Part shown: one piece after another, positions 1-64,000 of the stretch
How positions within the stretch are numbered: the first letter of the stretch is position 1
Layout: each line of letters starts with the position of its first letter
Assembly: GCF_017916275.1 (NCBI RefSeq)
Contig: NZ_JAFMST010000001.1
Location: forward strand, 124,001 to 188,000
Origin: Rubellimicrobium arenae
Lineage (GTDB): Bacteria > Pseudomonadota > Alphaproteobacteria > Rhodobacterales > Rhodobacteraceae
Direction: 5' to 3'
Length of the DNA: 64,000 nt
Notes under the pieces: generated by a model
The model's input: the letters and a program-made list of their open reading frames with translations, nothing else
Told to the model about the DNA's origin: nothing
The model's database searches: none
Translations under genes and position numbers: made by a program

Positions 1-336
1 GAGCGGGGTCGCCACGTTCTCGAGCGCGGTCATGGTCGGGATGAGGTGGAAGCTCTGGAAGACCACTCCCATATTCTCACGGCGGAAGCGGGCGAGCCCG
101 TCCTCGTCCATCCGCGTGAGGTCCTGGCCCAGGGCGCGGACCTCGCCCCCGGTCGCCCGTTCGAGGCCGCCCATGAGCATGAGGAGCGACGACTTGCCCG
201 ATCCGCTTGGACCCACGAGCCCCACGCGTTCGCCCTGCGCCACGCCGAGCGTGATGCCGCGAAGGATCTCCACCGGGCCCGCATTGCCGCGCAGCGTGAG
301 CCGCGCCTCGGACAGCGAAAGGGCGGGGTCTGTCAT
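1..336 (-). CDS. ABC transporter ATP-binding protein, YbbA/LolD-like (partial)
   Basis: The ATPase subunit of an ABC exporter, cut by the left edge so only the N-terminal 112 codons are present. The Walker A motif GPSGSGKS lies near residues 43-50 and the Q-loop sequence VVFQSFHL near 95; signature motif and Walker B fall outside the window. A strong Shine-Dalgarno (AGGAG, six bases before the ATG at 336) fixes the start. The divergent neighbour is a TesA-type esterase, the arrangement known for ybbA-tesA, so a YbbA/LolD-type exporter is the likeliest assignment. The substrate cannot be read from this fragment. Confidence 0.85.
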   Translation of the reverse strand, partial: MTDPALSLSEARLTLRGNAGPVEILRGITLGVAQGERVGLVGPSGSGKSSLLMLMGGLERATGGEVRALGQDLTRMDEDGLARFRRENMGVVFQSFHLIPTMTALENVATPL

Positions 337-1021
337 GGAGTCTCCTGTCCGGCGTGCGTTCCGGCTGGGATATGGAGGGTGGCGGCGCATCCGCAACCTC
401 GCTCTCGCGGTGTTGCTCGCTTCGCCCGCCGCCGCGCAGGAGCCCGCCACGCTGGTCGCGCTGGGGGACAGCCTGACGGCGGGTTACGGCCTTGCCCCGG
501 AGGACGGCTTCGTGCCCCGGCTGGCGGACTGGCTGGAGGGTCACGGCGCGCAGGTCGAGGTCAGGAACGCCGGCGTGTCGGGCGACACCACGGCCGGAGG
601 GCGGGCCCGCCTGGACTGGGCGCTGGGCGAGGACGCCGACGCGATGATCGTCGCGCTGGGGGGCAACGACTTCCTGCGGGGCATCGACCCCGCCGAAAGC
701 CGCGAGAACCTCCGCGCGATCCTTCAGACGGCGCGGGACCGCAGCGTCCCCGTGCTGCTGGTCGGGATCGACGCATCGTCGCAGTACGGGCCGGACTACG
801 AGGCGGCGTTCGACGCGATGTACCCGGAGCTCGGGCGCGAGTTCGGGGTAATGGTGGAGCCCGATTTCTTCGCGGGCCTGCGCAGAGACGGCGCCGGGCT
901 GGCCGAGGCGCGGGACCGGTATCTCCAGCCGGACGGCATCCATCCCAATGCCGAGGGCGTGGAGCGGATCGTGGACCAGCTGGGTCCGCGGGTGCTGGAG
1001 CTGCTGGAGGCGGCGCGCTGA
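335..1021 (+). CDS. tesA: Arylesterase / acyl-CoA thioesterase I family (GDSL, SGNH hydrolase)
   Basis: A 228-residue periplasmic SGNH hydrolase that cleaves acyl esters or thioesters. Residues about 20-34 form a hydrophobic signal segment ending ASPAAAQ. Block I GDSLTAGYG carries nucleophile Ser46, GGNDFLRG is block III, and DGIHPN supplies Asp200 and His203, so the catalytic set is complete. The ATG at 335 is chosen because the family block starts soon after it. A longer in-frame extension to base 32 is antisense to the ABC gene and is rejected. The start codon overlaps that of the divergent ABC gene, leaving no conventional intergenic promoter. Confidence 0.88.
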   Translation: MESPVRRAFRLGYGGWRRIRNLALAVLLASPAAAQEPATLVALGDSLTAGYGLAPEDGFVPRLADWLEGHGAQVEVRNAGVSGDTTAGGRARLDWALGEDADAMIVALGGNDFLRGIDPAESRENLRAILQTARDRSVPVLLVGIDASSQYGPDYEAAFDAMYPELGREFGVMVEPDFFAGLRRDGAGLAEARDRYLQPDGIHPNAEGVERIVDQLGPRVLELLEAAR

Positions 1022-1028
1022 GGCGGGC

Positions 1029-1679
1029 CTAGTACCAGGGCTCGCCGGTGGACTGTTCCCAGGCCAGGAGGTCGTTGTAGCTCATGACCGGCCGCAGCGG
1101 GCCGTCGTCGGCGGCGATGTAGTTCGGGTCCTGCGGCAGGCAGCCCCGCCCGCAGAGCTGGCGGACCGTCATCGTGTCCGTGTCCACGTGCCAGAGCCGC
1201 CCGCCCGGCGTGGCGATGTAGCCGTCGATATCGTCGATCGCGTCGGTGGCGACATCCTGCGAGGTCGGCCATTCCGACGCATAATACGGGCTGTAGGTCG
1301 AATGCGTGTGGAACGAGGCCACGAGCCGCATCTCGGGCGGGATCCGGGGCAGGGGGCAGGACGCCTCGGTGCCGCCCAGGATCGGAGTGGACATCCAGGT
1401 GCCGTCCGGGGCCAGCCCGATGTAGCCGCAGAACTCCCGGTTCTCGGCGAAAGAGCGGTGCTGGAGGTCGGTGAGGATCGCGGTGACGAAGGCGCGCTCC
1501 GTCCCGGTGGCGGTCGCCTCGACGACGTCGTGGCGGCGGGCGCCGGGGAACGGGCCGGTGGTCACGATGCGTTCGGACGGGTCGGGACCGGGCGCGTTGC
1601 CGGTCATGTCGGGATAGGGGGCGGCGCAGGCGGCAAGGGCCGCCAGCGCCACGAGGGAAAACGCGGCCAGGCGCGTCAT
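1029..1679 (-). CDS. DUF4329-type lipoprotein
   Basis: A 216-residue probable lipoprotein. A short signal peptide ends in a lipobox-like LAACAAP near residues 15-21, suggesting outer-membrane or periplasmic anchoring. The core has a SFHTHSTYSP motif followed by SQDVATDAIDD, the His-x-His plus Ser/Asp pattern of DUF4329 and JAB-like metalloprotease folds. Two CGxGC-type cysteines follow. It is convergent with tesA (stop codons 8 bp apart). Family membership is judged by motif; enzymatic activity is inference. Confidence 0.75.
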   Translation of the reverse strand: MTRLAAFSLVALAALAACAAPYPDMTGNAPGPDPSERIVTTGPFPGARRHDVVEATATGTERAFVTAILTDLQHRSFAENREFCGYIGLAPDGTWMSTPILGGTEASCPLPRIPPEMRLVASFHTHSTYSPYYASEWPTSQDVATDAIDDIDGYIATPGGRLWHVDTDTMTVRQLCGRGCLPQDPNYIAADDGPLRPVMSYNDLLAWEQSTGEPWY

Positions 1680-1700
1680 CTGCGCCCGCCGCCTCCCGGC

Positions 1701-1907
1701 TCAGGCCAGCTGAAGGTTGACAGCGGATTCGCGGCCGTCGCGGCCGGATTCGATGTCAAAGGTGACCTTCTGGTTGTCCTTGAGGCCGGTCAGGCCCGAA
1801 CGCTCAACGGCGGAGATGTGGACGAACACGTCCTTCTTGCCGCCATCGGGGGCGATGAAGCCGTAACCCTTGGTGGTGTTGAACCATTTCACGGTGCCAG
1901 TGGCCAT
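1701..1907 (-). CDS. Cold-shock domain protein (CspA family)
   Basis: A 68-residue single cold-shock domain. It carries the RNA-binding motifs KGYGFI (residues 13-18) and DVFVH (26-30) and opens [10 protein letters not shown], typical of CspA proteins acting as RNA chaperones. The start at 1907 is preferred because GGAGA lies just upstream; an in-frame ATG seven codons earlier would disrupt the family N-terminus. A leader of over 100 bases separates it from the next feature, consistent with post-transcriptional control, though no defined cold-shock element is recognised. Confidence 0.93.
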
Positions 1908-2198
1908 CGTGGTCTCCATTAAGTTCACTCCGCTCGCGGGATGCAGCGGACCGGCTCGTCAGTGCTGATCGATGCCCTGGGCCGTAACGGAGACAGTGGT
2001 CGATTGAAGGTAACGTCGCAGTGACGACTATGCCTTGGGGGGAGTCGAAAAACAAGCGTCTCGTGCGGGCGAGCGAATCCGGTCGTGCCATCGATCGTGG
2101 CCCGCTTCCATCCTGTCCCCTGCCGGCATTCTGCCATGCGTTCGGCGCGCACCTGCATCATCTGACTGTGGCGATTCAAGGGCGGGTCCGCGCCAAGC

Positions 2199-2774
2199 TC
2201 AGGGCGGTGTGGCCGCCGAAGCCCATATGTCCGGGATGGCCCGCCAGCGGTCGGGAAAGGCGGCGCGGACCTGGGGCGACGGATGCGCCGAGGCGAGCAC
2301 CCGGAGAGGCGCGGGAAGCAGCCCTTCCAGCCTCTGCGCCCGCCGACCGACCAGGATCACGGTGTCGAGCCGTGGCAGGAGCGAGAGCAGCGGCGGCAGC
2401 TCCGCCGCTCCTCGGGCCAGTTCCGCGCCGGTGACCCGGATGGTGCCGTTCCAGGCCGGGATCGAGTTCCAGATCAGCGTGTCGCGGCGCGCCAGGCCCG
2501 CCTGATCGAGGAAGGCCCGGATGGCGGCGGAGGTCGGGCTGGGATTGTCGCGGGAGACGAAGCCCGTCCGCGCGGCCTGCGGGCCGGGCTTTTCCAGGAG
2601 GAGCAGGACGCGGGCCGCGGTTCCTCCGTCCAGGGGGTCCATGTCCGGCACGAGACCCTCCAGTCGGGTCCGGAGCGCGCGGACATGGGCCGCCAGGGGC
2701 GCGTTCGCGGGATCCCCGAGCCGCGCGCGGCGGCGGGCGACCTCGGCCGGGGATGCGAGAGAGGGGGCCGTCAT
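2199..2774 (-). CDS. Uracil-DNA glycosylase superfamily protein
   Basis: A 191-residue protein of the uracil-DNA glycosylase fold. Its first conserved block reads LLLLEKPGPQAA, then DNPSPTSAA and WNSIPAWNG, and the C-terminal block is ASAHPSPQVRAAF, matching the HPSP leucine-loop motif of UDG-like proteins. This points to excision of uracil or damaged bases. The first block differs from family 1 (no GQDPYH) and no Fe-S cysteines are visible, so it is an atypical UDG-like member and activity is inferred. Confidence 0.72.
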   Translation of the reverse strand: MTAPSLASPAEVARRRARLGDPANAPLAAHVRALRTRLEGLVPDMDPLDGGTAARVLLLLEKPGPQAARTGFVSRDNPSPTSAAIRAFLDQAGLARRDTLIWNSIPAWNGTIRVTGAELARGAAELPPLLSLLPRLDTVILVGRRAQRLEGLLPAPLRVLASAHPSPQVRAAFPDRWRAIPDIWASAATPP

Positions 2775-2961
2775 GGCCAGGAGCTAGGGCGCGGTTGCCG
2801 GATCCCAGCCTGTCGGGCCGACGACCGCGAGCCGCGACCCGGTCAACGGGCCGTGTCGCGGCAGGCCGTCCGGCAGGGCCGTCGTGGCGTCGACCCGCTG
2901 CGGCAACCACCACTGGCTGGGACGAGGGCGTCGTGGCGACGCCCAGGGTCGGCCGGACGGA

Positions 2962-3156
2962 TCAGCGACGGATCGGGGACCTGTTCGCGATGCTCTCCAT
3001 CGCCCGCAGCTGGCCAAGGGTGACGGCAAGCGCCGCGCTGAGCGTGCCGCCGAAGGACCATACCGCAAGCGCGGACATCCAGCCCAGATCAAGCTCGATC
3101 ACGCCGATCATTGCCCCGATGATGCCGAGGAAGCTGGCCAACAGAACAAAACCCAT
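2962..3156 (-). CDS. Small two-helix membrane protein, function unknown
   Basis: A 64-residue hypothetical protein. Hydrophobic helices cover about residues 3-20 (FVLLASFLGIIGAMIGVI) and 27-47, followed by a polar basic tail ending SPIRR. The ATG at 3156 is chosen because GGGGA lies five bases upstream; an ATG two codons earlier is possible. Downstream bases 2775-2961 hold no supported gene. No family is recognised. Confidence 0.5.
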   Translation of the reverse strand: MGFVLLASFLGIIGAMIGVIELDLGWMSALAVWSFGGTLSAALAVTLGQLRAMESIANRSPIRR

Positions 3157-3355
3157 CTTCATCCCCACACTGATCGCAGGCCACAAGATGGTTGGGAATG
3201 TGGTTTGATTGTGGCGGTCGCGCGTCCTTGCTGTGACGGGACTGCTGCTTGGCACCAGTCCGCCGGGACGCGGCTCCCCCCGTGACGGCGGTCGCGGGAG
3301 AACGCCGGATCAAAGGGCAGGCCGCCCCGGCGGGCGACGGTCGAAACATGGGGGA

Positions 3356-3391
3356 GGACTGCGCCAGGGCGGGGGTGGCCCGGCGCAGTCC
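3356..3391 (-). terminator. Hairpin downstream of ettA
   Basis: GGACTGCGCC at 3356-3365 is perfectly complementary to GGCGCAGTCC at 3382-3391, a 10-bp stem with a 16-base loop, eight bases beyond the ettA stop. On the transcribed strand only a weak U-containing tract follows, so it may end transcription inefficiently or protect the 3' end. Confidence 0.45.
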
Positions 3392-3398
3392 CGAAGCG

Positions 3399-5054
<1,656 letters not shown>

Positions 5055-5203
5055 GGGGGCTCTCCTCGGGCGCGGCGTTCGGATTTTGCCCCTCCATAGC
5101 CAAGGCCCCGGCCCGGGACAACCGGCGGGGCGAGTTCATGGCCCTCGCCGGAACCTGCCGTGCGTCCCGATTGTTCGAAGAAGAGTCCCGGGGAGGTGCA
5201 AGC

Positions 5204-6496
5204 ATGGCCGAGAGCCTGGCCAACGAGGTCGAGGACGATATCGAGGAGCAGCAGCTCGAGGTCGCGGAGGACAGCAACGTCGAGCTCCGACGGATCCGCC
5301 GGGTCCTGATGCTCACATTCCTGATGGCGCTGTTCACCGCCGTCTACTTCGCCCGCAGCGTACTTCTGCCCATCGTGCTGGCCATCGTGCTCACGCTCAC
5401 GCTGCTGCCGGTGATCCGCGCGGGCGAGCGGCTGAGGATCCCGCGCGCCGTCACGGCCATGGCGCTGATGGCGGGGCTGGCCATCACGCTGTTCGTGCTG
5501 GGCTACTTCCTGTCGGGCCCGGTCACGCAGATGGTCGAGGACGCCCCCCAGGTCGCCCAGGAGGTGCGCGAGAAGTTCGCGGGCATCATGGACCGCGTGT
5601 CCTCCATCCAGGAAGCGACGACGCAGGTGACCGACGCAGCCGCCGCGGCGGCCAACGGCGGCGAGGTCCCGCCCGAGCCCGAGGTCGTGACGGTGGTGGA
5701 CAGCGAGCCCGGACTCGTGTCGCAGGCGGTGAGCGGCCTCGCCTCGGCGTCGGGGTCGCTGGCGGCGGCGCTGCTGCTGACGCTGTTCCTGCTGTCCTCG
5801 GGCGACTTCTACCACCGGCGGATCGTCGAGGCCGCGCCGCGGCTCAAGGACAAGAAGAAGGCGCTGACCATCATCCGCGACGTGGAGCGGCAGATCTCGC
5901 GCTATCTGGGCGCGATCACCGTCATCAACATCGGGCTGGGCGTCCTGTCGGGGCTGTCTCTCTGGGCGCTGGGCATGCCCATGGCGGCGGTCTGGGGGCT
6001 CATGACCTTCCTGCTGAACTACATCCCCTTCGTGGGCAACCTGCTGACGGTGGGGCTGGTCGGGGCGGTGTCCCTTGTCACCTTCGACAGCCTCTGGGAC
6101 GCCGCTCTGCCGCCGCTTGCGCTCATCATCCTGTCGGGGCTCGAAAGCAACGTCGTCACGCCCATCCTGGTCGGGCGGCGGCTGGAGCTGAACCAGGTGG
6201 CGCAGCTCATCATGCTGGCCTTCTGGACCTGGCTCTGGGGCGTGGCGGGGGCAATCCTGGCGGTGCCGTTCCTGGTGGTGGTCAAGGCGGTCTGCGACAA
6301 CGTGGACAGCCTGCAGACGCTGGGCAGCTTCCTGTCGGGCGACCCGGGCACCAAGCCGGACGAGGCGCCGCAGAAGGCGACGACCGGCCCGGCGCTGGAC
6401 AGCGCGCCCTACCGCACCCAGGCCGAGGCCCGCGAGGACAGCCCCCCGACCCAGGCGCCCGGTGACGTCCGCGTCACGCCCCTGGTGGCGGAATAG
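5204..6496 (+). CDS. AI-2E family transporter / permease
   Basis: A 430-residue integral membrane protein of the AI-2E transporter (UPF0118) family. Hydrophobic segments cluster near residues 32-85, at about 180-205 and from 240 to 380, including the typical GVLSGLSLWALGMPMAAVWG and NYIPFVGNLL stretches. The N-terminus is acidic and the C-terminal tail is long, polar and Pro/Ala-rich. The start at 5204 has GGGGAGG eight bases upstream; an earlier in-frame ATG at 5138 is less likely. Members export diverse small molecules, so the substrate is unknown. Confidence 0.85.
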   Translation: MAESLANEVEDDIEEQQLEVAEDSNVELRRIRRVLMLTFLMALFTAVYFARSVLLPIVLAIVLTLTLLPVIRAGERLRIPRAVTAMALMAGLAITLFVLGYFLSGPVTQMVEDAPQVAQEVREKFAGIMDRVSSIQEATTQVTDAAAAAANGGEVPPEPEVVTVVDSEPGLVSQAVSGLASASGSLAAALLLTLFLLSSGDFYHRRIVEAAPRLKDKKKALTIIRDVERQISRYLGAITVINIGLGVLSGLSLWALGMPMAAVWGLMTFLLNYIPFVGNLLTVGLVGAVSLVTFDSLWDAALPPLALIILSGLESNVVTPILVGRRLELNQVAQLIMLAFWTWLWGVAGAILAVPFLVVVKAVCDNVDSLQTLGSFLSGDPGTKPDEAPQKATTGPALDSAPYRTQAEAREDSPPTQAPGDVRVTPLVAE

Positions 6497-6566
6497 GAGC
6501 CCACGGCTCCTCTGGACGGCGCGGCGCGGCTGTGGCCACATCGCGCCGACGTGAGGAGGACATTGC

Positions 6567-7601
6567 ATGACCTATCATCCGCGCGAGGATCGTTATTCCC
6601 GCATGGTGTACAACCGCTGCGGCCGGTCGGGCCTGATGCTGCCCGCGATCTCGCTGGGGCTGTGGCACAACTTCGGCCACGACACGCCGCACCAGACCAA
6701 GCGCGACATCCTGCGGACGGCCTTCGACTACGGGATCACGCATTTCGACCTGGCCAACAACTACGGCCCGCCCCCCGGCAGCGCCGAGGAGGCCTTCGGC
6801 GAGATCCTCAAGTCCGACTTCCACGGGCTTCGGGACGAGCTCATCATCTCCTCGAAGGCGGGCTACCACATGTGGAACGGCCCCTACGGCGAATGGGGCA
6901 GCCGCAAGTACCTGATCGCCTCGTGCGACCAGTCGCTGAAGCGGATGGGGCTGGACTACGTGGACATCTTCTACTCCCACCGGCTCGACCCCGACACGCC
7001 GCTGGAGGAAACGATGGGCGCGCTGGACCAGATCGTGCGGTCGGGCAAGGCGCTCTACGTGGGCATCAGCAGCTACAACTCGGAGCGGACGAAGGCTGCG
7101 CACGCGATCCTCAGGGACCTGGGGACGCCGCTGGTCATCCACCAGCCCAGCTACAACATGCTGAACCGCTGGGTGGAGAAGGACGGCCTCAAGGACACGC
7201 TTCGGGACCTGGGCGTGGGCTCGATCGCGTTCACGCCGCTCGCGCAGGGGATGCTGACCGCCAAGTACCTGAACGGCGTGCCGCAGGACAGCCGCGCCAT
7301 GCAGGACAAGAGCCTCGATCCCCGCCTCCTGGCGCCGGGGGTCATCGAGAACCTGCGCAACCTCGACAGCATCGCGCAGCGGCGCGGGCAGACGCTGGCG
7401 CAGATGGCGCTGGCCTGGGTCCTGCGCGAGGGCGGCATCACCAGCGCCCTGATCGGCGCCTCGCGCCCGAGCCAGGTCGAGGACTGCGCCAAGGCGGTCG
7501 AGAACCTGGAGTTCACGCCCGAGGAGCTGGCCGAGATCGACCGTTTCGCGCGGGAGGAGGACATCAACCTTTGGGCGCGTTCCTCCGAGACGGTGATGTG
7601 A
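6567..7601 (+). CDS. mgrA: L-glyceraldehyde 3-phosphate reductase-type aldo/keto reductase
   Basis: A 344-residue NADPH-dependent aldo/keto reductase of the YghZ/Gpr (MgrA) subgroup. The catalytic tetrad is visible: Asp and Tyr in FDLANNYGPPPGSAE, Lys in SSKAGY and His in YSHRLDP. The cofactor-binding end has LIGASRPSQVEDC. The PPPGSAE insert and length are typical of the subgroup, which reduces L-glyceraldehyde 3-phosphate and other aldehydes. An AGGAGG site lies upstream, and the next gene starts 8 bp later, so a sugar-related operon is likely. Confidence 0.88.
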   Translation: MTYHPREDRYSRMVYNRCGRSGLMLPAISLGLWHNFGHDTPHQTKRDILRTAFDYGITHFDLANNYGPPPGSAEEAFGEILKSDFHGLRDELIISSKAGYHMWNGPYGEWGSRKYLIASCDQSLKRMGLDYVDIFYSHRLDPDTPLEETMGALDQIVRSGKALYVGISSYNSERTKAAHAILRDLGTPLVIHQPSYNMLNRWVEKDGLKDTLRDLGVGSIAFTPLAQGMLTAKYLNGVPQDSRAMQDKSLDPRLLAPGVIENLRNLDSIAQRRGQTLAQMALAWVLREGGITSALIGASRPSQVEDCAKAVENLEFTPEELAEIDRFAREEDINLWARSSETVM

Positions 7602-7608
7602 GCCGGGG

Positions 7609-9201
7609 ATGATCCGCAATCCCGTGCTGCCGGGCTTCAACCCGGACCCGTCGTTCTGCCGGGTCGGCGAGGACTACTACCTCGCCACCTCGACCTTCGA
7701 ATGGTACCCGGGGGTGCAGATCCATCATTCGCGCGATCTCGTGAACTGGCGGCTGGTGGCGCGGCCGCTGGCCCGGGCGGGGCTCCTCGACATGCGGGGG
7801 GCGCCCGATTCCTGCGGGGTCTGGGCGCCCTGCCTGTCCCACGACGGGGACCGGTTCTGGCTCGTCTATACGGACGTGAAGCGGTTCGACGGGGCCTTCA
7901 AGGACGCGCACAACTACATCACGTCCTGCGCGACCATCGACGGGGCCTGGTCGGACCCGTGGTACGTCAACTCCTCGGGCTTCGACCCGTCGCTGTTCCA
8001 TGACGACGACGGGCGCAGGTGGTTCGTCAACATGCGCTGGAACCACCGGGGTCCGGGATCGGGCTGCAACCCGGCGAACGACGCCTTCGACGGCATCCTG
8101 TTGCAGGAATGGTCGCCCGAGAAGGGGCTGACCGGAGAGGCCACGATCCTCTATGCGGGGACGGACCGAGGGCTCACCGAGGCGCCCCACCTCTTCAAGC
8201 GGGACGGGTGGTACTACCTGACCACCGCCGAAGGGGGCACGGGCTACGATCATGCCGTCACCCTGGCGCGGTCGCGGGACATCCGCGGCCCCTACGAGAC
8301 GCATCCGCAGAAGCACGTCATCACCACCCAGGGCACCGGCGGCCCCATCCAGCGGGCCGGGCACGGCCAGTACGTGGAGACCCACTGGGGCCGCCATTAC
8401 CATTCCTTCCTGATGGGCCGTCCCATCGCGGGGCCGGACGGGACCGGGCGCTACTGCCCCCTTGGCCGCGAGACGGGGCTGGAGGAGGTGGTCTGGCGCG
8501 ACGGCTGGCTTTGGCTGGCCGAGGGCGGCACCGTCCCGCGGGAGGAGGTGCCCTCGCCCGTCGCGGCGGAGCCCCGGCCCGCCGCGCCCGTGGTCCGCGA
8601 ATCCTGGGACGCCCTGCCGCCGGAGTTCCAGTGGCTCCGGACCCCGCATCCCGAGCGGCTGTTCCGCTGCGAGGCCGGGGCGCTGGTGCTGGTCGGCCGC
8701 GAAAGCCTGGGGAGCTGGTACGAGCAGTCGCTGGTCGCGCGGAGGCAGGAGCACCTGACCTATGCCGCCGAGACGGCGCTGGAGTTCGACCCCCGGACCT
8801 ACCAGCAGGCGGCGGGGCTCGTGACCTACTACAACCGCCACAAGCTTCATGCGGCGGTCCTGACGCGGGAAGGGGACCAGCCGGTTTTGACGATCCTGTC
8901 CTGCCCGGGGGACTGGCCCGAGGGGCGCCTGACCTATCCCGCCGAGCCCGTCCCGGTCGCGCCGGGTCCCGTGGAGCTGCGGGTCGAGGTGACCGGGGCC
9001 ACGCAGCGGTTCCTTTGGCGGCAGGGCGGCGACTGGCGGCCGCTGGGGCCGGACCTGAACGCGGCCGTCATCTCGGACGAAGGCGGGCGCGGCGAGCATG
9101 GCTCCTTCACAGGCGCCTTCGTGGGGATGTTCGCCATGGATACGTCGGGGCAGGGCCGGGAAGCGCGCTTCCGCCGCTTCGGATACTGGCCGGGGGAGTG
9201 A
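7609..9201 (+). CDS. Glycoside hydrolase family 43 beta-xylosidase
   Basis: A 530-residue GH43 enzyme without a signal peptide, so probably cytoplasmic, releasing xylose (or arabinose) from short xylo-oligosaccharides. The N-terminus has the family hallmark PGFNPDPSF with catalytic base Asp13; Asp126 in FDPSLFHDDDG is the expected pKa modulator and Glu191 in LTEAPHLFKR the general acid. Residues about 330-525 form the C-terminal beta-sandwich typical of GH43 xylosidases. It lies between an aldo/keto reductase and a PD40-repeat protein. Confidence 0.9.
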   Translation: MIRNPVLPGFNPDPSFCRVGEDYYLATSTFEWYPGVQIHHSRDLVNWRLVARPLARAGLLDMRGAPDSCGVWAPCLSHDGDRFWLVYTDVKRFDGAFKDAHNYITSCATIDGAWSDPWYVNSSGFDPSLFHDDDGRRWFVNMRWNHRGPGSGCNPANDAFDGILLQEWSPEKGLTGEATILYAGTDRGLTEAPHLFKRDGWYYLTTAEGGTGYDHAVTLARSRDIRGPYETHPQKHVITTQGTGGPIQRAGHGQYVETHWGRHYHSFLMGRPIAGPDGTGRYCPLGRETGLEEVVWRDGWLWLAEGGTVPREEVPSPVAAEPRPAAPVVRESWDALPPEFQWLRTPHPERLFRCEAGALVLVGRESLGSWYEQSLVARRQEHLTYAAETALEFDPRTYQQAAGLVTYYNRHKLHAAVLTREGDQPVLTILSCPGDWPEGRLTYPAEPVPVAPGPVELRVEVTGATQRFLWRQGGDWRPLGPDLNAAVISDEGGRGEHGSFTGAFVGMFAMDTSGQGREARFRRFGYWPGE

Positions 9202-9203
9202 CC

Positions 9204-10028
9204 ATGCGCAGCGAACTTTGCATCCACGACATCGCGACCGGGGACACGTCGGTGATCCTGACCCATGACGGGATCATCGAGGCCCCGAACTGGCATCCGG
9301 ACGGGTTCCTGCTGGTCAACGGCGACGGGCGGCTGTGGCGCGTCCCCCTCGACGAGCCCCGGCTGGAGCCGTTCCCGACCGGCCGGATCGGCCAGCTGAA
9401 CAACGACCACGGCCTGTCGCCGGACGGTCGGACGCTGGCGATCTCGGGCAAGACCGAGACCGAGAAATCCTGCATCTACTGCATGCCCATCACCGGCGGT
9501 GAGCCCGTGCGCGTCACCGAAAAGGTGCCGTCCTGGTGGCATTCCTGGTCGCCCGACGGGCAGCGGCTGGCCTATGCGGGGGTGCGCCGCGACGGGGCCC
9601 CGGTCTCGCTCTACACCTGCGCGCTGGACGGGTCGGACGAGGTCTGCGTGGCGGACGACTTCGACCACATCGACGGGCCGGACTATTCCGCCGACGGCCG
9701 CTGGATCTGGTTCAACGGCGAAAAGGACGGCCGCGTGGACCTTTGGCGGATCCGGCCCGACGGGTCGGACCGCGAGCGGATGACCGGCGGCGAGACGGTG
9801 GACTGGTTCCCGCATCCTTCGCCGGATGGACGGCACGTCGTCTACATCGCCTATCCACCCGGCACCCGGGGGCATCCGGCCGGCCTGAACGTGACGCTGC
9901 GCCTCCTGCCGCAGGAGGGCGGCGAAAGCCGGGAGCTTCTGCCGCTGTTTGGCGGGCAGGGGACGATGAACGTGCCCTGCTGGGCGCCGGATTCCCGCCG
10001 CTTCGCCTTCATGCGGTTCGCGCCCTGA
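9204..10028 (+). CDS. TolB-like PD40 beta-propeller protein
   Basis: A 274-residue cytoplasmic protein built of PD40/WD40-like repeats. Repeated signatures are [52 protein letters not shown] and [11 protein letters not shown], giving a probable five- or six-bladed propeller. There is no signal peptide, unlike true TolB. GGGGGAG precedes the ATG at 9204, which starts 2 bp after the xylosidase stop, so co-transcription is likely. A role in sugar sensing or processing is inference from context. Confidence 0.75.
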
Positions 10029-10630
10029 TGGGGCCAGGCGCGCCCTTCGCGGGGCGGGGGCAGGTCGTTGGGCTGCTCGGCGGCTCGTTCGACCCGCCCC
10101 ATGCCGGGCACCTGCGGATCACCGAGGAGGCGATCCAGCGGCTGGGCCTTGATTGGGTGTGGTGGCTGGTCAGCCCGGGCAACCCGCTCAAGCGCGAAGG
10201 ACCCGCGCCCATGGCCCGCCGCATCGCGGCCGCGCGGGCGCTGGTCCGGAACCCGCGCGTGAAGGTCACCGACCTCGAGGCGCGGATCGGCACGCGCTAC
10301 ACCGCCGAGACCCTGGAGCGGCTGGCCGCCCGCTATCCCCACGTGACCTTCGTCTGGCTGATGGGATCGGACAACCTGGCCCAGTTCCACCGCTGGCGCG
10401 ACTGGCGCAAGATCATGGCCGAGGTCCCGGTCGCGGTGCTGGCGCGGCCCGGGGCGCGGCTGTCCGCCCGGTTCGCCCCGGCGGCCCGCGCCTTTCGCGG
10501 GGCGCAGATCAACGAGCGCGACGCGCGGCTGCTCGCCCGGCGCGAGCCCCCGGCCTGGGTGGCGCTGAACCTGCCGCTGGTCCCCCTGTCGTCTTCGGCC
10601 ATCCGCGCCCAGGGTGGCTGGACGCGATGA
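10028..10630 (+). CDS. nadD: Nicotinate-nucleotide adenylyltransferase
   Basis: A 200-residue NAD biosynthesis enzyme that adenylylates nicotinate mononucleotide to deamido-NAD. The nucleotidyltransferase signature [12 protein letters not shown] is at about residues 18-29, [14 protein letters not shown] is the NadD-specific substrate block, and SSSAIRA is the C-terminal SxxxxR ATP-binding motif. The ATG at 10028 overlaps the stop of the preceding propeller gene (TGATG), so translational coupling is likely although the functions differ. Confidence 0.93.
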
Positions 10631-10732
10631 CGCAGGCTTCCCGAAGCCTTGAACGCGTTCGCCCCGCCGCCCCTTGCGCCGCCGCAAGGCCCCGCTAACG
10701 TCCGCCGGACCTGGAACGGGGGATGCTGGGGC

Positions 10733-12262
10733 ATGTTGGCACGGGGCAGGATCACGCGGCGCGGGCTACTGGCGGGGGGGCTGTCGGCCGTCGCCGGGCT
10801 GGCCGCCGCCGAGGCACCGTCCGCGGTTCCCCGGCCCTTGCTGCGGGGGGCCGTCGAGGACGAGACGCCCGCCGCACTCCTCGGCCCGCCCGAGGCGCGG
10901 CCGATCGCCCGGCAGGAGATCGAGGCCCTTATCCAAGACGCGGGGCTGGAGGGGCAGGTCGCCGTGGCGCTGGTGAACATGCGCGACGGGACCATGGTGG
11001 CGTCGCAGGACGCGCAGGCGGCGTTCCCGCCCGCCTCCGTCACCAAGTCGCTGACGACGCTTTATGCTCTCGATGCCCTGGGGCTCGAGCATCGGTTCGC
11101 GACGCGCCTGCTCGCGTCGGGGCCGGTGGTGGACGGGCGCCTGCAGGGGGACCTGATCCTGGCCGGGGGAGGGGACCCGGAGCTCACCACCGACCGGCTC
11201 GCCGAGCTTGCGGTCGCGCTCAGGGATGCGGGCCTCACCGAGGTCGGCGGCTTCCGCGTCTGGGGCGGCGCTCTGCCCGAGCTTCGCGAGATCTCGACCG
11301 AGCAGCTGCCGCATCTCGACTACAACCCCGCCATCTCGGGCCTGAACCTCAACTTCAACCGGGTCTATTTCGAATGGGAGCGGGCGGGCGCGGACTACCG
11401 CGTCCGGATGGAGGCGCTGGGCGACAACCATCGCCCGGACGTGACCATCGCGCAGATGCGCGTGGAGCCCCGGACCTTGCCTGTCTACACCTACACCCGC
11501 GCGGGGGCGGCGGACCTGTGGACCGTGGCGCGCGACCAGCTTGGCGCGGCGGGGAGCCGATGGCTGCCAGTGCGGAGCCCGGCAATGTACGCCGGGCAGG
11601 CCTTCGTGGGGCTCGCCAACGAGCAGGGGCTGGTGCTGCCGGCGCCGGAGGTCATCGCGACCCTGCCCGCCGGGGCGACCGAGATCGCCCGCATCGAGAG
11701 CGACCCCCTGGAGGACGTGCTGCGGCGGATGCTCCTGCATTCGACCAACCTCACCGCCGAGGTGGTGGGCCTCGCGGCGAGCCTGGCGCGGGGCCTCGCC
11801 CCGACGACGCCGGCCGAATCCGCCAGGGCCATGACACGCTGGCTGCGCGACGCCACGGGCGCCCGGGTGCATCTGGTGGACCATTCCGGCCTGGGCAGCG
11901 AAAGCCGCGTCTCGGCGCAGGAGATGGCGGTGGCGCTGGCCGCGCGGGGGGTGATGGAGCGGCTCCGGCCCCTGCTCAGGAACATCGCCCTGACGGATTC
12001 GGGGGGCGACCCGCTCGCCATGCCGCCGGGCCTCGTGCGGGCCAAGACGGGGACGCTGAACTTTGCCTCGGCGCTGGCGGGCTACGAACGGACGCTGGCC
12101 GGAACGGATCTGGCCTTTGCCTACTTCTCGGCGGATCTGGAGGCGCGTGCCGCGGCCGCCGGATCGCAGGACGAGATCCCCGAAGGGAGCCGCGACTTCC
12201 TGGCCCGGTCGCGGAGGCTGCAACAGGTGCTCCTCCAGCGGTGGGGTCTTTCGGCCGCCTGA
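10733..12262 (+). CDS. dacB: D-alanyl-D-alanine carboxypeptidase/endopeptidase (PBP4 type)
   Basis: A 509-residue periplasmic class C penicillin-binding protein that trims peptidoglycan stem peptides. The N-terminus TRRGLLAGGLSAVAGLAAAEA resembles a Tat/Sec signal with twin arginines. The active site is Ser102-Val-Thr-Lys105, followed by a degenerate SxN block in HSGLGSESRVS and Lys438-Thr-Gly440. The start at 10733 is preferred because it places the twin-arginine motif near the N-terminus; a longer form from 10649 is unlikely. It follows nadD by 102 bp. Confidence 0.88.
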   Translation: MLARGRITRRGLLAGGLSAVAGLAAAEAPSAVPRPLLRGAVEDETPAALLGPPEARPIARQEIEALIQDAGLEGQVAVALVNMRDGTMVASQDAQAAFPPASVTKSLTTLYALDALGLEHRFATRLLASGPVVDGRLQGDLILAGGGDPELTTDRLAELAVALRDAGLTEVGGFRVWGGALPELREISTEQLPHLDYNPAISGLNLNFNRVYFEWERAGADYRVRMEALGDNHRPDVTIAQMRVEPRTLPVYTYTRAGAADLWTVARDQLGAAGSRWLPVRSPAMYAGQAFVGLANEQGLVLPAPEVIATLPAGATEIARIESDPLEDVLRRMLLHSTNLTAEVVGLAASLARGLAPTTPAESARAMTRWLRDATGARVHLVDHSGLGSESRVSAQEMAVALAARGVMERLRPLLRNIALTDSGGDPLAMPPGLVRAKTGTLNFASALAGYERTLAGTDLAFAYFSADLEARAAAAGSQDEIPEGSRDFLARSRRLQQVLLQRWGLSAA

Positions 12263-12305
12263 GGGGCCGCGACGGCCGCCGCCCGGGACCGGGCAGCGGA
12301 CCCTG

Positions 12306-12725
12306 TCAGATCGTCTGGAAACGCGCCCGGGCGCCCCGTTCGATGGCGGCGGCGTGGAGACGGTCGATGTCGAGCTCCTCGCGGATCTCCTCGAGGATCT
12401 GCCCTTCGGGACCGGTGATGAAGCCGTCGGCGGCGGCGACGTCGCAGGCCAGGGCGTAGGCCGTTTCCCAGAGACGTTCGGGCAGGTAGCGGTGGACCAG
12501 CTCGAAGAGCCGGTCGAGCCCGTCGTCCTCGTTCATCAGGCGCATCATCATCGGACCCATATCCTGAAGCTTGGCCTGGTCGTACTGGGCGAAGACGGGA
12601 AGGTTCTCGATGAGGTTGGTGATCTGCACGAGCTCGGCCGTGCGGATGCTCCCGTCGGCCACGGACACGGCGAGCATGATCGCCACAAGCGCGTCCTGAG
12701 GGGAAAGGATGGTGTTCTCGGGCAT
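12306..12725 (-). CDS. TerB-like (TerB/DjlA N-terminal fold) protein
   Basis: A 139-residue all-helical protein with the two-fold repeated acidic pattern of the TerB family: AVSVADGSIRTAEL (residues 18-31) and DVAAADGFITGPEG in the second half. TerB domains bind metal ions and associate with membranes in tellurite-resistance and stress systems. No other ter genes are nearby, so tellurite resistance should not be assumed. It is convergent with dacB and divergent from lysK. The start at 12725 has AGAAAGG upstream. Confidence 0.75.
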   Translation of the reverse strand: MPENTILSPQDALVAIMLAVSVADGSIRTAELVQITNLIENLPVFAQYDQAKLQDMGPMMMRLMNEDDGLDRLFELVHRYLPERLWETAYALACDVAAADGFITGPEGQILEEIREELDIDRLHAAAIERGARARFQTI

Positions 12726-12815
12726 GGGGGGCCTTTCTGGGATCGGGGTCAGGTTTATTGACGCCGGGCCACCCCGGCAATAGGGAGGCCCCCGTTCATT
12801 CAAGGAGCGCAACTC

Positions 12816-14393
12816 ATGTCCTCTCTCCGCGACGCGGCGATGGTGTCCAAGGCCTGGCCCTTCGAGGAGGCGCGCGCGCTGCTCAAACGGGTCGAGAGCG
12901 GCCCGCCCAAGGACCATGTGCTGTTCGAGACGGGCTACGGGCCATCGGGCCTGCCGCATATCGGCACCTTCGGCGAGGTGCTGCGGACGACCATGATCCG
13001 CCGCGCCTTCGAGGTGATCTCGGACATTCCCACGCGGCTCGTGGTGTTCTCGGACGACCTCGACGGGATGCGGAAGGTGCCGGAGAACGTGCCGAACCTG
13101 GAGATGCTGCGCCTGCACCTGCAGGAGCCGCTGACCACGGTGCCGGACCCGTTCGGGGAATATCCGAGCTTTGGCCACCACAACAACGCGATGCTGCGGC
13201 GGTTCCTGGACACCTTCGGGTTCCAGTACGAGTTCGTCTCGGCCACCGACTTCTACCGTTCGGGCGCCTTCGACGAGACGCTCCTGAAGGCGGCGGAGCG
13301 GTACGACGCGATCATGGAGATCATGCTGGCCTCCCTGCGCGAGGAGCGGCAGCAGACCTATTCCTGCTTCCTGCCGATCCATCCGGAGACGGGCCGCGTG
13401 CTTTACGTCCCGCTGAAGGAGGTGAACGCCAAGGAGGGCACCATCACCTTCGACGACGGATCGGGGCGGGACTGGACGCTGCCGGTGACGGGCGGGCATG
13501 TGAAGCTGCAATGGAAGCCCGACTTTGGCGCGCGCTGGGCGGCGCTGGGCGTGGACTTCGAGATGTACGGCAAGGACCATTCCACCAACACGCCGATCTA
13601 TGACGGCATCTGCGAGGTGCTGGGAGGCCGTGCGCCCAACCACATGGTCTATGAGCTGTTCCTGGACGAGGTGGGGGGCAAGATCTCCAAGTCCAAGGGC
13701 AACGGCCTGACCATCGACGAGTGGCTGGAATACGCGGCGACGGAGTCGCTGTCCTATTTTATGTACCAGAAGCCCAAGACGGCGAAGCGGCTGCACTGGG
13801 ACGTCATTCCCAAGAACGTGGACGAGTATCACCAGTCGCTGCGCGCCTACCCCGCGCAGGACGAGGCCGGAAAGCTCCAGAACGCGGTCTGGCACATCCA
13901 TGGCGGCAACCCGCCCGCCTCGGACATGGTGGTGCCCTTCGCGATGCTCCTCAACCTCGCTTCGGTCGCCGGAGCCGAGGAGAAGGAGACGCTGTGGAAG
14001 TACCTGCGCCGCTACGCGCCCGAGGCCTCGCCCGAGACGCATCCGGGACTGGACGCGGCGGCAGGCCATGCCGTGCGCTACTTCCAGAACCATGTGAAGC
14101 CCACGCGGGTCTTCCGGGCGCCTTCCGAGAAGGAACGCGCGGCGATGGAGGATCTGGCGAACCGGCTGCGCGCCTGGGACGGACCCGCCGACGCGGAGGC
14201 GCTCCAGACCGTCGTCTTCGCCGTCGGGAACGAGCACCAGTTCCAGCCGCTGCGGGACTGGTTCAAGGGGCTCTACGAGGTCCTGCTCGGCGCCTCGGAC
14301 GGGCCTCGCTTCGGGGGCTTCATCGCGCTCTACGGGGTCGACGAGACGATCCGGCTGATCGACGGCCGCCTCGGGGCCGAGCAGGCGGCCTGA
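12816..14393 (+). CDS. lysK: Lysine--tRNA ligase, class I
   Basis: A 525-residue class I lysyl-tRNA synthetase, the archaeal-type enzyme also used by many alphaproteobacteria instead of class II LysS. The HIGH motif appears as PHIGTF (residues 48-52) and KMSKS as KISKSKG near residue 289. It charges tRNA-Lys in the cytoplasm. Length matches the family and no frameshift is seen. AAGGAG sits upstream of the ATG. The gene stands alone, divergent from the TerB-like gene. Confidence 0.93.
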
Positions 14394-14439
14394 GCCCGTC
14401 CCGGGGTCGCCCGGAAGGGGGACCCTTGGCGGGACCGGG

Positions 14440-15312
14440 TCAGGCCGATCCCCGAAGGGACCACCACGTGCCCCAGCGGCGCGTGAGGCCCTCGGCGTCG
14501 CCGGCGAACAGGCGGCGCCCCAGCGGGACCACCTGGGCCATCAGCTCCGCATGACGGACGGTGGCCAGGTCCTGCGCCTCGGACCGCAGGGCGGGGGACA
14601 GGTCCGCCGCGTCGAGCCGTTCGCGGAACACGGCCAGGTCGTTCACCTGGCCCAGCATCTCGCCCAGGTCGTCGGCGGCCGAGATATGGGGATCCATCAT
14701 CCCGGCCCAGAGATGGCGGAGGAGGCGGGCCTGATACCAGTGGTCCTTGGTCCTCTTGCGCCATTCATGGAGCGCCTCGGGATCGGGGTCGCGGCGGGCG
14801 GCCTTCATGGCCTTGCGCGCGGCCTCCCAGGTCTGGACCAGCCCCGGCTCGAGCGCGTCCCAGCCCTCCTTCTTCAGGCGCCAGCCCTCGCTCCGGCTGA
14901 CGAGCGAGGACATCGCGTCGGCGAACGGGGGCAGCATCTCGGCCTCGGCGCGGGCGTCGTGATGACGGGCCGCCTCGCGGAACGGGGCCAGCAGGGCCGT
15001 CCGGCGGTCGTCCGGCAGGGGCTCGGTCAGCCGTTCGGCGGTGGACAACTGCACGGCGGCGTCACGAAGGGCCGACAGCCCGCGCCCGGCGTCGCGCAGC
15101 ACCGCGTTCTCGGCGCCGGCGTGCGGAAAGACGGGGCGGACGAGACGCAGCAGGCCCCGCAGCTTCTTGACCGTCTTGCGCATCGCGTGGACGCGAGGCC
15201 CCAGGTCGCCGTCGCCGCGCACCTGGGCCAGCGCGCCCTCGGCCTCCTCGCGGGCGATGCGGCGCAGGGCCGCTTGGACGGATTCGTCCTCGGGCAGGAT
15301 GGCGTAGGGCAT
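14440..15312 (-). CDS. CHAD domain protein
   Basis: A 290-residue helical protein with the conserved histidine pattern of CHAD domains: VHAMRKTVKKLRGLLRLVR in the first half and LHEWRKRTKDHWYQARLL in the second. Both are lysine/arginine-rich helices that bind polyphosphate. CHAD proteins localise to polyphosphate granules or accompany CYTH triphosphatases; no CYTH partner is visible here. It is convergent with lysK. Confidence 0.85.
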   Translation of the reverse strand: MPYAILPEDESVQAALRRIAREEAEGALAQVRGDGDLGPRVHAMRKTVKKLRGLLRLVRPVFPHAGAENAVLRDAGRGLSALRDAAVQLSTAERLTEPLPDDRRTALLAPFREAARHHDARAEAEMLPPFADAMSSLVSRSEGWRLKKEGWDALEPGLVQTWEAARKAMKAARRDPDPEALHEWRKRTKDHWYQARLLRHLWAGMMDPHISAADDLGEMLGQVNDLAVFRERLDAADLSPALRSEAQDLATVRHAELMAQVVPLGRRLFAGDAEGLTRRWGTWWSLRGSA

Positions 15313-15403
15313 GAAGGGTCCGAATGGCGCGTTGGTCGTGAAACTTATTTGCGGTCCCGGTCGTGTCAGACAAGTGACAGCGCCCCAACCGGAGGACACC
15401 GCC

Positions 15404-15811
15404 ATGCGCCCCCTGATCACCCTGGCCCTGATGACCCTGCCGTTCGCGGCCGCCGCGCAGGACGACGCCGACCGCGCCGCCATCGAGGCGGTCATCACGG
15501 ACCAGCTGGCCGACTTCAACGCGCGCGACGTCCAGGGCGCCTGGGGCCACGCGAGTCCCTCGATCCAGGGAATCTTCGGCACGCCCGAGAACTTCGGCCG
15601 CATGGTCGAGCAGGGCTATCCGATGGTCTGGACCAACAGCGACGCGGATTTCCTCGAACTGCGCGACGAGGGTGGCGAGCTGCACCAGAAGGTCATGGTG
15701 GACGACGCCGAGGGCCGGGCCTGGATCCTCGATTACGACATGATCGAGCTGCCCGAAGGCTGGAAGATCGACGGCGTCCAGGTGCTCCCCGCGCCGGACG
15801 TGACCGCCTGA
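15404..15811 (+). CDS. DUF4864 periplasmic protein
   Basis: A 135-residue protein with a signal peptide (cleavage after AAAAQ near residue 19) and a single small domain (DQLADFNARDVQGAWGHASP, then GYPMVWTN). This is the SnoaL/NTF2-like pattern of DUF4864, whose function is unknown. GGAGG lies eight bases before the ATG. It sits between the divergent CHAD gene and the urease operon and may be read into the latter, though 83 bases separate it from ureD. Confidence 0.75.
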   Translation: MRPLITLALMTLPFAAAAQDDADRAAIEAVITDQLADFNARDVQGAWGHASPSIQGIFGTPENFGRMVEQGYPMVWTNSDADFLELRDEGGELHQKVMVDDAEGRAWILDYDMIELPEGWKIDGVQVLPAPDVTA

Positions 15812-15894
15812 GACTGTGACCTTCCTGCGGTCGATGTCCGGGTGCTGCGCCGCAGCGCTGGCCCTTGGCGCGGAGCTTCGGGCATAAGGGCCGC

Positions 15895-16734
15895 ATGGAT
15901 GCCCCGGACCTGACCGCCCGCCTGCCCAGCCCCCCCCAGCCTCCGCGCGCGAGGGGGGAGGTGGCCGTGACCGTCCGGCGCGACGGACCGGTCATGCGGC
16001 TTCGGCATCTGAGGCAGCAGGGGTCGCTCAAGGCGCTGTTCCCCCGGTCCGGAGGCGAGGCGCTGGAAATGGTCACGCTCAACACCGCGGGTGGGCTGAC
16101 CAGCGGCGACCGCATGAGCCTGGAGGCGACAGCCGAGGCCGAGGCGCGGCTCCTCCTCACGACGCAGGCGGCCGAACGGGCCTACCGCGCCGCCGGCGAT
16201 CCGCCCGCCCGGGTCGAGGCGCGGCTCGGGGCGGGCGAGGGCGCCCGGATCGACTGGCTCCCGCAGGAGACCATCCTTTTCGACGGCGCGCGGCTCGACC
16301 GCAGGCTGTCCGTCGATCTCGCGCCCGGGGCGACGGCGCTCCTTGTGGAGCCGCTGATCTTCGGGCGGCTGGCCCGCGGGGAGCAGGTCCGGAGCGGCCG
16401 CCTGCGCGACCGCTGGGAGGTGCGGAGGGACGGACGGCTCCTGTTCGCCGACGTCCTGCGGATCGAGGAGGACATGGCCGCCACGCTGGATCGGCCGGGC
16501 GTCGCGGCGGGCGGGCGGGCGATGGCCTCGCTGCTGTTCGCGGGCGACGCGGCCGGGGGGCACCTTGCGGCCGTGCGTGCCCTTTTGCCGGGCAGCGGCG
16601 GCGCGAGCCTGATCGAAGACGGGCTGCTGTTCGTGCGGATGGTGGCACCGGATGGCTTCGCCTTGCGAAGCGTGCTGGTTCCCATCATCCTGCGCCTGAC
16701 GGGCGCGGCCCTCCCTAAAGTCTGGAAACTCTGA
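15895..16734 (+). CDS. ureD: Urease accessory protein UreD
   Basis: A 279-residue urease maturation factor that with UreF and UreG delivers nickel to the UreABC apoenzyme. Typical blocks are [31 protein letters not shown] and [11 protein letters not shown], then [16 protein letters not shown]. The ATG at 15895 is favoured; a TTG at 15865 would add ten unlikely residues. The stop overlaps the ureA start by one base (TGATG), so the two are coupled. First gene of the urease operon. Confidence 0.93.
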
Positions 16735-17036
16735 TGCAGCTCACCCCCCGCGAGAAGGACAAGCTTCTCATTTCCATGGCGGCCGAGGTCGCACGGAAGC
16801 GCCTGGCGCGCGGCGTCAAGCTGAACCACCCCGAGGCGATCGCGCTCATCACCGATGCGGTGGTCGAGGGGGCGCGGGACGGCCGCTCCGTCGCCGACAT
16901 GATGGAAGCGGGGGCGCAGGTCGTCACGCGCGGCCAGGTCATGGAAGGCGTGGCCGAGATGATCCACGAGGTCCAGGTCGAGGCGACCTTTCCCGACGGC
17001 ACGAAGCTCGTGACCGTGCACAACCCGATCCGCTGA
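16734..17036 (+). CDS. ureA: Urease gamma subunit
   Basis: The complete 100-residue gamma subunit, opening [20 protein letters not shown] and containing the conserved [12 protein letters not shown] and [13 protein letters not shown] blocks. It assembles with UreB and UreC in the cytosolic (alpha-beta-gamma)3 enzyme that hydrolyses urea to ammonia and carbamate. It overlaps ureD by one base, and ureB begins 12 bp downstream with GAAGGAG. Confidence 0.97.
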
Positions 17037-17048
17037 AGGAGCCCGCCG

Positions 17049-17354
17049 ATGATCCCCGGAGAGATCGTGACCGCCGAGGGCGACCTCGTGCTGAACCAGG
17101 GCCGCGAGGCGATCACGCTGATGGTGGCCAACACCGGCGACCGTCCCGTGCAGGTGGGATCGCATTACCATTTTGCCGAGACGAACCCGGCCCTGGACTT
17201 CGACCGGGCGGCGGCACGGGGGATGCGGCTCGACATCGCGGCCGGGACCGCCGTGCGGTTCGAGCCGGGGCAGCGGCGCGAGGTTTCGCTCATCCCTTAT
17301 GCGGGCGAGCGGGTGGTCCATGGCTTCAACGGGCAGGTCGGGGGCCGCCTGTGA
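17049..17354 (+). CDS. ureB: Urease beta subunit
   Basis: The complete 101-residue beta subunit, opening [20 protein letters not shown] with the conserved [18 protein letters not shown] block. A structural subunit of urease. Its stop overlaps the GTG start of the next gene. In many alphaproteobacteria ureC follows directly; here three unrelated genes (17,351-19,182) separate ureB from ureC. Confidence 0.97.
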
Positions 17355-17743
17355 GATCGTTCGCGGCGGCGCTGGTCCTTCTCGCCGCGCCGGCGGCGGC
17401 GCAGGAGGCGGATTGCAGCACGCTCATCACCCAGGCCGATCTCAACGCCTGTGCCGTGGATTCCTGGCAGGCGGCCGACGCCGACCTGAACGGTGCCTAT
17501 CAGGCCGCCGTGGCGCGGGCGCGGGTCTTCGACCGGGATGCGTGCAAGACCGGGGCCACGCCGGATGCGGAAGCCACCCTGCGCGACGCGCAGCGCGCCT
17601 GGGTCGCCTATCGGGATCCCGCCTGCCTGGCGCAGAGCCGGTACATCGAGTTGGGGTCGGCCTATCCGATGGTGTATTACGGATGCCTGGAAGGGCTGAC
17701 GCGCGACCGCACCGACATGCTTCGGGACTATGCAGGGGAATGA
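17351..17743 (+). CDS. LprI/DUF1311-type periplasmic protein in the urease operon
   Basis: A 130-residue secreted protein: signal peptide to about residue 18 ([11 protein letters not shown]), then a DUF1311/LprI N-terminal-like domain with conserved cysteines ([39 protein letters not shown]) and the QRAWVAYRD motif. Family members include lysozyme inhibitors, but most are uncharacterised. The GTG start overlaps the ureB stop (GTGA), so it is translationally coupled. Its role in urease function is unknown. Confidence 0.8.
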
Positions 17744-17744
17744 G

Positions 17745-18050
17745 ATGAATTCATACCAGCCTTGGAGGTCCGCCTTCGCGTTCTGGTCGATGATGGCGCA
17801 GGCGCAGACCGTCGTGACGCTCCGGATGTGGGGCATGATGGGCCTTCTGCCGGCCTCGAAGCGCGAGAATCACACCATGGTCAGCGAAAAGGCCCCGGCT
17901 TTCGCCAAAGCCGCGGTGGCCGCCGGGGCCGCGGCCATGGCGGGCAAGTCGCCCGACCAGATCGCCGCGGCGGCGATCCGTCCCATCAAGCGCCGGACCT
18001 CGTCGAACGTGAAGCGGCTGACCAAGCCCAAGCGTCCGCCGCTCTCCTGA
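17745..18050 (+). CDS. Small phasin-like protein (often labelled antifreeze protein)
   Basis: A 101-residue protein with an N-terminal amphipathic region (AFAFWSMMAQAQTVVTLRMWGMMGLL), an alanine-rich middle, and a basic C-terminus (KRRTSSNVKRLTKPKRPP). It resembles short phasin-like proteins of Rhodobacteraceae that databases often call antifreeze proteins; that match is from memory of the family pattern. It starts 1 bp after the preceding stop, with AGGGGA upstream. Function unknown. Confidence 0.65.
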   Translation: MNSYQPWRSAFAFWSMMAQAQTVVTLRMWGMMGLLPASKRENHTMVSEKAPAFAKAAVAAGAAAMAGKSPDQIAAAAIRPIKRRTSSNVKRLTKPKRPPLS

Positions 18051-18078
18051 GCCCAGCGTTCCCCGGAAAGGATCCGTC

Positions 18079-19182
18079 GTGAAGGTGATCGTCGTCGGGG
18101 CCGGAATCGCCGGCCTGTCCTCGGCTTGGGCGCTGACCAAGCGCGGCCACCGCGTGACTCTGCTCGAGCAGGGGCCCGTGCCCAATCCGCTCGCCGCCTC
18201 GGGCGATCATCACCGGATCATCCGGCGGGCCTATGGGCGCGGGAACGGCTACGGCCGCATGATCACCGAGGCCTATGAGGCCTGGGACGAGATGTGGGGC
18301 GACCTGGGCACGACCCATTACGACCATCGCGGGTTCATGTGCATCTCCCGCGAGCCGGGGGACGAGGCGGAGGATTACCGCGACGGCCTGCGCGAGGGAG
18401 GGTGGCCCTTCGAGGTCTTCGATCCGGCCGAGGCGGCGGCCCGCTGGCCGTTCCTCGAGCCCGGGACGTTCCGTTATGCCATCCTGTCGCCCGAGGGCGG
18501 CGCGCTGCATTGCCGCCGCATCGCCTCGGACCTGGCCGCCTGGCTGCGCGCCAACGGCGCGGAGATCCGGGACGGCGTGCGCGTCACGGCCGTGAACGCC
18601 GAGCGGGGCGAAGTCCTTCTGGCCGAGGGCGAGCCTCTCCATGCGGATCGGGTCGTCGTCACGGCGGGCGCCTGGGTGACGAAGCTGTTTCCGGACCTGG
18701 CCGGGCGGCTTAGCACCTATCGGACGGCGCTGGCCTACCTGGAGCCTCCGGCGGATCTCAAGGCGGCCTGGGACGCCGCTCCGGTGATCCTCGACGTGGG
18801 CGGGGACACCGACGGCTACATCATCCCGCCGACCGGAGGCGGTGGCCTGAAGTTCGGCACGGGCCGGCACAAGGTGCCGTCCGCCGACGCCGACATGGAC
18901 CGTGCGCCCTGGCCGGACGAAGGACGCGCGATCCTGCGCCACTTCGCGCCGCCCATGGCACGGCTGGACGATTACCGCGTCGCAAGCGTCGTGACCTGCG
19001 CCTACACCTTCACCGCGGACGAGCGGTTCACGTCGCTCGCACGGGGGCGCTGCCTCGTGGTGTCGTCCTGCTCGGGCCATGGCTACAAGTTCGGCGCCGC
19101 GGTGGGCCGGCGGGTGGCCATGGCGGTGGAGACCGGAGCGCACGACAGCCTCCTGGCCTGGCTGGAGGCGCGCGCCGCCTGA
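18079..19182 (+). CDS. FAD-dependent oxidoreductase (DAO / sarcosine oxidase-like)
   Basis: A 367-residue flavoenzyme of the D-amino-acid oxidase/glycine oxidase superfamily. The N-terminal dinucleotide fold is VVGAGIAGLSSAWALTKRGH, with an acidic end (LLEQ) that binds the FAD ribose. A second FAD block is VVVTAGAWV, and the C-terminal SGHGYKFGAAVGRRVA is the sarcosine/N-methyl-amino-acid oxidase signature, including the Lys usually near the flavin. It probably oxidises an amine or amino acid. It sits inside the urease operon between ureB and ureC; release of ammonia would fit but is speculation. Confidence 0.85.
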   Translation: MKVIVVGAGIAGLSSAWALTKRGHRVTLLEQGPVPNPLAASGDHHRIIRRAYGRGNGYGRMITEAYEAWDEMWGDLGTTHYDHRGFMCISREPGDEAEDYRDGLREGGWPFEVFDPAEAAARWPFLEPGTFRYAILSPEGGALHCRRIASDLAAWLRANGAEIRDGVRVTAVNAERGEVLLAEGEPLHADRVVVTAGAWVTKLFPDLAGRLSTYRTALAYLEPPADLKAAWDAAPVILDVGGDTDGYIIPPTGGGGLKFGTGRHKVPSADADMDRAPWPDEGRAILRHFAPPMARLDDYRVASVVTCAYTFTADERFTSLARGRCLVVSSCSGHGYKFGAAVGRRVAMAVETGAHDSLLAWLEARAA

Positions 19183-19210
19183 GTTCAGGCGGCCTCCCGA
19201 CCGCATTTCG

Positions 19211-19233
19211 GCGCCTGCCTCAAAAGCAGGCGC
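19211..19233. repeat. Perfect 8-bp inverted repeat before ureC
   Basis: GCGCCTGC (19211-19218) pairs with GCAGGCGC (19226-19233) around a seven-base loop CTCAAAA, between the oxidoreductase stop and ureC. No U-tract follows on either strand. It could attenuate expression of the ureC part of the operon or stabilise an mRNA end. An anticodon-arm resemblance was considered and rejected (no T-arm). Confidence 0.4.
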
Positions 19234-19348
19234 TCTGCCGCCGACAGGTCAGGAGTGACGCGGTTTCCCGGAGGTCCGGCGGCCCGGGCCTTTGACAAGT
19301 CCGGCCACCCGGGGCCTTGTGGGCCCGCACGACCCTACGGAGTCCTCC

Positions 19349-21058
<1,710 letters not shown>

Positions 21059-21074
21059 CCGATCGGACGGCCCC

Positions 21075-21704
21075 ATGACCCTTTCCAGCAAATTCCTCGG
21101 CCTTCTTGCGATGGCCCTGGCCGCGGCCCCCGCCTGGGCGGCCCCTTGTCCCTCTGCGGCGGACCTCGTGGCCGGCATCCGCGTGACACGGGCCGACGGC
21201 GTTGCCACGACCGTCCGGGCGACCGCCGATCCTGTCGTCCTGCGGGTTCGGACGGACCGGCCGGACGGTGGGCACGTCACCCAGGCGATGGCCTGGGGGT
21301 TCTTTGATCTGGAAACCCTCGAGGGCAGCGCCGGCGAGGCGCAGGGTTCGATCGATTACGGGGTCATCGGCTCCAAGCTGCCCCATCCCTCGCCCGAGTC
21401 GCGGTTCACGTTCCCCCGCGTCCGCTACCTGGGGGAGGGTGAGCCATTCGAGGTCCGCGAGGTCTACGAGATGGGACCCTGGGAGAACGTGACCCTGGCG
21501 GGCTGCCCCTTCCGGGCCTTCGAGATCACGCAAACGCAGGACGACCCCGTGGCGGACGGGGGCGATGAGCCCGTCGAGGAGGGGGAACCCGCGCGGGCGT
21601 GGCTTTATCTCATGGACCTGGGCTTTGCGGTGGACCTTTGGCGCACCTCGCCGGAGGGGCGCGCGCCGGCCGCCGACATCGCCGCCATCGAGGCCGTTCC
21701 ATGA
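21075..21704 (+). CDS. Secreted hypothetical protein in the urease operon
   Basis: A 209-residue protein with a clear signal peptide (cleavage near AWAAPC, residue 22) and two cysteines (APCPS, LAGCPF) that could form a disulfide. The mature part is acidic and beta-rich, with no recognised family. It starts 16 bp after ureC and its stop overlaps the ureE start (ATGA), so it belongs to the operon. A urease-linked role is inferred from position only. Confidence 0.7.
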   Translation: MTLSSKFLGLLAMALAAAPAWAAPCPSAADLVAGIRVTRADGVATTVRATADPVVLRVRTDRPDGGHVTQAMAWGFFDLETLEGSAGEAQGSIDYGVIGSKLPHPSPESRFTFPRVRYLGEGEPFEVREVYEMGPWENVTLAGCPFRAFEITQTQDDPVADGGDEPVEEGEPARAWLYLMDLGFAVDLWRTSPEGRAPAADIAAIEAVP

Positions 21705-22234
21705 CCGACCTCCCCCCGGCCCGAGGGTTGCGCCGGTCCCCGCTGCCCGTGGCGCCGCATGGCTCGGTGACGCTGGCGCATGATGACCGGCTGCTCCGGC
21801 GGCGGCGGCTCGTGACCGCGTCGGGCGAGGGATTCCTCGTGGATCTGCCGCAGACCACCGGTGTCGAGGACGGCGACGCCTTCGAGCTCGCGGACGGGCG
21901 GCTCATTGCCGTGGTCGCGGCGGCGGAGCGGCTTCTTGAGGTGCGCGGCGACCTGCCCCGGCTGGCCTGGCACATCGGCAACCGCCATGCGCCGTGCGAG
22001 TTGCTTGGCGACCGCGTCCGGGTTCTGGCCGATCCGGTGATGGCGCGGATGCTGAAGGGGCTCGGGGCCGAGGTGGCCGAGGTCGTCGCGCCCTTCCGGC
22101 CGGAGGGGGGCGCCTACGGCGAAGGTCGCGTGATGGGACATTCCCACGGGCACGCGCCCGAGCACGATCATCGGCTCGGGATCGGCAGTCTCGGGCATCA
22201 CGAGCCTTCGCATGGGCATGGCCACGACCACTGA
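21701..22234 (+). CDS. ureE: Urease accessory protein UreE (nickel metallochaperone)
   Basis: A 177-residue nickel chaperone. The N-terminal peptide-binding domain is followed by the metal-binding domain with LAWHIGNRHAPCEL (the conserved metal-binding His) and VMARMLKGLGAEVAEV. The C-terminal tail from residue 146 is strongly His-rich (HSHGHAPEHDHR, HGHGHDH), expected to store several nickel ions. It overlaps the preceding gene by 4 bp, and its tail overlaps the ureF start. Confidence 0.93.
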   Translation: MTDLPPARGLRRSPLPVAPHGSVTLAHDDRLLRRRRLVTASGEGFLVDLPQTTGVEDGDAFELADGRLIAVVAAAERLLEVRGDLPRLAWHIGNRHAPCELLGDRVRVLADPVMARMLKGLGAEVAEVVAPFRPEGGAYGEGRVMGHSHGHAPEHDHRLGIGSLGHHEPSHGHGHDH

Positions 22235-22886
22235 GCCCGATGCCGGGCTCGGACCCTTGCAGCTTCTGACGCTGGCGCGCTGGCTGTCGCCCGCGTTCCC
22301 GACCGGGGGGTTCGCCTGGAGCCACGGCCTGGAGCAGGCGGCGCGCGACGGCACGGTGCGGGATGCCCCCACCCTGGAGGATTGGCTTAATGCCGTGCTG
22401 CGGCATGGGGCCGGGCGAACCGATGCCATCCTGATCGGGGCGGCGCACCGGGCCGGGGAGGGCGACCTTCGCCACCTCGCCGACCTCGCCAGCGCGCTCG
22501 CCCCCTCGCGTGAACGACGCGCCGAGGCGGCGGGCCAGGGCGCGGCTTTCGCCGGAACCTTGCGCGCGCTTCATGGCTGGACCATCCCCGACATGCCGTT
22601 TCCGCTGGTGCTCGGACGGGCGGCGCGGCTGGGCGGGCTGCCCGCGCGCCCGGTGGCCGAGGTCGCGCTGCAGGCCTTTGCCACGACGCTGGTGCAGGCC
22701 GGGCAACGGCTGATGCCGCTGGGCCAGACGGCGGCCCAGGGCATCCTCCTGCGGCTTGCTCCGACCTGCGCCGACGTCGCCGGGGCGGTGGAGCTTGGAC
22801 CGGACGAGATCGGGTCCTGCGCCGTGGCCATCGACCTTTGCTCCATGCGGCACGAGGTGCTGGAGCCCCGCATCTTCCGGTCCTGA
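22212..22886 (+). CDS. ureF: Urease accessory protein UreF
   Basis: A 224-residue all-helical protein that activates UreG and couples GTP hydrolysis to nickel insertion. Conserved blocks are RWLSPAFPTGGFAWSHGLEQA, GQGAAFAGTL, and a C-terminal helix with DLCSMRHEVLEPRIFRS. The start may be ATG 22212 or 22218; both overlap the 3' end of ureE by up to 23 bp in another frame, consistent with coupling. Confidence 0.92.
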   Translation: MGMATTTEPDAGLGPLQLLTLARWLSPAFPTGGFAWSHGLEQAARDGTVRDAPTLEDWLNAVLRHGAGRTDAILIGAAHRAGEGDLRHLADLASALAPSRERRAEAAGQGAAFAGTLRALHGWTIPDMPFPLVLGRAARLGGLPARPVAEVALQAFATTLVQAGQRLMPLGQTAAQGILLRLAPTCADVAGAVELGPDEIGSCAVAIDLCSMRHEVLEPRIFRS

Positions 22887-22925
22887 CGGCCGGCCTTGCC
22901 CATCCCTGATCAACGGATTCACGCC

Positions 22926-23543
22926 ATGCACGACCATTCGCCCCACGGCCCGCTCAAGATCGGGATCGGCGGTCCGGTAGGGGCCGGAAAGACGACGCTG
23001 ACGGCTTCGCTGGCCCGGACCCTGAAGGACGAGCTGTCCCTCGCCGTCATCACGAACGACATCTACACCCAGGAGGATGCCGAGGCGCTCATGCGGATGC
23101 AGATCCTGCCGCAGGATCGGGTCCTGGGCGTCGAGACGGGCGGCTGCCCGCATACCGCCATCCGGGAGGATGCCTCGATCAACCTGGCCGCCGTGGCCGA
23201 GCTTCGGTTCCGCCACCCGGACCTGGACCTCGTGCTGATCGAGTCCGGCGGGGACAACCTGTCGGCCACCTTTTCACCCGAGCTTGCCGACCTCACGATC
23301 TACGTCATCGACGTCGCGGCCGGCGAGGAGATCCCCCGGAAAGGGGGGCCGGCCATCACGCGGTCGGACCTGCTGGTGATCAACAAGACCGACCTCGCGC
23401 CTTATGTCGGCGCCTCGCTGGAGGTCATGGAGCGCGACGCCCGGCGGATGCGTGGGGACCGCCCGTTCCTGTTCGCCAGCCTGCGCCACGGAAAAGGGGT
23501 GCCCGAGATCGTGGCGCACCTGAAGGCGATGGGCGGGCTCTGA
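22926..23543 (+). CDS. ureG: Urease accessory GTPase UreG
   Basis: A 205-residue SIMIBI-class GTPase that powers nickel delivery. P-loop [10 protein letters not shown] (residues 16-25), metal-binding [15 protein letters not shown] with the Cys-Pro-His nickel motif, ESGGDNL, and the NKTD guanine motif ([12 protein letters not shown]) are all present. The start at 22926 gives a short His-containing N-terminus (MHDHSPHGP). Last gene of the operon; the next gene is convergent 7 bp away. Confidence 0.96.
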
Positions 23544-23550
23544 GGCCCGT

Positions 23551-24450
23551 TCACCATTCGGTGGAGGCGATGGGGTTCGCGTCCCCGCCCTCCTCGAAGG
23601 CCTGCGCAAAGGCGTCCGACCCGATGTAGTCCAGGACCAGCGCCGCTCCGGTCTCGGTGTCCGGGTCGAACCCGTCCGCCTGCGGCGTCGCGAGGAAGGC
23701 CTCGATGGCGGCGACGGTGGCCTCGGTCCAGGTGCCATCCGCCGGCCCTTGCAGGAAGCCCGCCTCCGTAAGGTTGACCTGCAGGTGCGAGCGCTCCTCC
23801 CGCGAGAGGTCCATGAAGGCCCAGGACAGAGGCGTGTCGAAGGGGGCCATCCCTTCCAGCTTCGGAGCTTCGTCCGACGAGGTGAGCTGTGCGTCCTCTA
23901 TGGCCGCCTCGATCTCATCGGACGATGGGGCGCGTTCAAGGGAGGGGCGATCGGACCCGCCCGTGTCGGGCTCGAGGATGCGACTGTTGGCCACTTCGGC
24001 CGGGAGGTCGATCTCCCGCTCCGGGCGAATCGGCGGGATCAGGGACGGACGGGACCGCTCGGTTATTGCACCCTCGGAGGTCGGCCGCGGTTCGGTGGAG
24101 CCTGCCGTCTCGTTTGACGCCCGGGTGGTTGCGGACCGTGCCCTTTGGTCGAAGACCTCCATCGAGATCAACAGCCGCTCGGCGATGCAGGACTGGTCCC
24201 TGCCACAGGCCTGACGGCGGACGAGCAGGTCGTCCGCGATGCGCCGGGCTTCCCGTTCCCCGATCCGGGCCGCCAAGCTCTGGTAGGCGGCGAACATCTG
24301 AAGTTCCAGCTCTGCCAAGGCCGGGCTGCCGCAGATCGTGAGTTCGGTTTCCGTGCTCGCGTAGCGGCAGTCGAACGAGGGGAGGACCTGAGCGTGGCCC
24401 GCACCCGGCCAAGCGGCGGAAAGGAGCAAAAGCGCGGCAAGGCGGGTCAT
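23551..24450 (-). CDS. Periplasmic LprI-like / peptidoglycan-binding-like protein
   Basis: A 299-residue secreted protein, third gene of a leftward operon after two dynamin-like GTPases. A signal peptide ends near AGHAQ (residue 21). Residues 26-100 form a DUF1311/LprI-like helical domain with four cysteines (FDCRYA, LTICG, QACGRDQSC). A low-complexity acidic linker covers about 105-205. The C-terminus (DLSREERSHLQVNLTEAGFL, then GPADGTWTEATVAAIEAFL) matches the peptidoglycan-binding domain 1 pattern. It may link the envelope to the GTPases; this is inference. Confidence 0.7.
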   Translation of the reverse strand: MTRLAALLLLSAAWPGAGHAQVLPSFDCRYASTETELTICGSPALAELELQMFAAYQSLAARIGEREARRIADDLLVRRQACGRDQSCIAERLLISMEVFDQRARSATTRASNETAGSTEPRPTSEGAITERSRPSLIPPIRPEREIDLPAEVANSRILEPDTGGSDRPSLERAPSSDEIEAAIEDAQLTSSDEAPKLEGMAPFDTPLSWAFMDLSREERSHLQVNLTEAGFLQGPADGTWTEATVAAIEAFLATPQADGFDPDTETGAALVLDYIGSDAFAQAFEEGGDANPIASTEW

Positions 24451-24510
24451 GGAGCCTCCGTTTCCCCTGAAACGTCCGGGGTGGCCGGGCGTTCCGCCAG
24501 GGCAGCGGGA

Positions 24511-25887
24511 TCAGGCGCTTCGATCCGGATCGGAGCGCCCGACGGCGGCATCGCTGGGTCGGGACGGATCGTCGCTTTGGGAAAGCCCGAACAGCAGTTC
24601 TTCGATCATGGAGGCCAGCACGGTGTCGGAGATCCCGCCTGACCGACGCCCCACGACCTCGCGCCAGATCCGGACCGCCTGGGGGAGGTCCTCCGCAACC
24701 GCGGCCGGGACCGGGACCGGTTCGGCAGGAACCGAAGGCGTCGGCAGAGCGGGCTCGCCGACGTCTGCGGGCAGGTCGCCAGGGGCCGGTCCTGGGGCAG
24801 GCCGGATCGCATACTCGTCGGGCAGCCCGGGCGGGTTGCCGAAGGCCTCCGCCTCGTGGCTGTGGTCTGCCGGCTCCTCCCGAACGGAGATCCAGGCCGG
24901 ATCAGGATGCGCGATCAGATCCTCCAGGCTGCGGATCGGGGTCGGAGCCTGAGCTTCCACCTCGGGCGGCGCCGGGACGGGGCGGACCTGCGCCGGTTCG
25001 TCGGGCTCCCGGGCCAGCAATGACCGGCCGCCGTCATTGTCAGGGAGCGCGACCAGAGCTGTCGCCCCGAAACCCGATCCTCCGGCGTCGTACGTGACAC
25101 GGGCGTCAGGTTGCGACGGCCCGGCGGAGACATAGCGGCTGAGCAGCGTCTTGCGTTCGTCGGAGATGTCCCGAAGCGCTTGCCGGACTGCATCCTCGAG
25201 CGCCGCAGCGCCGCTGGCCGTTCTGGCCTCGCTCCCGACCATGGCCCGGTGAGGGCCACCACCGGCGGTCACGGGGCGGGCCAGCGGGATCAATGCGCCG
25301 AACAGACCCTCGGTCGCGCGACGGACGCGATGCGTGACTTCGGCGAGATCCTTCTCGGCCAGGAGGTCGGTGCCCGTCATCACGAGAAGGCTCCGCGCAT
25401 GGAAGCGCTTGGGCAGGCTCAGCCAGGCCTGCCGTTCGCTGGCGCGCCAGGCGCGCGGGGCCGGGCTGCACCAGAGGATCAGGTTCGAGAACGCCGCCGC
25501 GCTACGCCACAGGTCCGGCCCGCCCGCCGGGTTCGACAGCCCCGGCGACTCGATCAGGTCGCAGTCCCGGAGCAGGGGCGCCGGGGTGAACACATGCAGA
25601 TGAAGGGCTGACGCGGGCACACTGGCCAGATCGGCAAGGGCGATCGGATGCTGTGCGCCGTCCTGATCCACCCAGTGCGCGGCGGATTCCCCATAGCTGA
25701 CGAGGATGGGCGGCGACTGGCTGGCCGTGACCGACACGGGCAGGAGAGGCTGGCCGAGCAGCAGGTTGGCGACGGTCGAGCGGCCGGAGTTTGCCTCGCC
25801 CATCAGGGCGATCCGGGGCTTGCGCCGGGCCCGGGCCGTCAGGCGCGACAGCTTCGCGTCGCTGATGAAGCGGGTGGTGTCCGTCAT
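24511..25887 (-). CDS. Dynamin-like GTPase paralogue with degenerate motifs
   Basis: A 458-residue protein with a dynamin-type G domain in the first half. G1 reads GEANSGRST (residues 30-38), where the usual lysine is arginine. The G3 position is IESPGL instead of DTPG (112-117), and G4 is TGTD (171-174) instead of TKxD/NKxD. The C-terminal half is Pro/Ala-rich and acidic without clear membrane helices. It follows the larger GTPase by 21 bp. Loss of canonical residues suggests weak or no GTP hydrolysis, so it may be a regulatory partner; this needs biochemical proof. Confidence 0.72.
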   Translation of the reverse strand: MTDTTRFISDAKLSRLTARARRKPRIALMGEANSGRSTVANLLLGQPLLPVSVTASQSPPILVSYGESAAHWVDQDGAQHPIALADLASVPASALHLHVFTPAPLLRDCDLIESPGLSNPAGGPDLWRSAAAFSNLILWCSPAPRAWRASERQAWLSLPKRFHARSLLVMTGTDLLAEKDLAEVTHRVRRATEGLFGALIPLARPVTAGGGPHRAMVGSEARTASGAAALEDAVRQALRDISDERKTLLSRYVSAGPSQPDARVTYDAGGSGFGATALVALPDNDGGRSLLAREPDEPAQVRPVPAPPEVEAQAPTPIRSLEDLIAHPDPAWISVREEPADHSHEAEAFGNPPGLPDEYAIRPAPGPAPGDLPADVGEPALPTPSVPAEPVPVPAAVAEDLPQAVRIWREVVGRRSGGISDTVLASMIEELLFGLSQSDDPSRPSDAAVGRSDPDRSA

Positions 25888-25908
25888 GGCCAGGATCCCT
25901 TCGTGGCA

Positions 25909-27981
25909 TCAGGCATGGGCAGGGAGGGCCTTCAGGGAATCCGCGGCGGCCTGGATCTGCTGGCGCAGGACCTGTTGGCGGTCGGCTCCGGTCGCGGATC
26001 GAAGGGCCGTGCCGCTGGCCTGTCCGGCCCGCGCGAAGGCCACGAGATGCCGTCCATGCTCTTCGAGGAAGGCTTCGAGGGTCGAGCGCAGGGCCGATTC
26101 CGCGGCGCTGGCCAGCCCTTCCGTCTCGGCCAGGATTGCCGATGCCGCCTGAGCGATTCCGATGCGGTAGGCGGGTGCGAAGGCCTGCGCGCCCCGTCGC
26201 AGCTTGATCCAACGCTTCCACCAGCCGCCCCCGAGGTCCACGCGCACGGGCTGGCCGATCGCCTCGGGCGCGGGGAAAGGTGGCATCGCGGGCGGCGCGA
26301 TGACCACGCCCCGGCCCGGGTCGCCCAGAAGGTCGCGGTACAGCCGGCTGGTGTCTTTGGCCGCGCTCCCCAGGATGTCGTCGCCGTTGGCGCGGAGATC
26401 GCGGGCAAAGGTCATGAAGGCGGCCCGGACCTGAACCCGCAGGCGGGTCGGATCACAGGTCCACTGACCCTCGATCCCGTAGACCTCGATATGCCTCAGC
26501 ATCTCGGTCACCGTGCTTTCCACGAACTGGTCGGCGGCGGCGGCGAGGCGGGTCTTGAGCGCCTGCCGTGCCTCGGCGGAGTCGTGGCGCAGTTCGGCCA
26601 GGAGCTGCTGGGACATCGCCTTGAAGCGGGCCTGCACCTCCGGCTCGCCGAGGTTGAGGCCAGCGATGTCGTCGGACGGCACATCGCTGGCCGGCAGCGC
26701 CGCGAGTGACCGGGTGGCGACGACCCCGAGCTCGTCCCGAACCCGGTCCAGAACGCGCCGTGTCGGACCGGCCGACAGGCCATCCCCGATGGCGGCCAGC
26801 AGAGCGGGCAATCCGGACAGATGCCAGACGGACGTGCAGGGATCGGCGCCGTCCAGGACGGGCAGGTCCACCGCCCGCGCCCAGTCGAGCAGCCCCGCCT
26901 GTGCCCGCTCCGGCAGGTCGCCGGGCCGGCCGGACAGCGCCCCTTCGGCCCACAGCGCCGATCCGAAGACGATGCCGGCCAGGGGACCCACGCCCTGGGC
27001 CTGGAGAGCGGTCTCCAGGGCGGCGCGGATCTGCGGGACCTGCTCGGCGGGGGCGTCGAGTTCGTCCGTGCGGTTGACGAACAAGATGAGGGGCCGCCGC
27101 TCCTGCGGACCGAGCAGCCGGAGCAGCCCGAGGTCCACCGAGGTCAGCGCCTGCATCGCCGGCACCACCAGCACGCAGATCTCGGCCCCCCGGAGGCAGC
27201 GGAGAGTCACCTGCTCGCGCATGAGCGACGCCCCGTTGACGCCGGGCGTGTCCTGAAGCGCGAACGGGAACGGCAGGCCGGGGCGGGTCAGGTAAAGGTC
27301 GGCGGAGCGCACGATCCCGGCGTAGTCCACCTGTCCGGAGGCGGCCTCGGCCCCGTCGTGCCGCGCGCCCAGGTATCGCCGGAGAACGAGGGGATCCGCC
27401 TGGTCGTAGGTGTGCATCTGACCGAGCAGCAGGTCGAAGTTGCGGCCCAGCCGTTCCCGCATGGCCTGTCGCTGGGCAAGGATCTCGGCGCGGATGAGCT
27501 CGGGCTCCTCGCGGAAGTTGATCCGTTGCGCCAATTCGCCCAGCCGTCCGCGCCCGGTCAGCAGACGGTCCCATTCGTCACGTTCGAAGAACTGGAACGT
27601 CGCCTCGACATGCGGGCGGGGCGGGGGCCGGTTCAGGTGGGCCGTGGTGATTACGGCGGTGGTTGGCGTCGGCCCCGTCGGGAAAAGGCCCGGCACCCCC
27701 AGCAGGGCATTGACGACCGAGGTCTTGCCCGCGCCGACCTGACCCACGACGGTTATGGTGGCGGCATGGGTCCTCAGATCGTGGCCGAGCGCGCGCAGCC
27801 GGTCCTGACCGGTGCCGTCCGCCGCGGCCGCCAGCGTGGCGATGATGTCGAGCAGCTCGTCCCGTTCCTCGTTCAGCGCGCAAAGGGCGTCGCTGCCAAG
27901 GGCCAGAAACGCTGCCTCGGGTTTCCCGGCCATGGCTGGCCTGCGACCGGGCGCGCCGGCCGGATCCGCGATCACGCCCAC
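25909..27981 (-). CDS. Dynamin-family GTPase
   Basis: A 690-residue bacterial dynamin-like protein. G1 is GQVGAGKTS (residues 80-88), the switch I region TGPTPTTAVIT holds the G2 Thr, G3 is DTPG (244-247) and G4 NRTD (303-306), all canonical. Long helical regions follow (about 400-690) with the basic segment KRWIKLRRG, which could contact membrane. A GTG start at 27981 has AGGAG eight bases upstream; an ATG at 27933 is an alternative. Such proteins remodel or fuse membranes, often as pairs. First gene of a three-gene operon with its smaller paralogue and a periplasmic protein. Confidence 0.82.
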   Translation of the reverse strand: MGVIADPAGAPGRRPAMAGKPEAAFLALGSDALCALNEERDELLDIIATLAAAADGTGQDRLRALGHDLRTHAATITVVGQVGAGKTSVVNALLGVPGLFPTGPTPTTAVITTAHLNRPPPRPHVEATFQFFERDEWDRLLTGRGRLGELAQRINFREEPELIRAEILAQRQAMRERLGRNFDLLLGQMHTYDQADPLVLRRYLGARHDGAEAASGQVDYAGIVRSADLYLTRPGLPFPFALQDTPGVNGASLMREQVTLRCLRGAEICVLVVPAMQALTSVDLGLLRLLGPQERRPLILFVNRTDELDAPAEQVPQIRAALETALQAQGVGPLAGIVFGSALWAEGALSGRPGDLPERAQAGLLDWARAVDLPVLDGADPCTSVWHLSGLPALLAAIGDGLSAGPTRRVLDRVRDELGVVATRSLAALPASDVPSDDIAGLNLGEPEVQARFKAMSQQLLAELRHDSAEARQALKTRLAAAADQFVESTVTEMLRHIEVYGIEGQWTCDPTRLRVQVRAAFMTFARDLRANGDDILGSAAKDTSRLYRDLLGDPGRGVVIAPPAMPPFPAPEAIGQPVRVDLGGGWWKRWIKLRRGAQAFAPAYRIGIAQAASAILAETEGLASAAESALRSTLEAFLEEHGRHLVAFARAGQASGTALRSATGADRQQVLRQQIQAAADSLKALPAHA

Positions 27982-28144
27982 GGACGTTGCTCCTGCCGGG
28001 TGATCCGGGTCGGGCGGCAGGGGCGGCCTGCGCCATCGGTCGCCGTCAGCCTGGCGCTTCTCACCTGTGATCCTCCTCCAGGCGCCGGCCGGACGGCGGG
28101 CGCTGATCGCACAAGGTCGAAAGCCGACCCCGTTCGGAGCAGGA

Positions 28145-28336
28145 ATGATGAACGACCTTGAAGCCTGTTTGGCTCGAATCGTGTTTTTTCAGGGCGTGTG
28201 CTTCAATCTCGCGGCATTTCGCGATTGGCGCCAACATCGAAATGGTGTGACGCTCAGGCTGGCGCGATGGCCGATTGACGGATGGCCTGTCCCTGGACTT
28301 CACTGCCTCAGGGGAGTTGTCCCGGACAGGACATGA
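28145..28336 (+). CDS. Possible 63-residue leader ORF of the sensor kinase gene
   Basis: An open frame from ATG 28145 with GGAG five bases upstream, ending in a TGA that overlaps the kinase start as ATGA. This coupling is the main support. The peptide (MMNDLEACLARIVFFQGVCF...) resembles nothing I recognise, and its third codon positions are less GC-rich than neighbouring genes, so it may be only a coupling leader or chance. The surrounding gap 27,982-28,332 holds no other gene. Confidence 0.3.
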   Translation: MMNDLEACLARIVFFQGVCFNLAAFRDWRQHRNGVTLRLARWPIDGWPVPGLHCLRGVVPDRT

Positions 28337-29796
28337 CAGCGCGACTGCACCTGACAGATGTCGTCAGCCCGGGCGAGGGGATCGAACGATCCTCGCGCGC
28401 CGTGCTGGACGCGTTGCCCTCCATAGCCTTCGTCACCGATGCCGAAGGCGGCACCGTCTTCGCCAACTCGCGCTATCAGGACTACACGGGCCTGCCGATG
28501 GAGGCCCTGCTGGGCCACGGCTGGGCGCCGCTCGTGCATCCGGAGGACCGTGCCCGCACCGAGTCGGCCTGGCTCCTGGCCCTGCGCGACGGCGGGGGCG
28601 TCGAGGTCGAGTATCGGCTTCGCGGGGCGGACGGGCGTTTCCGCTGGTTCCAGGGACGCGTCGCCCCGCAGCGCGACCGGTCCGGCGGGATCCAGTTCTG
28701 GGTCGGCACCTGCACCGACATCCATGACCTGAAGACCGCCGAGGCCGCGGCGCGCGAAGCGGAGGCCTTTCTTCGCCTCGCGCAGGAGGCGTCGGGCGCC
28801 GGGACCTTTGCCTGGATTCCCGAAACGCACGAGCTGCACTGGTCCGCCGAGTTGAAGGCGATGTTCGGTCTGTCCGCCGACGCGGAGATGACGGAGAGCC
28901 TTTTCGAGGCGCGGATTCATCCTGATGACCGCGCCGCCACGAACGAAGCCGTGGCCCGCGCCTTCGATCCGGCCGGGGACGGCCTGTATCGGAACGAGTA
29001 TCGCGCGCTCTGGCCCGATGGGACGGTTCGCTGGGTGGATGCCCGGGGCCGGGTCATCTTCGACGAGGTCGACGGCCTCCGGCGCGGCGTGCGGTTCATC
29101 GGGACCGTGCTGGACGTCACGGAGGCGCGTCGCACACGCGAAGCCCTGGCCCAGGCGCTCGAAAGCAAGGAGGCGCTGCTCTACGAGGTCAACCACCGCG
29201 TCAAGAACAACCTTCAGATGGTCACGAGCCTCCTGGCGATGCAGGCCAACCGCAGCCAGAACCCGGAGGTGCGCCGCCATCTGTCCGAGGCCCGGGCCCG
29301 CATCGGCGTCATGTCGTCCATCCACCAGAGCCTCTACACGTCGGGCGCGCACGGCGACGTGGACGTGACGGGATTCCTGAAGGGCCTTGCCGAGGATACG
29401 GTCGCCTCGCAGGGGAGCGGGCGGGTCGTTCTCGACTTCACGGACGCCGGCAGCGCCATGCTTCCGCTGGTCCAGGCCTTGCCCCTCGCGCTGATCGTCA
29501 GCGAACTGATGACCAACGCAATGAAGTATGCCTTTGCCGGGGGGCGGGGCGGAATGATCCGCGTTGCCGTCGGGACGGTGGAAGGCCAGCTCCAGGTCGA
29601 GGTGACGGACGACGGCATCGGGCTTCCCGAGGCGTTCGACATGAGGCAGTCGACCGGCGTCGGGATGCGGATCATCTCCTCGCTGGCGACCCAGCTGCGC
29701 GGCACGCTCGAGGTTGGCGCTGCCCGAGGGGCAGGGGCCTCCTTCACGATCCGGGTCCCGCTCGACGGCGTGGACCCCGCAGCGCCGGCCGCCTGA
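28333..29796 (+). CDS. PAS-domain sensor histidine kinase, HisKA_2 type
   Basis: A 487-residue soluble kinase. Two PAS/PAC units cover about residues 18-138 and 145-275 (PAC-like WFQGRVAPQRDRSGG and WVDARGRVIFDEVDG). The transfer domain has phospho-acceptor His288 in EVNHRVKNNLQMV, the hallmark of HisKA_2/HWE-like kinases, followed by HATPase N box (LIVSELMTNAMKYAF) and G boxes (DDGIGLP, GVGMRII). No membrane segment, so it senses a cytosolic signal such as light or redox. The start is uncertain: ATG 28333 lacks a good Shine-Dalgarno, and ATG 28282 is in frame. Convergent with the large hybrid kinase. Confidence 0.88.
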   Translation: MTARLHLTDVVSPGEGIERSSRAVLDALPSIAFVTDAEGGTVFANSRYQDYTGLPMEALLGHGWAPLVHPEDRARTESAWLLALRDGGGVEVEYRLRGADGRFRWFQGRVAPQRDRSGGIQFWVGTCTDIHDLKTAEAAAREAEAFLRLAQEASGAGTFAWIPETHELHWSAELKAMFGLSADAEMTESLFEARIHPDDRAATNEAVARAFDPAGDGLYRNEYRALWPDGTVRWVDARGRVIFDEVDGLRRGVRFIGTVLDVTEARRTREALAQALESKEALLYEVNHRVKNNLQMVTSLLAMQANRSQNPEVRRHLSEARARIGVMSSIHQSLYTSGAHGDVDVTGFLKGLAEDTVASQGSGRVVLDFTDAGSAMLPLVQALPLALIVSELMTNAMKYAFAGGRGGMIRVAVGTVEGQLQVEVTDDGIGLPEAFDMRQSTGVGMRIISSLATQLRGTLEVGAARGAGASFTIRVPLDGVDPAAPAA

Positions 29797-29850
29797 CCTT
29801 TCCGTTCTTCGATCCCGCGCGGCGCCATCGTCCGCGGCCTTCGGGAGGGC

Positions 29851-32800
29851 TCAGGCCCGGCCCAGGACGTCGAGGATGCGTTCTGCGAGATCCTCGCCTC
29901 TGAACGGCTTGGCGACCACCATCTCCCCGTCCAGGGTCCGTTCATCCATGTGCCCGGTCAGGAACAGCACTGGCAGGTCGCCCCGTTGCGACCGGACCGC
30001 GTTGGCGAGGGTCAGCCCATCCGTGCCCTGCATGATCAGGTCGGTCAGGAGCAGGTTCACGGCCCCGCCCTGCGCGATCGCAAGGGCCTCGGTGGCGTCC
30101 GACGCTTCCAGGACCGAATAGTCCAAGTCGCGCAGATAGGCCGCCGTCACCGCGCGGGCGCGGTCGTCATCGTCCACGAGGAGGATCGTCGCCCCTCCGT
30201 GTCCCGCGGCAGCGGAGCCCAGCGTCGACGCCTGGGCGTCCACGTCCAATTGCGACCGGGGCAGCCGGATCAGGACCTTGGTGCCCTGGCCCGGTGTGCT
30301 GTCGATATGCACGGACCCTTGGTTGGCCAGGGCGAAGCCATGGACCTGCGCCAGGCCAAAGCCCGTGCCCTTGCCGGCCTCCTTGGTGGTGAAGAACGGC
30401 TCGAAGGCATGGGCGATCGTCCAGTCGTCCATCCCCGATCCCGTATCGGCGACGATGATCTCCACCTCGTCCCCCGGGCCACCGCCCGGGGCGCGGCCAA
30501 TGGCGCCAGCAGAACGGTTGCGGGCGCTGACCGTCAGCGTGCCCCCCTCGGGCATGGCATCGCGTGCGTTGACCGCCAGGTTGAGCAGGGCCAGTTCGAG
30601 CTGCTGCGGGTCGGCCAGGACCGGCCAGACGCCTGCCTCGACGTCCATGACGCAGGCCACGCGGGGACCGACCGCATGGCAGATCATCCCGGTCAGGTTC
30701 GGCAGCATGTCCGAGGGACGGATGACCCGCAGCGTGGGGGCCTCCCGCCGGGCGAAGGCCAGCATCTGGCGCACGAGGGCGGCAGCGCGGTCGCCGGCCT
30801 TGCGGCCTTCCTCGATGATGCGCCGCAGGGCCTGATCGTCCACGCGCCGCTCGAGCAGCGAAAAGGAGCCTTGGACTGCGGTCAGGACGTTGTTGAAGTC
30901 GTGCGCCACGCCTCCGACAAGCTGGCCCAGCGCCTCCATCTTCTGGGCCTGGACGAGGTTGGTCTGCACCTCCTCGCGCCGCTTCACCTCGATCTCGGCA
31001 AGCCGTGCCGCTTCCATCAGCGATGCCGTCCGTTCGGCGACCCGGGCCTCGAGGTCGGTGTTCAGCTGGCGGAGCGCCTCGCGCGCCTCCACGGCGTCAT
31101 GGATGTCGAGCCCCGCGCCGATCCACTGGACGATGCTGCCGTGGTCGTCGCGCAGGGGCGACCCCCGGAACAGGTGCCAGCGGTAGGTGCCCTCGGCGTT
31201 CCTGACCCGGTATTCGGCGGCGTAGGGCTGGCCGCTGCGCCAGCTTGCCTCCCAGGTCGCGGCGGCCCGGACGCGGTCGTCGGGGTGAAGCGTGTCCGTC
31301 CAGCTATCCCCCAGGAGCCTCTCGGCCTCTCCGCCGACATATTCCTGCATCCGGCGGTTCGTGTAGGTGTTCCGGCCTTCCCGGTCGGACACGAAGACCA
31401 GCGCCGGCATGGTCTCGGCGAGGTTGCGGAAGCGTGCTTCGCTGGCCTGCAGCGCGGCGCCGGCGCGGACCCGGTCCGTCACGTCCTGCGTGACCCCGAA
31501 GAGCTTGGCGGCCCGTCCGTCCGGCCCATAGGTGACGAGGCCGACGGCCTGCCAGTGCCGTCCCTTGCGATCTTCGAACTCCCACCGGCAGGTGCGTTCG
31601 CGCCGGGTCAGCGCCCCCGCCAAGGCGTCGTCCAGCCGGACCTTGCCGGAAGGGGCGAAGAAGTGGCTGTCCGCCACTTCGCAGGGCAGCTCCTGCGGAT
31701 CGCAGCCGATCACGCGGGCCGCATTCGCGCTCCAGGCCAGGGTTCCGGCGGCAAGGTCGGCTTCCCAGATGAACATGTCGGCGGCATCGGTCGCGAGTCG
31801 GAGCCGCGTCTCGCTTTCGCGCAGGCGGTCCTCGGCCTCGCGGCGCTCGGTGATGTCGGCCACGAAGCCGACCATGCGCTCGACGCGCCCGTCGGGCCCA
31901 CGGAAGATGCGCCCGATGTCGGAGACCCAGAGGAGGCGCCCATCCCGGTGCCGCACCCGGTACTCGCTGCGGAAGGCGTCGCCCGAGGCGAGCGCCGCCA
32001 CGACGGCGCTGTCGAACATCGAAAGGTCGTCGGGATGGATGTGCCGACGCCAGCCGTCCCGCTTGCCTCCGATCTCCTGGGGCGTCCAGCCGATCAGCTC
32101 CTGGAGGGTTTCGCTCCGGAACACGCCGTCCGTGCCGGGGACGAACTCATAGAGCATCGCGCGGGCCGCCGACTGCGCCACGGCAGCCCGTTCCAGGGAC
32201 CGCGCGAGAGCCGTCTCCGCACCCTTCCGGTCGGTGATGTCCTCAATGACCGACACGAAGTGGTCCGGCCGGCCGCCCATGTCCTGAACCAGCCCGACGG
32301 TCAGGTTGACCCAGACGATGCCACCCGCCTTGGTGACGTACCGCTTCTCGAGGCTGTAGGCCTCGCGCTCGCCCCGGATCAGCGAACGGACCTGGGCGAG
32401 GTCGGACTCGAGATCGGCGGGGTGGGTGATGGCCTGGAACCCTCCCGCCAGCAGGTCGTCGCGGTCATGACCCGTGATCGCGCAGAACCGGCCATTCACC
32501 TCGAGGAAGCGCCCGTCCAGGGCCACCCGCGCGATGCCGACGCTCACGTTCTCGAAGACGCCGCGAAACCGCGCCTCGTCGGCGGCGGCGGCGCGGGCCT
32601 GGGCGTCCTTGACCTCGGTGATGTCCTCGACGGCGCCCACGACCTGCGTCGCCCGCCCCTCGGCGTCGAAGATCGGATACGCGAGGTCGCGCACATGGCG
32701 CAGGGAGCCGTCCGGCCGTATGATCCGGTATTCGCAGCGCGTGGCCTCGCCCTGTCGCTGCCGTTCGAGGGCGGACCGGACCTTGGCGCGGTCGTCGAAG

Positions 32801-33825
32801 TGCACCGAGGCCATGAACGCCTCGGGGTCCTCCTCGAACTCCTCGGTCCCGCGGCCCCAGACGGAGGCATAGGCCGGACTAAGGTAAAGCACGCGCCCTG
32901 TCAGAAGGTCGGTCTGATAGAAGACCTCCTTCACCGTTTCGGCGATGAGTCGAAAGCGTTCGGTGGCTGTCTTGAACTCGGTGACGTCGCGGGAGACGCA
33001 AAGCAGGCGCTCTGGCGCCCCATGGGCATCGCGCACCGGCGTGACCGCCACGTTCCACCAGCGCCCGCGCCCGGTGGGGCTGCGGTGGAAGCCCACGAAC
33101 CGGCCGGTGCCGCCTGCGCGGGCCGCGTCCAGGGCGGCCTCGGCCGCCAGGTGGAACCCGGTGGCGCGCCAGCCTTCGGCCCAGGGGCGTCCCAGCACGG
33201 GGCCGGGGGATTCGACGTCCAGCGCCACAAGCCCGGCGGCGTTGACGGAAACCACGCGGCCATCCAGCGACAGCGTCTTGACGCAATCGGCCGTCGCGTC
33301 GATCAGCCGCGCGGCGAATTCCTCGGCGCTGTGCCGGTCCGCGGCCTGCTGTTCGGCGGCGGCGGACAGTGCGGCGGTCCGGGCCGCCCCTTCGCGCGTG
33401 GCATCGTCGATGTTGGTGGCATGCCCGACCCAGCGCATGACGCGTCCGTCTTCCCGCAGGGGCGTGGCGCGGACCAGGTGCCAGGCGTAGTCGCCCTCGG
33501 CCGACCGGAGCCGGTACTGGATCTCGTAGGGCTCGCCGGTGGCGACGGCACCCGCCCAGGCCCGCGCCGCCCCGGGGCGGTCCTCGGGATGCAGGCCGTC
33601 GAGCCACCGTTCCCCCAGCCAGGACTCGGCGGGCAGGCCGGTGAACTCCTGGACGCGGCGGTTGGTGAAGATGCAGGAGCCCTGCGGGTCGCAGACGAAC
33701 ACCAACGCGGGCAGGCAGTCGGCCAGGGCACGGAAATCGACCTCGCCCGCCCATTGATGCGCGGGCTTCCCCGATCTCGACTTTCGTTCAGGCGGCAGGT
33801 CCTGGGAACTGGGCACAATGATCAC
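29851..33825 (-). CDS. Seven-PAS hybrid histidine kinase / response regulator
   Basis: A 1324-residue soluble hybrid kinase. Seven consecutive PAS/PAC units can be counted by their N-terminal and PAC motifs (roughly 28-150, 165-290, 295-415, 420-545, 550-675, 680-800, 805-930). Then come a coiled-coil, a HisKA domain with His975 (VGGVAHDFNNVL), HATPase boxes NLAVNARDAM, DTGSGMD and GTGFGLAQVHG, and a C-terminal receiver with acceptor Asp1262 (LLLTDLIM) and Lys in VAKPF. There are no membrane helices. The first and last PAS units are near-duplicates, suggesting internal duplication. Divergent from the chemoreceptor gene. Confidence 0.9.
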   Translation of the reverse strand: MIIVPSSQDLPPERKSRSGKPAHQWAGEVDFRALADCLPALVFVCDPQGSCIFTNRRVQEFTGLPAESWLGERWLDGLHPEDRPGAARAWAGAVATGEPYEIQYRLRSAEGDYAWHLVRATPLREDGRVMRWVGHATNIDDATREGAARTAALSAAAEQQAADRHSAEEFAARLIDATADCVKTLSLDGRVVSVNAAGLVALDVESPGPVLGRPWAEGWRATGFHLAAEAALDAARAGGTGRFVGFHRSPTGRGRWWNVAVTPVRDAHGAPERLLCVSRDVTEFKTATERFRLIAETVKEVFYQTDLLTGRVLYLSPAYASVWGRGTEEFEEDPEAFMASVHFDDRAKVRSALERQRQGEATRCEYRIIRPDGSLRHVRDLAYPIFDAEGRATQVVGAVEDITEVKDAQARAAAADEARFRGVFENVSVGIARVALDGRFLEVNGRFCAITGHDRDDLLAGGFQAITHPADLESDLAQVRSLIRGEREAYSLEKRYVTKAGGIVWVNLTVGLVQDMGGRPDHFVSVIEDITDRKGAETALARSLERAAVAQSAARAMLYEFVPGTDGVFRSETLQELIGWTPQEIGGKRDGWRRHIHPDDLSMFDSAVVAALASGDAFRSEYRVRHRDGRLLWVSDIGRIFRGPDGRVERMVGFVADITERREAEDRLRESETRLRLATDAADMFIWEADLAAGTLAWSANAARVIGCDPQELPCEVADSHFFAPSGKVRLDDALAGALTRRERTCRWEFEDRKGRHWQAVGLVTYGPDGRAAKLFGVTQDVTDRVRAGAALQASEARFRNLAETMPALVFVSDREGRNTYTNRRMQEYVGGEAERLLGDSWTDTLHPDDRVRAAATWEASWRSGQPYAAEYRVRNAEGTYRWHLFRGSPLRDDHGSIVQWIGAGLDIHDAVEAREALRQLNTDLEARVAERTASLMEAARLAEIEVKRREEVQTNLVQAQKMEALGQLVGGVAHDFNNVLTAVQGSFSLLERRVDDQALRRIIEEGRKAGDRAAALVRQMLAFARREAPTLRVIRPSDMLPNLTGMICHAVGPRVACVMDVEAGVWPVLADPQQLELALLNLAVNARDAMPEGGTLTVSARNRSAGAIGRAPGGGPGDEVEIIVADTGSGMDDWTIAHAFEPFFTTKEAGKGTGFGLAQVHGFALANQGSVHIDSTPGQGTKVLIRLPRSQLDVDAQASTLGSAAAGHGGATILLVDDDDRARAVTAAYLRDLDYSVLEASDATEALAIAQGGAVNLLLTDLIMQGTDGLTLANAVRSQRGDLPVLFLTGHMDERTLDGEMVVAKPFRGEDLAERILDVLGRA

Positions 33826-34169
33826 CGATGTTGGTCAGCGAAGCCGACCGTTACCTCCGCATTATCTATGAAATGGGTACAGTGGCGGCAAGCAGCCGTT
33901 CAAGCCGAGGTTGCCGGTCGGCACCCGGACGCATCGGCGGGGACCGCTCCGGCTGCTCCCGAGGCCACCGGAGGCCGGGCCCGCACGTGAACCGGTGGGA
34001 TCGTCCCGGCAAGGTAAGACCTTGCTAACCTTGACGAATGATTCCGGACGATTTCCGCGGCTTTGGGGCGCCCCCTTAATCGCGCGTTAGAGGCTGGGCG
34101 CGACTGGTAAGGCATTGCGGAAGCCATCTTCGCCGGGCCACCGCCATCAACGCCAATAAGAGAAACCTC
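33826..34169. other. Intergenic region between hybrid kinase and chemoreceptor
   Basis: A 344-bp divergent spacer with no convincing coding frame. It must hold promoters for both flanking genes. A CtrA-like TTAA-N7-TTAG site at 34076 is the only recognised motif; a TTGACG at about 34031 is a possible minus-35 without a good partner. Confidence 0.6.
34076..34090. promoter_or_regulatory. CtrA-like site upstream of the chemoreceptor gene
   Basis: TTAA at 34076-34079, seven bases, then TTAG at 34087-34090: one mismatch to the alphaproteobacterial CtrA consensus TTAA-N7-TTAA. It lies 80 bp before the chemoreceptor ATG. CtrA controls chemotaxis and motility genes in Rhodobacteraceae, so the position is sensible. 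Chance occurrence is possible but less likely in GC-rich DNA. Confidence 0.4.
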
Positions 34170-35828
34170 ATGCGCCTGACGCTCAAACTGAAGTTGGCTG
34201 GAACCTTTGCGGTCCTGGTCCTCCTGTCCGCCGGCGGGTCGTTCGTGGCCCTCCAGAACATGAACAACGTCACCGGCACGACGACCGACCTCATCACCGT
34301 GGACGCCGAACGGGCCGGCCTGATGCAGTCCATCATGGTCAACCGGCTCAAGCTCCAGCTCGAGATCCGCGAATACATCCTCACGTCGGATGCCGCGGAA
34401 CGGGCCAGCATCAAGGAGCGGATCAGCGCGCTCCGCGACGCCCACGACCAGTTGCGCGAGGAGCTGGACCAGGTGCTCGGTGCGGACGTCAGGGAACGCA
34501 TCAAGGACTATGACGCGCTCCGCACCCAGATGCGGGACATCAACAACCACGTCCTGGAGCTCCTGGACGCCGGGCAGGCCGAAGAGGCCATCCGCATCAC
34601 CACGACCGATGGCGAGGATACACTCAAGCAGACCATCGCGATGCTGGATGACCTCGTCGCCACCGACCACAAGGAGATGCGGGCGGAGATGGCCGCCACC
34701 TTCGAGCAGGCCGACCGCGCCGACCAGATCATCATCGGGCTTCTGATCGCGGCGGGCCTTCTGGGCGCACTGAGTGCGTTCTGGAACATCCGCGCGATCT
34801 TCCGGGCGCTGGAGCGTGCCGTTGGCCTCGCCGACAAGGTGGCCGCCGGGGACCTGAGCGAGACCGTGACCGTCAAGGGCAACCACGAGGTCAGCGATTT
34901 GCTGCGTCGTCTCAACACCATGGTCGAGCGTCTCCGGGTCGTTGCCGGCGGGGCCGGTGAGAACGCCCGCGGCGTCGCCGGCGGATCGGTGGAACTCGCC
35001 AGCTCGGCCCAGCAACTGAGCCAGGGCGCCACCGAGCAGGCCGCCGCGACCGAGCAGGCCTCCGCATCGGTGGAACAGATGACCGCCAATATCCGGCAGA
35101 CGGCGGCCAACGCCACGGAGACCGAGTCCATGGCGGCACGGTCCGCGACCGATGCGCGCGCGTCCGGTGAGGCTGTGGCCGAGGCCGTTGCGGCCATGCG
35201 GACCATCGCCGAGCAGATCGGGGTCGTCCAGGAGATCGCCCGTCAGACCGACCTCCTGGCCCTGAACGCCGCCGTCGAGGCTGCCCGGGCCGGCGAGCAC
35301 GGGCGCGGCTTCGCGGTCGTGGCCTCGGAGGTGCGCAAGCTCGCGGAACGCACGCAGGCCTCGGCTGCCCAGATCAGCCAGTTGTCGGCCCGGACGTCCC
35401 AGGCCGCCGAGGCGGCAGGACAGCGGCTGGATCACCTCGTGCCCGATATCGAGCGGACGGCCAGCCTGGTCGCGCAGATCAGCACCGCGAACCAGGAGCT
35501 CGCGACCGGCGCCGCGCAGGTGAATCAGGCGATCCACCAGCTGGACCAGGTCACCCAGCAGAACTCGTCTGCCGCAGCCGAAGTCTCCCGGACGGCGGAG
35601 GGTCTGGCGGCCCAAGCCGAGTCCCTCCGTTCCGCGGTGGCGTTCTTCCGTCTGGGTCCGGATGCGGTTCAGGTCGCGCCACCCGCCGAGCGTCCCACGC
35701 GTCTGCCGTCCAGCCCCGTTCGCCCGGTTGCCCCGCCAGCCGCCGATCTGGGGGCAGGGGGCATCTCCCTCGACCTCGGCGAGGATGCGCTCGATGCCGA
35801 ATTTACTCGGGTTCGCCGGGTGGGCTGA
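34170..35828 (+). CDS. Methyl-accepting chemotaxis protein
   Basis: A 552-residue transmembrane chemoreceptor. TM1 is about residues 9-29 and TM2 about 189-210, flanking a periplasmic four-helix-bundle domain ([19 protein letters not shown]). A HAMP domain follows ([20 protein letters not shown]), then the cytoplasmic signalling coiled coil with hairpin tip [20 protein letters not shown]. The tail is Pro-rich and lacks a CheR-binding NWETF pentapeptide. An intrinsic terminator sits downstream. The ligand is unknown; no che genes are in the window. Confidence 0.93.
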
Positions 35829-35940
35829 TCCAGCATCCGGCCGCCCGTCGCTTCTCGTCCTGCCGGGGTGGGGCAAGAGGCAGCGGCCGGGGTGAGGGCG
35901 TCGTAGGCAGGGACTTTCTGCCCAGAATGCCTGCTGTTGG

Positions 35941-35965
35941 GGGCGGTCGCGTCAGGCGACCGCCC
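35941..35965 (+). terminator. Rho-independent terminator of the chemoreceptor gene
   Basis: GGGCGGTCGC (35941-35950) pairs perfectly with GCGACCGCCC (35956-35965) around loop GTCAG, followed by the T-rich TCTACTTCTT. A 10-bp GC-rich stem plus U-tract 112 bp after the chemoreceptor stop makes a good intrinsic terminator. Confidence 0.75.
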
Positions 35966-36230
35966 TCTACTTCTTGGCGGTCAGGGCTACGGCGCCGCCG
36001 GATGCATCATGTGGCACGGACGGGCCGGAATAGGGCTGATCGAATCCACGCTGTCATGGGCCCAGGACGCCTTGGCCCGGCACCTTGGCCGACCGCAAGT
36101 TCCTGCCAGAATCGCGGCTTAAGGGACTCCGGCGTCCTCTTTCCTGAAAGGATAATTGAATCAACCTCAGGTTGCCAGTTACGCAGCGTCATAATTCAGG
36201 CTCAATCTTGCGGCCAAGCTGCTCCACAGA

Positions 36231-36245
36231 TTAATGCACAGTTAA
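36231..36245. promoter_or_regulatory. Perfect CtrA box
   Basis: TTAA (36231-36234), spacer TGCACAG, TTAA (36242-36245): an exact TTAA-N7-TTAA match in a locally AT-rich patch, 10 bp before ATG 36255 and 58 bp before ATG 36303 of the hypothetical gene. At 58 bp it could activate; at 10 bp it would sit in the leader and block transcription. It suggests CtrA control of this gene. Confidence 0.55.
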
Positions 36246-36254
36246 TAAAGCACG

Positions 36255-36845
36255 ATGGTCAGTGCGTTGGCCCATCGTAATTTGGAACGGTACGGGGACG
36301 ACATGGCCGCCCAGGGAAGGCTTCAACGGTTGCAGTATTTCTGGGATCACCTGTCCCGGAAGCGCGACGTGTTCTTGCAGAATCAGGAGGACGCCGACGC
36401 CGCCGCTGCGCTCGACTACGCCTCCGCGCTGCGTGAGTTCAACGACCGGCTGTTCGCCTGCCTGCCGAGCGAGATCCGTGACCTGCTTGGCCCGACAGTC
36501 GATACGGCCGACGCCCTGTGGAACGCGATGGAGCTTTCGGACGACCGCTTCCACTGCCTCGGCGAGGTGGCGACCTTCCGCAGGCCTCTCGTCCGGCTGC
36601 CATCCAGGCGCAGCCGGCCGGCCTATGCCAACGACGTTCACGTCTTCTACAGCCGGTTCGGCGCGGATGCGACCGAGCGCCGGAACGCGACCAGCGAGCC
36701 CCGTTTTGCGATCCACAACGCAGGGCACCAGATGAGCTTCGACGACTGCGCCGAGGCCCTCTATGTCAGGTGGCACGATCTTCTCGTGGCTTTGACGGGG
36801 CGGGTGACGTGGAGCTGGCCCTACGATCTGGCCACGGCCGTCTGA
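36255..36845 (+). CDS. Hypothetical protein downstream of a CtrA box
   Basis: A 196-residue soluble protein with no recognised domain. The N-terminal half is helical (GRLQRLQYFWDHLSRKRDVF) and the C-terminal half has aromatic and His residues (DVHVFYSRFG, FAIHNAGHQMSF, LYVRWHDLLVAL). The ATG at 36255 lacks a Shine-Dalgarno; ATG 36303 (17 residues shorter) has GGGGA five bases upstream and may be the real start. The CtrA box suggests a cell-cycle or motility link. No operon partner; convergent with a VPLPA-CTERM gene. Confidence 0.65.
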   Translation: MVSALAHRNLERYGDDMAAQGRLQRLQYFWDHLSRKRDVFLQNQEDADAAAALDYASALREFNDRLFACLPSEIRDLLGPTVDTADALWNAMELSDDRFHCLGEVATFRRPLVRLPSRRSRPAYANDVHVFYSRFGADATERRNATSEPRFAIHNAGHQMSFDDCAEALYVRWHDLLVALTGRVTWSWPYDLATAV

Positions 36846-36918
36846 TCCAGGTCCTCTTGTGGCGGCAACCGGGCACGTCGGTGCCCAGCCCGCCAAGCCC
36901 ATCCCGGTCCGAGTGGCC

Positions 36919-37566
36919 CTAAGACCGCTTGCGGCGGCCGAGTGCGACCAAACCCGCCAGCCCTGCAAGACCGAGCCAGCCCGCGGCTGGCAGGGGGACA
37001 GGCGCCACTGTCACCATCGCCGCCTTGATGCCCCACCCGTCGTTCAGGCGTGTCGAGAAGTGGACGTTGGCCGACGTGGTCGGCTTGTCGAAGGCCACCG
37101 TGATCCAGTGCAAGGTCCCGTTGGCCTCGCGCGCATCGATGGTCCATTCCGCATCGTCCACGCTGAGCGTGAAGAAGCTTTCGCCCAGCAGTTCGCTGAC
37201 CGGTTGGTCGAAGGCATCGGTCAGCGCAAAGGTCAGGATCTGAAAGGCCCGGCCCGGCTCCACCGTCCAGATGACATCCGAAAGGTCCTGGCTGTCGATC
37301 CACGTGCCGCCCCAGGGGTCATAGCGCCCATAGGCGTCCCGCGAGTACGGGTTCGACTTCATCGTCACCGAGCAGCCGTCATTGATCACCGAGTCGCCGT
37401 AGCCGCACCGACCTGACCCGACGAAGTCCGCTGGGTTCAGATCGATCAGGGTGCTGCTGTCCTTGTACGAGGAACCTTCGGAAATTGTTGCGGCCTGAAC
37501 TGATCCGGCAAGAAACAGAAACGCGAGAGCGGCGAAATTGGTGACGTTTCGGATCAATTCGATCAC
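36919..37566 (-). CDS. VPLPA-CTERM sorting-domain surface protein
   Basis: A 215-residue exported protein: signal peptide to about residue 25 (AALAFLFLAGSVQAA), a beta-rich domain with two N-terminal cysteines (RCGYGD, DGCSVT), and a C-terminal VPLPAAGWLGLAGLAGLVAL helix followed by GRRKRS. This is the tripartite VPLPA-CTERM signal cleaved by a dedicated exosortase in Rhodobacterales. Such proteins are usually surface or exopolysaccharide-associated. No exosortase gene is in the window. Ligand or function unknown. Confidence 0.88.
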   Translation of the reverse strand: MIELIRNVTNFAALAFLFLAGSVQAATISEGSSYKDSSTLIDLNPADFVGSGRCGYGDSVINDGCSVTMKSNPYSRDAYGRYDPWGGTWIDSQDLSDVIWTVEPGRAFQILTFALTDAFDQPVSELLGESFFTLSVDDAEWTIDAREANGTLHWITVAFDKPTTSANVHFSTRLNDGWGIKAAMVTVAPVPLPAAGWLGLAGLAGLVALGRRKRS

Positions 37567-38212
37567 TCCTATTCCACGAAGTCCGCGCCATTCAGAAATG
37601 TCTGTTGGGACACTGACTCTTAATGATACAGACTGTTTCCGTATCTATAGCAAAACTTCGCCGAGGCGAAAGTGTTTTGTTGACAGGGTGGAGACAGTAG
37701 GCGTCGTGGTGGAAGGCCGCCGAAGCAGCGGCGAAACACGCCTATTCCCTGGATTCCCTATGTGGGAAGGGGTCCGGCGCGTCGCAAAGCCGCCGGAGCA
37801 GCGAGCGGTCCGTTCCGATCTGTTGCCGAAATGCGGCAGGCGACCATGGTTCCTCGCAGGAATCGGAACGAGGAGAGATGTCCTTAACGGCCGCAAGGAG
37901 AGGTCCCCAGCCATGGTTTGGGGAATCTCGAATCCTGCTGCCAAGAACGTCGCTGGCAGAGAGGCCCTCCAACTCACGACCCAAGGCACCTTGGTCGAGG
38001 GCAGCAGCCGTTTCGGGACCGTCAGCGCCACGACGGGACCGATTGCCAGAAGCACCCAAGAACCATCTCGGACGGTCCAGCCGGTCACCTTTGGCGCACG
38101 GGAAAGGCACTCGCCTGTACCAAAAGGCGTCTGCTCAGGCCTTAAAGAGTTCTAGGCCCTATCGAGCACGATCGTGGATCGTGCCTGAGGCTGAAACAGT
38201 GATGAACTGCAA
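37567..38212. other. Gene-poor region upstream of the VPLPA-CTERM gene
   Basis: A 646-bp stretch of clearly lower GC than its surroundings. Several long open frames exist on both strands, but none has a convincing ribosome-binding site, coding-like third-position bias or recognisable product. It contains an extended inverted repeat (37651-37679) and, near its right end, a small hairpin (38166-38184) beyond the tRNA-Ala 3' end. It could be degraded foreign DNA. Confidence 0.5.
37651..37679. repeat. Extended inverted repeat upstream of the VPLPA-CTERM gene
   Basis: Arms CAAAAC-TTCGCC and GGCGAA-AGT-GTTTTG surround a two-base centre GA, giving 12 paired positions with a three-base bulge. It lies 85 bp before the VPLPA-CTERM ATG. 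The core TTCGCC-GA-GGCGAA looks like an operator; read rightward, the T-rich arm also makes it terminator-like. Confidence 0.45.
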
Positions 38213-38288
<76 letters not shown>

Positions 38289-38322
38289 ACGGCGGCGTAT
38301 TTGGACTTTGTCGCCGGAAGTG

Positions 38323-38814
38323 TCAACCCGCCGCGGACGGCCCCATGAGATCCTCTGGGACGAGCCGGTACGCCTGTCCGAACCCCCCATTCAGGTAGGC
38401 GCCCCGCACGGCCAACCGCAGGAGGATGAAGTCGGAAAAATTGAAGTAAAGCTTGGCCTTGGGATGCTGCGACAGCCAGCCTTCGCGATGGTCCGCCTTG
38501 TCCGCCTGCTCGGCCCGGGTCACCAGCGTCAGACGGGGATGGGTAAGCGGATCCCCCTTGGGCCCCGGCTCCCCCACCAGCAGCGAGGACGCCGGATTCG
38601 CGAGCAGGGCGCGCGTGTGCATCGCGAGCGTGGAGACCAGAATCAGGGGTGCGGTTCCCGCCCACCCGACGGCAACCCGGGTGACAAGGGGCGACTGGGT
38701 GTCCGGGTCCACGACGCCAAGCGCCCCGAAGCGGGCGTCCTGCACGAGCCGTCGGCCAAGCTCGCGGGCCGCATCGTCGGTGGGGCGGATCGGGTCGGGG
38801 CGTTCGTTGGTCAT
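38323..38814 (-). CDS. Pyridoxamine 5'-phosphate oxidase-like (HugZ-type) flavin/heme-binding protein
   Basis: A 163-residue single split-barrel domain of the PNPOx-like superfamily. Conserved stretches are [21 protein letters not shown], the central [23 protein letters not shown] typical of HugZ-type proteins, and the C-terminal [13 protein letters not shown]. Members bind FMN, F420 or heme. The longer heme-degrading HugZ proteins carry an extra C-terminal domain absent here. The start at 38814 is chosen because the domain begins soon after. Confidence 0.8.
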
Positions 38815-38966
38815 GGCCGAAAAGGTGCACGGCCCCGGGACGCCTTGCAAGGTGGTGGGCCGCGCAGCAGGACCTGAACTCTGGCCCGTGGTCCCCCGTC
38901 GCTCGCCTTTCTTGCGGATGACCCGGCAGCTTCCTACCTGACCCTCCAGAACAGGGAGGATTAGAC

Positions 38967-39260
38967 ATGAAATGCCCAGTGGATGGGACCACGCTGATGA
39001 TGACCGAACGCTCCGGCGTGGAGATCGACTATTGCCCCCAATGCCGGGGCGTCTGGCTGGATCGGGGAGAGCTGGACAAGATCCTCGAACGAGCGGTTCC
39101 GTCAGTCACGCTTCAGGAACCTGCCCACGACCTCCGGCAGGGGGATGATCGGCCACAGAGACGCGACGACTTTCGGACCGAGCGTCATGGTCATGACTCG
39201 GACGATCAGTATCGGAAGAAGCGGCGCAAGAGCTTGCTGAACGACATCTTCGACTTTTGA
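38967..39260 (+). CDS. TFIIB-type zinc-ribbon protein
   Basis: A 97-residue protein with an N-terminal zf-TFIIB zinc ribbon: MKCPVDGT (only one Cys in the first knuckle, replacing CxxC by CPVD) and YCPQCRGVWLDRGELDKIL. The rest is highly charged (RKKRRKSLLNDIFDF). Such proteins are common and uncharacterised; nucleic-acid or protein binding is likely. GGGAGG precedes the ATG. Confidence 0.82.
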   Translation: MKCPVDGTTLMMTERSGVEIDYCPQCRGVWLDRGELDKILERAVPSVTLQEPAHDLRQGDDRPQRRDDFRTERHGHDSDDQYRKKRRKSLLNDIFDF

Positions 39261-39448
39261 CCATTCAAGGCAACCCGGCGACACTCTGTCCCCCGCCACG
39301 AAGCATCAGGGCCGCCCGGCGCTCATGGAACCGAGAGAAGCCGGTGGAGCCCAGCCGGCGCCGGCCGGACGTCCTGTGCTGCGCGCCGGAGGGAACTACC
39401 TCCAGGGCTCAGCCGATCAGAGTGCGGCAATGGGACAGGAGCGCGGGG

Positions 39449-39958
39449 ATGCGAACGGCCGTCCTCATCGTGGACATGCAACGGAGCCTGATCGAGGACG
39501 AGACCTGGGAGCCCGAGCGTCTGGTCGAGCAGGTCCTGTTCCTGGAGCGTCAGGCCCGGAGCGCAGGGGCGCCGGTCATCTGGATCGTGGACGTCCGTGT
39601 CGGGCCGCATCCCGAGCTGGACGCCCGACTGGTTCCCGTCCAGGGCGACGGCATTGTCCAGAAGTCTGACTGCGACTCGTTTGCCGGCACGGAGTTGCAG
39701 GCCCTGCTCCGGGCCTGCGGTGTCGATCGGGTGGTCGTGTGCGGGCTCCAGACGGACTTCTGCGTGGATGCAACCTGCCGAGCCGCCCTGAGGCTCGGCT
39801 ATGACGTCGTCCTGGCCGCCGACGCCCATTCCACCTTTGACCGGGACACGACCTCGGCCGCCCAGGTCATCGAGGACCAGAACCGACGATTGCCTTTGAT
39901 CGCGATCGATGGGCGACGCGCAGAGGTGATGCCGGCCCAGGCCGTCCGGCTTGTGTGA
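39449..39958 (+). CDS. Isochorismatase-family cysteine hydrolase
   Basis: A 169-residue alpha/beta cysteine hydrolase. The triad is visible as Asp in LIVDMQRSL (residue 9), Lys in VQKSDCDSFAG, and Cys in VCGLQTDFCVDATCRAAL with the preceding cis-peptide region. Members hydrolyse amides such as nicotinamide, ureidoacrylate or carbamoylsarcosine, or isochorismate; the substrate cannot be fixed here. The start at 39449 has GGAG about eight bases upstream. Convergent with uvrB. Confidence 0.85.
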   Translation: MRTAVLIVDMQRSLIEDETWEPERLVEQVLFLERQARSAGAPVIWIVDVRVGPHPELDARLVPVQGDGIVQKSDCDSFAGTELQALLRACGVDRVVVCGLQTDFCVDATCRAALRLGYDVVLAADAHSTFDRDTTSAAQVIEDQNRRLPLIAIDGRRAEVMPAQAVRLV

Positions 39959-39970
39959 GGAAGCGGAGAT

Positions 39971-42169
39971 CTATCTCCGCTTCCGCTTGACGTTTCCACC
40001 GCGCTGGCCGGGCCGACCGGCCGTGCTGCGTCCCGCGGCCTTCTCCACATCCTCGACCGCGCGCTCCACGGCCTGCTGACGCGCCATCGGGTCGTCGTGG
40101 AGGACGAGGTCCACGGTCTCCAGTCGCTTGATCTCGTCGCGGAGGCGGGCGGCCTCCTCGAACTCCAGGTTCTCGGCGGCCTTGCGCATGTCGGCGCGCA
40201 ACCCCTCCAGCACGGCCTGCAGGTTCGAGCCGGAGGTGATCCGGTCCACCTTGGCGGTGATGCGGGCCTGGTCGGTATCACCCTTCCAAAGGCCGGCCAG
40301 CACATCCTCGACGTTCTTCTTGACCGTCTGCGGCGTGATGCCGTGCTCAAGGTTGTAGGCCATCTGCTTCTCGCGCCGACGCTCGGTCTCGCGCATGGCG
40401 CGCTCCATGGAGCCGGTGATGCGGTCGGCGTACATGATGACGCGGCCTTCGGCGTTCCGCGCGGCGCGACCGATCGTCTGGATCAGCGAGGTTTCGGACC
40501 GCAGGAACCCCTCCTTGTCCGCGTCGAGGATCGCGACCAGACCGCATTCCGGGATGTCGAGCCCCTCGCGCAGGAGGTTGATCCCCACCAGCACGTCGAA
40601 GGCCCCAAGGCGCAGGTCGCGCAGGATCTCGATCCGCTCGATGGTGTCGATGTCCGAGTGCATGTAGCGGATCTTGATGCCCTGCTCGTGCAGGTACTCG
40701 GTCAGGTCCTCCGCCATGCGCTTGGTGAGCGTCGTGACGAGCGTGCGATAGCCGTCGCGCGACACGCGGCGAATCTCGTCCAGGAGGTCGTCCACCTGGG
40801 TGTTGACGGGGCGGATCTCGATCTGCGGGTCGAGCAGGCCGGTGGGGCGGATGACCTGCTCGGTGAAGACGCCGCCCGCCTGCTCCAGCTCCCACGCCGC
40901 GGGGGTGGCGGAGACAAAGACCGACTGCGGGCGCATGGCGTCCCATTCCTCGAACTTGAGGGGGCGGTTGTCCATGCAGGAGGGCAGGCGGAAGCCATGC
41001 TCGGCCAGCGTGAACTTGCGCCGGTAGTCGCCCCGGTACATGCCGCCGATCTGGGGCACGGAGACGTGGCTTTCGTCCGCGAAGACGATGGCGTTGTCGG
41101 GGATGAACTCGAAGAGCGTGGGCGGCGGCTCCCCGGGGGCGCGGCCGGTGAGGTAGCGGGAATAGTTCTCGATGCCGTTGCAGACGCCGGTCGCCTCCAG
41201 CATCTCGAGGTCGAACTGGGTGCGCTGCTCCAGCCGCTGGGCCTCCAGCAGCTTGCCTTCGCCCTGCAGTTGGGCCAGCCGGACGCGGAGCTCCTCCTTG
41301 ATGCCTTTGATGGCCTGCGCCATCGTCGGGCGGGGCGTCACATAGTGGCTGTTGGCGTAGACGCGGATGCGGTCGAAGGACCCTTCCTTGTGCCCCGTGA
41401 GCGGGTCGAACTCGGTGATCGACTCCAGCTCGTCGCCGAAGAACGACAGGCGCCAGGCGCGGTCCTCGAGGTGGGCAGGCCAGATCTCCAGCGCGTCGCC
41501 GCGCACGCGGAAGCTGCCCCGCGCGAAGGCCGCGTCGTTGCGCCGGTACTGCTGGGCGATGAGGTCGGCGAGGACCTGCCGCTGCTCGTAGGTCTGACCG
41601 ACGAAGAAATCCTGCGTCATGGCCGAGTAGGTCTCGACCGACCCGATGCCGTAGATGCAGGAGACCGAGGCCACGATGATGACGTCGTCGCGTTCAAGGA
41701 GCGCCCGGGTGGCCGAGTGGCGCATCCGGTCGATCTGCTCGTTGATCTGCGATTCCTTCTCGATGTAGGTGTCGGACCGCGGCACGTAGGCCTCGGGCTG
41801 GTAATAATCGTAGTAGCTGACGAAGTACTCGACGGCATTGTCGGGGAAGAAGCCCTTGAACTCCCCATAAAGCTGGGCCGCGAGCGTCTTGTTGGGGGCC
41901 AGGATGATCGCCGGGCGTTGCGTTTCCTCGATGATCTTGGCCATCGTGAAGGTCTTGCCGGTGCCGGTCGCGCCGAGGAGCACCTGGTTGTGCTCTCCGT
42001 CCAGGACTCCGCGCGCCAGCTCGGCAATGGCCGTGGGCTGGTCGCCTGCGGGGGCGAAGTCCGACTTCATCAAGAAGCGCTTGCCACCCTCGAGCTTCTC
42101 GCGCTTCTCGGCGAGCGGCTTTCGGGGCCCGAAAAGGATCGGCATCTGCTCGGGCGAGTTGTTGTGCAT
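39971..42169 (-). CDS. uvrB: Excinuclease ABC subunit B
   Basis: A 732-residue UvrB, the damage-verifying helicase-like subunit of nucleotide excision repair. Walker [11 protein letters not shown] lies near residues 66-75, the DNA-clamping beta-hairpin is [12 protein letters not shown], the DEAD-like box is [12 protein letters not shown], helicase motifs V/VI read [19 protein letters not shown] and QTIGRAARN, and the UVR domain for UvrA/UvrC contact is [19 protein letters not shown] near the C-terminus. The start at 42169 is favoured; a longer form from 42229 overlaps the promoter. A LexA-like box lies upstream. Confidence 0.96.
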
Positions 42170-42206
42170 GGACGGGGACCGGACCTGGGGGAAGGCCTCT
42201 ATATTT

Positions 42207-42221
42207 GGTCCCTTTTCGTTC
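42207..42221. promoter_or_regulatory. LexA (SOS) box of uvrB
   Basis: GGTC (42207-42210), seven bases, GTTC (42218-42221): one mismatch to the alphaproteobacterial SOS box GTTC-N7-GTTC. It sits 38-52 bp upstream of the uvrB ATG, next to an AT-rich AAATATAG that could be the uvrB minus-10. uvrB is a typical LexA target, so SOS control is probable. The divergent gene at 42296 could share it. Confidence 0.6.
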
Positions 42222-42295
42222 CCATGCAAGCGGCGTGCTTGCGTGTGCGACGCCCCTGCGGCACAAGGCCCCGGACCGGTTCAGGAGATGACATC

Positions 42296-42607
42296 ATGCG
42301 CGGACGCATCATCAAGATGCCCCGGAACAACACCCAGATCGGGAGCAACATCAAGGGCGACTGGGTGCTCGACTTCGAGCCCGCGTCAGAGCGGCACATC
42401 GACCCGCTGATGGGCTGGACTTCGACCTCGGACATGCAGTCCGAGGTGCGGCTCACCTTCGACAGCAAGGAAGCCGCCCTGGCCTATGCGCTCAAGCACG
42501 GGATCGAGGTCGTCGTTCAGCCCGAGCAGGGACGCAAGCCCAACATCCGCCCCGGCGGCTATGGCGAAAACTTCTCGGCGTCGCGGCGCAGGCCCTGGAC
42601 GCACTGA
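42296..42607 (+). CDS. NDUFS4-like complex I accessory subunit
   Basis: A 103-residue protein of the ETC complex I subunit family (mitochondrial NDUFS4/18-kDa homologue), found in alphaproteobacterial NADH dehydrogenase. Hallmarks are WVLDFEPASERHIDPLMGWTSTSDMQSEV, then LTFDSKEAALAYALKHG, and the ending RRRPWTH. It binds peripherally to the complex I matrix/cytosolic arm. It is far from any nuo operon here, as usual for this gene. Confidence 0.9.
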   Translation: MRGRIIKMPRNNTQIGSNIKGDWVLDFEPASERHIDPLMGWTSTSDMQSEVRLTFDSKEAALAYALKHGIEVVVQPEQGRKPNIRPGGYGENFSASRRRPWTH

Positions 42608-42649
42608 GCGGAGCAGGCCCGGCCTGATGCCGGCCGGGCCGTCCTCACG

Positions 42650-43498
42650 TCACTGGGCGGCAGGTTCGCCGTTCGCGCCCTGGCCCTCGGTCCCTTCGTC
42701 GGTCTGGGCTTCGGCTCCGTCCTCGAGGGCCGGATCCTGGGCTTGCGCCCCCTCGTTGCTGTCCTGCACGTCCTCATCGAGGTCGCCGCCCGCAGGCTCG
42801 CCGCCCACCACCGAGGCGTCGGTCGTGTCGTCGTTCATCGTGCCCGGCGCGGCCTGGATGACGGCGCAGGCGATCCGGTCGCCCGAATTGCCGCCCGGCT
42901 GAGTCGTGTAATCATCGGGGTCCGAATGGACGATCAGGGCGCTTCCGTCCTCGTCGAATACCATGTCCATGGTGAGGCCGATGGCGATCGCCTCCATGTC
43001 GAGCACGCCATCCGCACCGATATGGGCGTTCGGCAGGTCCCCTGGGTGCGGCCCGGTGTCCGTCATGATGCCGTGTTCGTCGCCGCCCGAGATGTGCTCT
43101 CCCGCGGTCTCGAACCCGGGCGCGTCACAGGCTCCCACAAGGTGGAGGTGAACGCCGTGGATGCCTTCCGGCAGACCTTCCGCGTTGATGAGCACAAGAG
43201 CGTGCCCGGATGGCGTCGCCGACACCGAGACGTTGCCGAGCTGGTTCCCCTCCGCATCCACAAGCCCCCCCGTGCCGCCCTGGCTGTCCTCAGAGAAGGG
43301 CATCGCGTCCTCGGGCTGGTCGGCGTCGGCCTCGCGTTCGGTCTGGCCTTCGGTCGTCTGCTGGCTGGTCTGGTTCGTGGGCCGGGTCTCCTGGCTTTCG
43401 GTTGCGGGCTGGTCCTCGGCGGGCCGGGCCGCGTCCTGTGCGAGGGCGGGGGTGACCAGGGCGCTCAGGGCCAGGGCCAGGATGGGGAAACGGGTCAT
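42650..43498 (-). CDS. Cu/Zn superoxide dismutase with acidic extensions
   Basis: A 282-residue periplasmic SodC-like protein. After a signal peptide (ALVTPALAQ) comes an acidic, Glu/Gln/Thr-rich segment of about 60 residues, then the SOD domain with copper ligands in HGVHLHLVGAC, zinc-site histidines in GEHISGGDEHG and GPHPGDLPN, the late His in IVHSDPDDY, and GDRIACAVI with the second disulfide Cys. A 60-residue acidic low-complexity tail follows. All expected ligands appear present. The extensions are unusual; family length is about 170. Confidence 0.85.
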   Translation of the reverse strand: MTRFPILALALSALVTPALAQDAARPAEDQPATESQETRPTNQTSQQTTEGQTEREADADQPEDAMPFSEDSQGGTGGLVDAEGNQLGNVSVSATPSGHALVLINAEGLPEGIHGVHLHLVGACDAPGFETAGEHISGGDEHGIMTDTGPHPGDLPNAHIGADGVLDMEAIAIGLTMDMVFDEDGSALIVHSDPDDYTTQPGGNSGDRIACAVIQAAPGTMNDDTTDASVVGGEPAGGDLDEDVQDSNEGAQAQDPALEDGAEAQTDEGTEGQGANGEPAAQ

Positions 43499-43598
43499 GG
43501 GGGCCTCCTCCGGAGTTGACCCGCCCCAACGGAGATCGAGGGCCTCGCGTTCCCGGCGCTTCCCCTCCGACCCGAACCGGGATAGGTGACGGACGACC

Positions 43599-43675
43599 GG
43601 TCCCGTAGCTCAACCGGATAGAGCAGCCGCCTTCTAAGCGGCTGGTTGGGGGTTCGAGTCCCTCCGGGATCGCCA
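43599..43675 (+). tRNA. tRNA-Arg(TCT), prophage attachment site
   Basis: A complete 77-nt cloverleaf with encoded CCA: acceptor GGTCCCG/CGGGATC, D-arm GCTC/GAGC, anticodon arm GCCGC-CTTCTAA-GCGGC with anticodon TCT (AGA codons), T-arm GGGGG-TTCGAGT-CCCTC. The phage integrase gene ends nine bases beyond the tRNA, so its 3' half is the probable att core; the gene remains intact. Confidence 0.96.
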
Positions 43676-43683
43676 CTAGCCTA
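43640..43683. other. Predicted prophage left attachment site (att)
   Basis: The junction between the tRNA-Arg 3' half and the integrase gene. Tyrosine-recombinase prophages integrate within the T-arm/acceptor part of a tRNA and restore it. The matching copy would be at the other prophage end, outside the window, so the exact core cannot be delimited. Confidence 0.6.
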
Positions 43684-44769
43684 CTAAGGCTTTGCTTTCG
43701 CTATATGTTTACGGCCCGATCTGGCAGGTTTTACAACTCCGCCCTCCAGCATCATGCGGCGACGGTCTGCGCGTTGGGTGTAGTCGTTCACTTCTTCGAG
43801 CGTGACGTGACCCACCCACGCCTGCATGGCGAGCAGCGGGACCCCGGCCTCGGCCAGGGCGTTCATGCGGTATTTCCGCAACCCATGGGCCGTCAGATCC
43901 TCCAGCCCGGCCTTCCGCGCAGCCTCCGAAAACCATTGGCTCGCCGCCTTCACCGAGCGGGGCTTGCCGTAGTCCGTCAGCATGAACACCAGCGCCCGCA
44001 CCTCTGCCGTCAGCCGACGCAGCGTCTCGCGCTCATCCTCCAGGCCGAACGCCGGGCTGGCCCATGGCACCATCGCCGGGTTGCCGGTCTTGATCTGGAT
44101 GTAATGTAGAAGGCCCTCGCGCCCGACCATCTGCGGCCCCAGGCGCACGGCATCGCTGATCCGCGCGCCGGTCCATTGCAGCAGCTCGCAGGCTAGGCGC
44201 TGCGCTGTTCCTTCCGGCCAATGGGCGCGGAAAGCTTCCAGATCGGCGCGGGTCCATTCCTTGTGGCCGTCCGTCTGCGGCAACCGCTTCCGGGAGACGC
44301 CCGCCGTCGGGTCGGTCTGGGTGCGTCCTGTCGCCTTCCAGAAGGCCCCGAGATGGCGCCAAGCCTTCATGCGGGAGGACGCCACGGCGGGCGTCAGGGG
44401 TTCCAGGTCGGAGCTGACGTGCTCGGGCCGTAGGTCGCGCATCAGGCCGTCGCTGCCCTGCTCCTTGATCCTCTCGACGTGCCGCCGAATGACAGGCCGG
44501 TAATTCTCGCTGAGATCCTTGAACGACTGGCTGCCAAGGAACGCCTCGCACCCCTCGGCTATGGTGCCGATCGCTGCCTTGGACTTGCTGGCCTTGGGCG
44601 GGGTGCGCTGCTCCTGCTTCAGCCAGGCCTCGATGAAGCGGGGATCGCTTTCGGGCAGATCGGGGAGGAGCGCCCGGGTCCGCCTGTGGTAGCTGTAGAC
44701 CTTGCCCCCGGCCGTGACCCGATGGACGCGCGGCAGCTTCACCGCCGTGCCCCGAACTTCCCGTCGCAT
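43684..44769 (-). CDS. int: Phage tyrosine recombinase integrase
   Basis: A 361-residue tyrosine recombinase that integrates the prophage at tRNA-Arg. The N-terminal half has an arm/core-binding region; catalytic residues are Arg203 (WTGARISDAVRL), His295-x-x-Arg298 (HGLRKYR), His321 (WVGHVTLEEV) and Tyr330 (DYTQ). The C-terminus is basic. It begins 30 bases inside the excisionase-like gene (44739-44769 overlap), so the two are coupled at the end of the leftward operon. Confidence 0.93.
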   Translation of the reverse strand: MRREVRGTAVKLPRVHRVTAGGKVYSYHRRTRALLPDLPESDPRFIEAWLKQEQRTPPKASKSKAAIGTIAEGCEAFLGSQSFKDLSENYRPVIRRHVERIKEQGSDGLMRDLRPEHVSSDLEPLTPAVASSRMKAWRHLGAFWKATGRTQTDPTAGVSRKRLPQTDGHKEWTRADLEAFRAHWPEGTAQRLACELLQWTGARISDAVRLGPQMVGREGLLHYIQIKTGNPAMVPWASPAFGLEDERETLRRLTAEVRALVFMLTDYGKPRSVKAASQWFSEAARKAGLEDLTAHGLRKYRMNALAEAGVPLLAMQAWVGHVTLEEVNDYTQRADRRRMMLEGGVVKPARSGRKHIAKAKP

Positions 44770-44975
44770 GTGTTGCCCCCCATCGACTCCCCCTCGACCG
44801 ACAGAGCGTCGGCGTAGGCGTCCAGGTCAAGGCGGTCGTAGAGCCGCTTGCCGTCCAGAACCTTGCGGGGGATCGCCATGGTGCGCAGCTTGCTTTCGCT
44901 CACCCCAAGGTAGGCTGCCACCTGCGGGCTCGGCAGCAGGCGCGGCGCGAAGCTGATGGACGCCCGTCCGGTCAC
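44739..44975 (-). CDS. Excisionase-like helix-turn-helix protein
   Basis: A 78-residue protein with a winged-helix motif of the AlpA/MerR-excisionase type: LPSPQVAAYLGVSESKLRTM, then PRKVLDGKRLYDRLDLDAYADAL. It starts at GTG 44975 and overlaps the integrase start, the usual xis-int arrangement, so a role in directing excision is likely. Confidence 0.75.
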   Translation of the reverse strand: MTGRASISFAPRLLPSPQVAAYLGVSESKLRTMAIPRKVLDGKRLYDRLDLDAYADALSVEGESMGGNTCDGKFGARR

Positions 44976-45015
44976 GCGTTCCCTCCCTCATGGCGGTGGG
45001 AGGGAGCGCACACCT

Positions 45016-45267
45016 CTACATGATGAACGCCGACAGGATCGCCCGAATGAGGAACACCCAGGCCACAAGGCAGCCCGTGAGCACGGACCCGAGCAGCAGG
45101 GCCGGCATCAGGCTCATCGTGCATCCAGCCAAGAAGGCTTGGTCCGCGTCGGCCGTCGGTGTCGTCGTCGTTGCAGAGGCCGTCTCGATCGTCTGCGGGC
45201 CTTCGGCCAAGAAGTACCGGAGGTCGAAGGCGACGTTGTCTTTCAGGAGAATGGCTGAGTGGCCCAT
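45016..45267 (-). CDS. Small phage membrane protein
   Basis: An 83-residue hypothetical protein with a C-terminal hydrophobic segment (LMPALLLGSVLTGCLVAWVFLIRAIL), preceded by a Thr/Ala-rich linker. The ATG at 45267 is the likely start; an upstream ATG at 45321 is in frame. It may be a membrane-located lysogeny protein. No family recognised. Confidence 0.55.
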   Translation of the reverse strand: MGHSAILLKDNVAFDLRYFLAEGPQTIETASATTTTPTADADQAFLAGCTMSLMPALLLGSVLTGCLVAWVFLIRAILSAFIM

Positions 45268-45408
45268 GGCTGCCTTCGTGATCGGGGGTCCCCGACTGCC
45301 GATCTCGGAAGAGCATAGCAATCGCGCTAAACCGGTAGGCGATCAGCATGTTGGTTTTATGACGCCCGGGTGTCCTTTCTGGCTCGGGGCAAGCGACCAG
45401 AGCGAGAG

Positions 45409-45717
45409 TCATTCCATGTCCTCCGGGCCAAGGGGCCGATAGCTGGGGGGTTGTGAGGCGTCCTCCTCCAGCGCCTGCATCACCCGGCGCAGCTGCTGGA
45501 CCTCGCGCTCGAGCGTCACCTGGCGCTGGATCAGCTCGGCCGGGTGCGCCTGACCGCGCCGGACCTGCCAGCGCCAGAACCACCCCATCCAAGGCCAGCG
45601 CTGGGCCAAGCGCTCATCGTAAGACACCTCGCGGAACGCCTTGGCGATCTCGTCCTGGGTGATCCGCAGCGCTGCCTCAGTCCGGCGTAGATCCACCTTG
45701 AGCTGCTGGGTGATCAT
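45409..45717 (-). CDS. Phage hypothetical coiled-coil protein
   Basis: A 102-residue charged helical protein with Trp-rich centre (RWPWMGWFWRWQVRRG) and heptad-like flanks (LRRTEAALRITQDEIAKAF; LEREVQQLRRVMQALEED). Probably binds membrane or partner through the Trp patch. No family recognised. Confidence 0.6.
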   Translation of the reverse strand: MITQQLKVDLRRTEAALRITQDEIAKAFREVSYDERLAQRWPWMGWFWRWQVRRGQAHPAELIQRQVTLEREVQQLRRVMQALEEDASQPPSYRPLGPEDME

Positions 45718-45754
45718 GAGAGCCCCGCGTGGTTCAGCAGAAGGGCCGACCGGT

Positions 45755-45940
45755 TTACATTTCCCAGATCAGAGCAATCAGGCCGACCAGCATGAGAAGG
45801 CCGACCACGAACATGATCCCGAATGTTCGAGCCAGCTGACGGTCGTCCTCGAGCCTGGGCCTGCGACGCCAAGGGGAGCGTCCGGGCGTTGGCTCGTCGG
45901 AAGGAGGGGCGTCGTCGTCCGTGTCGCGGCTCATCAGCAC
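45755..45940 (-). CDS. Small single-helix phage membrane protein
   Basis: A 61-residue protein with a charged N-terminus (DTDDDAPPSDEP, RRRPRLEDDR) and one C-terminal transmembrane helix (IMFVVGLLMLVGLIALIW). Function unknown. Confidence 0.55.
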   Translation of the reverse strand: MLMSRDTDDDAPPSDEPTPGRSPWRRRPRLEDDRQLARTFGIMFVVGLLMLVGLIALIWEM

Positions 45941-46096
45941 ACCACCCTTCTGTGCCGTAGCGGACTGTCTGCAAGGTTACCTCAGAACGCCGCGACGAAC
46001 AATCGTGGGCTGGCTCCGCGGCTCGTGACCGCTCGCCCGCAAGGTCGGTCGTCCTGATCAGGCCACCCCCAACCCCTGTATCCGACGGAAGCCGCG

Positions 46097-46285
46097 TCAT
46101 CCCGTCACCGTCATTACTGGCGCACGATTGTCCTCGCCCTTCGGGATCAGGACGCAGGTCGTGGTGGCGGTCAGCGCGATGAGGGCCAGGACGAGCAGGA
46201 TGCGGTGGGCCGCGCGCCGGTCCTCGGCATCCTCATCGGGCGTGATATCGTGCTCGATCGTGTCTGGGCAATCGCGGGGGTCCAT
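46097..46285 (-). CDS. Small single-helix phage membrane protein
   Basis: A 62-residue protein: acidic N-terminus (EHDITPDEDAEDRR), one transmembrane helix (ILLVLALIALTATTTCVLI) and a short polar tail. It starts 1 bp after the next upstream gene ends, so co-transcribed. Function unknown. Confidence 0.6.
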   Translation of the reverse strand: MDPRDCPDTIEHDITPDEDAEDRRAAHRILLVLALIALTATTTCVLIPKGEDNRAPVMTVTG

Positions 46286-46286
46286 G

Positions 46287-46508
46287 TCAGGCCTCGGACG
46301 GGTGAGGGCGGCGGGACGTGGTGAACAGGTCCGGCTCGCGTTGCTCGGGGTAGTCCTCGAGGATCGCCTCCAGGACGGCGATCTCGTGATGCATCTCGCT
46401 GGACTTCATGCGGCCGGCCTCGACCCAGCGCGGGTAGACCCGGCGGCGCATACCCAGCTCGCGCACGAGGGCGGCGCGCTTCTGCGCGGGGGTGAAGCGG
46501 TCAGCCAT
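46287..46508 (-). CDS. Phage hypothetical protein
   Basis: A 73-residue soluble charged protein (FTPAQKRAALVRELGMRRRVYPRWV, then HHEIAVLEAILEDYPE), a pattern frequent in phage early operons. Its start overlaps the upstream gene by 8 bp. Function unknown. Confidence 0.65.
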   Translation of the reverse strand: MADRFTPAQKRAALVRELGMRRRVYPRWVEAGRMKSSEMHHEIAVLEAILEDYPEQREPDLFTTSRRPHPSEA

Positions 46509-47166
46509 GGGCAGCCTCCCCGTCGATGTTCCGGTGTTCGACAGTGAAGGTCAGGGCAACAATCCAGGGGTTCGCATCCCAGGCCGACGCGCCGTGCAGG
46601 CTGGTCCAGAGGTCGCGGAAGCCGGTCACGGCTGTGAGGGTCTTCCCGCCGCGCTCGTCCTCGCCAAGCTCATCCGCTAGCCATTGCGGGGGCACGCCCT
46701 CGGCCCGGGCGTCTTCCTCGCTGATCTCCTGCAGGCGCTGAACCCGGACCGCCGAGACAGTGAGCGTCAGGCGCGAGGCCCAGCGGGGCATGTGGATGGA
46801 CGGGTGCCAGCGGTCTACGCGGATGGCTTGATCGCCGGAGGCAAGGTCCCAAGCATAAACGCCAGCACTCTGTCCGTGATCGGCTCGATACTCATTGCCG
46901 CGGGTCGTGCCAAGGTTGGGGGCCCAGGACTCCCGGACCCAGAGCCGATCGCCAGCCAGGTAGCGGACGTGCGGCGTCGCAGCTTCCGCGAAGTCCGCAT
47001 CATTTGACCAGCACGAGAGCGGACCCCAGTCCCAGCCGGCTGAAAACCCGCTCCCGCCCTCGAGCCATTGAGGCTGCGGCCTGAGCATCCGGCGCGTCTG
47101 GGTCTTCGTCCCGGCCAGCAGAGCGCGGACCATCGGGCCGGAGAAGATGATCGGGCGATCGGTCAT
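46501..47166 (-). CDS. ASCH-like phage protein
   Basis: A 221-residue protein resembling phage ASCH/PUA-like proteins: IIFSGPMVRALLAGTKTQTRR at the start, DRLWVRESWAPN, WHPSIHMPRWASRL in the middle, and a C-terminal LWTSLHGASAWDANPWIVA. ASCH domains bind RNA or modified bases. The start at 47166 overlaps the stop of the upstream gene by 4 bp (ATGA). Confidence 0.72.
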   Translation of the reverse strand: MTDRPIIFSGPMVRALLAGTKTQTRRMLRPQPQWLEGGSGFSAGWDWGPLSCWSNDADFAEAATPHVRYLAGDRLWVRESWAPNLGTTRGNEYRADHGQSAGVYAWDLASGDQAIRVDRWHPSIHMPRWASRLTLTVSAVRVQRLQEISEEDARAEGVPPQWLADELGEDERGGKTLTAVTGFRDLWTSLHGASAWDANPWIVALTFTVEHRNIDGEAAHG

Positions 47167-47627
47167 GCCTGTCTCCTGGCCTGCTCCGAGGCTGCCAGGC
47201 GGCGCGTGGCGTCGCCCAAAGCGGCTTCGTCCATCCGCGGCATCGCCGGAGGTGCTTCGCGCTCCGCCTTCTTCCGGGCCCACTCCTCGCGCCAGCGGGC
47301 CATGCGCTCCGCATCTTCGGCCTGCTTGGCGCGCCGCGCCTTTGTTGCGAGCCGGGGGGCATCGGGCACCCGGAGGAGGGCGCGGTAGACATTGTTCCGG
47401 CAGATGCCGACCTCCGCCGCGATCTCCGCGGCGGTGTGTCCGGCCTTGGCCAGCTCGGCGATCCGATCGAGTCGGCGGGTGGCCTCCAGGACGAAGCGGA
47501 AGCGGTTGCGCGAGGCGGCCATGCGGGCGGTGCTGGCCGAGCAACCCGCGATCGCGGCAGCCTCGGCCGCGGTGTGGCCAGATGCGGCGAGCTGGCTCAG
47601 CTGCCGAGTGAGGTCCGACCTCATCAC
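47163..47627 (-). CDS. Double helix-turn-helix phage protein
   Basis: A 154-residue DNA-binding candidate with two resolvase/transposase-type HTH repeats: GHTAAEAAAIAGCSASTARM and GHTAAEIAAEVGICRNNVYR, then a long charged helix (MARWREEWARKKAERE). Overlaps both neighbours by 4 bp. Probably regulates or assists recombination; specific role unknown. Confidence 0.7.
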   Translation of the reverse strand: MMRSDLTRQLSQLAASGHTAAEAAAIAGCSASTARMAASRNRFRFVLEATRRLDRIAELAKAGHTAAEIAAEVGICRNNVYRALLRVPDAPRLATKARRAKQAEDAERMARWREEWARKKAEREAPPAMPRMDEAALGDATRRLAASEQARRQA

Positions 47628-48730
47628 GCCACCCCCGCCGCTTGGCGATCGCGCGCGATCTGCTCAATGGCCTCGCGTTCCGCCCGCTCGCGCTCTTCGG
47701 CCGACGGGCCGATGTCCTCGTCCTGTGTGGCCGCCCCGAACACGGCGAACGGGTCGCTATCATCCGAGCGGGCCTGGGCATCGGCGCGCGCCGCCAGCTC
47801 CTGACAGTCGGCCAAGATCGCCCGCACCACCTCACGCGAGGCGGCCGGCAGGCCCTTCCAGTAGGCGGTGAACGCGTCCTTACCGCGCCGCGCTTCCTCC
47901 CGCGCCCGATCGAGCAGGATCTTCTGCGCCGCCGTGTCGCTCTCGCCCCGCGCCCATTCGACCATCTTGCGCCCGAGGTCCACGCCCATGGGGCGGCGGG
48001 GATCGAACATGGCCTTGAACTGGTCGGCCACCTTGATCTGGTGGACAGGGCAGCCCGGGGCCTTGGGGTCCAGGATGACCATGGCCGTCATCTCGAACAT
48101 GAGGTCGCCATCGGCTGCGGGATCCCAGGGGACGTCCGCGCGCCGCGTCTTCGTGGGCCGGGCGTTCCCGCCCTTCTTGATATCCTGCATTACCGGCTTG
48201 GCCCGGGTGCAGATGATGATGTTCGTGGTCGCCCGCACGATCCGGTCGACCAGCCGGCGGTACCGCGGCTTCACCTCCGCCCAGGCGAGCTGGGAGCGGG
48301 CATCCTTCTTGCTGTCGTCGCCCCGCGTGAGCCGGTCGAGAGTCTGGGCGTGCAGGTCGAGAACGCCGCCCACGCCCTCCCAGGCATGGCTGAAGCTGTC
48401 GATCACCAGGACGGGCAGCTTCGCCGCCTCGGCCGCGTCGATCACCTCGATCCAGCGCTCGGGTCCGAACCCAATCATCTGGCCCTTGTCGTCCACGGCG
48501 CGCATGTCGAAGTGCGCCATCTCGGGGAAGGCCTGCTTGTAGTGCAGGGCCCGGCGGTTCTCGGTGTCGACGTAGCCGATTGGCGCGCCGGCCTTGCCGG
48601 TGACGGCCTCGGCCATGCCGCGGGCCATCAGCAGAGCCGAGTAGGTCTTGCCGGTACCGCTGGCGCCGGAAAGGCCAAGGGTCACGGTCAAGGGGTCGGT
48701 GATCTGTCCGACCGGGACAAAGCGGATCAT
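47624..48730 (-). CDS. Phage RecA/Sak4-type AAA ATPase
   Basis: A 368-residue RecA-fold ATPase. Walker A GASGTGKTYSAL is near residue 22, Walker B-like PVLVIDSFSHAWEG follows, then MTAMVILDPKAPG. The family (phage nucleotide-binding or Sak4-like protein) loads or replaces RecA-type strand annealing next to a nuclease. The start at 48730 overlaps the RecE-like gene stop (ATGA), so they form one recombination module. Confidence 0.82.
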   Translation of the reverse strand: MIRFVPVGQITDPLTVTLGLSGASGTGKTYSALLMARGMAEAVTGKAGAPIGYVDTENRRALHYKQAFPEMAHFDMRAVDDKGQMIGFGPERWIEVIDAAEAAKLPVLVIDSFSHAWEGVGGVLDLHAQTLDRLTRGDDSKKDARSQLAWAEVKPRYRRLVDRIVRATTNIIICTRAKPVMQDIKKGGNARPTKTRRADVPWDPAADGDLMFEMTAMVILDPKAPGCPVHQIKVADQFKAMFDPRRPMGVDLGRKMVEWARGESDTAAQKILLDRAREEARRGKDAFTAYWKGLPAASREVVRAILADCQELAARADAQARSDDSDPFAVFGAATQDEDIGPSAEERERAEREAIEQIARDRQAAGVA

Positions 48731-49665
48731 GGGGTCACTCCCTGAGGGGCTTGCCACCGGATCGACGCCGCAAGGACGTCCTGGCTGGTGCGCTGCTTGA
48801 AGTCCTGCTCGCGGCTTTCGCGCTCGAGCCATTTGCTTTCGTGCCAGGCGGGCGGGTCGACGACCGCGATCTCGGCCGACCAGGCGGGCCAGCTGTTCGT
48901 GGCCAGGCAGTGCCGCCAGATCTCGCGGGCCCGCTCGATCTTCTTCTGTGCCATGAAGAGCGCGCCCTCGCTCAACTCGAGGACGCTGAGGCAGTGCGGC
49001 GCTTCCTTCTCGATGGGGACGAAGCGGTAGCGCCAGTGCCCACCCAGGACGCGCGAAAGCCCGTCCAGGTAGTGGGCCGCCCGAACGTCGACGCTGTGGC
49101 TCATGGCCGTTCGAACCCAGCCTTCCGGCTCCGCGTAGCCCGCGCAGGTCTTCAGGTCGTAGGCCACGCGGTTCTCCCGATCGAGGCAGTCGATCATGAG
49201 CCGGTTCATCACGCCGTCCTGCTCCCAGATCAGCGTGACCTCGTTCTCGCCACCCTCGAACGGATCGCCGATCCCGTGCTGCCGCATCTGCCAGCGGGCG
49301 GCCGTAACCATGCGCCGGACCTCGACGTCCTGCTTGGTCAAGAGAGGGACCTTGCCGATCGCCCGCGCCTCGTCCCGGCGTTCCTGGGCGGCCTTGGACT
49401 TGTAGTCCTTGAACGGGATTACCTCGATGCCGCGGCCCTTGCCGGTCATCAGCTCGTGGAAGGCCGAGCCGACGTCGAAGTGCGCCTTCTCCTCGGGTTC
49501 ATAGTCCGGGTTCAGGCGGCCCGAGGCCCACCAGGCATGGCGGGGCGTGGCGGAGAGCAGCAGATGCGCCAGCGAGGCCGACAGCGAGGGGCGCTCACAG
49601 GGATCCCCGTGGTACCGCTCGGCCGAGATGTCGTGCAGGCCCGGGCCCAGGTATTTGGTCATCAC
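48727..49665 (-). CDS. RecE-like PD-(D/E)XK exonuclease
   Basis: A 312-residue putative exonuclease VIII-type nuclease. N-terminal block ERPSLSASLAHLLLSATPRHAWW and FDVGSAFHELMTGKG match the RecE/PDDEXK superfamily; the catalytic core is in NRLMIDCLDRENRVAYDLKT (Asp, Asp, Lys). The C-terminal SVDVRAAHYLDGL block carries the conserved Gln/His region. Resects double-strand ends for recombination with the adjacent ATPase. Confidence 0.82.
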   Translation of the reverse strand: MMTKYLGPGLHDISAERYHGDPCERPSLSASLAHLLLSATPRHAWWASGRLNPDYEPEEKAHFDVGSAFHELMTGKGRGIEVIPFKDYKSKAAQERRDEARAIGKVPLLTKQDVEVRRMVTAARWQMRQHGIGDPFEGGENEVTLIWEQDGVMNRLMIDCLDRENRVAYDLKTCAGYAEPEGWVRTAMSHSVDVRAAHYLDGLSRVLGGHWRYRFVPIEKEAPHCLSVLELSEGALFMAQKKIERAREIWRHCLATNSWPAWSAEIAVVDPPAWHESKWLERESREQDFKQRTSQDVLAASIRWQAPQGVTP

Positions 49666-49880
49666 GGCCCCCAGAAGAACAGGGCGCCGTGCAGGAGGGA
49701 GGCCCCGGCCAGCCAGCCGAAGCTGATCGCGGCCGCAAGGACACCCAGCTCGAACCAGGACAGGCGATCATCCGGCCCAGGGCGGGCCGCGGGCTCATCC
49801 ACGATCACCACGACCTGGCCGTCGAGCAGCTGGGCGATGGTGGCCTGGTCGACGTCGGACGGATGGATGCGCTGGTTCAT
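49662..49880 (-). CDS. Small phage membrane protein
   Basis: A 72-residue protein with an acidic N-terminal half and a C-terminal hydrophobic helix (WFELGVLAAAISFGWLAGASLL). Overlaps the RecE-like start by 4 bp. Function unknown. Confidence 0.6.
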   Translation of the reverse strand: MNQRIHPSDVDQATIAQLLDGQVVVIVDEPAARPGPDDRLSWFELGVLAAAISFGWLAGASLLHGALFFWGP

Positions 49881-49882
49881 GG

Positions 49883-50128
49883 TCAGACCTCCCGCAGGTA
49901 AGCGATGGACTGGAGCAGCTCGGCCGCGACGGCGCGCCCGTGGCACTCCATCTCCGCTGCGGCTTCCTCGGCCTCGGCGATCCGGCTCTCGGTCAGCGCA
50001 CGGAAGCCGCTGAGGTCGGCCCGGTCGTAGCAGGCCAGGAACTCGCGAAGGGGGCTGCTCGCGGTGACGCGCATCAGGACGGCGCGAGCGTCGGCCTCAG
50101 TGTGGGGGGTGTAGCCGCCATCAGCCAT
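49883..50128 (-). CDS. Phage hypothetical protein
   Basis: An 81-residue acidic helical protein (ADARAVLMRVTASSPLREFLA, then SRIAEAEEAAAEMECHG). It overlaps the upstream gene by 8 bp and is followed 2 bp later by the next. No family recognised. Confidence 0.6.
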   Translation of the reverse strand: MADGGYTPHTEADARAVLMRVTASSPLREFLACYDRADLSGFRALTESRIAEAEEAAAEMECHGRAVAAELLQSIAYLREV

Positions 50129-50342
50129 GGGCCACCTCCCGGCCGATCGCCGCGATGCGGGTCAGGGCCGCGATGTGCGCCTGGCGGTTGCCGTCGGTCG
50201 CGACCTCAAGGCCGGGGAAGTGCTCGGCGAAGAGATTGTCGGACTTGTCGAAGGGGTTGTCGGCTCCGTACGGCATGCCCGCCCGGAAGCCGGCGCGGAT
50301 CATGCGGGCGAGGTCCTCGGTCGTGAGGGTGTGGGTGACCAT
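50121..50342 (-). CDS. Phage hypothetical protein
   Basis: A 73-residue protein (TTEDLARMIRAGFRAGMPYG, FAEHFPGLEVATDG). Its start touches the stop of the upstream small gene at 50342. No family recognised. Confidence 0.6.
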   Translation of the reverse strand: MVTHTLTTEDLARMIRAGFRAGMPYGADNPFDKSDNLFAEHFPGLEVATDGNRQAHIAALTRIAAIGREVAHG

Positions 50343-50521
50343 CAGCGGGGCTTCCGATCGGCAGGCACCGCGGGCGCGCCACTCGCCCCAGGCTCGCTGG
50401 TCCAGGGCGGTGCAACCACCCAGGTCTTCAGGATGACCCGGGCCTCGGCGGCGCGGTTGAAGCTGTGCCAGATCACGGCCCGGCGCAGGCGAGGGTCAGT
50501 CGGGGCAGATGGCGAGTTCAT
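50342..50521 (-). CDS. 59-residue phage protein
   Basis: A short gene with AGGAG six bases before ATG 50521 and its stop sharing base 50342 with the next start. The peptide has a basic centre (RLRRAVIWHSFNRAAEARVI) and a Pro/Ala-rich tail. Function unknown. Confidence 0.55.
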   Translation of the reverse strand: MNSPSAPTDPRLRRAVIWHSFNRAAEARVILKTWVVAPPWTSEPGASGAPAVPADRKPR

Positions 50522-50580
50522 GGGGGCTCCTGTGGGGGGATGACGCATGGTGCTGGCCCACACGGGGCCAGGGCGATGCG

Positions 50581-50760
50581 TCAGCGCCTGGTCGTGCCGA
50601 TCCAGGCAGGCGCCGGGTTGGCCACCTTGGTGGTCAATGGCACCAGGGCCAGCGTGGCCAGGTCGATCATGAAGTCGGGCAGGGCGAAGCGCAGGAGGTA
50701 GAGGATGAGGGCCACCGCCGTCATCCACGCCAGCGCCCGCTCGCGGAGCGCGGCCACCAT
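50581..50760 (-). CDS. 59-residue phage membrane protein
   Basis: A short gene reading MVAALRERALAWMTAVALIL..., with one or two hydrophobic helices (WMTAVALILYLLRFALP; LATLALVPLTT) and a basic end TTRR. Its ATG overlaps the stop of the TerB-like gene (ATGA), which supports translation. Function unknown. Confidence 0.6.
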   Translation of the reverse strand: MVAALRERALAWMTAVALILYLLRFALPDFMIDLATLALVPLTTKVANPAPAWIGTTRR

Positions 50761-51206
50761 CAGGCCGCCAGCGCCGCTTGCAGCGACGTGCCCCAGGACC
50801 GCGCGATCCGGTCGAGCACCGGACGCTCCTTGTCCTCGATCTGGCCGTCGGAACGGGCCACGTCGACCACGATCGCGAGCGCCAGCTCGAGGTCCTCGCC
50901 CGACGACTTGGCCTTCGCCTCCTCGACCTCGTTCCAGAGCTTCGTGCGGCCGAAGGAGCCGCCGCTGGCGCGCTTGAACATGGTCTCCGCGACCTGCTCG
51001 ATCTTCGATGGCGGGAAGGCCTTGCCCAGCACATCATGGGACGCCAGCGCGTCAGCCGTGGCCGCCAGCTCGGCCTTCTCGACCTCGCCGTCCGCAGCAG
51101 CGACCAGGGCGCAGGCTGCGCAGATCGCCTCGAGCAGATCACTCTTGCCCGACAGCTTGCCGGCGGCGCCGGTGAGCTTCTCAGTCAGCTTTCCGAAAAG
51201 TCCCAT
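50760..51206 (-). CDS. Phage-encoded TerB-like protein
   Basis: A 148-residue TerB-type helical domain with the paired acidic repeats CALVAAADGEVEKAEL and VVDVARSDGQIEDKER, after a basic N-terminal stretch (MGLFGKLTEKLTGAAGK) that may bind membrane. It resembles TerB proteins of tellurite and anti-phage-associated systems. A second TerB-like gene is on the host chromosome at 12306. Possibly a superinfection or stress protein of the prophage; not proven. Confidence 0.75.
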   Translation of the reverse strand: MGLFGKLTEKLTGAAGKLSGKSDLLEAICAACALVAAADGEVEKAELAATADALASHDVLGKAFPPSKIEQVAETMFKRASGGSFGRTKLWNEVEEAKAKSSGEDLELALAIVVDVARSDGQIEDKERPVLDRIARSWGTSLQAALAA

Positions 51207-51256
51207 CTTGGGTTCCTTGTTGAGGATGCGCCGTGCCCCGGCGCGGGGATGGCAGG

Positions 51257-51427
51257 TCACACGCGGACGCTGCGGATGCCGCGCGTGGCGTGGTGGCTGA
51301 CCTCGCGGGTCCCACACTTCTCGACACGCAGGATGCGGCCGCCCGTCTGGCCTTTTCTGATCCGCCGAGGGCGGGTGCCGCCCTTGGTGGCGCGGTGCTT
51401 TTTCTCAACGTGCAGGCGGTAAGCCAT
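51257..51427 (-). CDS. 56-residue basic phage protein
   Basis: A short, very basic gene product (HVEKKHRATKGGTRPRRIRKG, GGRILRVEKCG, ending RSVRV) whose ATG overlaps the stop of the upstream gene (ATGA at 51427). Nucleic-acid binding is plausible from charge. No family recognised. Confidence 0.55.
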   Translation of the reverse strand: MAYRLHVEKKHRATKGGTRPRRIRKGQTGGRILRVEKCGTREVSHHATRGIRSVRV

Positions 51428-51735
51428 CAGGCGGCCTCGCTCGCCTCAGCGCCCGGGGCGCGCTCCTGGAACGCGCCGCTCACCTGAGCCCAGACCGTGA
51501 AGGTCTCACCCGAAAACTGGCTGGCCAGCTTGGCGGCCTCGACCTCGGCGTCGGGCAGGTTGTCGAACTCGTATGGAAAGGCGGAGGCGCGGACTCGGCC
51601 GGTGCTGTCACCGCGGCGAGCGACGATGTAGCCGCCGCCGATGACCTCACCCACGCGGGGCTTCTTCCAGTCATGGCGCAGGCCGGTCGGCTTGGGTCTG
51701 CGGCCCTGACCTTGCGTCGGGTTGGGGGATTGCAT
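51427..51735 (-). CDS. First gene of the leftward phage operon, unknown
   Basis: A 102-residue protein with a Lys/Arg/Pro-rich N-terminus (QGQGRRPKPTGLRHDWKKPRVG) and a small beta-rich domain (VIGGGYIVARRGDSTGRVRA). The start at 51735 has GAGGAG eight bases upstream. It lies directly downstream of two phage operators (51783, 51816), so it should be the first gene repressed in lysogeny. No family recognised. Confidence 0.65.
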   Translation of the reverse strand: MQSPNPTQGQGRRPKPTGLRHDWKKPRVGEVIGGGYIVARRGDSTGRVRASAFPYEFDNLPDAEVEAAKLASQFSGETFTVWAQVSGAFQERAPGAEASEAA

Positions 51736-51782
51736 CAGGTGCTCCTCTGAGGGGTCGCTGATATGCGGCCGTCGAGGAAATC

Positions 51783-51798
51783 GTCGCACATTGCGAAC
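51783..51798. promoter_or_regulatory. Phage operator copy 1
   Basis: GTCGCACATTGCGAAC; its reverse complement GTTCGCAATGTGCGAC differs by one base from the copy at 52391. Core TCGC-N5-GCGA. It is upstream of the leftward operon start (51735). Confidence 0.7.
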
Positions 51799-51815
51799 AA
51801 GCTGGCAAGAACTTT

Positions 51816-51831
51816 GTTCGCTATGTGCGTC
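51816..51831. promoter_or_regulatory. Phage operator copy 2
   Basis: GTTCGCTATGTGCGTC; identical to the copy at 52391 over its first 14 bases. It lies 33 bp (centre to centre) from copy 1, between the leftward operon and the rightward gene at 51910. Confidence 0.7.
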
Positions 51832-51909
51832 TATCGTCGCAGCGGCGCGAAACCGCTACCTAGGTCAGGCATTCATGTTAGAAGAACAGACAGAGAACAA
51901 AGGAAGGTC

Positions 51910-52086
51910 ATGCCGGAGCCCGACGAATCAGACGAAGCGCAGCTGGTGGCCGCGCTCCTTCGCCTAGACGATGCTAAATTGAGGTCCTGGTTAGCTTTTA
52001 GCCGCCAGCTTCATGAGACGGCTCGTCCGGCCCATCATCCAAAGCTATCGCATGGCGGATCACTGCCCGACGATCAGCTTCACTGA
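51910..52086 (+). CDS. Small gene antisense to the repressor 3' end
   Basis: A 58-residue acidic protein (PDESDEAQLVAALLRLDDAKLRSW) with AGGAAGG three bases before ATG 51910. Its last 89 bases overlap the 3' end of the CI-like gene on the opposite strand. It lies just downstream of operators 1 and 2. It could be an anti-repressor or regulatory RNA-linked gene; chance is not excluded. Confidence 0.4.
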   Translation: MPEPDESDEAQLVAALLRLDDAKLRSWLAFSRQLHETARPAHHPKLSHGGSLPDDQLH

Positions 52087-52321
52087 GTCTTCTCAAGCGA
52101 CGGATGTGGTCCAAGATATCCGAACTGACGCTCTCATCGTCGATCAGGTCGATTGGTGAGACACCGAAGGCCTTGGCGAACGCACCCAACCTTACGTTGT
52201 TTACATTCTTCTTTCCGTTTTCGATCTCGCTCACGTAGCTGCGAGACATGTTCACCTTCGCGGCCAGGACCTCGACGGTCCAGCCCCGCTCCTCACGCAT
52301 CTGCTTGATCCGGTGCTTCAT
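51998..52321 (-). CDS. CI-like XRE repressor (short form)
   Basis: A 107-residue HTH_XRE repressor: IKQMREERGWTVEVLAAKVNM, then SRSYVSEIENGKKNVNNVRLGAFAKAFGVSP. The C-terminal part is short and helical and has no peptidase S24 domain, so it should not be cleaved by RecA. No Shine-Dalgarno precedes ATG 52321; a TATCAG about ten bases upstream could be a minus-10 for a leaderless message. Divergent from the Cro-like gene over two operator copies. Confidence 0.8.
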   Translation of the reverse strand: MKHRIKQMREERGWTVEVLAAKVNMSRSYVSEIENGKKNVNNVRLGAFAKAFGVSPIDLIDDESVSSDILDHIRRLRRLSEADRRAVIRHAIALDDGPDEPSHEAGG

Positions 52322-52356
52322 ACGGCACTGATACACCAAGCCAAGCTGCGACACTT

Positions 52357-52372
52357 GACGCAAGACGCGAAC
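52357..52372. promoter_or_regulatory. Degenerate phage operator copy 4
   Basis: GACGCAAGACGCGAAC; its reverse complement GTTCGCGTCTTGCGTC matches 11 of 16 bases of the copy at 52391, keeping the TCGC-N5-GCG core. It lies between the CI-like and Cro-like starts. Confidence 0.45.
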
Positions 52373-52390
52373 GTCACAGTTGCCAAGTCG

Positions 52391-52406
52391 TTCGCTATGT
52401 GCGACA
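52391..52406. promoter_or_regulatory. Phage operator copy 3
   Basis: GTTCGCTATGTGCGAC, the best match to a TCGC-N5-GCGA dyad, ending nine bases before the Cro-like ATG. Binding here would block rightward transcription. Confidence 0.7.
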
Positions 52407-52415
52407 GATGGCATC

Positions 52416-52682
52416 ATGAGCACCCTTGAACAGTATCTCGCCGAGAACGGCATCAAGCAGGCTGCTTTCGCGGCCAGTATCTCCATCTCGCGCGGCGCTC
52501 TGGCGGACCTGCTGACGGGCCGTCGCACGCCAAGCTTGGCTCTCGCCAAGCGGATCAGTGATGCGACGTCTGGTGGGGTACCGATGGAGATTTGGCTGAG
52601 GGATCAACATACCTCGGCACATGCGAATGCCGCATGCTGCGAACAAGATCACCTGCCCGAAAAGACAGTGGGTGCAGCGTGA
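52416..52682 (+). CDS. Cro-like XRE DNA-binding protein
   Basis: An 88-residue protein with a YdaS/Cro-type HTH: LEQYLAENGIKQAAFAASIS, then RGALADLLTGRRTPSLALAKRISDATSGG. Length and position (divergent from the CI-like gene across shared operators) indicate the lytic regulator. The start at 52416 is the first plausible ATG after operator 3; no clear Shine-Dalgarno. Confidence 0.8.
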   Translation: MSTLEQYLAENGIKQAAFAASISISRGALADLLTGRRTPSLALAKRISDATSGGVPMEIWLRDQHTSAHANAACCEQDHLPEKTVGAA

Positions 52683-52723
52683 ACGGTCTTCGGTGGTTCC
52701 GCCGCGCTGTTAGCGTGAGGCGC

Positions 52724-52960
52724 TTAGCTCGGCTGAGTGTCCGGACCTTCCACCACCCTCAGCCCGCTCATGAGAACATCCTGGATGTCCACACGGACGT
52801 CGGAGGTGGCGCAGAGCTGAAAGCCACCTCCAGGCGGGACCGTGAACTGAACCCAACCGCAGCCCGGAAAGCTCACCCGGTACACAAGGGTGTGCTGGCT
52901 GTGGCTCACAACCTCGAAGGGCTCGCCGTCCCGCACGGTGATCTGTTCGCCGTCCTGCAT
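52724..52960 (-). CDS. Phage hypothetical protein
   Basis: A 78-residue beta-rich protein (GEQITVRDGEPFEVVSHSQH, YRVSFPGCGWVQFTVPPGGG) with a very strong GGAGGAGG upstream of ATG 52960. Leftward, inside the rightward early region, so expressed separately, possibly in lysogeny. No family recognised. Confidence 0.55.
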   Translation of the reverse strand: MQDGEQITVRDGEPFEVVSHSQHTLVYRVSFPGCGWVQFTVPPGGGFQLCATSDVRVDIQDVLMSGLRVVEGPDTQPS

Positions 52961-53104
52961 CGCTCCTCCTCCCACAGCCACCCTCACCAGGGCGCTCTTG
53001 CGCAGAGGCGTGCGGCAGCGCTGTGGCCGCTCCGAGGTTCTCGTGCGGCAACGCACGGCGGGGCGCGGGAGCCCGATGGGCTCGGGGGTACCAGGGTGGT
53101 GGTG

Positions 53105-53314
53105 TCAGCTCGAAAGAAGCTTGTCGGCCCGCCGCGTCAGCTCCCGGCTCATCTCCAGCTTGCGCCGGACGACCTGAGCGATCTCGACATCCGTGGGGGT
53201 TCTGTCCTCGAGCAGGTTGATGATCTCGATCAGGTTCCGCTGAGAGCGAAGCAGGAACCACACGGCCTCGTGGAGCGCCGCTTCACGCGGTCCGGCAACC
53301 ACATCATCACTCAT
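53105..53314 (-). CDS. Phage hypothetical helical protein
   Basis: A 69-residue helical protein (AALHEAVWFLLRSQRNLIEI, TPTDVEIAQVVRRKLEMSRELTRRADKLL) with GGAGG upstream of ATG 53314. Leftward. No family recognised. Confidence 0.6.
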   Translation of the reverse strand: MSDDVVAGPREAALHEAVWFLLRSQRNLIEIINLLEDRTPTDVEIAQVVRRKLEMSRELTRRADKLLSS

Positions 53315-53617
53315 CCGAACAAGCCTCCTCGTAGCCCAAGCGAGGGCAAGGCGTACACAGGGCCGCTGTGGTCGAACGCGCGGCAGGCTCTTCAGCTTAG
53401 TGTGCGCTTGGGTCGGCTCAATGGCCCGGCTTTGCGGCCTCGCCTCCCCGTCGCGCCGCGCCGCCGCCCCGAGCGCAGGCGCTCCGGACCAGCAAGGAGC
53501 GAAAGCTCCATCGGGCCCGGCTTCGAGTGCCATGGCCTCGCACCCCCGACCCTCCGGGCCTGGCTCCGCCGAACGCCAGCCTGCGGCCCGCACGACAGGG
53601 CGCGGCTGCCAGATGGA
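53315..53617. other. Gap without supported gene
   Basis: A 303-bp GC-rich stretch between two leftward small genes. Open frames exist in several phases but none has a ribosome-binding site or recognisable product. Confidence 0.5.
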
Positions 53618-53791
53618 CTAATCGAGGCCTATGGCGTGTTCGGTCGCCCCGGGGCTCTGCAAGCTGCGGCGCGCGAGGCCTATCACGGCCTCTATCCCAC
53701 TCAGCGGGCTCAGACTGCATTGAGCCATCAGGCTGTAGGTCCAGAGAAGAGCTTCCTCGTCTTCGCTCAAGGGCTCTTCGTCGTCGATCAT
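53618..53791 (-). CDS. 57-residue phage protein
   Basis: A short acidic protein (MIDDEEPLSEDEEALLWTYSL, then SGIEAVIGLARRSL) with GAGG about ten bases before ATG 53791. The pattern of acidic N-terminus and hydrophobic helix recalls small phage regulators. Low-certainty call. Confidence 0.45.
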   Translation of the reverse strand: MIDDEEPLSEDEEALLWTYSLMAQCSLSPLSGIEAVIGLARRSLQSPGATEHAIGLD

Positions 53792-53960
53792 ACTTGTCTG
53801 CCTCTTGTTGGCCCCTGCTCGGGCAAGGAAGTCGCCAGCCGTACGGATCGAGGGCACGGCCGGAAAATCAGCCTAACACGCCGTACTGACGCCTCAACCC
53901 CAAGGTGTCGCTCTCATCCTAAAATCGCGCCGTCCCGACCGCCCCGGCGCGGGCTCCCTG

Positions 53961-53990
53961 GGCTGGCGGGGAGCGCATGCCTCGCCAGCC
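53961..53990. repeat. 8-bp inverted repeat in phage leader
   Basis: GGCTGGCG (53961-53968) pairs with CGCCAGCC (53983-53990) across 14 bases. It could be a regulator-binding site or RNA hairpin. Confidence 0.4.
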
Positions 53991-54092
53991 ACTTTTCCGA
54001 ACGTCGCGGCAAAGGGTCCTCAACCCTCCGAGACCGCCAAGGGCCAGCGGCGGCGCCGCGGTGGGCTGGCCACACTCCTCCCTGTTGAACCT

Positions 54093-54116
54093 GGCCCGGC
54101 GCTTCGGCGTCGGGCC
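54093..54116 (+). terminator. UUCG-tetraloop hairpin before the Myb-like gene
   Basis: A 10-bp stem from GGCCCGGCGC and GCGTCGGGCC closing loop TTCG, with a single G-U pair, followed by CCCTTT. The C(UUCG)G tetraloop is exceptionally stable. It ends 18 bp before ATG 54135, so it may be an attenuator or antitermination target rather than a full stop. Confidence 0.55.
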
Positions 54117-54134
54117 CCCTTTCCCAGGTGACCC

Positions 54135-55259
54135 ATGATCAGCTCGGACTTTTCCGGCGTCCTCGCGACTGAGATCGAACTCCGCGAGGCCGAACAAGAC
54201 ATGCTCACGGCCGAGATCGCTCGCCTCCAGGCGGAGCAGCAAGGCATCGCCCGGGTCCTGGCCGGCCTTTACGTCACCCGGGCCGCGTATGGCGAAGCGC
54301 AGACCCATGAGGCCCCACTCTCGATCGAGGACGACGCCGACGGCGCGTCGGCCTCCGTTGAGACCCAGAGCTTCCCCGAGGCTGTCCAGGAGCTCGTGGA
54401 CGTGGCGATCGAGCACGGGCCCATCGCGGAGCTGATTGCCGCGCCAAGCCTGCCGCCGCTCGATCTGCCGGCGTCACCGGTGCGCGCCGCCCATGTCGCG
54501 GCTGTGGCCCAGATGGAGGCGAAGCGCGCAGCGGACCTTCCTTCCCATGCTTCTCGCAGCATGCTGGGTGCGTCCTGGACGGCCGAGGACGATGGTCGAC
54601 TGATCGCCCTGAAGCGCCAAGGCGAGGGACTGGACCAGATCGCTCATGCCCTTGGGCGGACAGTAGGCTCGGTGAGGCAACGCGTCAGCAAGCTGCGCGG
54701 CCGCATGAACGCGCTCGCGGCCACCCCGGAGGCCGTACCCGACCTGGTCGAAGAGCCGGTCGCACTTCCTGCCGAACCCGAGAGGTCGTCCGTTCAGGAA
54801 CCCCAGCCTGTGGTCAACCTCCCGGCGCGCCGGTCCGTCGAGCCAGCGGCCGAGCCCGCTCGGGCCGTGGCCCTGTTCAAGGCGGCTCTGGCCGAGGAGC
54901 GCGTGAAGGACCGCCCGGTCCTGAGCGAGCCCCAGCATCGTGAGGGCGCGAGCCGGCAAGGTTCAGCGGCTGGTTCAGCCTTCACCCAGCGCAGCATCGC
55001 GGCTCACCTAGACGGACTGCCCTACAACAACACCTGGACCGCGGCCGAGGATCTTCAGCTCGTCGAAGGGCTCTTCTCGATCGGACTCAGCGCGACGGCC
55101 GAGGCCATGGGCCTCGACGAGCGCCATGCCCTGGCCCGCTGGGAGCAGCTCCGCGCGCCCATCTGGCACCCGAAGACCAAGTGCGACGTCGACGGCCAGC
55201 AGCTGCTCGTGGCCGAGCTGCGCCGCCGCGCCGGCGCCTTGCTGCAGGCCGCCAGCTGA
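54135..55259 (+). CDS. Phage protein with two Myb/SANT-like repeats
   Basis: A 374-residue putative DNA-binding protein. An N-terminal coiled coil (ELREAEQDMLTAEIARLQAE) precedes a Myb-like unit (SWTAEDDGRLIALKRQGEGL, QIAHALGRTVGSVRQRV) and, after a Pro/Ala/Glu linker, a second (NTWTAAEDLQLVEGLFSIGL, with ALARWEQL). Regulatory or replication-initiation roles are possible. AGGTGA precedes ATG 54135. Its stop overlaps the next start (TGATG). Confidence 0.7.
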   Translation: MISSDFSGVLATEIELREAEQDMLTAEIARLQAEQQGIARVLAGLYVTRAAYGEAQTHEAPLSIEDDADGASASVETQSFPEAVQELVDVAIEHGPIAELIAAPSLPPLDLPASPVRAAHVAAVAQMEAKRAADLPSHASRSMLGASWTAEDDGRLIALKRQGEGLDQIAHALGRTVGSVRQRVSKLRGRMNALAATPEAVPDLVEEPVALPAEPERSSVQEPQPVVNLPARRSVEPAAEPARAVALFKAALAEERVKDRPVLSEPQHREGASRQGSAAGSAFTQRSIAAHLDGLPYNNTWTAAEDLQLVEGLFSIGLSATAEAMGLDERHALARWEQLRAPIWHPKTKCDVDGQQLLVAELRRRAGALLQAAS

Positions 55260-55537
55260 TGGCCCGCAATTCCCCCATGGCCGCCGAAGCTGCCCTCTCG
55301 GCCGAGCCTGCGCCCGTCCTGGTCCTGCGGCCGGGTGGGCGCCCCGACACCCACGCCCTGAGCTACCGCGACGAGGAGATCGTCCTCCGGTGCCGCCAGG
55401 GCGAGCGGGCCCATGAGACCGGCCGCGCCCTTGGGCACCCCTTGCCACTCGTCCTGGGAGCGCTCTGCCGCGCCCGGACCCTCGGCATCCCCACCGACCC
55501 CGCACCGATCCAGCCAGGAGCCCCTGATGCCGCTTGA
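55259..55537 (+). CDS. Phage hypothetical protein, possible HTH
   Basis: A 92-residue protein with an HTH-like segment (SYRDEEIVLRCRQGERAHET, GRALGHPLPLVLGALCRART), coupled to the Myb-like gene by a TGATG overlap. Its 3' end overlaps the next, frameshifted, frame. Confidence 0.6.
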   Translation: MARNSPMAAEAALSAEPAPVLVLRPGGRPDTHALSYRDEEIVLRCRQGERAHETGRALGHPLPLVLGALCRARTLGIPTDPAPIQPGAPDAA

Positions 55538-55631
55538 CGTGAACGACCTGCGCGAACCCGACGACCTCCCGGAACTCGAGATCGACGTCGATCCGACACC
55601 CTCGCCGGCGACGTCCGCGATGCCATGCTGA
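55527..55631 (+). pseudogene. N-terminal fragment of a frameshifted gene
   Basis: A 34-codon frame (MPLDVNDLREPDDLPELEID) with a GGAG upstream of ATG 55527. After the codons for VDP the reading frame should shift: the next bases read DTLAGDVRDAMLKR in another frame, continuing directly into the gene at 55625. One missing base near 55583 (CCC read as CC) explains this. Either a sequencing error, a true mutation, or programmed frameshifting. Confidence 0.55.
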
Positions 55632-56251
55632 AGCGCATCAAGGACATGCGCCGGGTCTGGAAGGACATGAACCAGACCGAGCAGAACATGCTGGCCGAAG
55701 GGCTGGCCTATGACGCCCGCCGCTTGGTCGAGGAGGCCATCGCCGCGATCACCGCCTTCGGCTTCCCACGTGCGGTCGGGCTCATGGCCAAGATGGTCGT
55801 GATCCCCGGCGACAAGGCTCGGATCGAGACGCCCATCCACTTCGCCAACATTCCCGAGAACCTCGCCGTCCTGGGCGGCAGCGTCGGCAAGGAAGTGGCC
55901 ATCGTCATGGTCGACTCCTCCGTCTTCAAGGGGGAGCGGGAGCCGGTGAAGACGGATCCCGACCAGCCGCCGCTGCCGATGGGCGAGGGTGGGGCGACGG
56001 ACACGGGCGACAACCTGGACGCTAAGGCCCCGGCCGAAGGGGACACAGGCGACGACGATCCGGATCCGGATCCGACGCCCGAGCTGCTGGCTCTGCCGGC
56101 ACCTGACCGGGAGGAGCAGGATTCGGAGGACGGAACCAACCGCAAGGCCGAGATCGACCAGGACGCGGCCGAGTTCGAGGCCTCGGCTGAGGAGCTCGAG
56201 CAGCAGGCGCCACGCCAGCGCCGCCGCAAGCTGGGCAGCGAGGCTGCCTGA
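55625..56251 (+). CDS. Phage hypothetical protein (C-terminal part of frameshifted gene)
   Basis: A 208-residue acidic-tailed protein as it stands from ATG 55625. The N-terminal helical domain (MLKRIKDMRRVWKDMNQTEQ, LVEEAIAAITAFGFPRAVGL) is followed by a beta-rich segment (VVIPGDKARIETPIHFANIP) and a long Asp/Glu/Pro-rich tail ending in basic RRRKLGSE. The intact protein probably starts at 55527. Its position after HTH genes and before a resolvase suggests a replication or recombination accessory, possibly single-strand DNA-binding-like by tail only. Confidence 0.65.
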   Translation: MLKRIKDMRRVWKDMNQTEQNMLAEGLAYDARRLVEEAIAAITAFGFPRAVGLMAKMVVIPGDKARIETPIHFANIPENLAVLGGSVGKEVAIVMVDSSVFKGEREPVKTDPDQPPLPMGEGGATDTGDNLDAKAPAEGDTGDDDPDPDPTPELLALPAPDREEQDSEDGTNRKAEIDQDAAEFEASAEELEQQAPRQRRRKLGSEAA

Positions 56252-56254
56252 GCC

Positions 56255-56788
56255 ATGCCCAACGTCATGGCATGGGATCTGGCGGGCCGGTGCGGCATCG
56301 CCTTCGGACGCGCGGGGGAGATCCCGCGCGCCACCACGGTTGACCTGGGCCGAGCGCTCTCCGAGGCGGAGCGCTTCGCCAAGATCATCCGGGCCACGCA
56401 GCACATGCTGGATCGCTTCCGGCCAGACGTCCTGGTCTATGAGGCGCCTGTGGGTGGACCACGCACCTCCCACTTCCTTGTGGGCGTGGCCAGCTGCTTC
56501 GTGGGGCAGGCGACCATCCTGGGGTACCAGCCTCGGTCCGTCGCCATCGCCACGGTGCGCAAGCACTTTCTGGGCCAGCATCTCACCGCCACGTCGCTGG
56601 GCACCACCAAGGCCAAGGCGCGCGAGCAGATCAAGGCGCGTCTGATCGCCCGCTGCGGAGCCCTCAACTGGCCCGTCCGGAACGACGACGAGGCCGACGC
56701 CTTCGCGATCTGGGATTACGCCTGTGTCACCTACGCCGGCGCTCAGTCCGCCCCTCTGGGCGGCCTCTTCGATCGGGGGGCCGCATGA
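56255..56788 (+). CDS. RuvC-like Holliday-junction resolvase
   Basis: A 177-residue RNase H-fold protein: first acidic residue Asp8 in MAWDLAG, Glu in VLVYEAPVGG and paired acids in NDDEADAFAIWDYA, the RuvC/phage resolvase pattern. Resolves recombination or replication intermediates before packaging. Starts 3 bp after the preceding stop; the next start overlaps its stop (ATGA). Confidence 0.8.
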   Translation: MPNVMAWDLAGRCGIAFGRAGEIPRATTVDLGRALSEAERFAKIIRATQHMLDRFRPDVLVYEAPVGGPRTSHFLVGVASCFVGQATILGYQPRSVAIATVRKHFLGQHLTATSLGTTKAKAREQIKARLIARCGALNWPVRNDDEADAFAIWDYACVTYAGAQSAPLGGLFDRGAA

Positions 56789-57036
56789 ACGCCCTGGTGC
56801 CATACGCCCCGCAGGTCGAGGACGATGACGACCCCTCCGTCCGGTACGCCGGCGCGGACGACGAGCGGCTGGACCTGATGCGCCGCCTCTACGCCCAGGA
56901 GGCGCAGGCCTCGGCCGAGCGGGCCCGAGCTGCTCGCCGGCGTGAGCACAACCTGCGGCTTCTGATGCTGACGTCTCTCCCCGGGCCGGAACACGACCTA
57001 GTGGCCTCGCTGGCGAAGCTGAGGGCCGGATCATGA
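56785..57036 (+). CDS. Phage hypothetical protein
   Basis: An 83-residue charged helical protein (LDLMRRLYAQEAQASAERAR) with an acidic start (EDDDDPS). Overlaps both neighbours by 4 bp. No family recognised. Confidence 0.6.
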   Translation: MNALVPYAPQVEDDDDPSVRYAGADDERLDLMRRLYAQEAQASAERARAARRREHNLRLLMLTSLPGPEHDLVASLAKLRAGS

Positions 57037-57212
57037 CCGAGCTCGAGGCCGCAACTGCCGCGCTGGAGCAGACCGCTCGTCGGCTCTCTGCGGCCACCAC
57101 CGGCAACCAGGAGCGGGGCGACCTGCCCAAGGACGTGCGCGAGCTGCTGGCCCGTCTGGACGGCTCCCTGGCGCGCCTGGACAGCGCGCGACGTCGGGAG
57201 GGGACCGCATGA
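57033..57212 (+). CDS. 59-residue helical phage protein
   Basis: A short gene (MTELEAATAALEQTARRLSA, LPKDVRELLARLDGSLARLD) that overlaps both neighbours by 4 bp (ATGA), which strongly supports it. Probably a coiled-coil accessory protein. Function unknown. Confidence 0.65.
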   Translation: MTELEAATAALEQTARRLSAATTGNQERGDLPKDVRELLARLDGSLARLDSARRREGTA

Positions 57213-57508
57213 AGCGCCCGCCCGTCACCGTCTCCCCGCGCTGCGATTACTGCGGCAGCCTGGTCGCGCCTCACGTGCGGTCGGAGCCGGGGCCGTACTC
57301 CCAGCGCAAGCACAAGGGCAATCGCCGCGCCTGTGACGAGCATGAGGCCGACCTTCAGGCCGAGTTCGAGGCGGCGTTTGGCTCGCGCTTGGCCGCGGTC
57401 GCGCGCGTCGTGCCCGTCCCCGTCGATGTGCCGACCCCGGCGCCCGCTTCGATGCCGAAGAAGGCCAAGGCCAGCGCCCCCGATCCGTCGCAGGGGAGCC
57501 TCTTCTGA
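57209..57508 (+). CDS. Phage zinc-finger-like protein
   Basis: A 99-residue protein with a possible zinc site (PRCDYCGSLVAPH, later RRACDEHEAD) and a Pro/Ala-rich tail ending QGSLF, a sequence resembling a DNA-clamp-binding peptide. Overlaps the methyltransferase start by 1 bp. Function unknown. Confidence 0.6.
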   Translation: MKRPPVTVSPRCDYCGSLVAPHVRSEPGPYSQRKHKGNRRACDEHEADLQAEFEAAFGSRLAAVARVVPVPVDVPTPAPASMPKKAKASAPDPSQGSLF

Positions 57509-58104
57509 TGACCGTCGGGCACGATCTCCTGTCCCTCCGCCCGGCCGGCGGCTTCGGCATGGTCATGGCGGATCCGCCCTGGGCGTTCCTGACGCGCGCC
57601 CCGGCCCAGGACACGCGCGGCCCGGATCGCCATTACGAGTGCCTGACCCTCGACGCCATCAAGGCCATGCCGATTCCGCACGTCGTGGCGCGCTCGTGCT
57701 GGCTCTGGCTCTGGGCCACCAACCCGATGCTCCCCGAGGCGCTGGCCGTCATGGCGGCCTGGGGCTTCACCTTCAAGACGGCCGGTCACTGGGCCAAGCT
57801 CGGGCCCAGCGGCAAGCTGGCCTTCGGGACCGGGTATGTCCTTCGCAACTCGGGCGAGCCTTACCTGATCGGCTCGCGCGGCAAGCCCCGCGTCTGCTCC
57901 CGCGCCGTCCGGTCGGTCATCCTCGCCCCCCGCCGCGAGCACTCCCGCAAGCCCGACGAGGCCTACCGCGACGCCGAGTTGCTCGGCGGCGAGGTGCCGC
58001 GCCTCGACCTCTTCTCCCGCCAGGCCCGGCCCGGATGGACCGCCTGGGGCAACGAAACCCACAAGTTCACCCCCGCGCCGGAGACCCCGGCCGCCGCGGC
58101 ATAG
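57508..58104 (+). CDS. MT-A70-family adenine N6-methyltransferase
   Basis: A 198-residue MTase: catalytic DPPW at residues 22-25 (MVMADPPWAF), HYECLTLDAIKAMP, WLWLWATNPML, and the C-terminal block EAYRDAELLGGEVPRLDLFSR, WTAWGNE. Methylates adenine in DNA, probably protecting the phage from host restriction or marking its DNA. No cognate endonuclease nearby. Confidence 0.88.
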   Translation: MTVGHDLLSLRPAGGFGMVMADPPWAFLTRAPAQDTRGPDRHYECLTLDAIKAMPIPHVVARSCWLWLWATNPMLPEALAVMAAWGFTFKTAGHWAKLGPSGKLAFGTGYVLRNSGEPYLIGSRGKPRVCSRAVRSVILAPRREHSRKPDEAYRDAELLGGEVPRLDLFSRQARPGWTAWGNETHKFTPAPETPAAAA

Positions 58105-58114
58105 GAGCCCCGCC

Positions 58115-59008
58115 ATGGGCAGGATCAGGACCATCAAGCCCGAGTTCTTCAAGCACGAGGAGCTGTTCGACGCGGAGGAGGAAACCGGCCTCCCGCTGCG
58201 GCTGGCCTTCGCCGGATTGTGGACCGTCGCCGATCGCGAGGGCCGGTTCGAGTGGAAGGTCCGGTCGCTGAAATCGGACGTCCTGCCCTACGACAAGGTC
58301 GACTTTTCACGCGTGCTCGACGCGTTGGCCACGCGTGGCTTTCTCGTCAGGTATCGCGTGGACGGGCGCGAATACGGGGCGATTCCGGGCTTCAAGAAGC
58401 ACCAAGTGGTCAATAATCGGGAGTCGGCGAGCCAAATCCCGCCCCCGCCAGAAAACTCTGATCCGCCAAAGGGTTCGACGCGTACCTCACGCGTGGACGA
58501 CGCGTGCCCCACGCGACACGATCTTGCACAGGGGGAAGGGAAGGGAAGGGAAGGGAAAGGAAGGGAAGAGGAAAGTAGTAGTCCCCCCCTTGCGCGTGCG
58601 CGCGGCGGGGCCGAGGGGGAGGGCGCTTCGCTCGGGTTTGATCCCGATGAGATCCTGGACGAGGTTCGGGAGGCCCTCGGGATCCGAGCGCCGTTCCCGA
58701 CCTACTGGCAGGCCGTCCATGCCATCCCCCACCTGATCCGCTGGGTGCAGGACTTCGGCCTGCGACCCGAGCAGATCGTTCCGGCCGTCCGCCGCAGCCA
58801 GGAAAACTACGACAGCCCACCCGACGGCCCCAAGGCGCTGGACGGCGTCATGCAGCGGCTCGGGCGTGACCTGGCCCAGCCCAGCCGCGAGGAGCGTCCG
58901 CCCCGCCGTCTGGCCCTGGTGAAGCCGCCTCGGGACGACGCCCCGACCTTCGACCTGGCGGCCGAGATGGACGCCGCCTTCGCCAAGGTGATGGGAGAGG
59001 GCCAGTGA
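58115..59008 (+). CDS. Phage replisome-organizer-like protein containing the putative origin
   Basis: A 297-residue protein with an N-terminal winged-helix resembling phage replisome organizers (RTIKPEFFKHEELFDAEEET, RLAFAGLWTVADREGRFEWK), a flexible linker encoded by purine repeats (GKGREGKGREEE), and a C-terminal helical domain (PTYWQAVHAIPHLIRWVQDFG). Inside the gene lie two ACGCGT iteron clusters, resembling the phage lambda O/ori layout. Its stop overlaps the next start (GTGA). Confidence 0.72.
   Translation: MGRIRTIKPEFFKHEELFDAEEETGLPLRLAFAGLWTVADREGRFEWKVRSLKSDVLPYDKVDFSRVLDALATRGFLVRYRVDGREYGAIPGFKKHQVVNNRESASQIPPPPENSDPPKGSTRTSRVDDACPTRHDLAQGEGKGREGKGREEESSSPPLARARGGAEGEGASLGFDPDEILDEVREALGIRAPFPTYWQAVHAIPHLIRWVQDFGLRPEQIVPAVRRSQENYDSPPDGPKALDGVMQRLGRDLAQPSREERPPRRLALVKPPRDDAPTFDLAAEMDAAFAKVMGEGQ
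58309..58336. repeat. Iteron cluster A: three ACGCGT at 11-bp spacing
   Basis: ACGCGT at 58309, 58320 and 58331, exactly 11 bp apart (about one helical turn). Eleven is not a multiple of three, so the spacing is not imposed by protein sequence. Confidence 0.75.
58478..58516. repeat. Iteron cluster B: four ACGCG(T/A) at 11-bp spacing
   Basis: ACGCGT at 58478, 58489 and 58500, and ACGCGA at 58511, again exactly 11 bp apart. With cluster A this gives seven phased palindromic hexamers in 208 bp of a replication gene; a probable initiator-binding origin. Confidence 0.75.
58531..58571. repeat. GGGAA purine tract
   Basis: A polypurine run of about five GGGAA units and variants, just after iteron cluster B, encoding the GKGREGKGREEE linker. 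It could be a DNA-unwinding or G-quadruplex-forming element, or a slippage-prone repeat. Confidence 0.6.
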
Positions 59009-59850
59009 CCAACGATCTCGAAACCCGGGAGTCGTTCCTGAAGCGCAACCTGCTCGACTTCCTCGCCCGTCGCACCCCGCCCGAGCGGTTCAAGGCCGAC
59101 GACGGGCTGCGGGCCAAGGAGCTGGCCGCCCTCCTCGGGACCGTGCTGCGCCACGCGCCAGCCCACGAGTGGGCGGACTGGTGGGTCGACGTCGAGGCCC
59201 GGGTCGCCGAATCCGGCAAGGGTCATCTGTGGCCCACGCAGGGCCAGATCGCCGACGCGGCCAAGTCCCACCAGGAGGCGAAGATGGGCCGCAGCCGTCC
59301 GGCGACCGCGCGCGATGGCAGCCGCTTGCCCGCCGGCCAGATGAAGACCTCGGCCCAGATCGACGCCGAGCGGATCCAGCGCGGCGATGCGGTGAGCGAA
59401 TACCGGCTGTGGGGCCGCGGGGCCGACGAGCTGCTGGCCACGGGCCTGGTCACGCTCGAGGACCTGGAGCCCTACCGCAAGTACATGCGCCATGCCTGGC
59501 GGAGCACCTATGGTGAGGAGGAGGCCCAGCGGCTCGACGCCGAGCGCGTCACCGGCCGGTACCAGTCGCCGGGGGTGTCGGGGACCAAGCCCCACGCGGG
59601 AGGCTTCCAGCGCATGCCGGGCATGGACCCGAGCCCGACCTATCGGCCGAGCCGGGAGGATGTCGTCGGGGATGAGAACGCCCCGCACTTCCAGGAGCCC
59701 GACCCGGCCAGCGAGGAGGGCCGGCAGCTGCGGGCCAGCCGGAACGCCACCCGGGCCAGCATGGGCCTGCCGCCGCTGCCTGAGCCCGCGCCCCCGGACT
59801 ACGACCTGGTGCCTGACGACACGCCGGACCTGCGTGAGGGGATGGCGTGA
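59005..59850 (+). CDS. Phage replication accessory protein (helicase loader-like position)
   Basis: A 281-residue protein with no confident domain. Helical N-terminus (FLKRNLLDFLARRTPPERFK, ELAALLGTVLRHAPAHEWADWW), middle segment YRKYMRHAWRSTYGEEEAQR, and Pro-rich C-terminus. It directly follows and overlaps the replisome-organizer-like gene, where helicase loaders usually lie; no Walker motif is visible, so it is not an ATPase loader. Confidence 0.6.
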   Translation: MTNDLETRESFLKRNLLDFLARRTPPERFKADDGLRAKELAALLGTVLRHAPAHEWADWWVDVEARVAESGKGHLWPTQGQIADAAKSHQEAKMGRSRPATARDGSRLPAGQMKTSAQIDAERIQRGDAVSEYRLWGRGADELLATGLVTLEDLEPYRKYMRHAWRSTYGEEEAQRLDAERVTGRYQSPGVSGTKPHAGGFQRMPGMDPSPTYRPSREDVVGDENAPHFQEPDPASEEGRQLRASRNATRASMGLPPLPEPAPPDYDLVPDDTPDLREGMA

Positions 59851-60137
59851 CCGACACGAGCGTCGCCATCCTCCTCAGGCCTGACGAGGTCTGCGCCGCG
59901 CTGCTCACTGCTCGAGGCCAGAGCTTACACGTTCGAAACGACGCGCGACTGCCCCCAACCTGGCGGCCATCGACCGTCCGATCAAGAGACCAGACAGCAG
60001 GACCAAACATCATCGAGCAGTGCTTCCTTCGCGGGCTTGAGCACAACGGCCAGATGCTCGCGGTCCTGTCCTCGATAACACGGAACTACGATGCCGATGG
60101 AGATGGGCTCATCGTTGAGGGGCAGGAGACGGCATGA
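59847..60137 (+). CDS. Phage hypothetical protein
   Basis: A 96-residue protein (TSVAILLRPDEVCAALLTAR, IIEQCFLRGLEHNGQMLAVL) with lower GC than its neighbours. Overlaps both by 4 bp. No family recognised. Confidence 0.6.
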   Translation: MTDTSVAILLRPDEVCAALLTARGQSLHVRNDARLPPTWRPSTVRSRDQTAGPNIIEQCFLRGLEHNGQMLAVLSSITRNYDADGDGLIVEGQETA

Positions 60138-60826
60138 ACCAGAAGCACCAGTTCCCGCCGGCGACCATCCGGCTCCCGGCCTCCAACAGCCGGACCAGGC
60201 TCGGCGAAATGTCCGTCCTGCAGGCCTTGGACTGGGCCTTCCGGCGCGAGCATGCGCAGCTCGAGCTGCCCGAGCGTCGTGAGGTCTGGGAGCGCGGGCG
60301 GGGCTTCGGGATGGAGTACGTCCTGATCCAGCGCGCCCGGCTCGGGGTGTCGGTGGACGAGTTCGGCCCGGGCAATTGGGGCGGATCCACGCCGCACGAG
60401 GATGCCGAGGTCATCGCGGCTATCGTCTCGAAGATGCCGGATGACCTGGGTGGGCGGCACATGGCGGTGCGCGTGGCCGAGCACGCCCGGGCCGGGCTGG
60501 TGCCGGATGCCATGGTGGGTGCCCTGCCTCGGTTCGAGCCGGTCGAGTGGTGCATCCCAAACCGGCACGGCCGCAAGGCCAAGTCGGAAGTCATCGGCAC
60601 GGGCGCCTTCGTCCACCGTGGGCGTCAGGTGAACTACGAGTCGCGCTGGTGCCAAGTGACCCTGCGCCCCGATCCCCAGCAGATCGCCTCGGCGCGGGCA
60701 GGCTACACCGAGTGGTGGTTCGCGGTCAGCCATGTGCGCCGGACCCTGCGGGACTGCGGCATGCTGCGGGAGATCGGCATCACGGACGAGATGCCGGCAC
60801 TCGTTCCATGGGAGAAAGGCAGTTGA
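60134..60826 (+). CDS. Phage hypothetical protein
   Basis: A 230-residue soluble protein (LQALDWAFRREHAQLELPER, GFGMEYVLIQRARLGVSVDE, ESRWCQVTLRPDPQQIASAR) found at the end of the early/replication operon. No recognised domain. Its stop lies inside a promoter-like sequence. Confidence 0.65.
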   Translation: MNQKHQFPPATIRLPASNSRTRLGEMSVLQALDWAFRREHAQLELPERREVWERGRGFGMEYVLIQRARLGVSVDEFGPGNWGGSTPHEDAEVIAAIVSKMPDDLGGRHMAVRVAEHARAGLVPDAMVGALPRFEPVEWCIPNRHGRKAKSEVIGTGAFVHRGRQVNYESRWCQVTLRPDPQQIASARAGYTEWWFAVSHVRRTLRDCGMLREIGITDEMPALVPWEKGS

Positions 60827-60850
60827 CAATCTAGACCCCTTGACTATCGT
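60823..60850 (+). promoter_or_regulatory. Sigma70-type promoter
   Basis: TTGACA at 60823-60828 (perfect minus-35), 16-bp spacer, TATCGT at 60845-60850. It overlaps the stop of the preceding gene and would begin transcription near 60857 into a strong hairpin and then the packaging genes. Confidence 0.6.
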
Positions 60851-60865
60851 AAGGAGGACCGAACT

Positions 60866-60895
60866 GCGCCCGGAGGGAATCACCCTGCCGGGCGC
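60866..60895 (+). terminator. Long GC hairpin downstream of promoter
   Basis: GCGCCCGGAGGG and CCCT-G-CCGGGCGC form a 12-bp stem with one bulged G and loop AATCA, starting about ten bases after the predicted transcription start. The following TTCGCATTT is a weak U-tract. It may be an attenuator or antitermination target for the late genes, or part of a short RNA. Confidence 0.5.
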
Positions 60896-61120
60896 TTCGC
60901 ATTTCTGGGGTGAGCGGATGACTGCCGCTGGACCAAGGCAGCAGGAACCTCGCCGTAGTGTGGTTGTTTGGCTTGGTCCATCCGCCACCTTCGTAACCGG
61001 TCCAGCCCCGCACCGGTTAGAGCCGCTCCAGCGTTTACGTCAACAGCGCGGCGGGTGGGTAAGTCAACTAGCGCTGATGGACGGCGCGGGGCACCTGATC
61101 GCAGTCAATTAGAAAGCACC
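60896..61120. other. Leader before the HNH gene
   Basis: With the promoter and hairpin this makes a 294-bp gene-free stretch. No supported coding frame; no Shine-Dalgarno-led small gene seen. Confidence 0.5.
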
Positions 61121-61477
61121 ATGGCTAGGCTGACGAACCTCAAGCCACGTCTGGGGCAGGCAGGTCAGCGGCTGCGGCCCGCCGATCAGAGCCGGGACGC
61201 CCGGCGCTCGGCCGAGATCCCTTGGCGGGCCTGGTACAAGACCAAGCGCTGGCAGCGCCTACGATGGGAGTGCCTGGTCCGGGACGGCTTCACCTGCCGC
61301 CTGTGCGGACACCTGGAGAGCAACACTTCGCAGCTGGTTGCCGACCATAAGGTGCCGCATCGGGGCGATCCGGACCTGTTCTGGAGCTTCAGCAACCTGC
61401 AGTGCCTATGCAGGGCGTGCCACGACAGCTCCAAGCAACGTGAGGAGCGCAAGCCAGTCGGGATTCGGACCGGCTAA
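61121..61477 (+). CDS. Phage HNH endonuclease
   Basis: A 118-residue HNH nuclease: zinc-binding CRLCGH, catalytic ADHKVPHRGDPDLFWSFSN, and LQCLCRACHDSSK, with a basic N-terminus. Such nucleases lie upstream of terminase in HK97-type phages and are needed for cos cleavage/packaging. The start at 61121 follows a weak GAAAG. Confidence 0.88.
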   Translation: MARLTNLKPRLGQAGQRLRPADQSRDARRSAEIPWRAWYKTKRWQRLRWECLVRDGFTCRLCGHLESNTSQLVADHKVPHRGDPDLFWSFSNLQCLCRACHDSSKQREERKPVGIRTG

Positions 61478-61504
61478 CCTAAGGCTTGCGCTCTTACGTG
61501 TGTC

Positions 61505-61651
61505 TCAGTGCAGCAGCACGGGCCAGAAGCTGAGGACAGCTAAAGCAACCCACGGCGCCGCCCCAATGCTCAAGGCCAAGACAACCCAGGTTCCTGTCGT
61601 AAACTGCGGCAAGCGAACTAGACGGCGAGGCCGTATAGAATTGTTGGACAT
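61505..61651 (-). CDS. 48-residue membrane protein, antisense to late operon
   Basis: A short gene on the opposite strand to the packaging genes: basic start (MSNNSIRPRRLVRL) then a hydrophobic stretch (WVVLALSIGAAPWVALAVLS). CAGGA lies seven bases before ATG 61651. Likely a small inner-membrane protein, possibly expressed from the prophage (moron). Confidence 0.55.
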   Translation of the reverse strand: MSNNSIRPRRLVRLPQFTTGTWVVLALSIGAAPWVALAVLSFWPVLLH

Positions 61652-61792
61652 GGCTGTGTCCTGCGCTTTGCTGGCGGGAGCACGGTCGTGTCTCTCAGTC
61701 GTCGACCGCCAAAAACGTCACGACGATGAGCTTAGGTTAACAGCCCAAGGCTCAAGGGTCCAACGAGGTCGTGTGCCAAGCCGGTGAGTCGG

Positions 61793-62029
61793 TCATTTCG
61801 TGCCGTACCAGACTAGCAGGGCACAAAGACATGCGATGCTCAGGATGAGCAGGAGTGGCCGTCCAGACAGCTGGGCCAGCAGATCAGAGACCAGCATCGG
61901 GATCTCGTCGGCAGCAGTGCGGTAAAGGGATAACACGTCGGGCTTGACGTCAGTTTCTGGCGCCTCGGTCCCGGGGGGGAGGGTCAAAGCCCAAGACCAC
62001 TGGGGGCGGGAGACCCGCGGGGGCATCAT
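61793..62029 (-). CDS. Small membrane protein upstream of 61651, antisense
   Basis: A 78-residue frame with a C-terminal helix (LLLILSIACLCALLVWYGTK) after a polar part. The start is uncertain (ATG 62029 or 62026, no Shine-Dalgarno). Same strand as the 48-residue gene, so both may form a short lysogenic unit. Confidence 0.45.
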   Translation of the reverse strand: MMPPRVSRPQWSWALTLPPGTEAPETDVKPDVLSLYRTAADEIPMLVSDLLAQLSGRPLLLILSIACLCALLVWYGTK

Positions 62030-62044
62030 TCGGAGATTTTTTTC

Positions 62045-62497
62045 GTGTCGGACGAGATTTCGGGCCCCAAGGCCAAGCGGGGCCGTGGCCAGCCGCCGTT
62101 CGAGCCGACCGAGGCCGATTTTGACAAGGTGCACATGCTCTTGGCCCTGGACTGGACCAACGAGCAGATTGCCAACGCGCTGGGCATCTCGCAGCCCACG
62201 CTGCGCAAATACTTTTCAGCCCAGATCCGGGAGCGCGACCGCATGCGGGACCGGGTCGAGGGCGAGCGCTTGGCCAGCCTTTACGCCTCGGCCAAGGCCG
62301 GCCGCATCACCGCGATCCGCGAGCTGGGCCGCGTGCTGGGCTCGGACGAGGCGGCCCATGAGGCGGCGCTGAACCGCGCGGCCTCGAGGCCAGCGGCCGA
62401 CAAAGCCGCGAAGCTCGGCAAGAAGGAAGCCAACCGGGTGGCTGCGCTCGATGCGGAGGAAGAGCTGGCGCGCCTGTACAGCGGCACGATGAACTGA
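62045..62497 (+). CDS. Terminase small subunit-like protein
   Basis: A 150-residue protein with an HTH (WTNEQIANALGISQPTLRKYF) and helical multimerisation region, immediately before the large terminase. It starts at GTG 62045 with CGGAGA about seven bases upstream. Binds the packaging site and delivers DNA to the large subunit. Confidence 0.78.
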   Translation: MSDEISGPKAKRGRGQPPFEPTEADFDKVHMLLALDWTNEQIANALGISQPTLRKYFSAQIRERDRMRDRVEGERLASLYASAKAGRITAIRELGRVLGSDEAAHEAALNRAASRPAADKAAKLGKKEANRVAALDAEEELARLYSGTMN

Positions 62498-64000
62498 TGC
62501 CCTTCGACTTCTCGGTCCCGGACTGGGAGGACAAGCTCCGGTCGGGACAAACGCCGATCCCGCAGCTGCCGATCAACGCCGAACGCGCGGCCAAGGCGGT
62601 CCGGATCTTCAACGAGCTGCGCTTGCCCGACGTGCCCGGGCAGCCGAAGCTTGAGGACGCGGCGGGCGAGTGGTTCCGCGACCTGGTCCGAATGGCCTTC
62701 GCGGCCGAGGATCCGGAGACGCTGGAGCCGCTAATCAACGAGGTGTTCTGCCTCGTGCCCAAGAAGAACTCGAAGACCACCTACAGCGCGGCGCTGGGGC
62801 TGACCGCCCTGCAGCTCTGGGATCTGCCCAACGCCCAGATGCTGATCCTAGGCCCGACCCAGAACGTCGCGAACCGGTGCTTCGATCAGGCCGCCGGGAT
62901 GATCAAGGCCAACCCCAAGCTGGCGGCGATCTTCCATGTGGCCGAGCACCTGAAGACGATCACCCGGATCAAGACCGGGGCCACGCTGCAGGTGAAGACT
63001 TTCGACCTGAACGTGGTGACCGGCGAGATCCCGGCGCTGACGATCATCGACGAGCTGCACGTCGTGGCGGCCAAGGCTTACGCCGAGCGGGTCATCGCGC
63101 AGATCACCGGGGGCATGATCACCAACCCGGCGGCCCTCCTGGTCTACATCACGACCCAGAGCGACACCGAACCGCAGGGGGCCTTCAAGACCAAGCTCGA
63201 TTACGCCCGCAAGGTCAGGGATGGCGAGGTGAGGGAGGGCGTCCGGCTCCTCCCGATCCTTTATGAGTTCCCGCCCGACCTTCAGGCGGACGAAAGCAAG
63301 CCGTGGCACAACCCGGACCTCTGGCCGATGGTCCTGCCGAACCTCGGCCTCTCGGTCCGGCCAAAGCTGCTCTACGACCTTTTTCTCAAGGCCAAGGAGG
63401 AGGGACCCGACGCCGAGATCGTCTGGGCGTCTCAGCACCTGAACATCCAGATCGGGCAGGGGATCAAGGGCGAGTCCTGGCCGGGTGTGGTGCACTGGGC
63501 CAAGAACGCGCTGGACGGGCTCGACCTCCAGACGCTGCTGGATCGCTCCGAGGTGTGCACGATCGGTGTGGACTGGGGCGGGGCGGACGACCTGGCCAGC
63601 CTGGTCGTGCTGGGCCGGGCGCGGGGCACGAAGGAATGGCTGGCTTGGTCCCGCTCCTGGGCCCGGCCGACCGTTTTCGAGCAGCGCAAGAAGATCGCCG
63701 CGCGGTTGCGGGACTTCGAGGCTGACGGGGATCTCCGGATCGTCGAGACGCCCGACCAGCAGGCCCGCGAGGCCGCCGAGATCTGCCGCCTCGTCGCCGA
63801 TGCCGGGCTCCTGCCTGCCGAGAGCGGCATCGGTCTCGACAGCGCCGGTGTGGCGCTCCTGGTCGACGAGCTCGAGGCGCAGGGCCTGGTTCAGCCGCAG
63901 GTCGTGGCCGTGGCTCAGGGCTGGAAGCTGCAGACGGCGGTGTCGACGCTGCCGCTCAAGCTCGAGGCCGGACGGCTGCGCCACGCCGGCCAGCGGATCA
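62497..64000 (+). CDS. terL: Terminase large subunit (partial)
   Basis: At least 501 codons of the packaging motor, truncated by the window edge. The ATPase domain has an unusual P-loop LVPKKNSKTTYSA (Lys93 near the Walker A lysine position) and Walker B LTIIDELH (Asp185, Glu186). The nuclease domain begins IGVDWGGADD with Asp359. HK97-type arrangement; overlaps the small-subunit stop (TGATG). Confidence 0.92.
   Translation, partial: MPFDFSVPDWEDKLRSGQTPIPQLPINAERAAKAVRIFNELRLPDVPGQPKLEDAAGEWFRDLVRMAFAAEDPETLEPLINEVFCLVPKKNSKTTYSAALGLTALQLWDLPNAQMLILGPTQNVANRCFDQAAGMIKANPKLAAIFHVAEHLKTITRIKTGATLQVKTFDLNVVTGEIPALTIIDELHVVAAKAYAERVIAQITGGMITNPAALLVYITTQSDTEPQGAFKTKLDYARKVRDGEVREGVRLLPILYEFPPDLQADESKPWHNPDLWPMVLPNLGLSVRPKLLYDLFLKAKEEGPDAEIVWASQHLNIQIGQGIKGESWPGVVHWAKNALDGLDLQTLLDRSEVCTIGVDWGGADDLASLVVLGRARGTKEWLAWSRSWARPTVFEQRKKIAARLRDFEADGDLRIVETPDQQAREAAEICRLVADAGLLPAESGIGLDSAGVALLVDELEAQGLVQPQVVAVAQGWKLQTAVSTLPLKLEAGRLRHAGQRI

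Follow-up and report, generated by a model that had tools for sequence, protein, structure and literature searches.

Origins of replication that lie inside genes are already known from lambda O and from the RepA_N plasmids. In the accounts of lambda drawn on here, the origin sits in the middle of the initiator gene, where iterons stand beside a tract and are bound by the initiator (PMC7466680). The iterons are four in number and are inverted repeats (PMC7466680, PMC5043065), and the tract is AT-rich. The N-terminal domain (NTD) of plasmid pSK41 Rep, a winged helix of about 120 residues, is described as binding four Rep boxes in the center of the rep gene; the origin encodes the linker of the protein, the C-terminal domain (CTD) is conserved only within the host genus, and the origin-encoded part of the protein can be deleted if the origin is supplied elsewhere (PMC5703833). 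In pPR9-type hybrid initiators, which carry an HTH_36 (pfam13730) N-domain, the N-domain and the origin are exchangeable as a block on a given C-domain (PMC5703833). The iterons of most characterized RepA_N replicons converge on a poly-A tract (PMC7145576). The repABC plasmids of Alphaproteobacteria have oriV in repC, with an A+T-rich region and, in the sections of the source used here, no reported iterons (PMC3155836). RepA of mycobacteriophage Miko is plasmid-type, with 320-350 residues, and no repeats were reported by its authors in the parts of their paper cited here (PMC7157519). Searches by topic in the main texts of the open-licence literature found no description of the array presented below, of an ACGCGT phage origin or of a G-rich in-gene phage origin.

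The window analyzed here is a stretch of 64,000 nucleotides from the 4.55 Mb genome of Rubellimicrobium arenae, in which a prophage carries an initiator gene at 58115-59008 (plus strand, 297 aa). A preliminary description of this DNA had reported seven ACGCG(T/A) hexamers in two clusters with every within-cluster step at 11 bp, followed by a GGGAA purine tract, and both observations were reproduced. Cluster A (58309-58336) has three ACGCGT units, at 58309, 58320, and 58331. Cluster B (58478-58516) lies in the linker-encoding part of the gene and has three ACGCGT units and one ACGCGA, at 58478, 58489, 58500, and 58511. The tract of GGGAA repeats (58530-58575) is an uninterrupted run of 46 purines, 26 G and 20 A, on the same plus strand and is a putative strand-opening or loading site. 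We consider it highly probable from these sequences and those of the relatives described below that the prophage has an in-gene replication origin made up of the two clusters and the purine tract, and that this origin is read by the N-domain of the initiator itself.

In the whole 64 kb, exact hexamer triples with a period of 11 occurred at clusters A and B only. At the other periods from 7 to 30, the only triples were those within the tract, at periods 10 and 15, and a single one at 15057 (period 30). Third-order Markov simulations of the window (200 runs) gave an average of 0.025 period-11 triples each, none of them palindromic. ACGCGW was rarer than chance in the window (71 matches vs 98 expected), and its triple pattern was found in the 4.55 Mb host genome at clusters A and B only. 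GC skew had a local minimum near 58.5 kb and a deeper one near 87.5 kb.

Two other sequences near the clusters were noted. A degenerate unit, TCGCGT, lies at 58354-58359, 23 bp beyond the third unit of cluster A, and in six relatives (L005, L006, L007, L009, L011, and L017) cluster A is followed at 22 bp by an exact ACGCG unit, at gene offset 239. Between the array and the tract, TCTTGCACA at 58522-58530 resembles a DnaA box with one mismatch. TTGCACA or TGTGCAA was present in the corresponding part of the gene in 5 of 56 relatives; of four stretches taken as controls, three had the word in 0 of 56 and the fourth in 1 of 56, and a DnaA box is not claimed.

The preliminary description had called the host gene a replication gene, and profile HMM searches agreed. 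The N-terminal 115 residues of the initiator matched PHROG 16167 (E 1.6e-41), 1408 (E 6.3e-27), and 2149 (E 4.7e-24), all annotated "replication initiation protein." Eight PHROG families matched in total, five with this annotation, two without a function, and one HNH endonuclease. No Pfam family, including RepA_N or a lambda-O-type domain, matched at E 0.001, and NCBIfam gave no match. The proteins of six relatives (L005, L106, L111, L112, L116, and L136) had no Pfam match at E 1. On the upstream side, the prophage has HTH genes of repressor type near 52 kb and, at 56255, a RuvC-like resolvase; immediately 5' of the initiator lies an MT-A70-type DNA methyltransferase (57508-58104, plus strand; Pfam PF05063 E 2.1e-28, PHROG 359). 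Methyltransferase genes are also close to the initiator in Xeno, Nymphadora, and Hum25. The downstream gene (59005-59850, plus strand) overlaps the initiator stop; it is a candidate helicase loader by its position, and PHROG, NCBIfam, and Pfam profiles found no significant family for it. Further on are an HNH endonuclease at 60968 and, at 62045, a gene that weakly matches small terminase (E 5.3e-05), followed by large terminase, head protein, and connector genes. Relatives of the initiator adjoin a DnaC-like loader and DnaB in F10, a DnaB helicase in JBD44, and a DnaC-like protein in Mx8, and in HK639 the relative directly precedes a P-like loader, which is the position of lambda O. The initiator role of the gene family is drawn from its PHROG membership together with these helicase and loader neighbors.

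An AlphaFold2 model of the initiator, built from 65 sequences, divides it into an N-terminal domain, a linker that contains the putative origin, and a helical C-domain modeled with less certainty. Residues 11-110 were predicted with high confidence (block mean pLDDT 89-98) as helices 9-13, 15-24, 28-38, 49-56, and 64-73 and strands 78-82 and 85-89, and this predicted order is that of a winged helix. The N-terminal domain (aa 1-115, 58115-58459, plus strand) is the likely reader of the iterons, given the model and a distribution that tracks the hexamer. By its place in the fold, the helix at aa 64-73 (58304-58333) is the putative recognition helix, and most of cluster A falls within its codons. 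The codons of the linker, of which residues 126-174 are of low confidence, mostly with pLDDT below 50, contain cluster B and the purine tract. A fold search returned a variety of winged helices, with no match at E 0.001. Staphylococcus aureus RepA, structure 4PT7 (PMC7145576), was among the weak fold matches (4pt7_B; rank 7, E 0.047, TM 0.43 on target), amid generic winged helices. A PDB sequence-profile search had a best E of 0.1 and found nothing relevant.

The preliminary description had also proposed a lambda-type layout with an origin in the initiator gene, and this proposal was supported, with a partial match to lambda. As in the published accounts of lambda O and ori-lambda, which apply also to Stx phages, the initiator gene of the window contains repeated sites next to a tract, conserved in relatives. 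Unlike in those accounts, its units are 11-bp hexamer units, its tract is GC-rich and purine (26 G, 20 A), there is no AT-rich region, an extra cluster lies in the codons of the DNA-binding domain, and the protein has no Pfam match. The likeness to RepA_N initiators, as pSK41 Rep is described, is one of architecture only, with a winged-helix NTD, central in-gene sites, and a variable CTD; the window gene differs in having no Pfam RepA_N match, no significant fold match to 4PT7, and a G-rich tract. The window shares with the repABC plasmids, as reported, the placement of its putative origin within the initiator gene of an alphaproteobacterial replicon, but has iterons and no A+T-rich region.

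Next, relatives of the initiator gene, which occur in 184 phage records, were compared. The best 80 of 589 relatives were retained and the searches favor near kin, so the share of ACGCGT carriers among them is not a frequency. The comparison covered 103 relative genes, of which 85 had a phased ACGCG unit, and 56 of these were left once genes more than 88% identical were removed. With up to two mismatches allowed per unit, 45 of the 56 had four units in cluster B and 40 had three in cluster A. The last B unit is degenerate in its 3' half, a degeneracy that the loose count may exaggerate. The preliminary description had argued for selection at the DNA level from the 11-bp step, an argument that is only suggestive alone and is now supported by synonymous sites. 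Among same-residue sequences of the 56 genes, without correction for kinship, synonymous entropy in codons 64-74 was 0.19 of background, vs 0.92 in the 89 codons outside 63-82. S65, D69, A70, T73, and R74 each used one single codon wherever the residue was present. Since codons elsewhere in those genes vary, shared ancestry alone does not explain the frozen codons of cluster A. In a Shinella relative (L011:6001-6261), an 87-aa open frame diverges after cluster A near the contig end, and the cluster A units are kept.

The preliminary description had named relatives that retain the protein and lose the spacing as the finding that would count against it, and both sets of relatives, with and without ACGCGT, were checked for this. 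In the two cluster regions of the 56 ACGCGT genes, the spacing held: 180 of 216 successive spacings were 11, 21 were 22, and one was 10. The distances from A to B (53 distances) had no distinct peak at 10.5 bp. The preliminary description had also proposed to look for the array at the same gene position in related prophages. Viral contigs were searched, without regard to the encoded protein, for triple ACGCGT with 11-bp steps. At least 120 stretches were found, and in the 80 loci that were examined, 97 of 108 occurrences fell in a frame homologous to the initiator N-domain; the gene offset was also the same for 51 of the 97. Among the 11 remaining occurrences, two (L116 and L136) were in phrog_9474 initiator genes, and one was in a locus (L144) with a homologue elsewhere in that locus. 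The phrog_9474 genes (L116:402-1160 and L136:7325-8455, minus strand) have 11-bp ACGCGT arrays in-gene with a different tract, which may reflect either convergence or a common ancestry far back.

The purine tract was conserved along with the array. In 55 of the 56 genes the linker contained 18 or more purines in a row, and none of the 56 had such a run elsewhere in the gene. L076 is the exception, since its purine stretch is interrupted and precedes the array. In L027, units lie on both sides of the tract. These two genes are natural tests of the importance of order. A G-quadruplex-type (G3) motif was found in 28 of the 56 linkers; a G-quadruplex was therefore rejected as a universal requirement, and the purine tract is taken as the common feature.

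Initiators often regulate their own expression. The clusters could be an intragenic operator through which the protein limits transcription of its own gene, with the true origin elsewhere, and a DNA-binding N-domain with sites in its own gene fits this equally well. Any such control would act by roadblock, since no sigma-70-type promoter-like site was found near the clusters, at 57000-59500. However, an operator needs no linked purine tract, yet the tract accompanies the array in 55 of 56 relatives, and the sites within the lambda O and pSK41 rep genes serve as origins in the cited accounts (PMC7466680, PMC5703833). We consider the operator improbable.

The in-gene origin reading was also examined in 26 relatives that lack an ACGCGT array; these were picked by hand from 36 genes as one or a few per lineage. 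The genes omitted (L014, L019, L078, L105, L226, L227, L229, L232, L234, and L236) were near-copies within a lineage or ACGCGT carriers. Matching 4-mers were counted by lag as direct repeats only, with simple repeats and purine runs masked. The pooled linkers of the 26 genes, uncorrected for kinship, gave 141 matches at lag 11, vs 18.0 in shuffles (z 21.5); the same lag gave z 2.6 in the N-domain and z 0.7 in the C-part. Lags 22 and 33 were also high in the linkers, as were 21 and 7, which fits unmasked tract repeats. When a gene was scored singly by having no more than 5 of 500 shuffles as high, 12 of the 26 had a lag-11 signal (L015, L022, HK639, IFTN1, Gsput1, ct7QV12, Bernal13, Emma, Xeno, BigBern1, SOVA965, and PSonyx) and 14 had none in this direct-repeat test. 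The claim that relatives keep the spacing therefore held for the ACGCGT carriers and for these 12, and failed to extend to the other 14. The linker repeat has a period of 12 in L012, a Treponema MAG, and of 13 bp in L024. One-turn spacing is widespread, and no generality beyond the 12 of 26 is implied.

The words themselves, identified by eye, differ between lineages. Bernal13, Phalm, and Nymphadora have TCGCGA with a GGGGAACA-type tract, Gsput1 and PSonyx have CTCACTGAG-type words, and L022 has ATGCAT. In Bernal13, TCGCGA occurs at 180/191/202 and 360/371/382/393. Steps of 10 and 11 are mixed in Phalm (159/170/180) and L022 (332/342/353/364), a mixture that fits one helical turn. Across relatives, the tract is of the GGGAA, GGGAACA, GGGGAACA, or AGAAGG type, or is GATTCCT-like with the purines mostly on the other strand. 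Bernal13, Phalm, and Nymphadora (L233, L234, and L236) are Mycobacterium and Gordonia phages with TCGCGA at 10-11 bp in two clusters, and their host genes are annotated "RepA-like replication initiator" or "replication initiation protein."

The two clusters were found to change together. The 6-bp words phased in each linker were sought in the gene's own N-domain DNA (nt 101-290) in 35 genes, namely the 36 plus the window, minus L019 and L023. One of the 35, Mx8, had no phased linker word. In the remaining 34 genes, own words gave 134 N-domain hits, vs 23.5 from the words of other genes, and none of 2000 permutations, uncorrected for kinship, was as high. In the C-part, used as a control, the 41 own hits were somewhat above the cross value of 28.9. 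At least one own hit in the N-domain was found in 24 of the 34 genes. Cluster A is therefore not universal, since 10 of the 34, including Gsput1, F10, and SOVA965, had none. The clear cases of A/B agreement, some of them interrelated, are Bernal13, Phalm, Nymphadora, Xeno, Emma, BigBern1, PSonyx, Austintatious, and an Endozoicomonas plasmid.

The repeats appear to go with the N-domain. On an N-domain tree of 76 rows and few columns, which included 42 of the 56 ACGCGT representatives, the ACGCGT label changed 3 times, vs 23.7 in shuffles. By single linkage, the C-domains (residues from 171) of the 56 genes formed 16 families, with that of the window alone in its own. Two genes from host-family genomes, L003:940-1950 and L004:1345-2355 (minus strand), have a C-domain like that of the window (37% over 73 aa and 33%, respectively) and an HTH_36 N-domain. 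Their linkers have quite different repeats, palindromic GTGTCC/GGACAC, before a purine-rich stretch. Judged by their sequences, these genes are a natural module swap of reader and repeats. Like the pPR9-type hybrids, as described, they have an HTH_36 N-domain, here joined to the C-domain type of the window; the window gene itself differs from those hybrids in its N-domain family and its repeats. Both the 16 C-domain families under one hexamer and the HTH_36 genes with other repeats suggest that the repeats follow the N-domain. The phrog_9474 genes, which have another N-domain family and the same hexamer, are a possible exception to this rule.

These results bear on whether another reader, of phage or host origin, such as a repressor, a partition protein, or DnaA, could use the sites, their position in the initiator gene being incidental. 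Short repeats also act as centromere-like sites, as described for parS of mycobacteriophage RedRock (PMC7157519). However, the words shift between lineages jointly in A and B and track the initiator N-domain, which is unlike a host factor, and the array is not found elsewhere in the host genome; we regard another reader as very unlikely. It is extremely unlikely that the repeats and tract arose from selection on a repetitive charged linker or on mRNA structure: although the linker encodes repetitive peptides such as QGEGKGREGKGREEE and the palindromic A and B hexamers pair in the predicted RNA fold, the units are about equal in the three reading frames (A 50/53/50, B 58/66/55), though the first B unit favors one (35 of 56), cluster A has almost no variation at synonymous sites, some relatives, e.g., ct7QV12, have non-palindromic repeats, and the folding of 58290-58590 was no better than that of shuffles (z 0.85).

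The reading as an in-gene origin is based on selection at the DNA level, the conserved 11-bp phase, the linked tract, the co-variation of A and B, and the tie between hexamer and N-domain. Several points count against it: the tract is GC-rich, unlike usual unwinding regions, 14 of 26 relatives without ACGCGT have no lag-11 signal when taken one by one, 10 of 34 genes have no cluster A words, and the order of the tract differs in L076 and L027. On the best reading, by analogy, the origin would work in the manner of lambda O or pSK41 Rep and would differ from both in its one-turn iterons and its G-rich tract. The N-terminal winged helix would bind ACGCGT, and the sequence comparisons strongly imply that it does so with one unit per helical turn. 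Such spacing would align bound protomers along a single face of the double helix and could bring the two clusters together in one nucleoprotein structure. The strain that this structure creates may then open the DNA at or beside the G-rich tract, or the tract may present its purine strand, and the variable C-domain or the product of the next gene would bring the helicase or its loader. For the assembly of the complex, the opening of the tract, and the delivery of the helicase, the proposal draws on analogy to the cited accounts of lambda O (PMC7466680) and of pSK41 Rep (PMC5703833).

Beyond this prophage, we suggest tentatively, and with less than even confidence in the combined proposal, that phages of Proteobacteria and Actinobacteria may share a large undescribed class of origin. 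Lineage-specific one-turn iterons of 10-11 bp would run up to a tandem tract, G-rich and strand-asymmetric, whose opening would depend on a non-B structure (G-quadruplex or triplex) instead of on AT-richness, and a second array would lie in the codons around the reading helix. The G-quadruplex part of this idea is drawn from a sequence motif in half of the genes. The layout described here provides a simple rule by which a putative origin and the likely recognition sequence of its initiator can be located from sequence alone for many phages, including those of Mycobacterium, Gordonia, Vibrio, and rhizobia. Two questions are made testable: by what means a GC-rich tract opens, and how specificity changes when the sites lie in the codons of the DNA-binding domain that reads them. 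If the proposal is true, a change of specificity would mean rewriting the reader's codons and its sites together. The word read by each winged helix could then be taken from its own gene, which would provide a natural protein-DNA recognition code.
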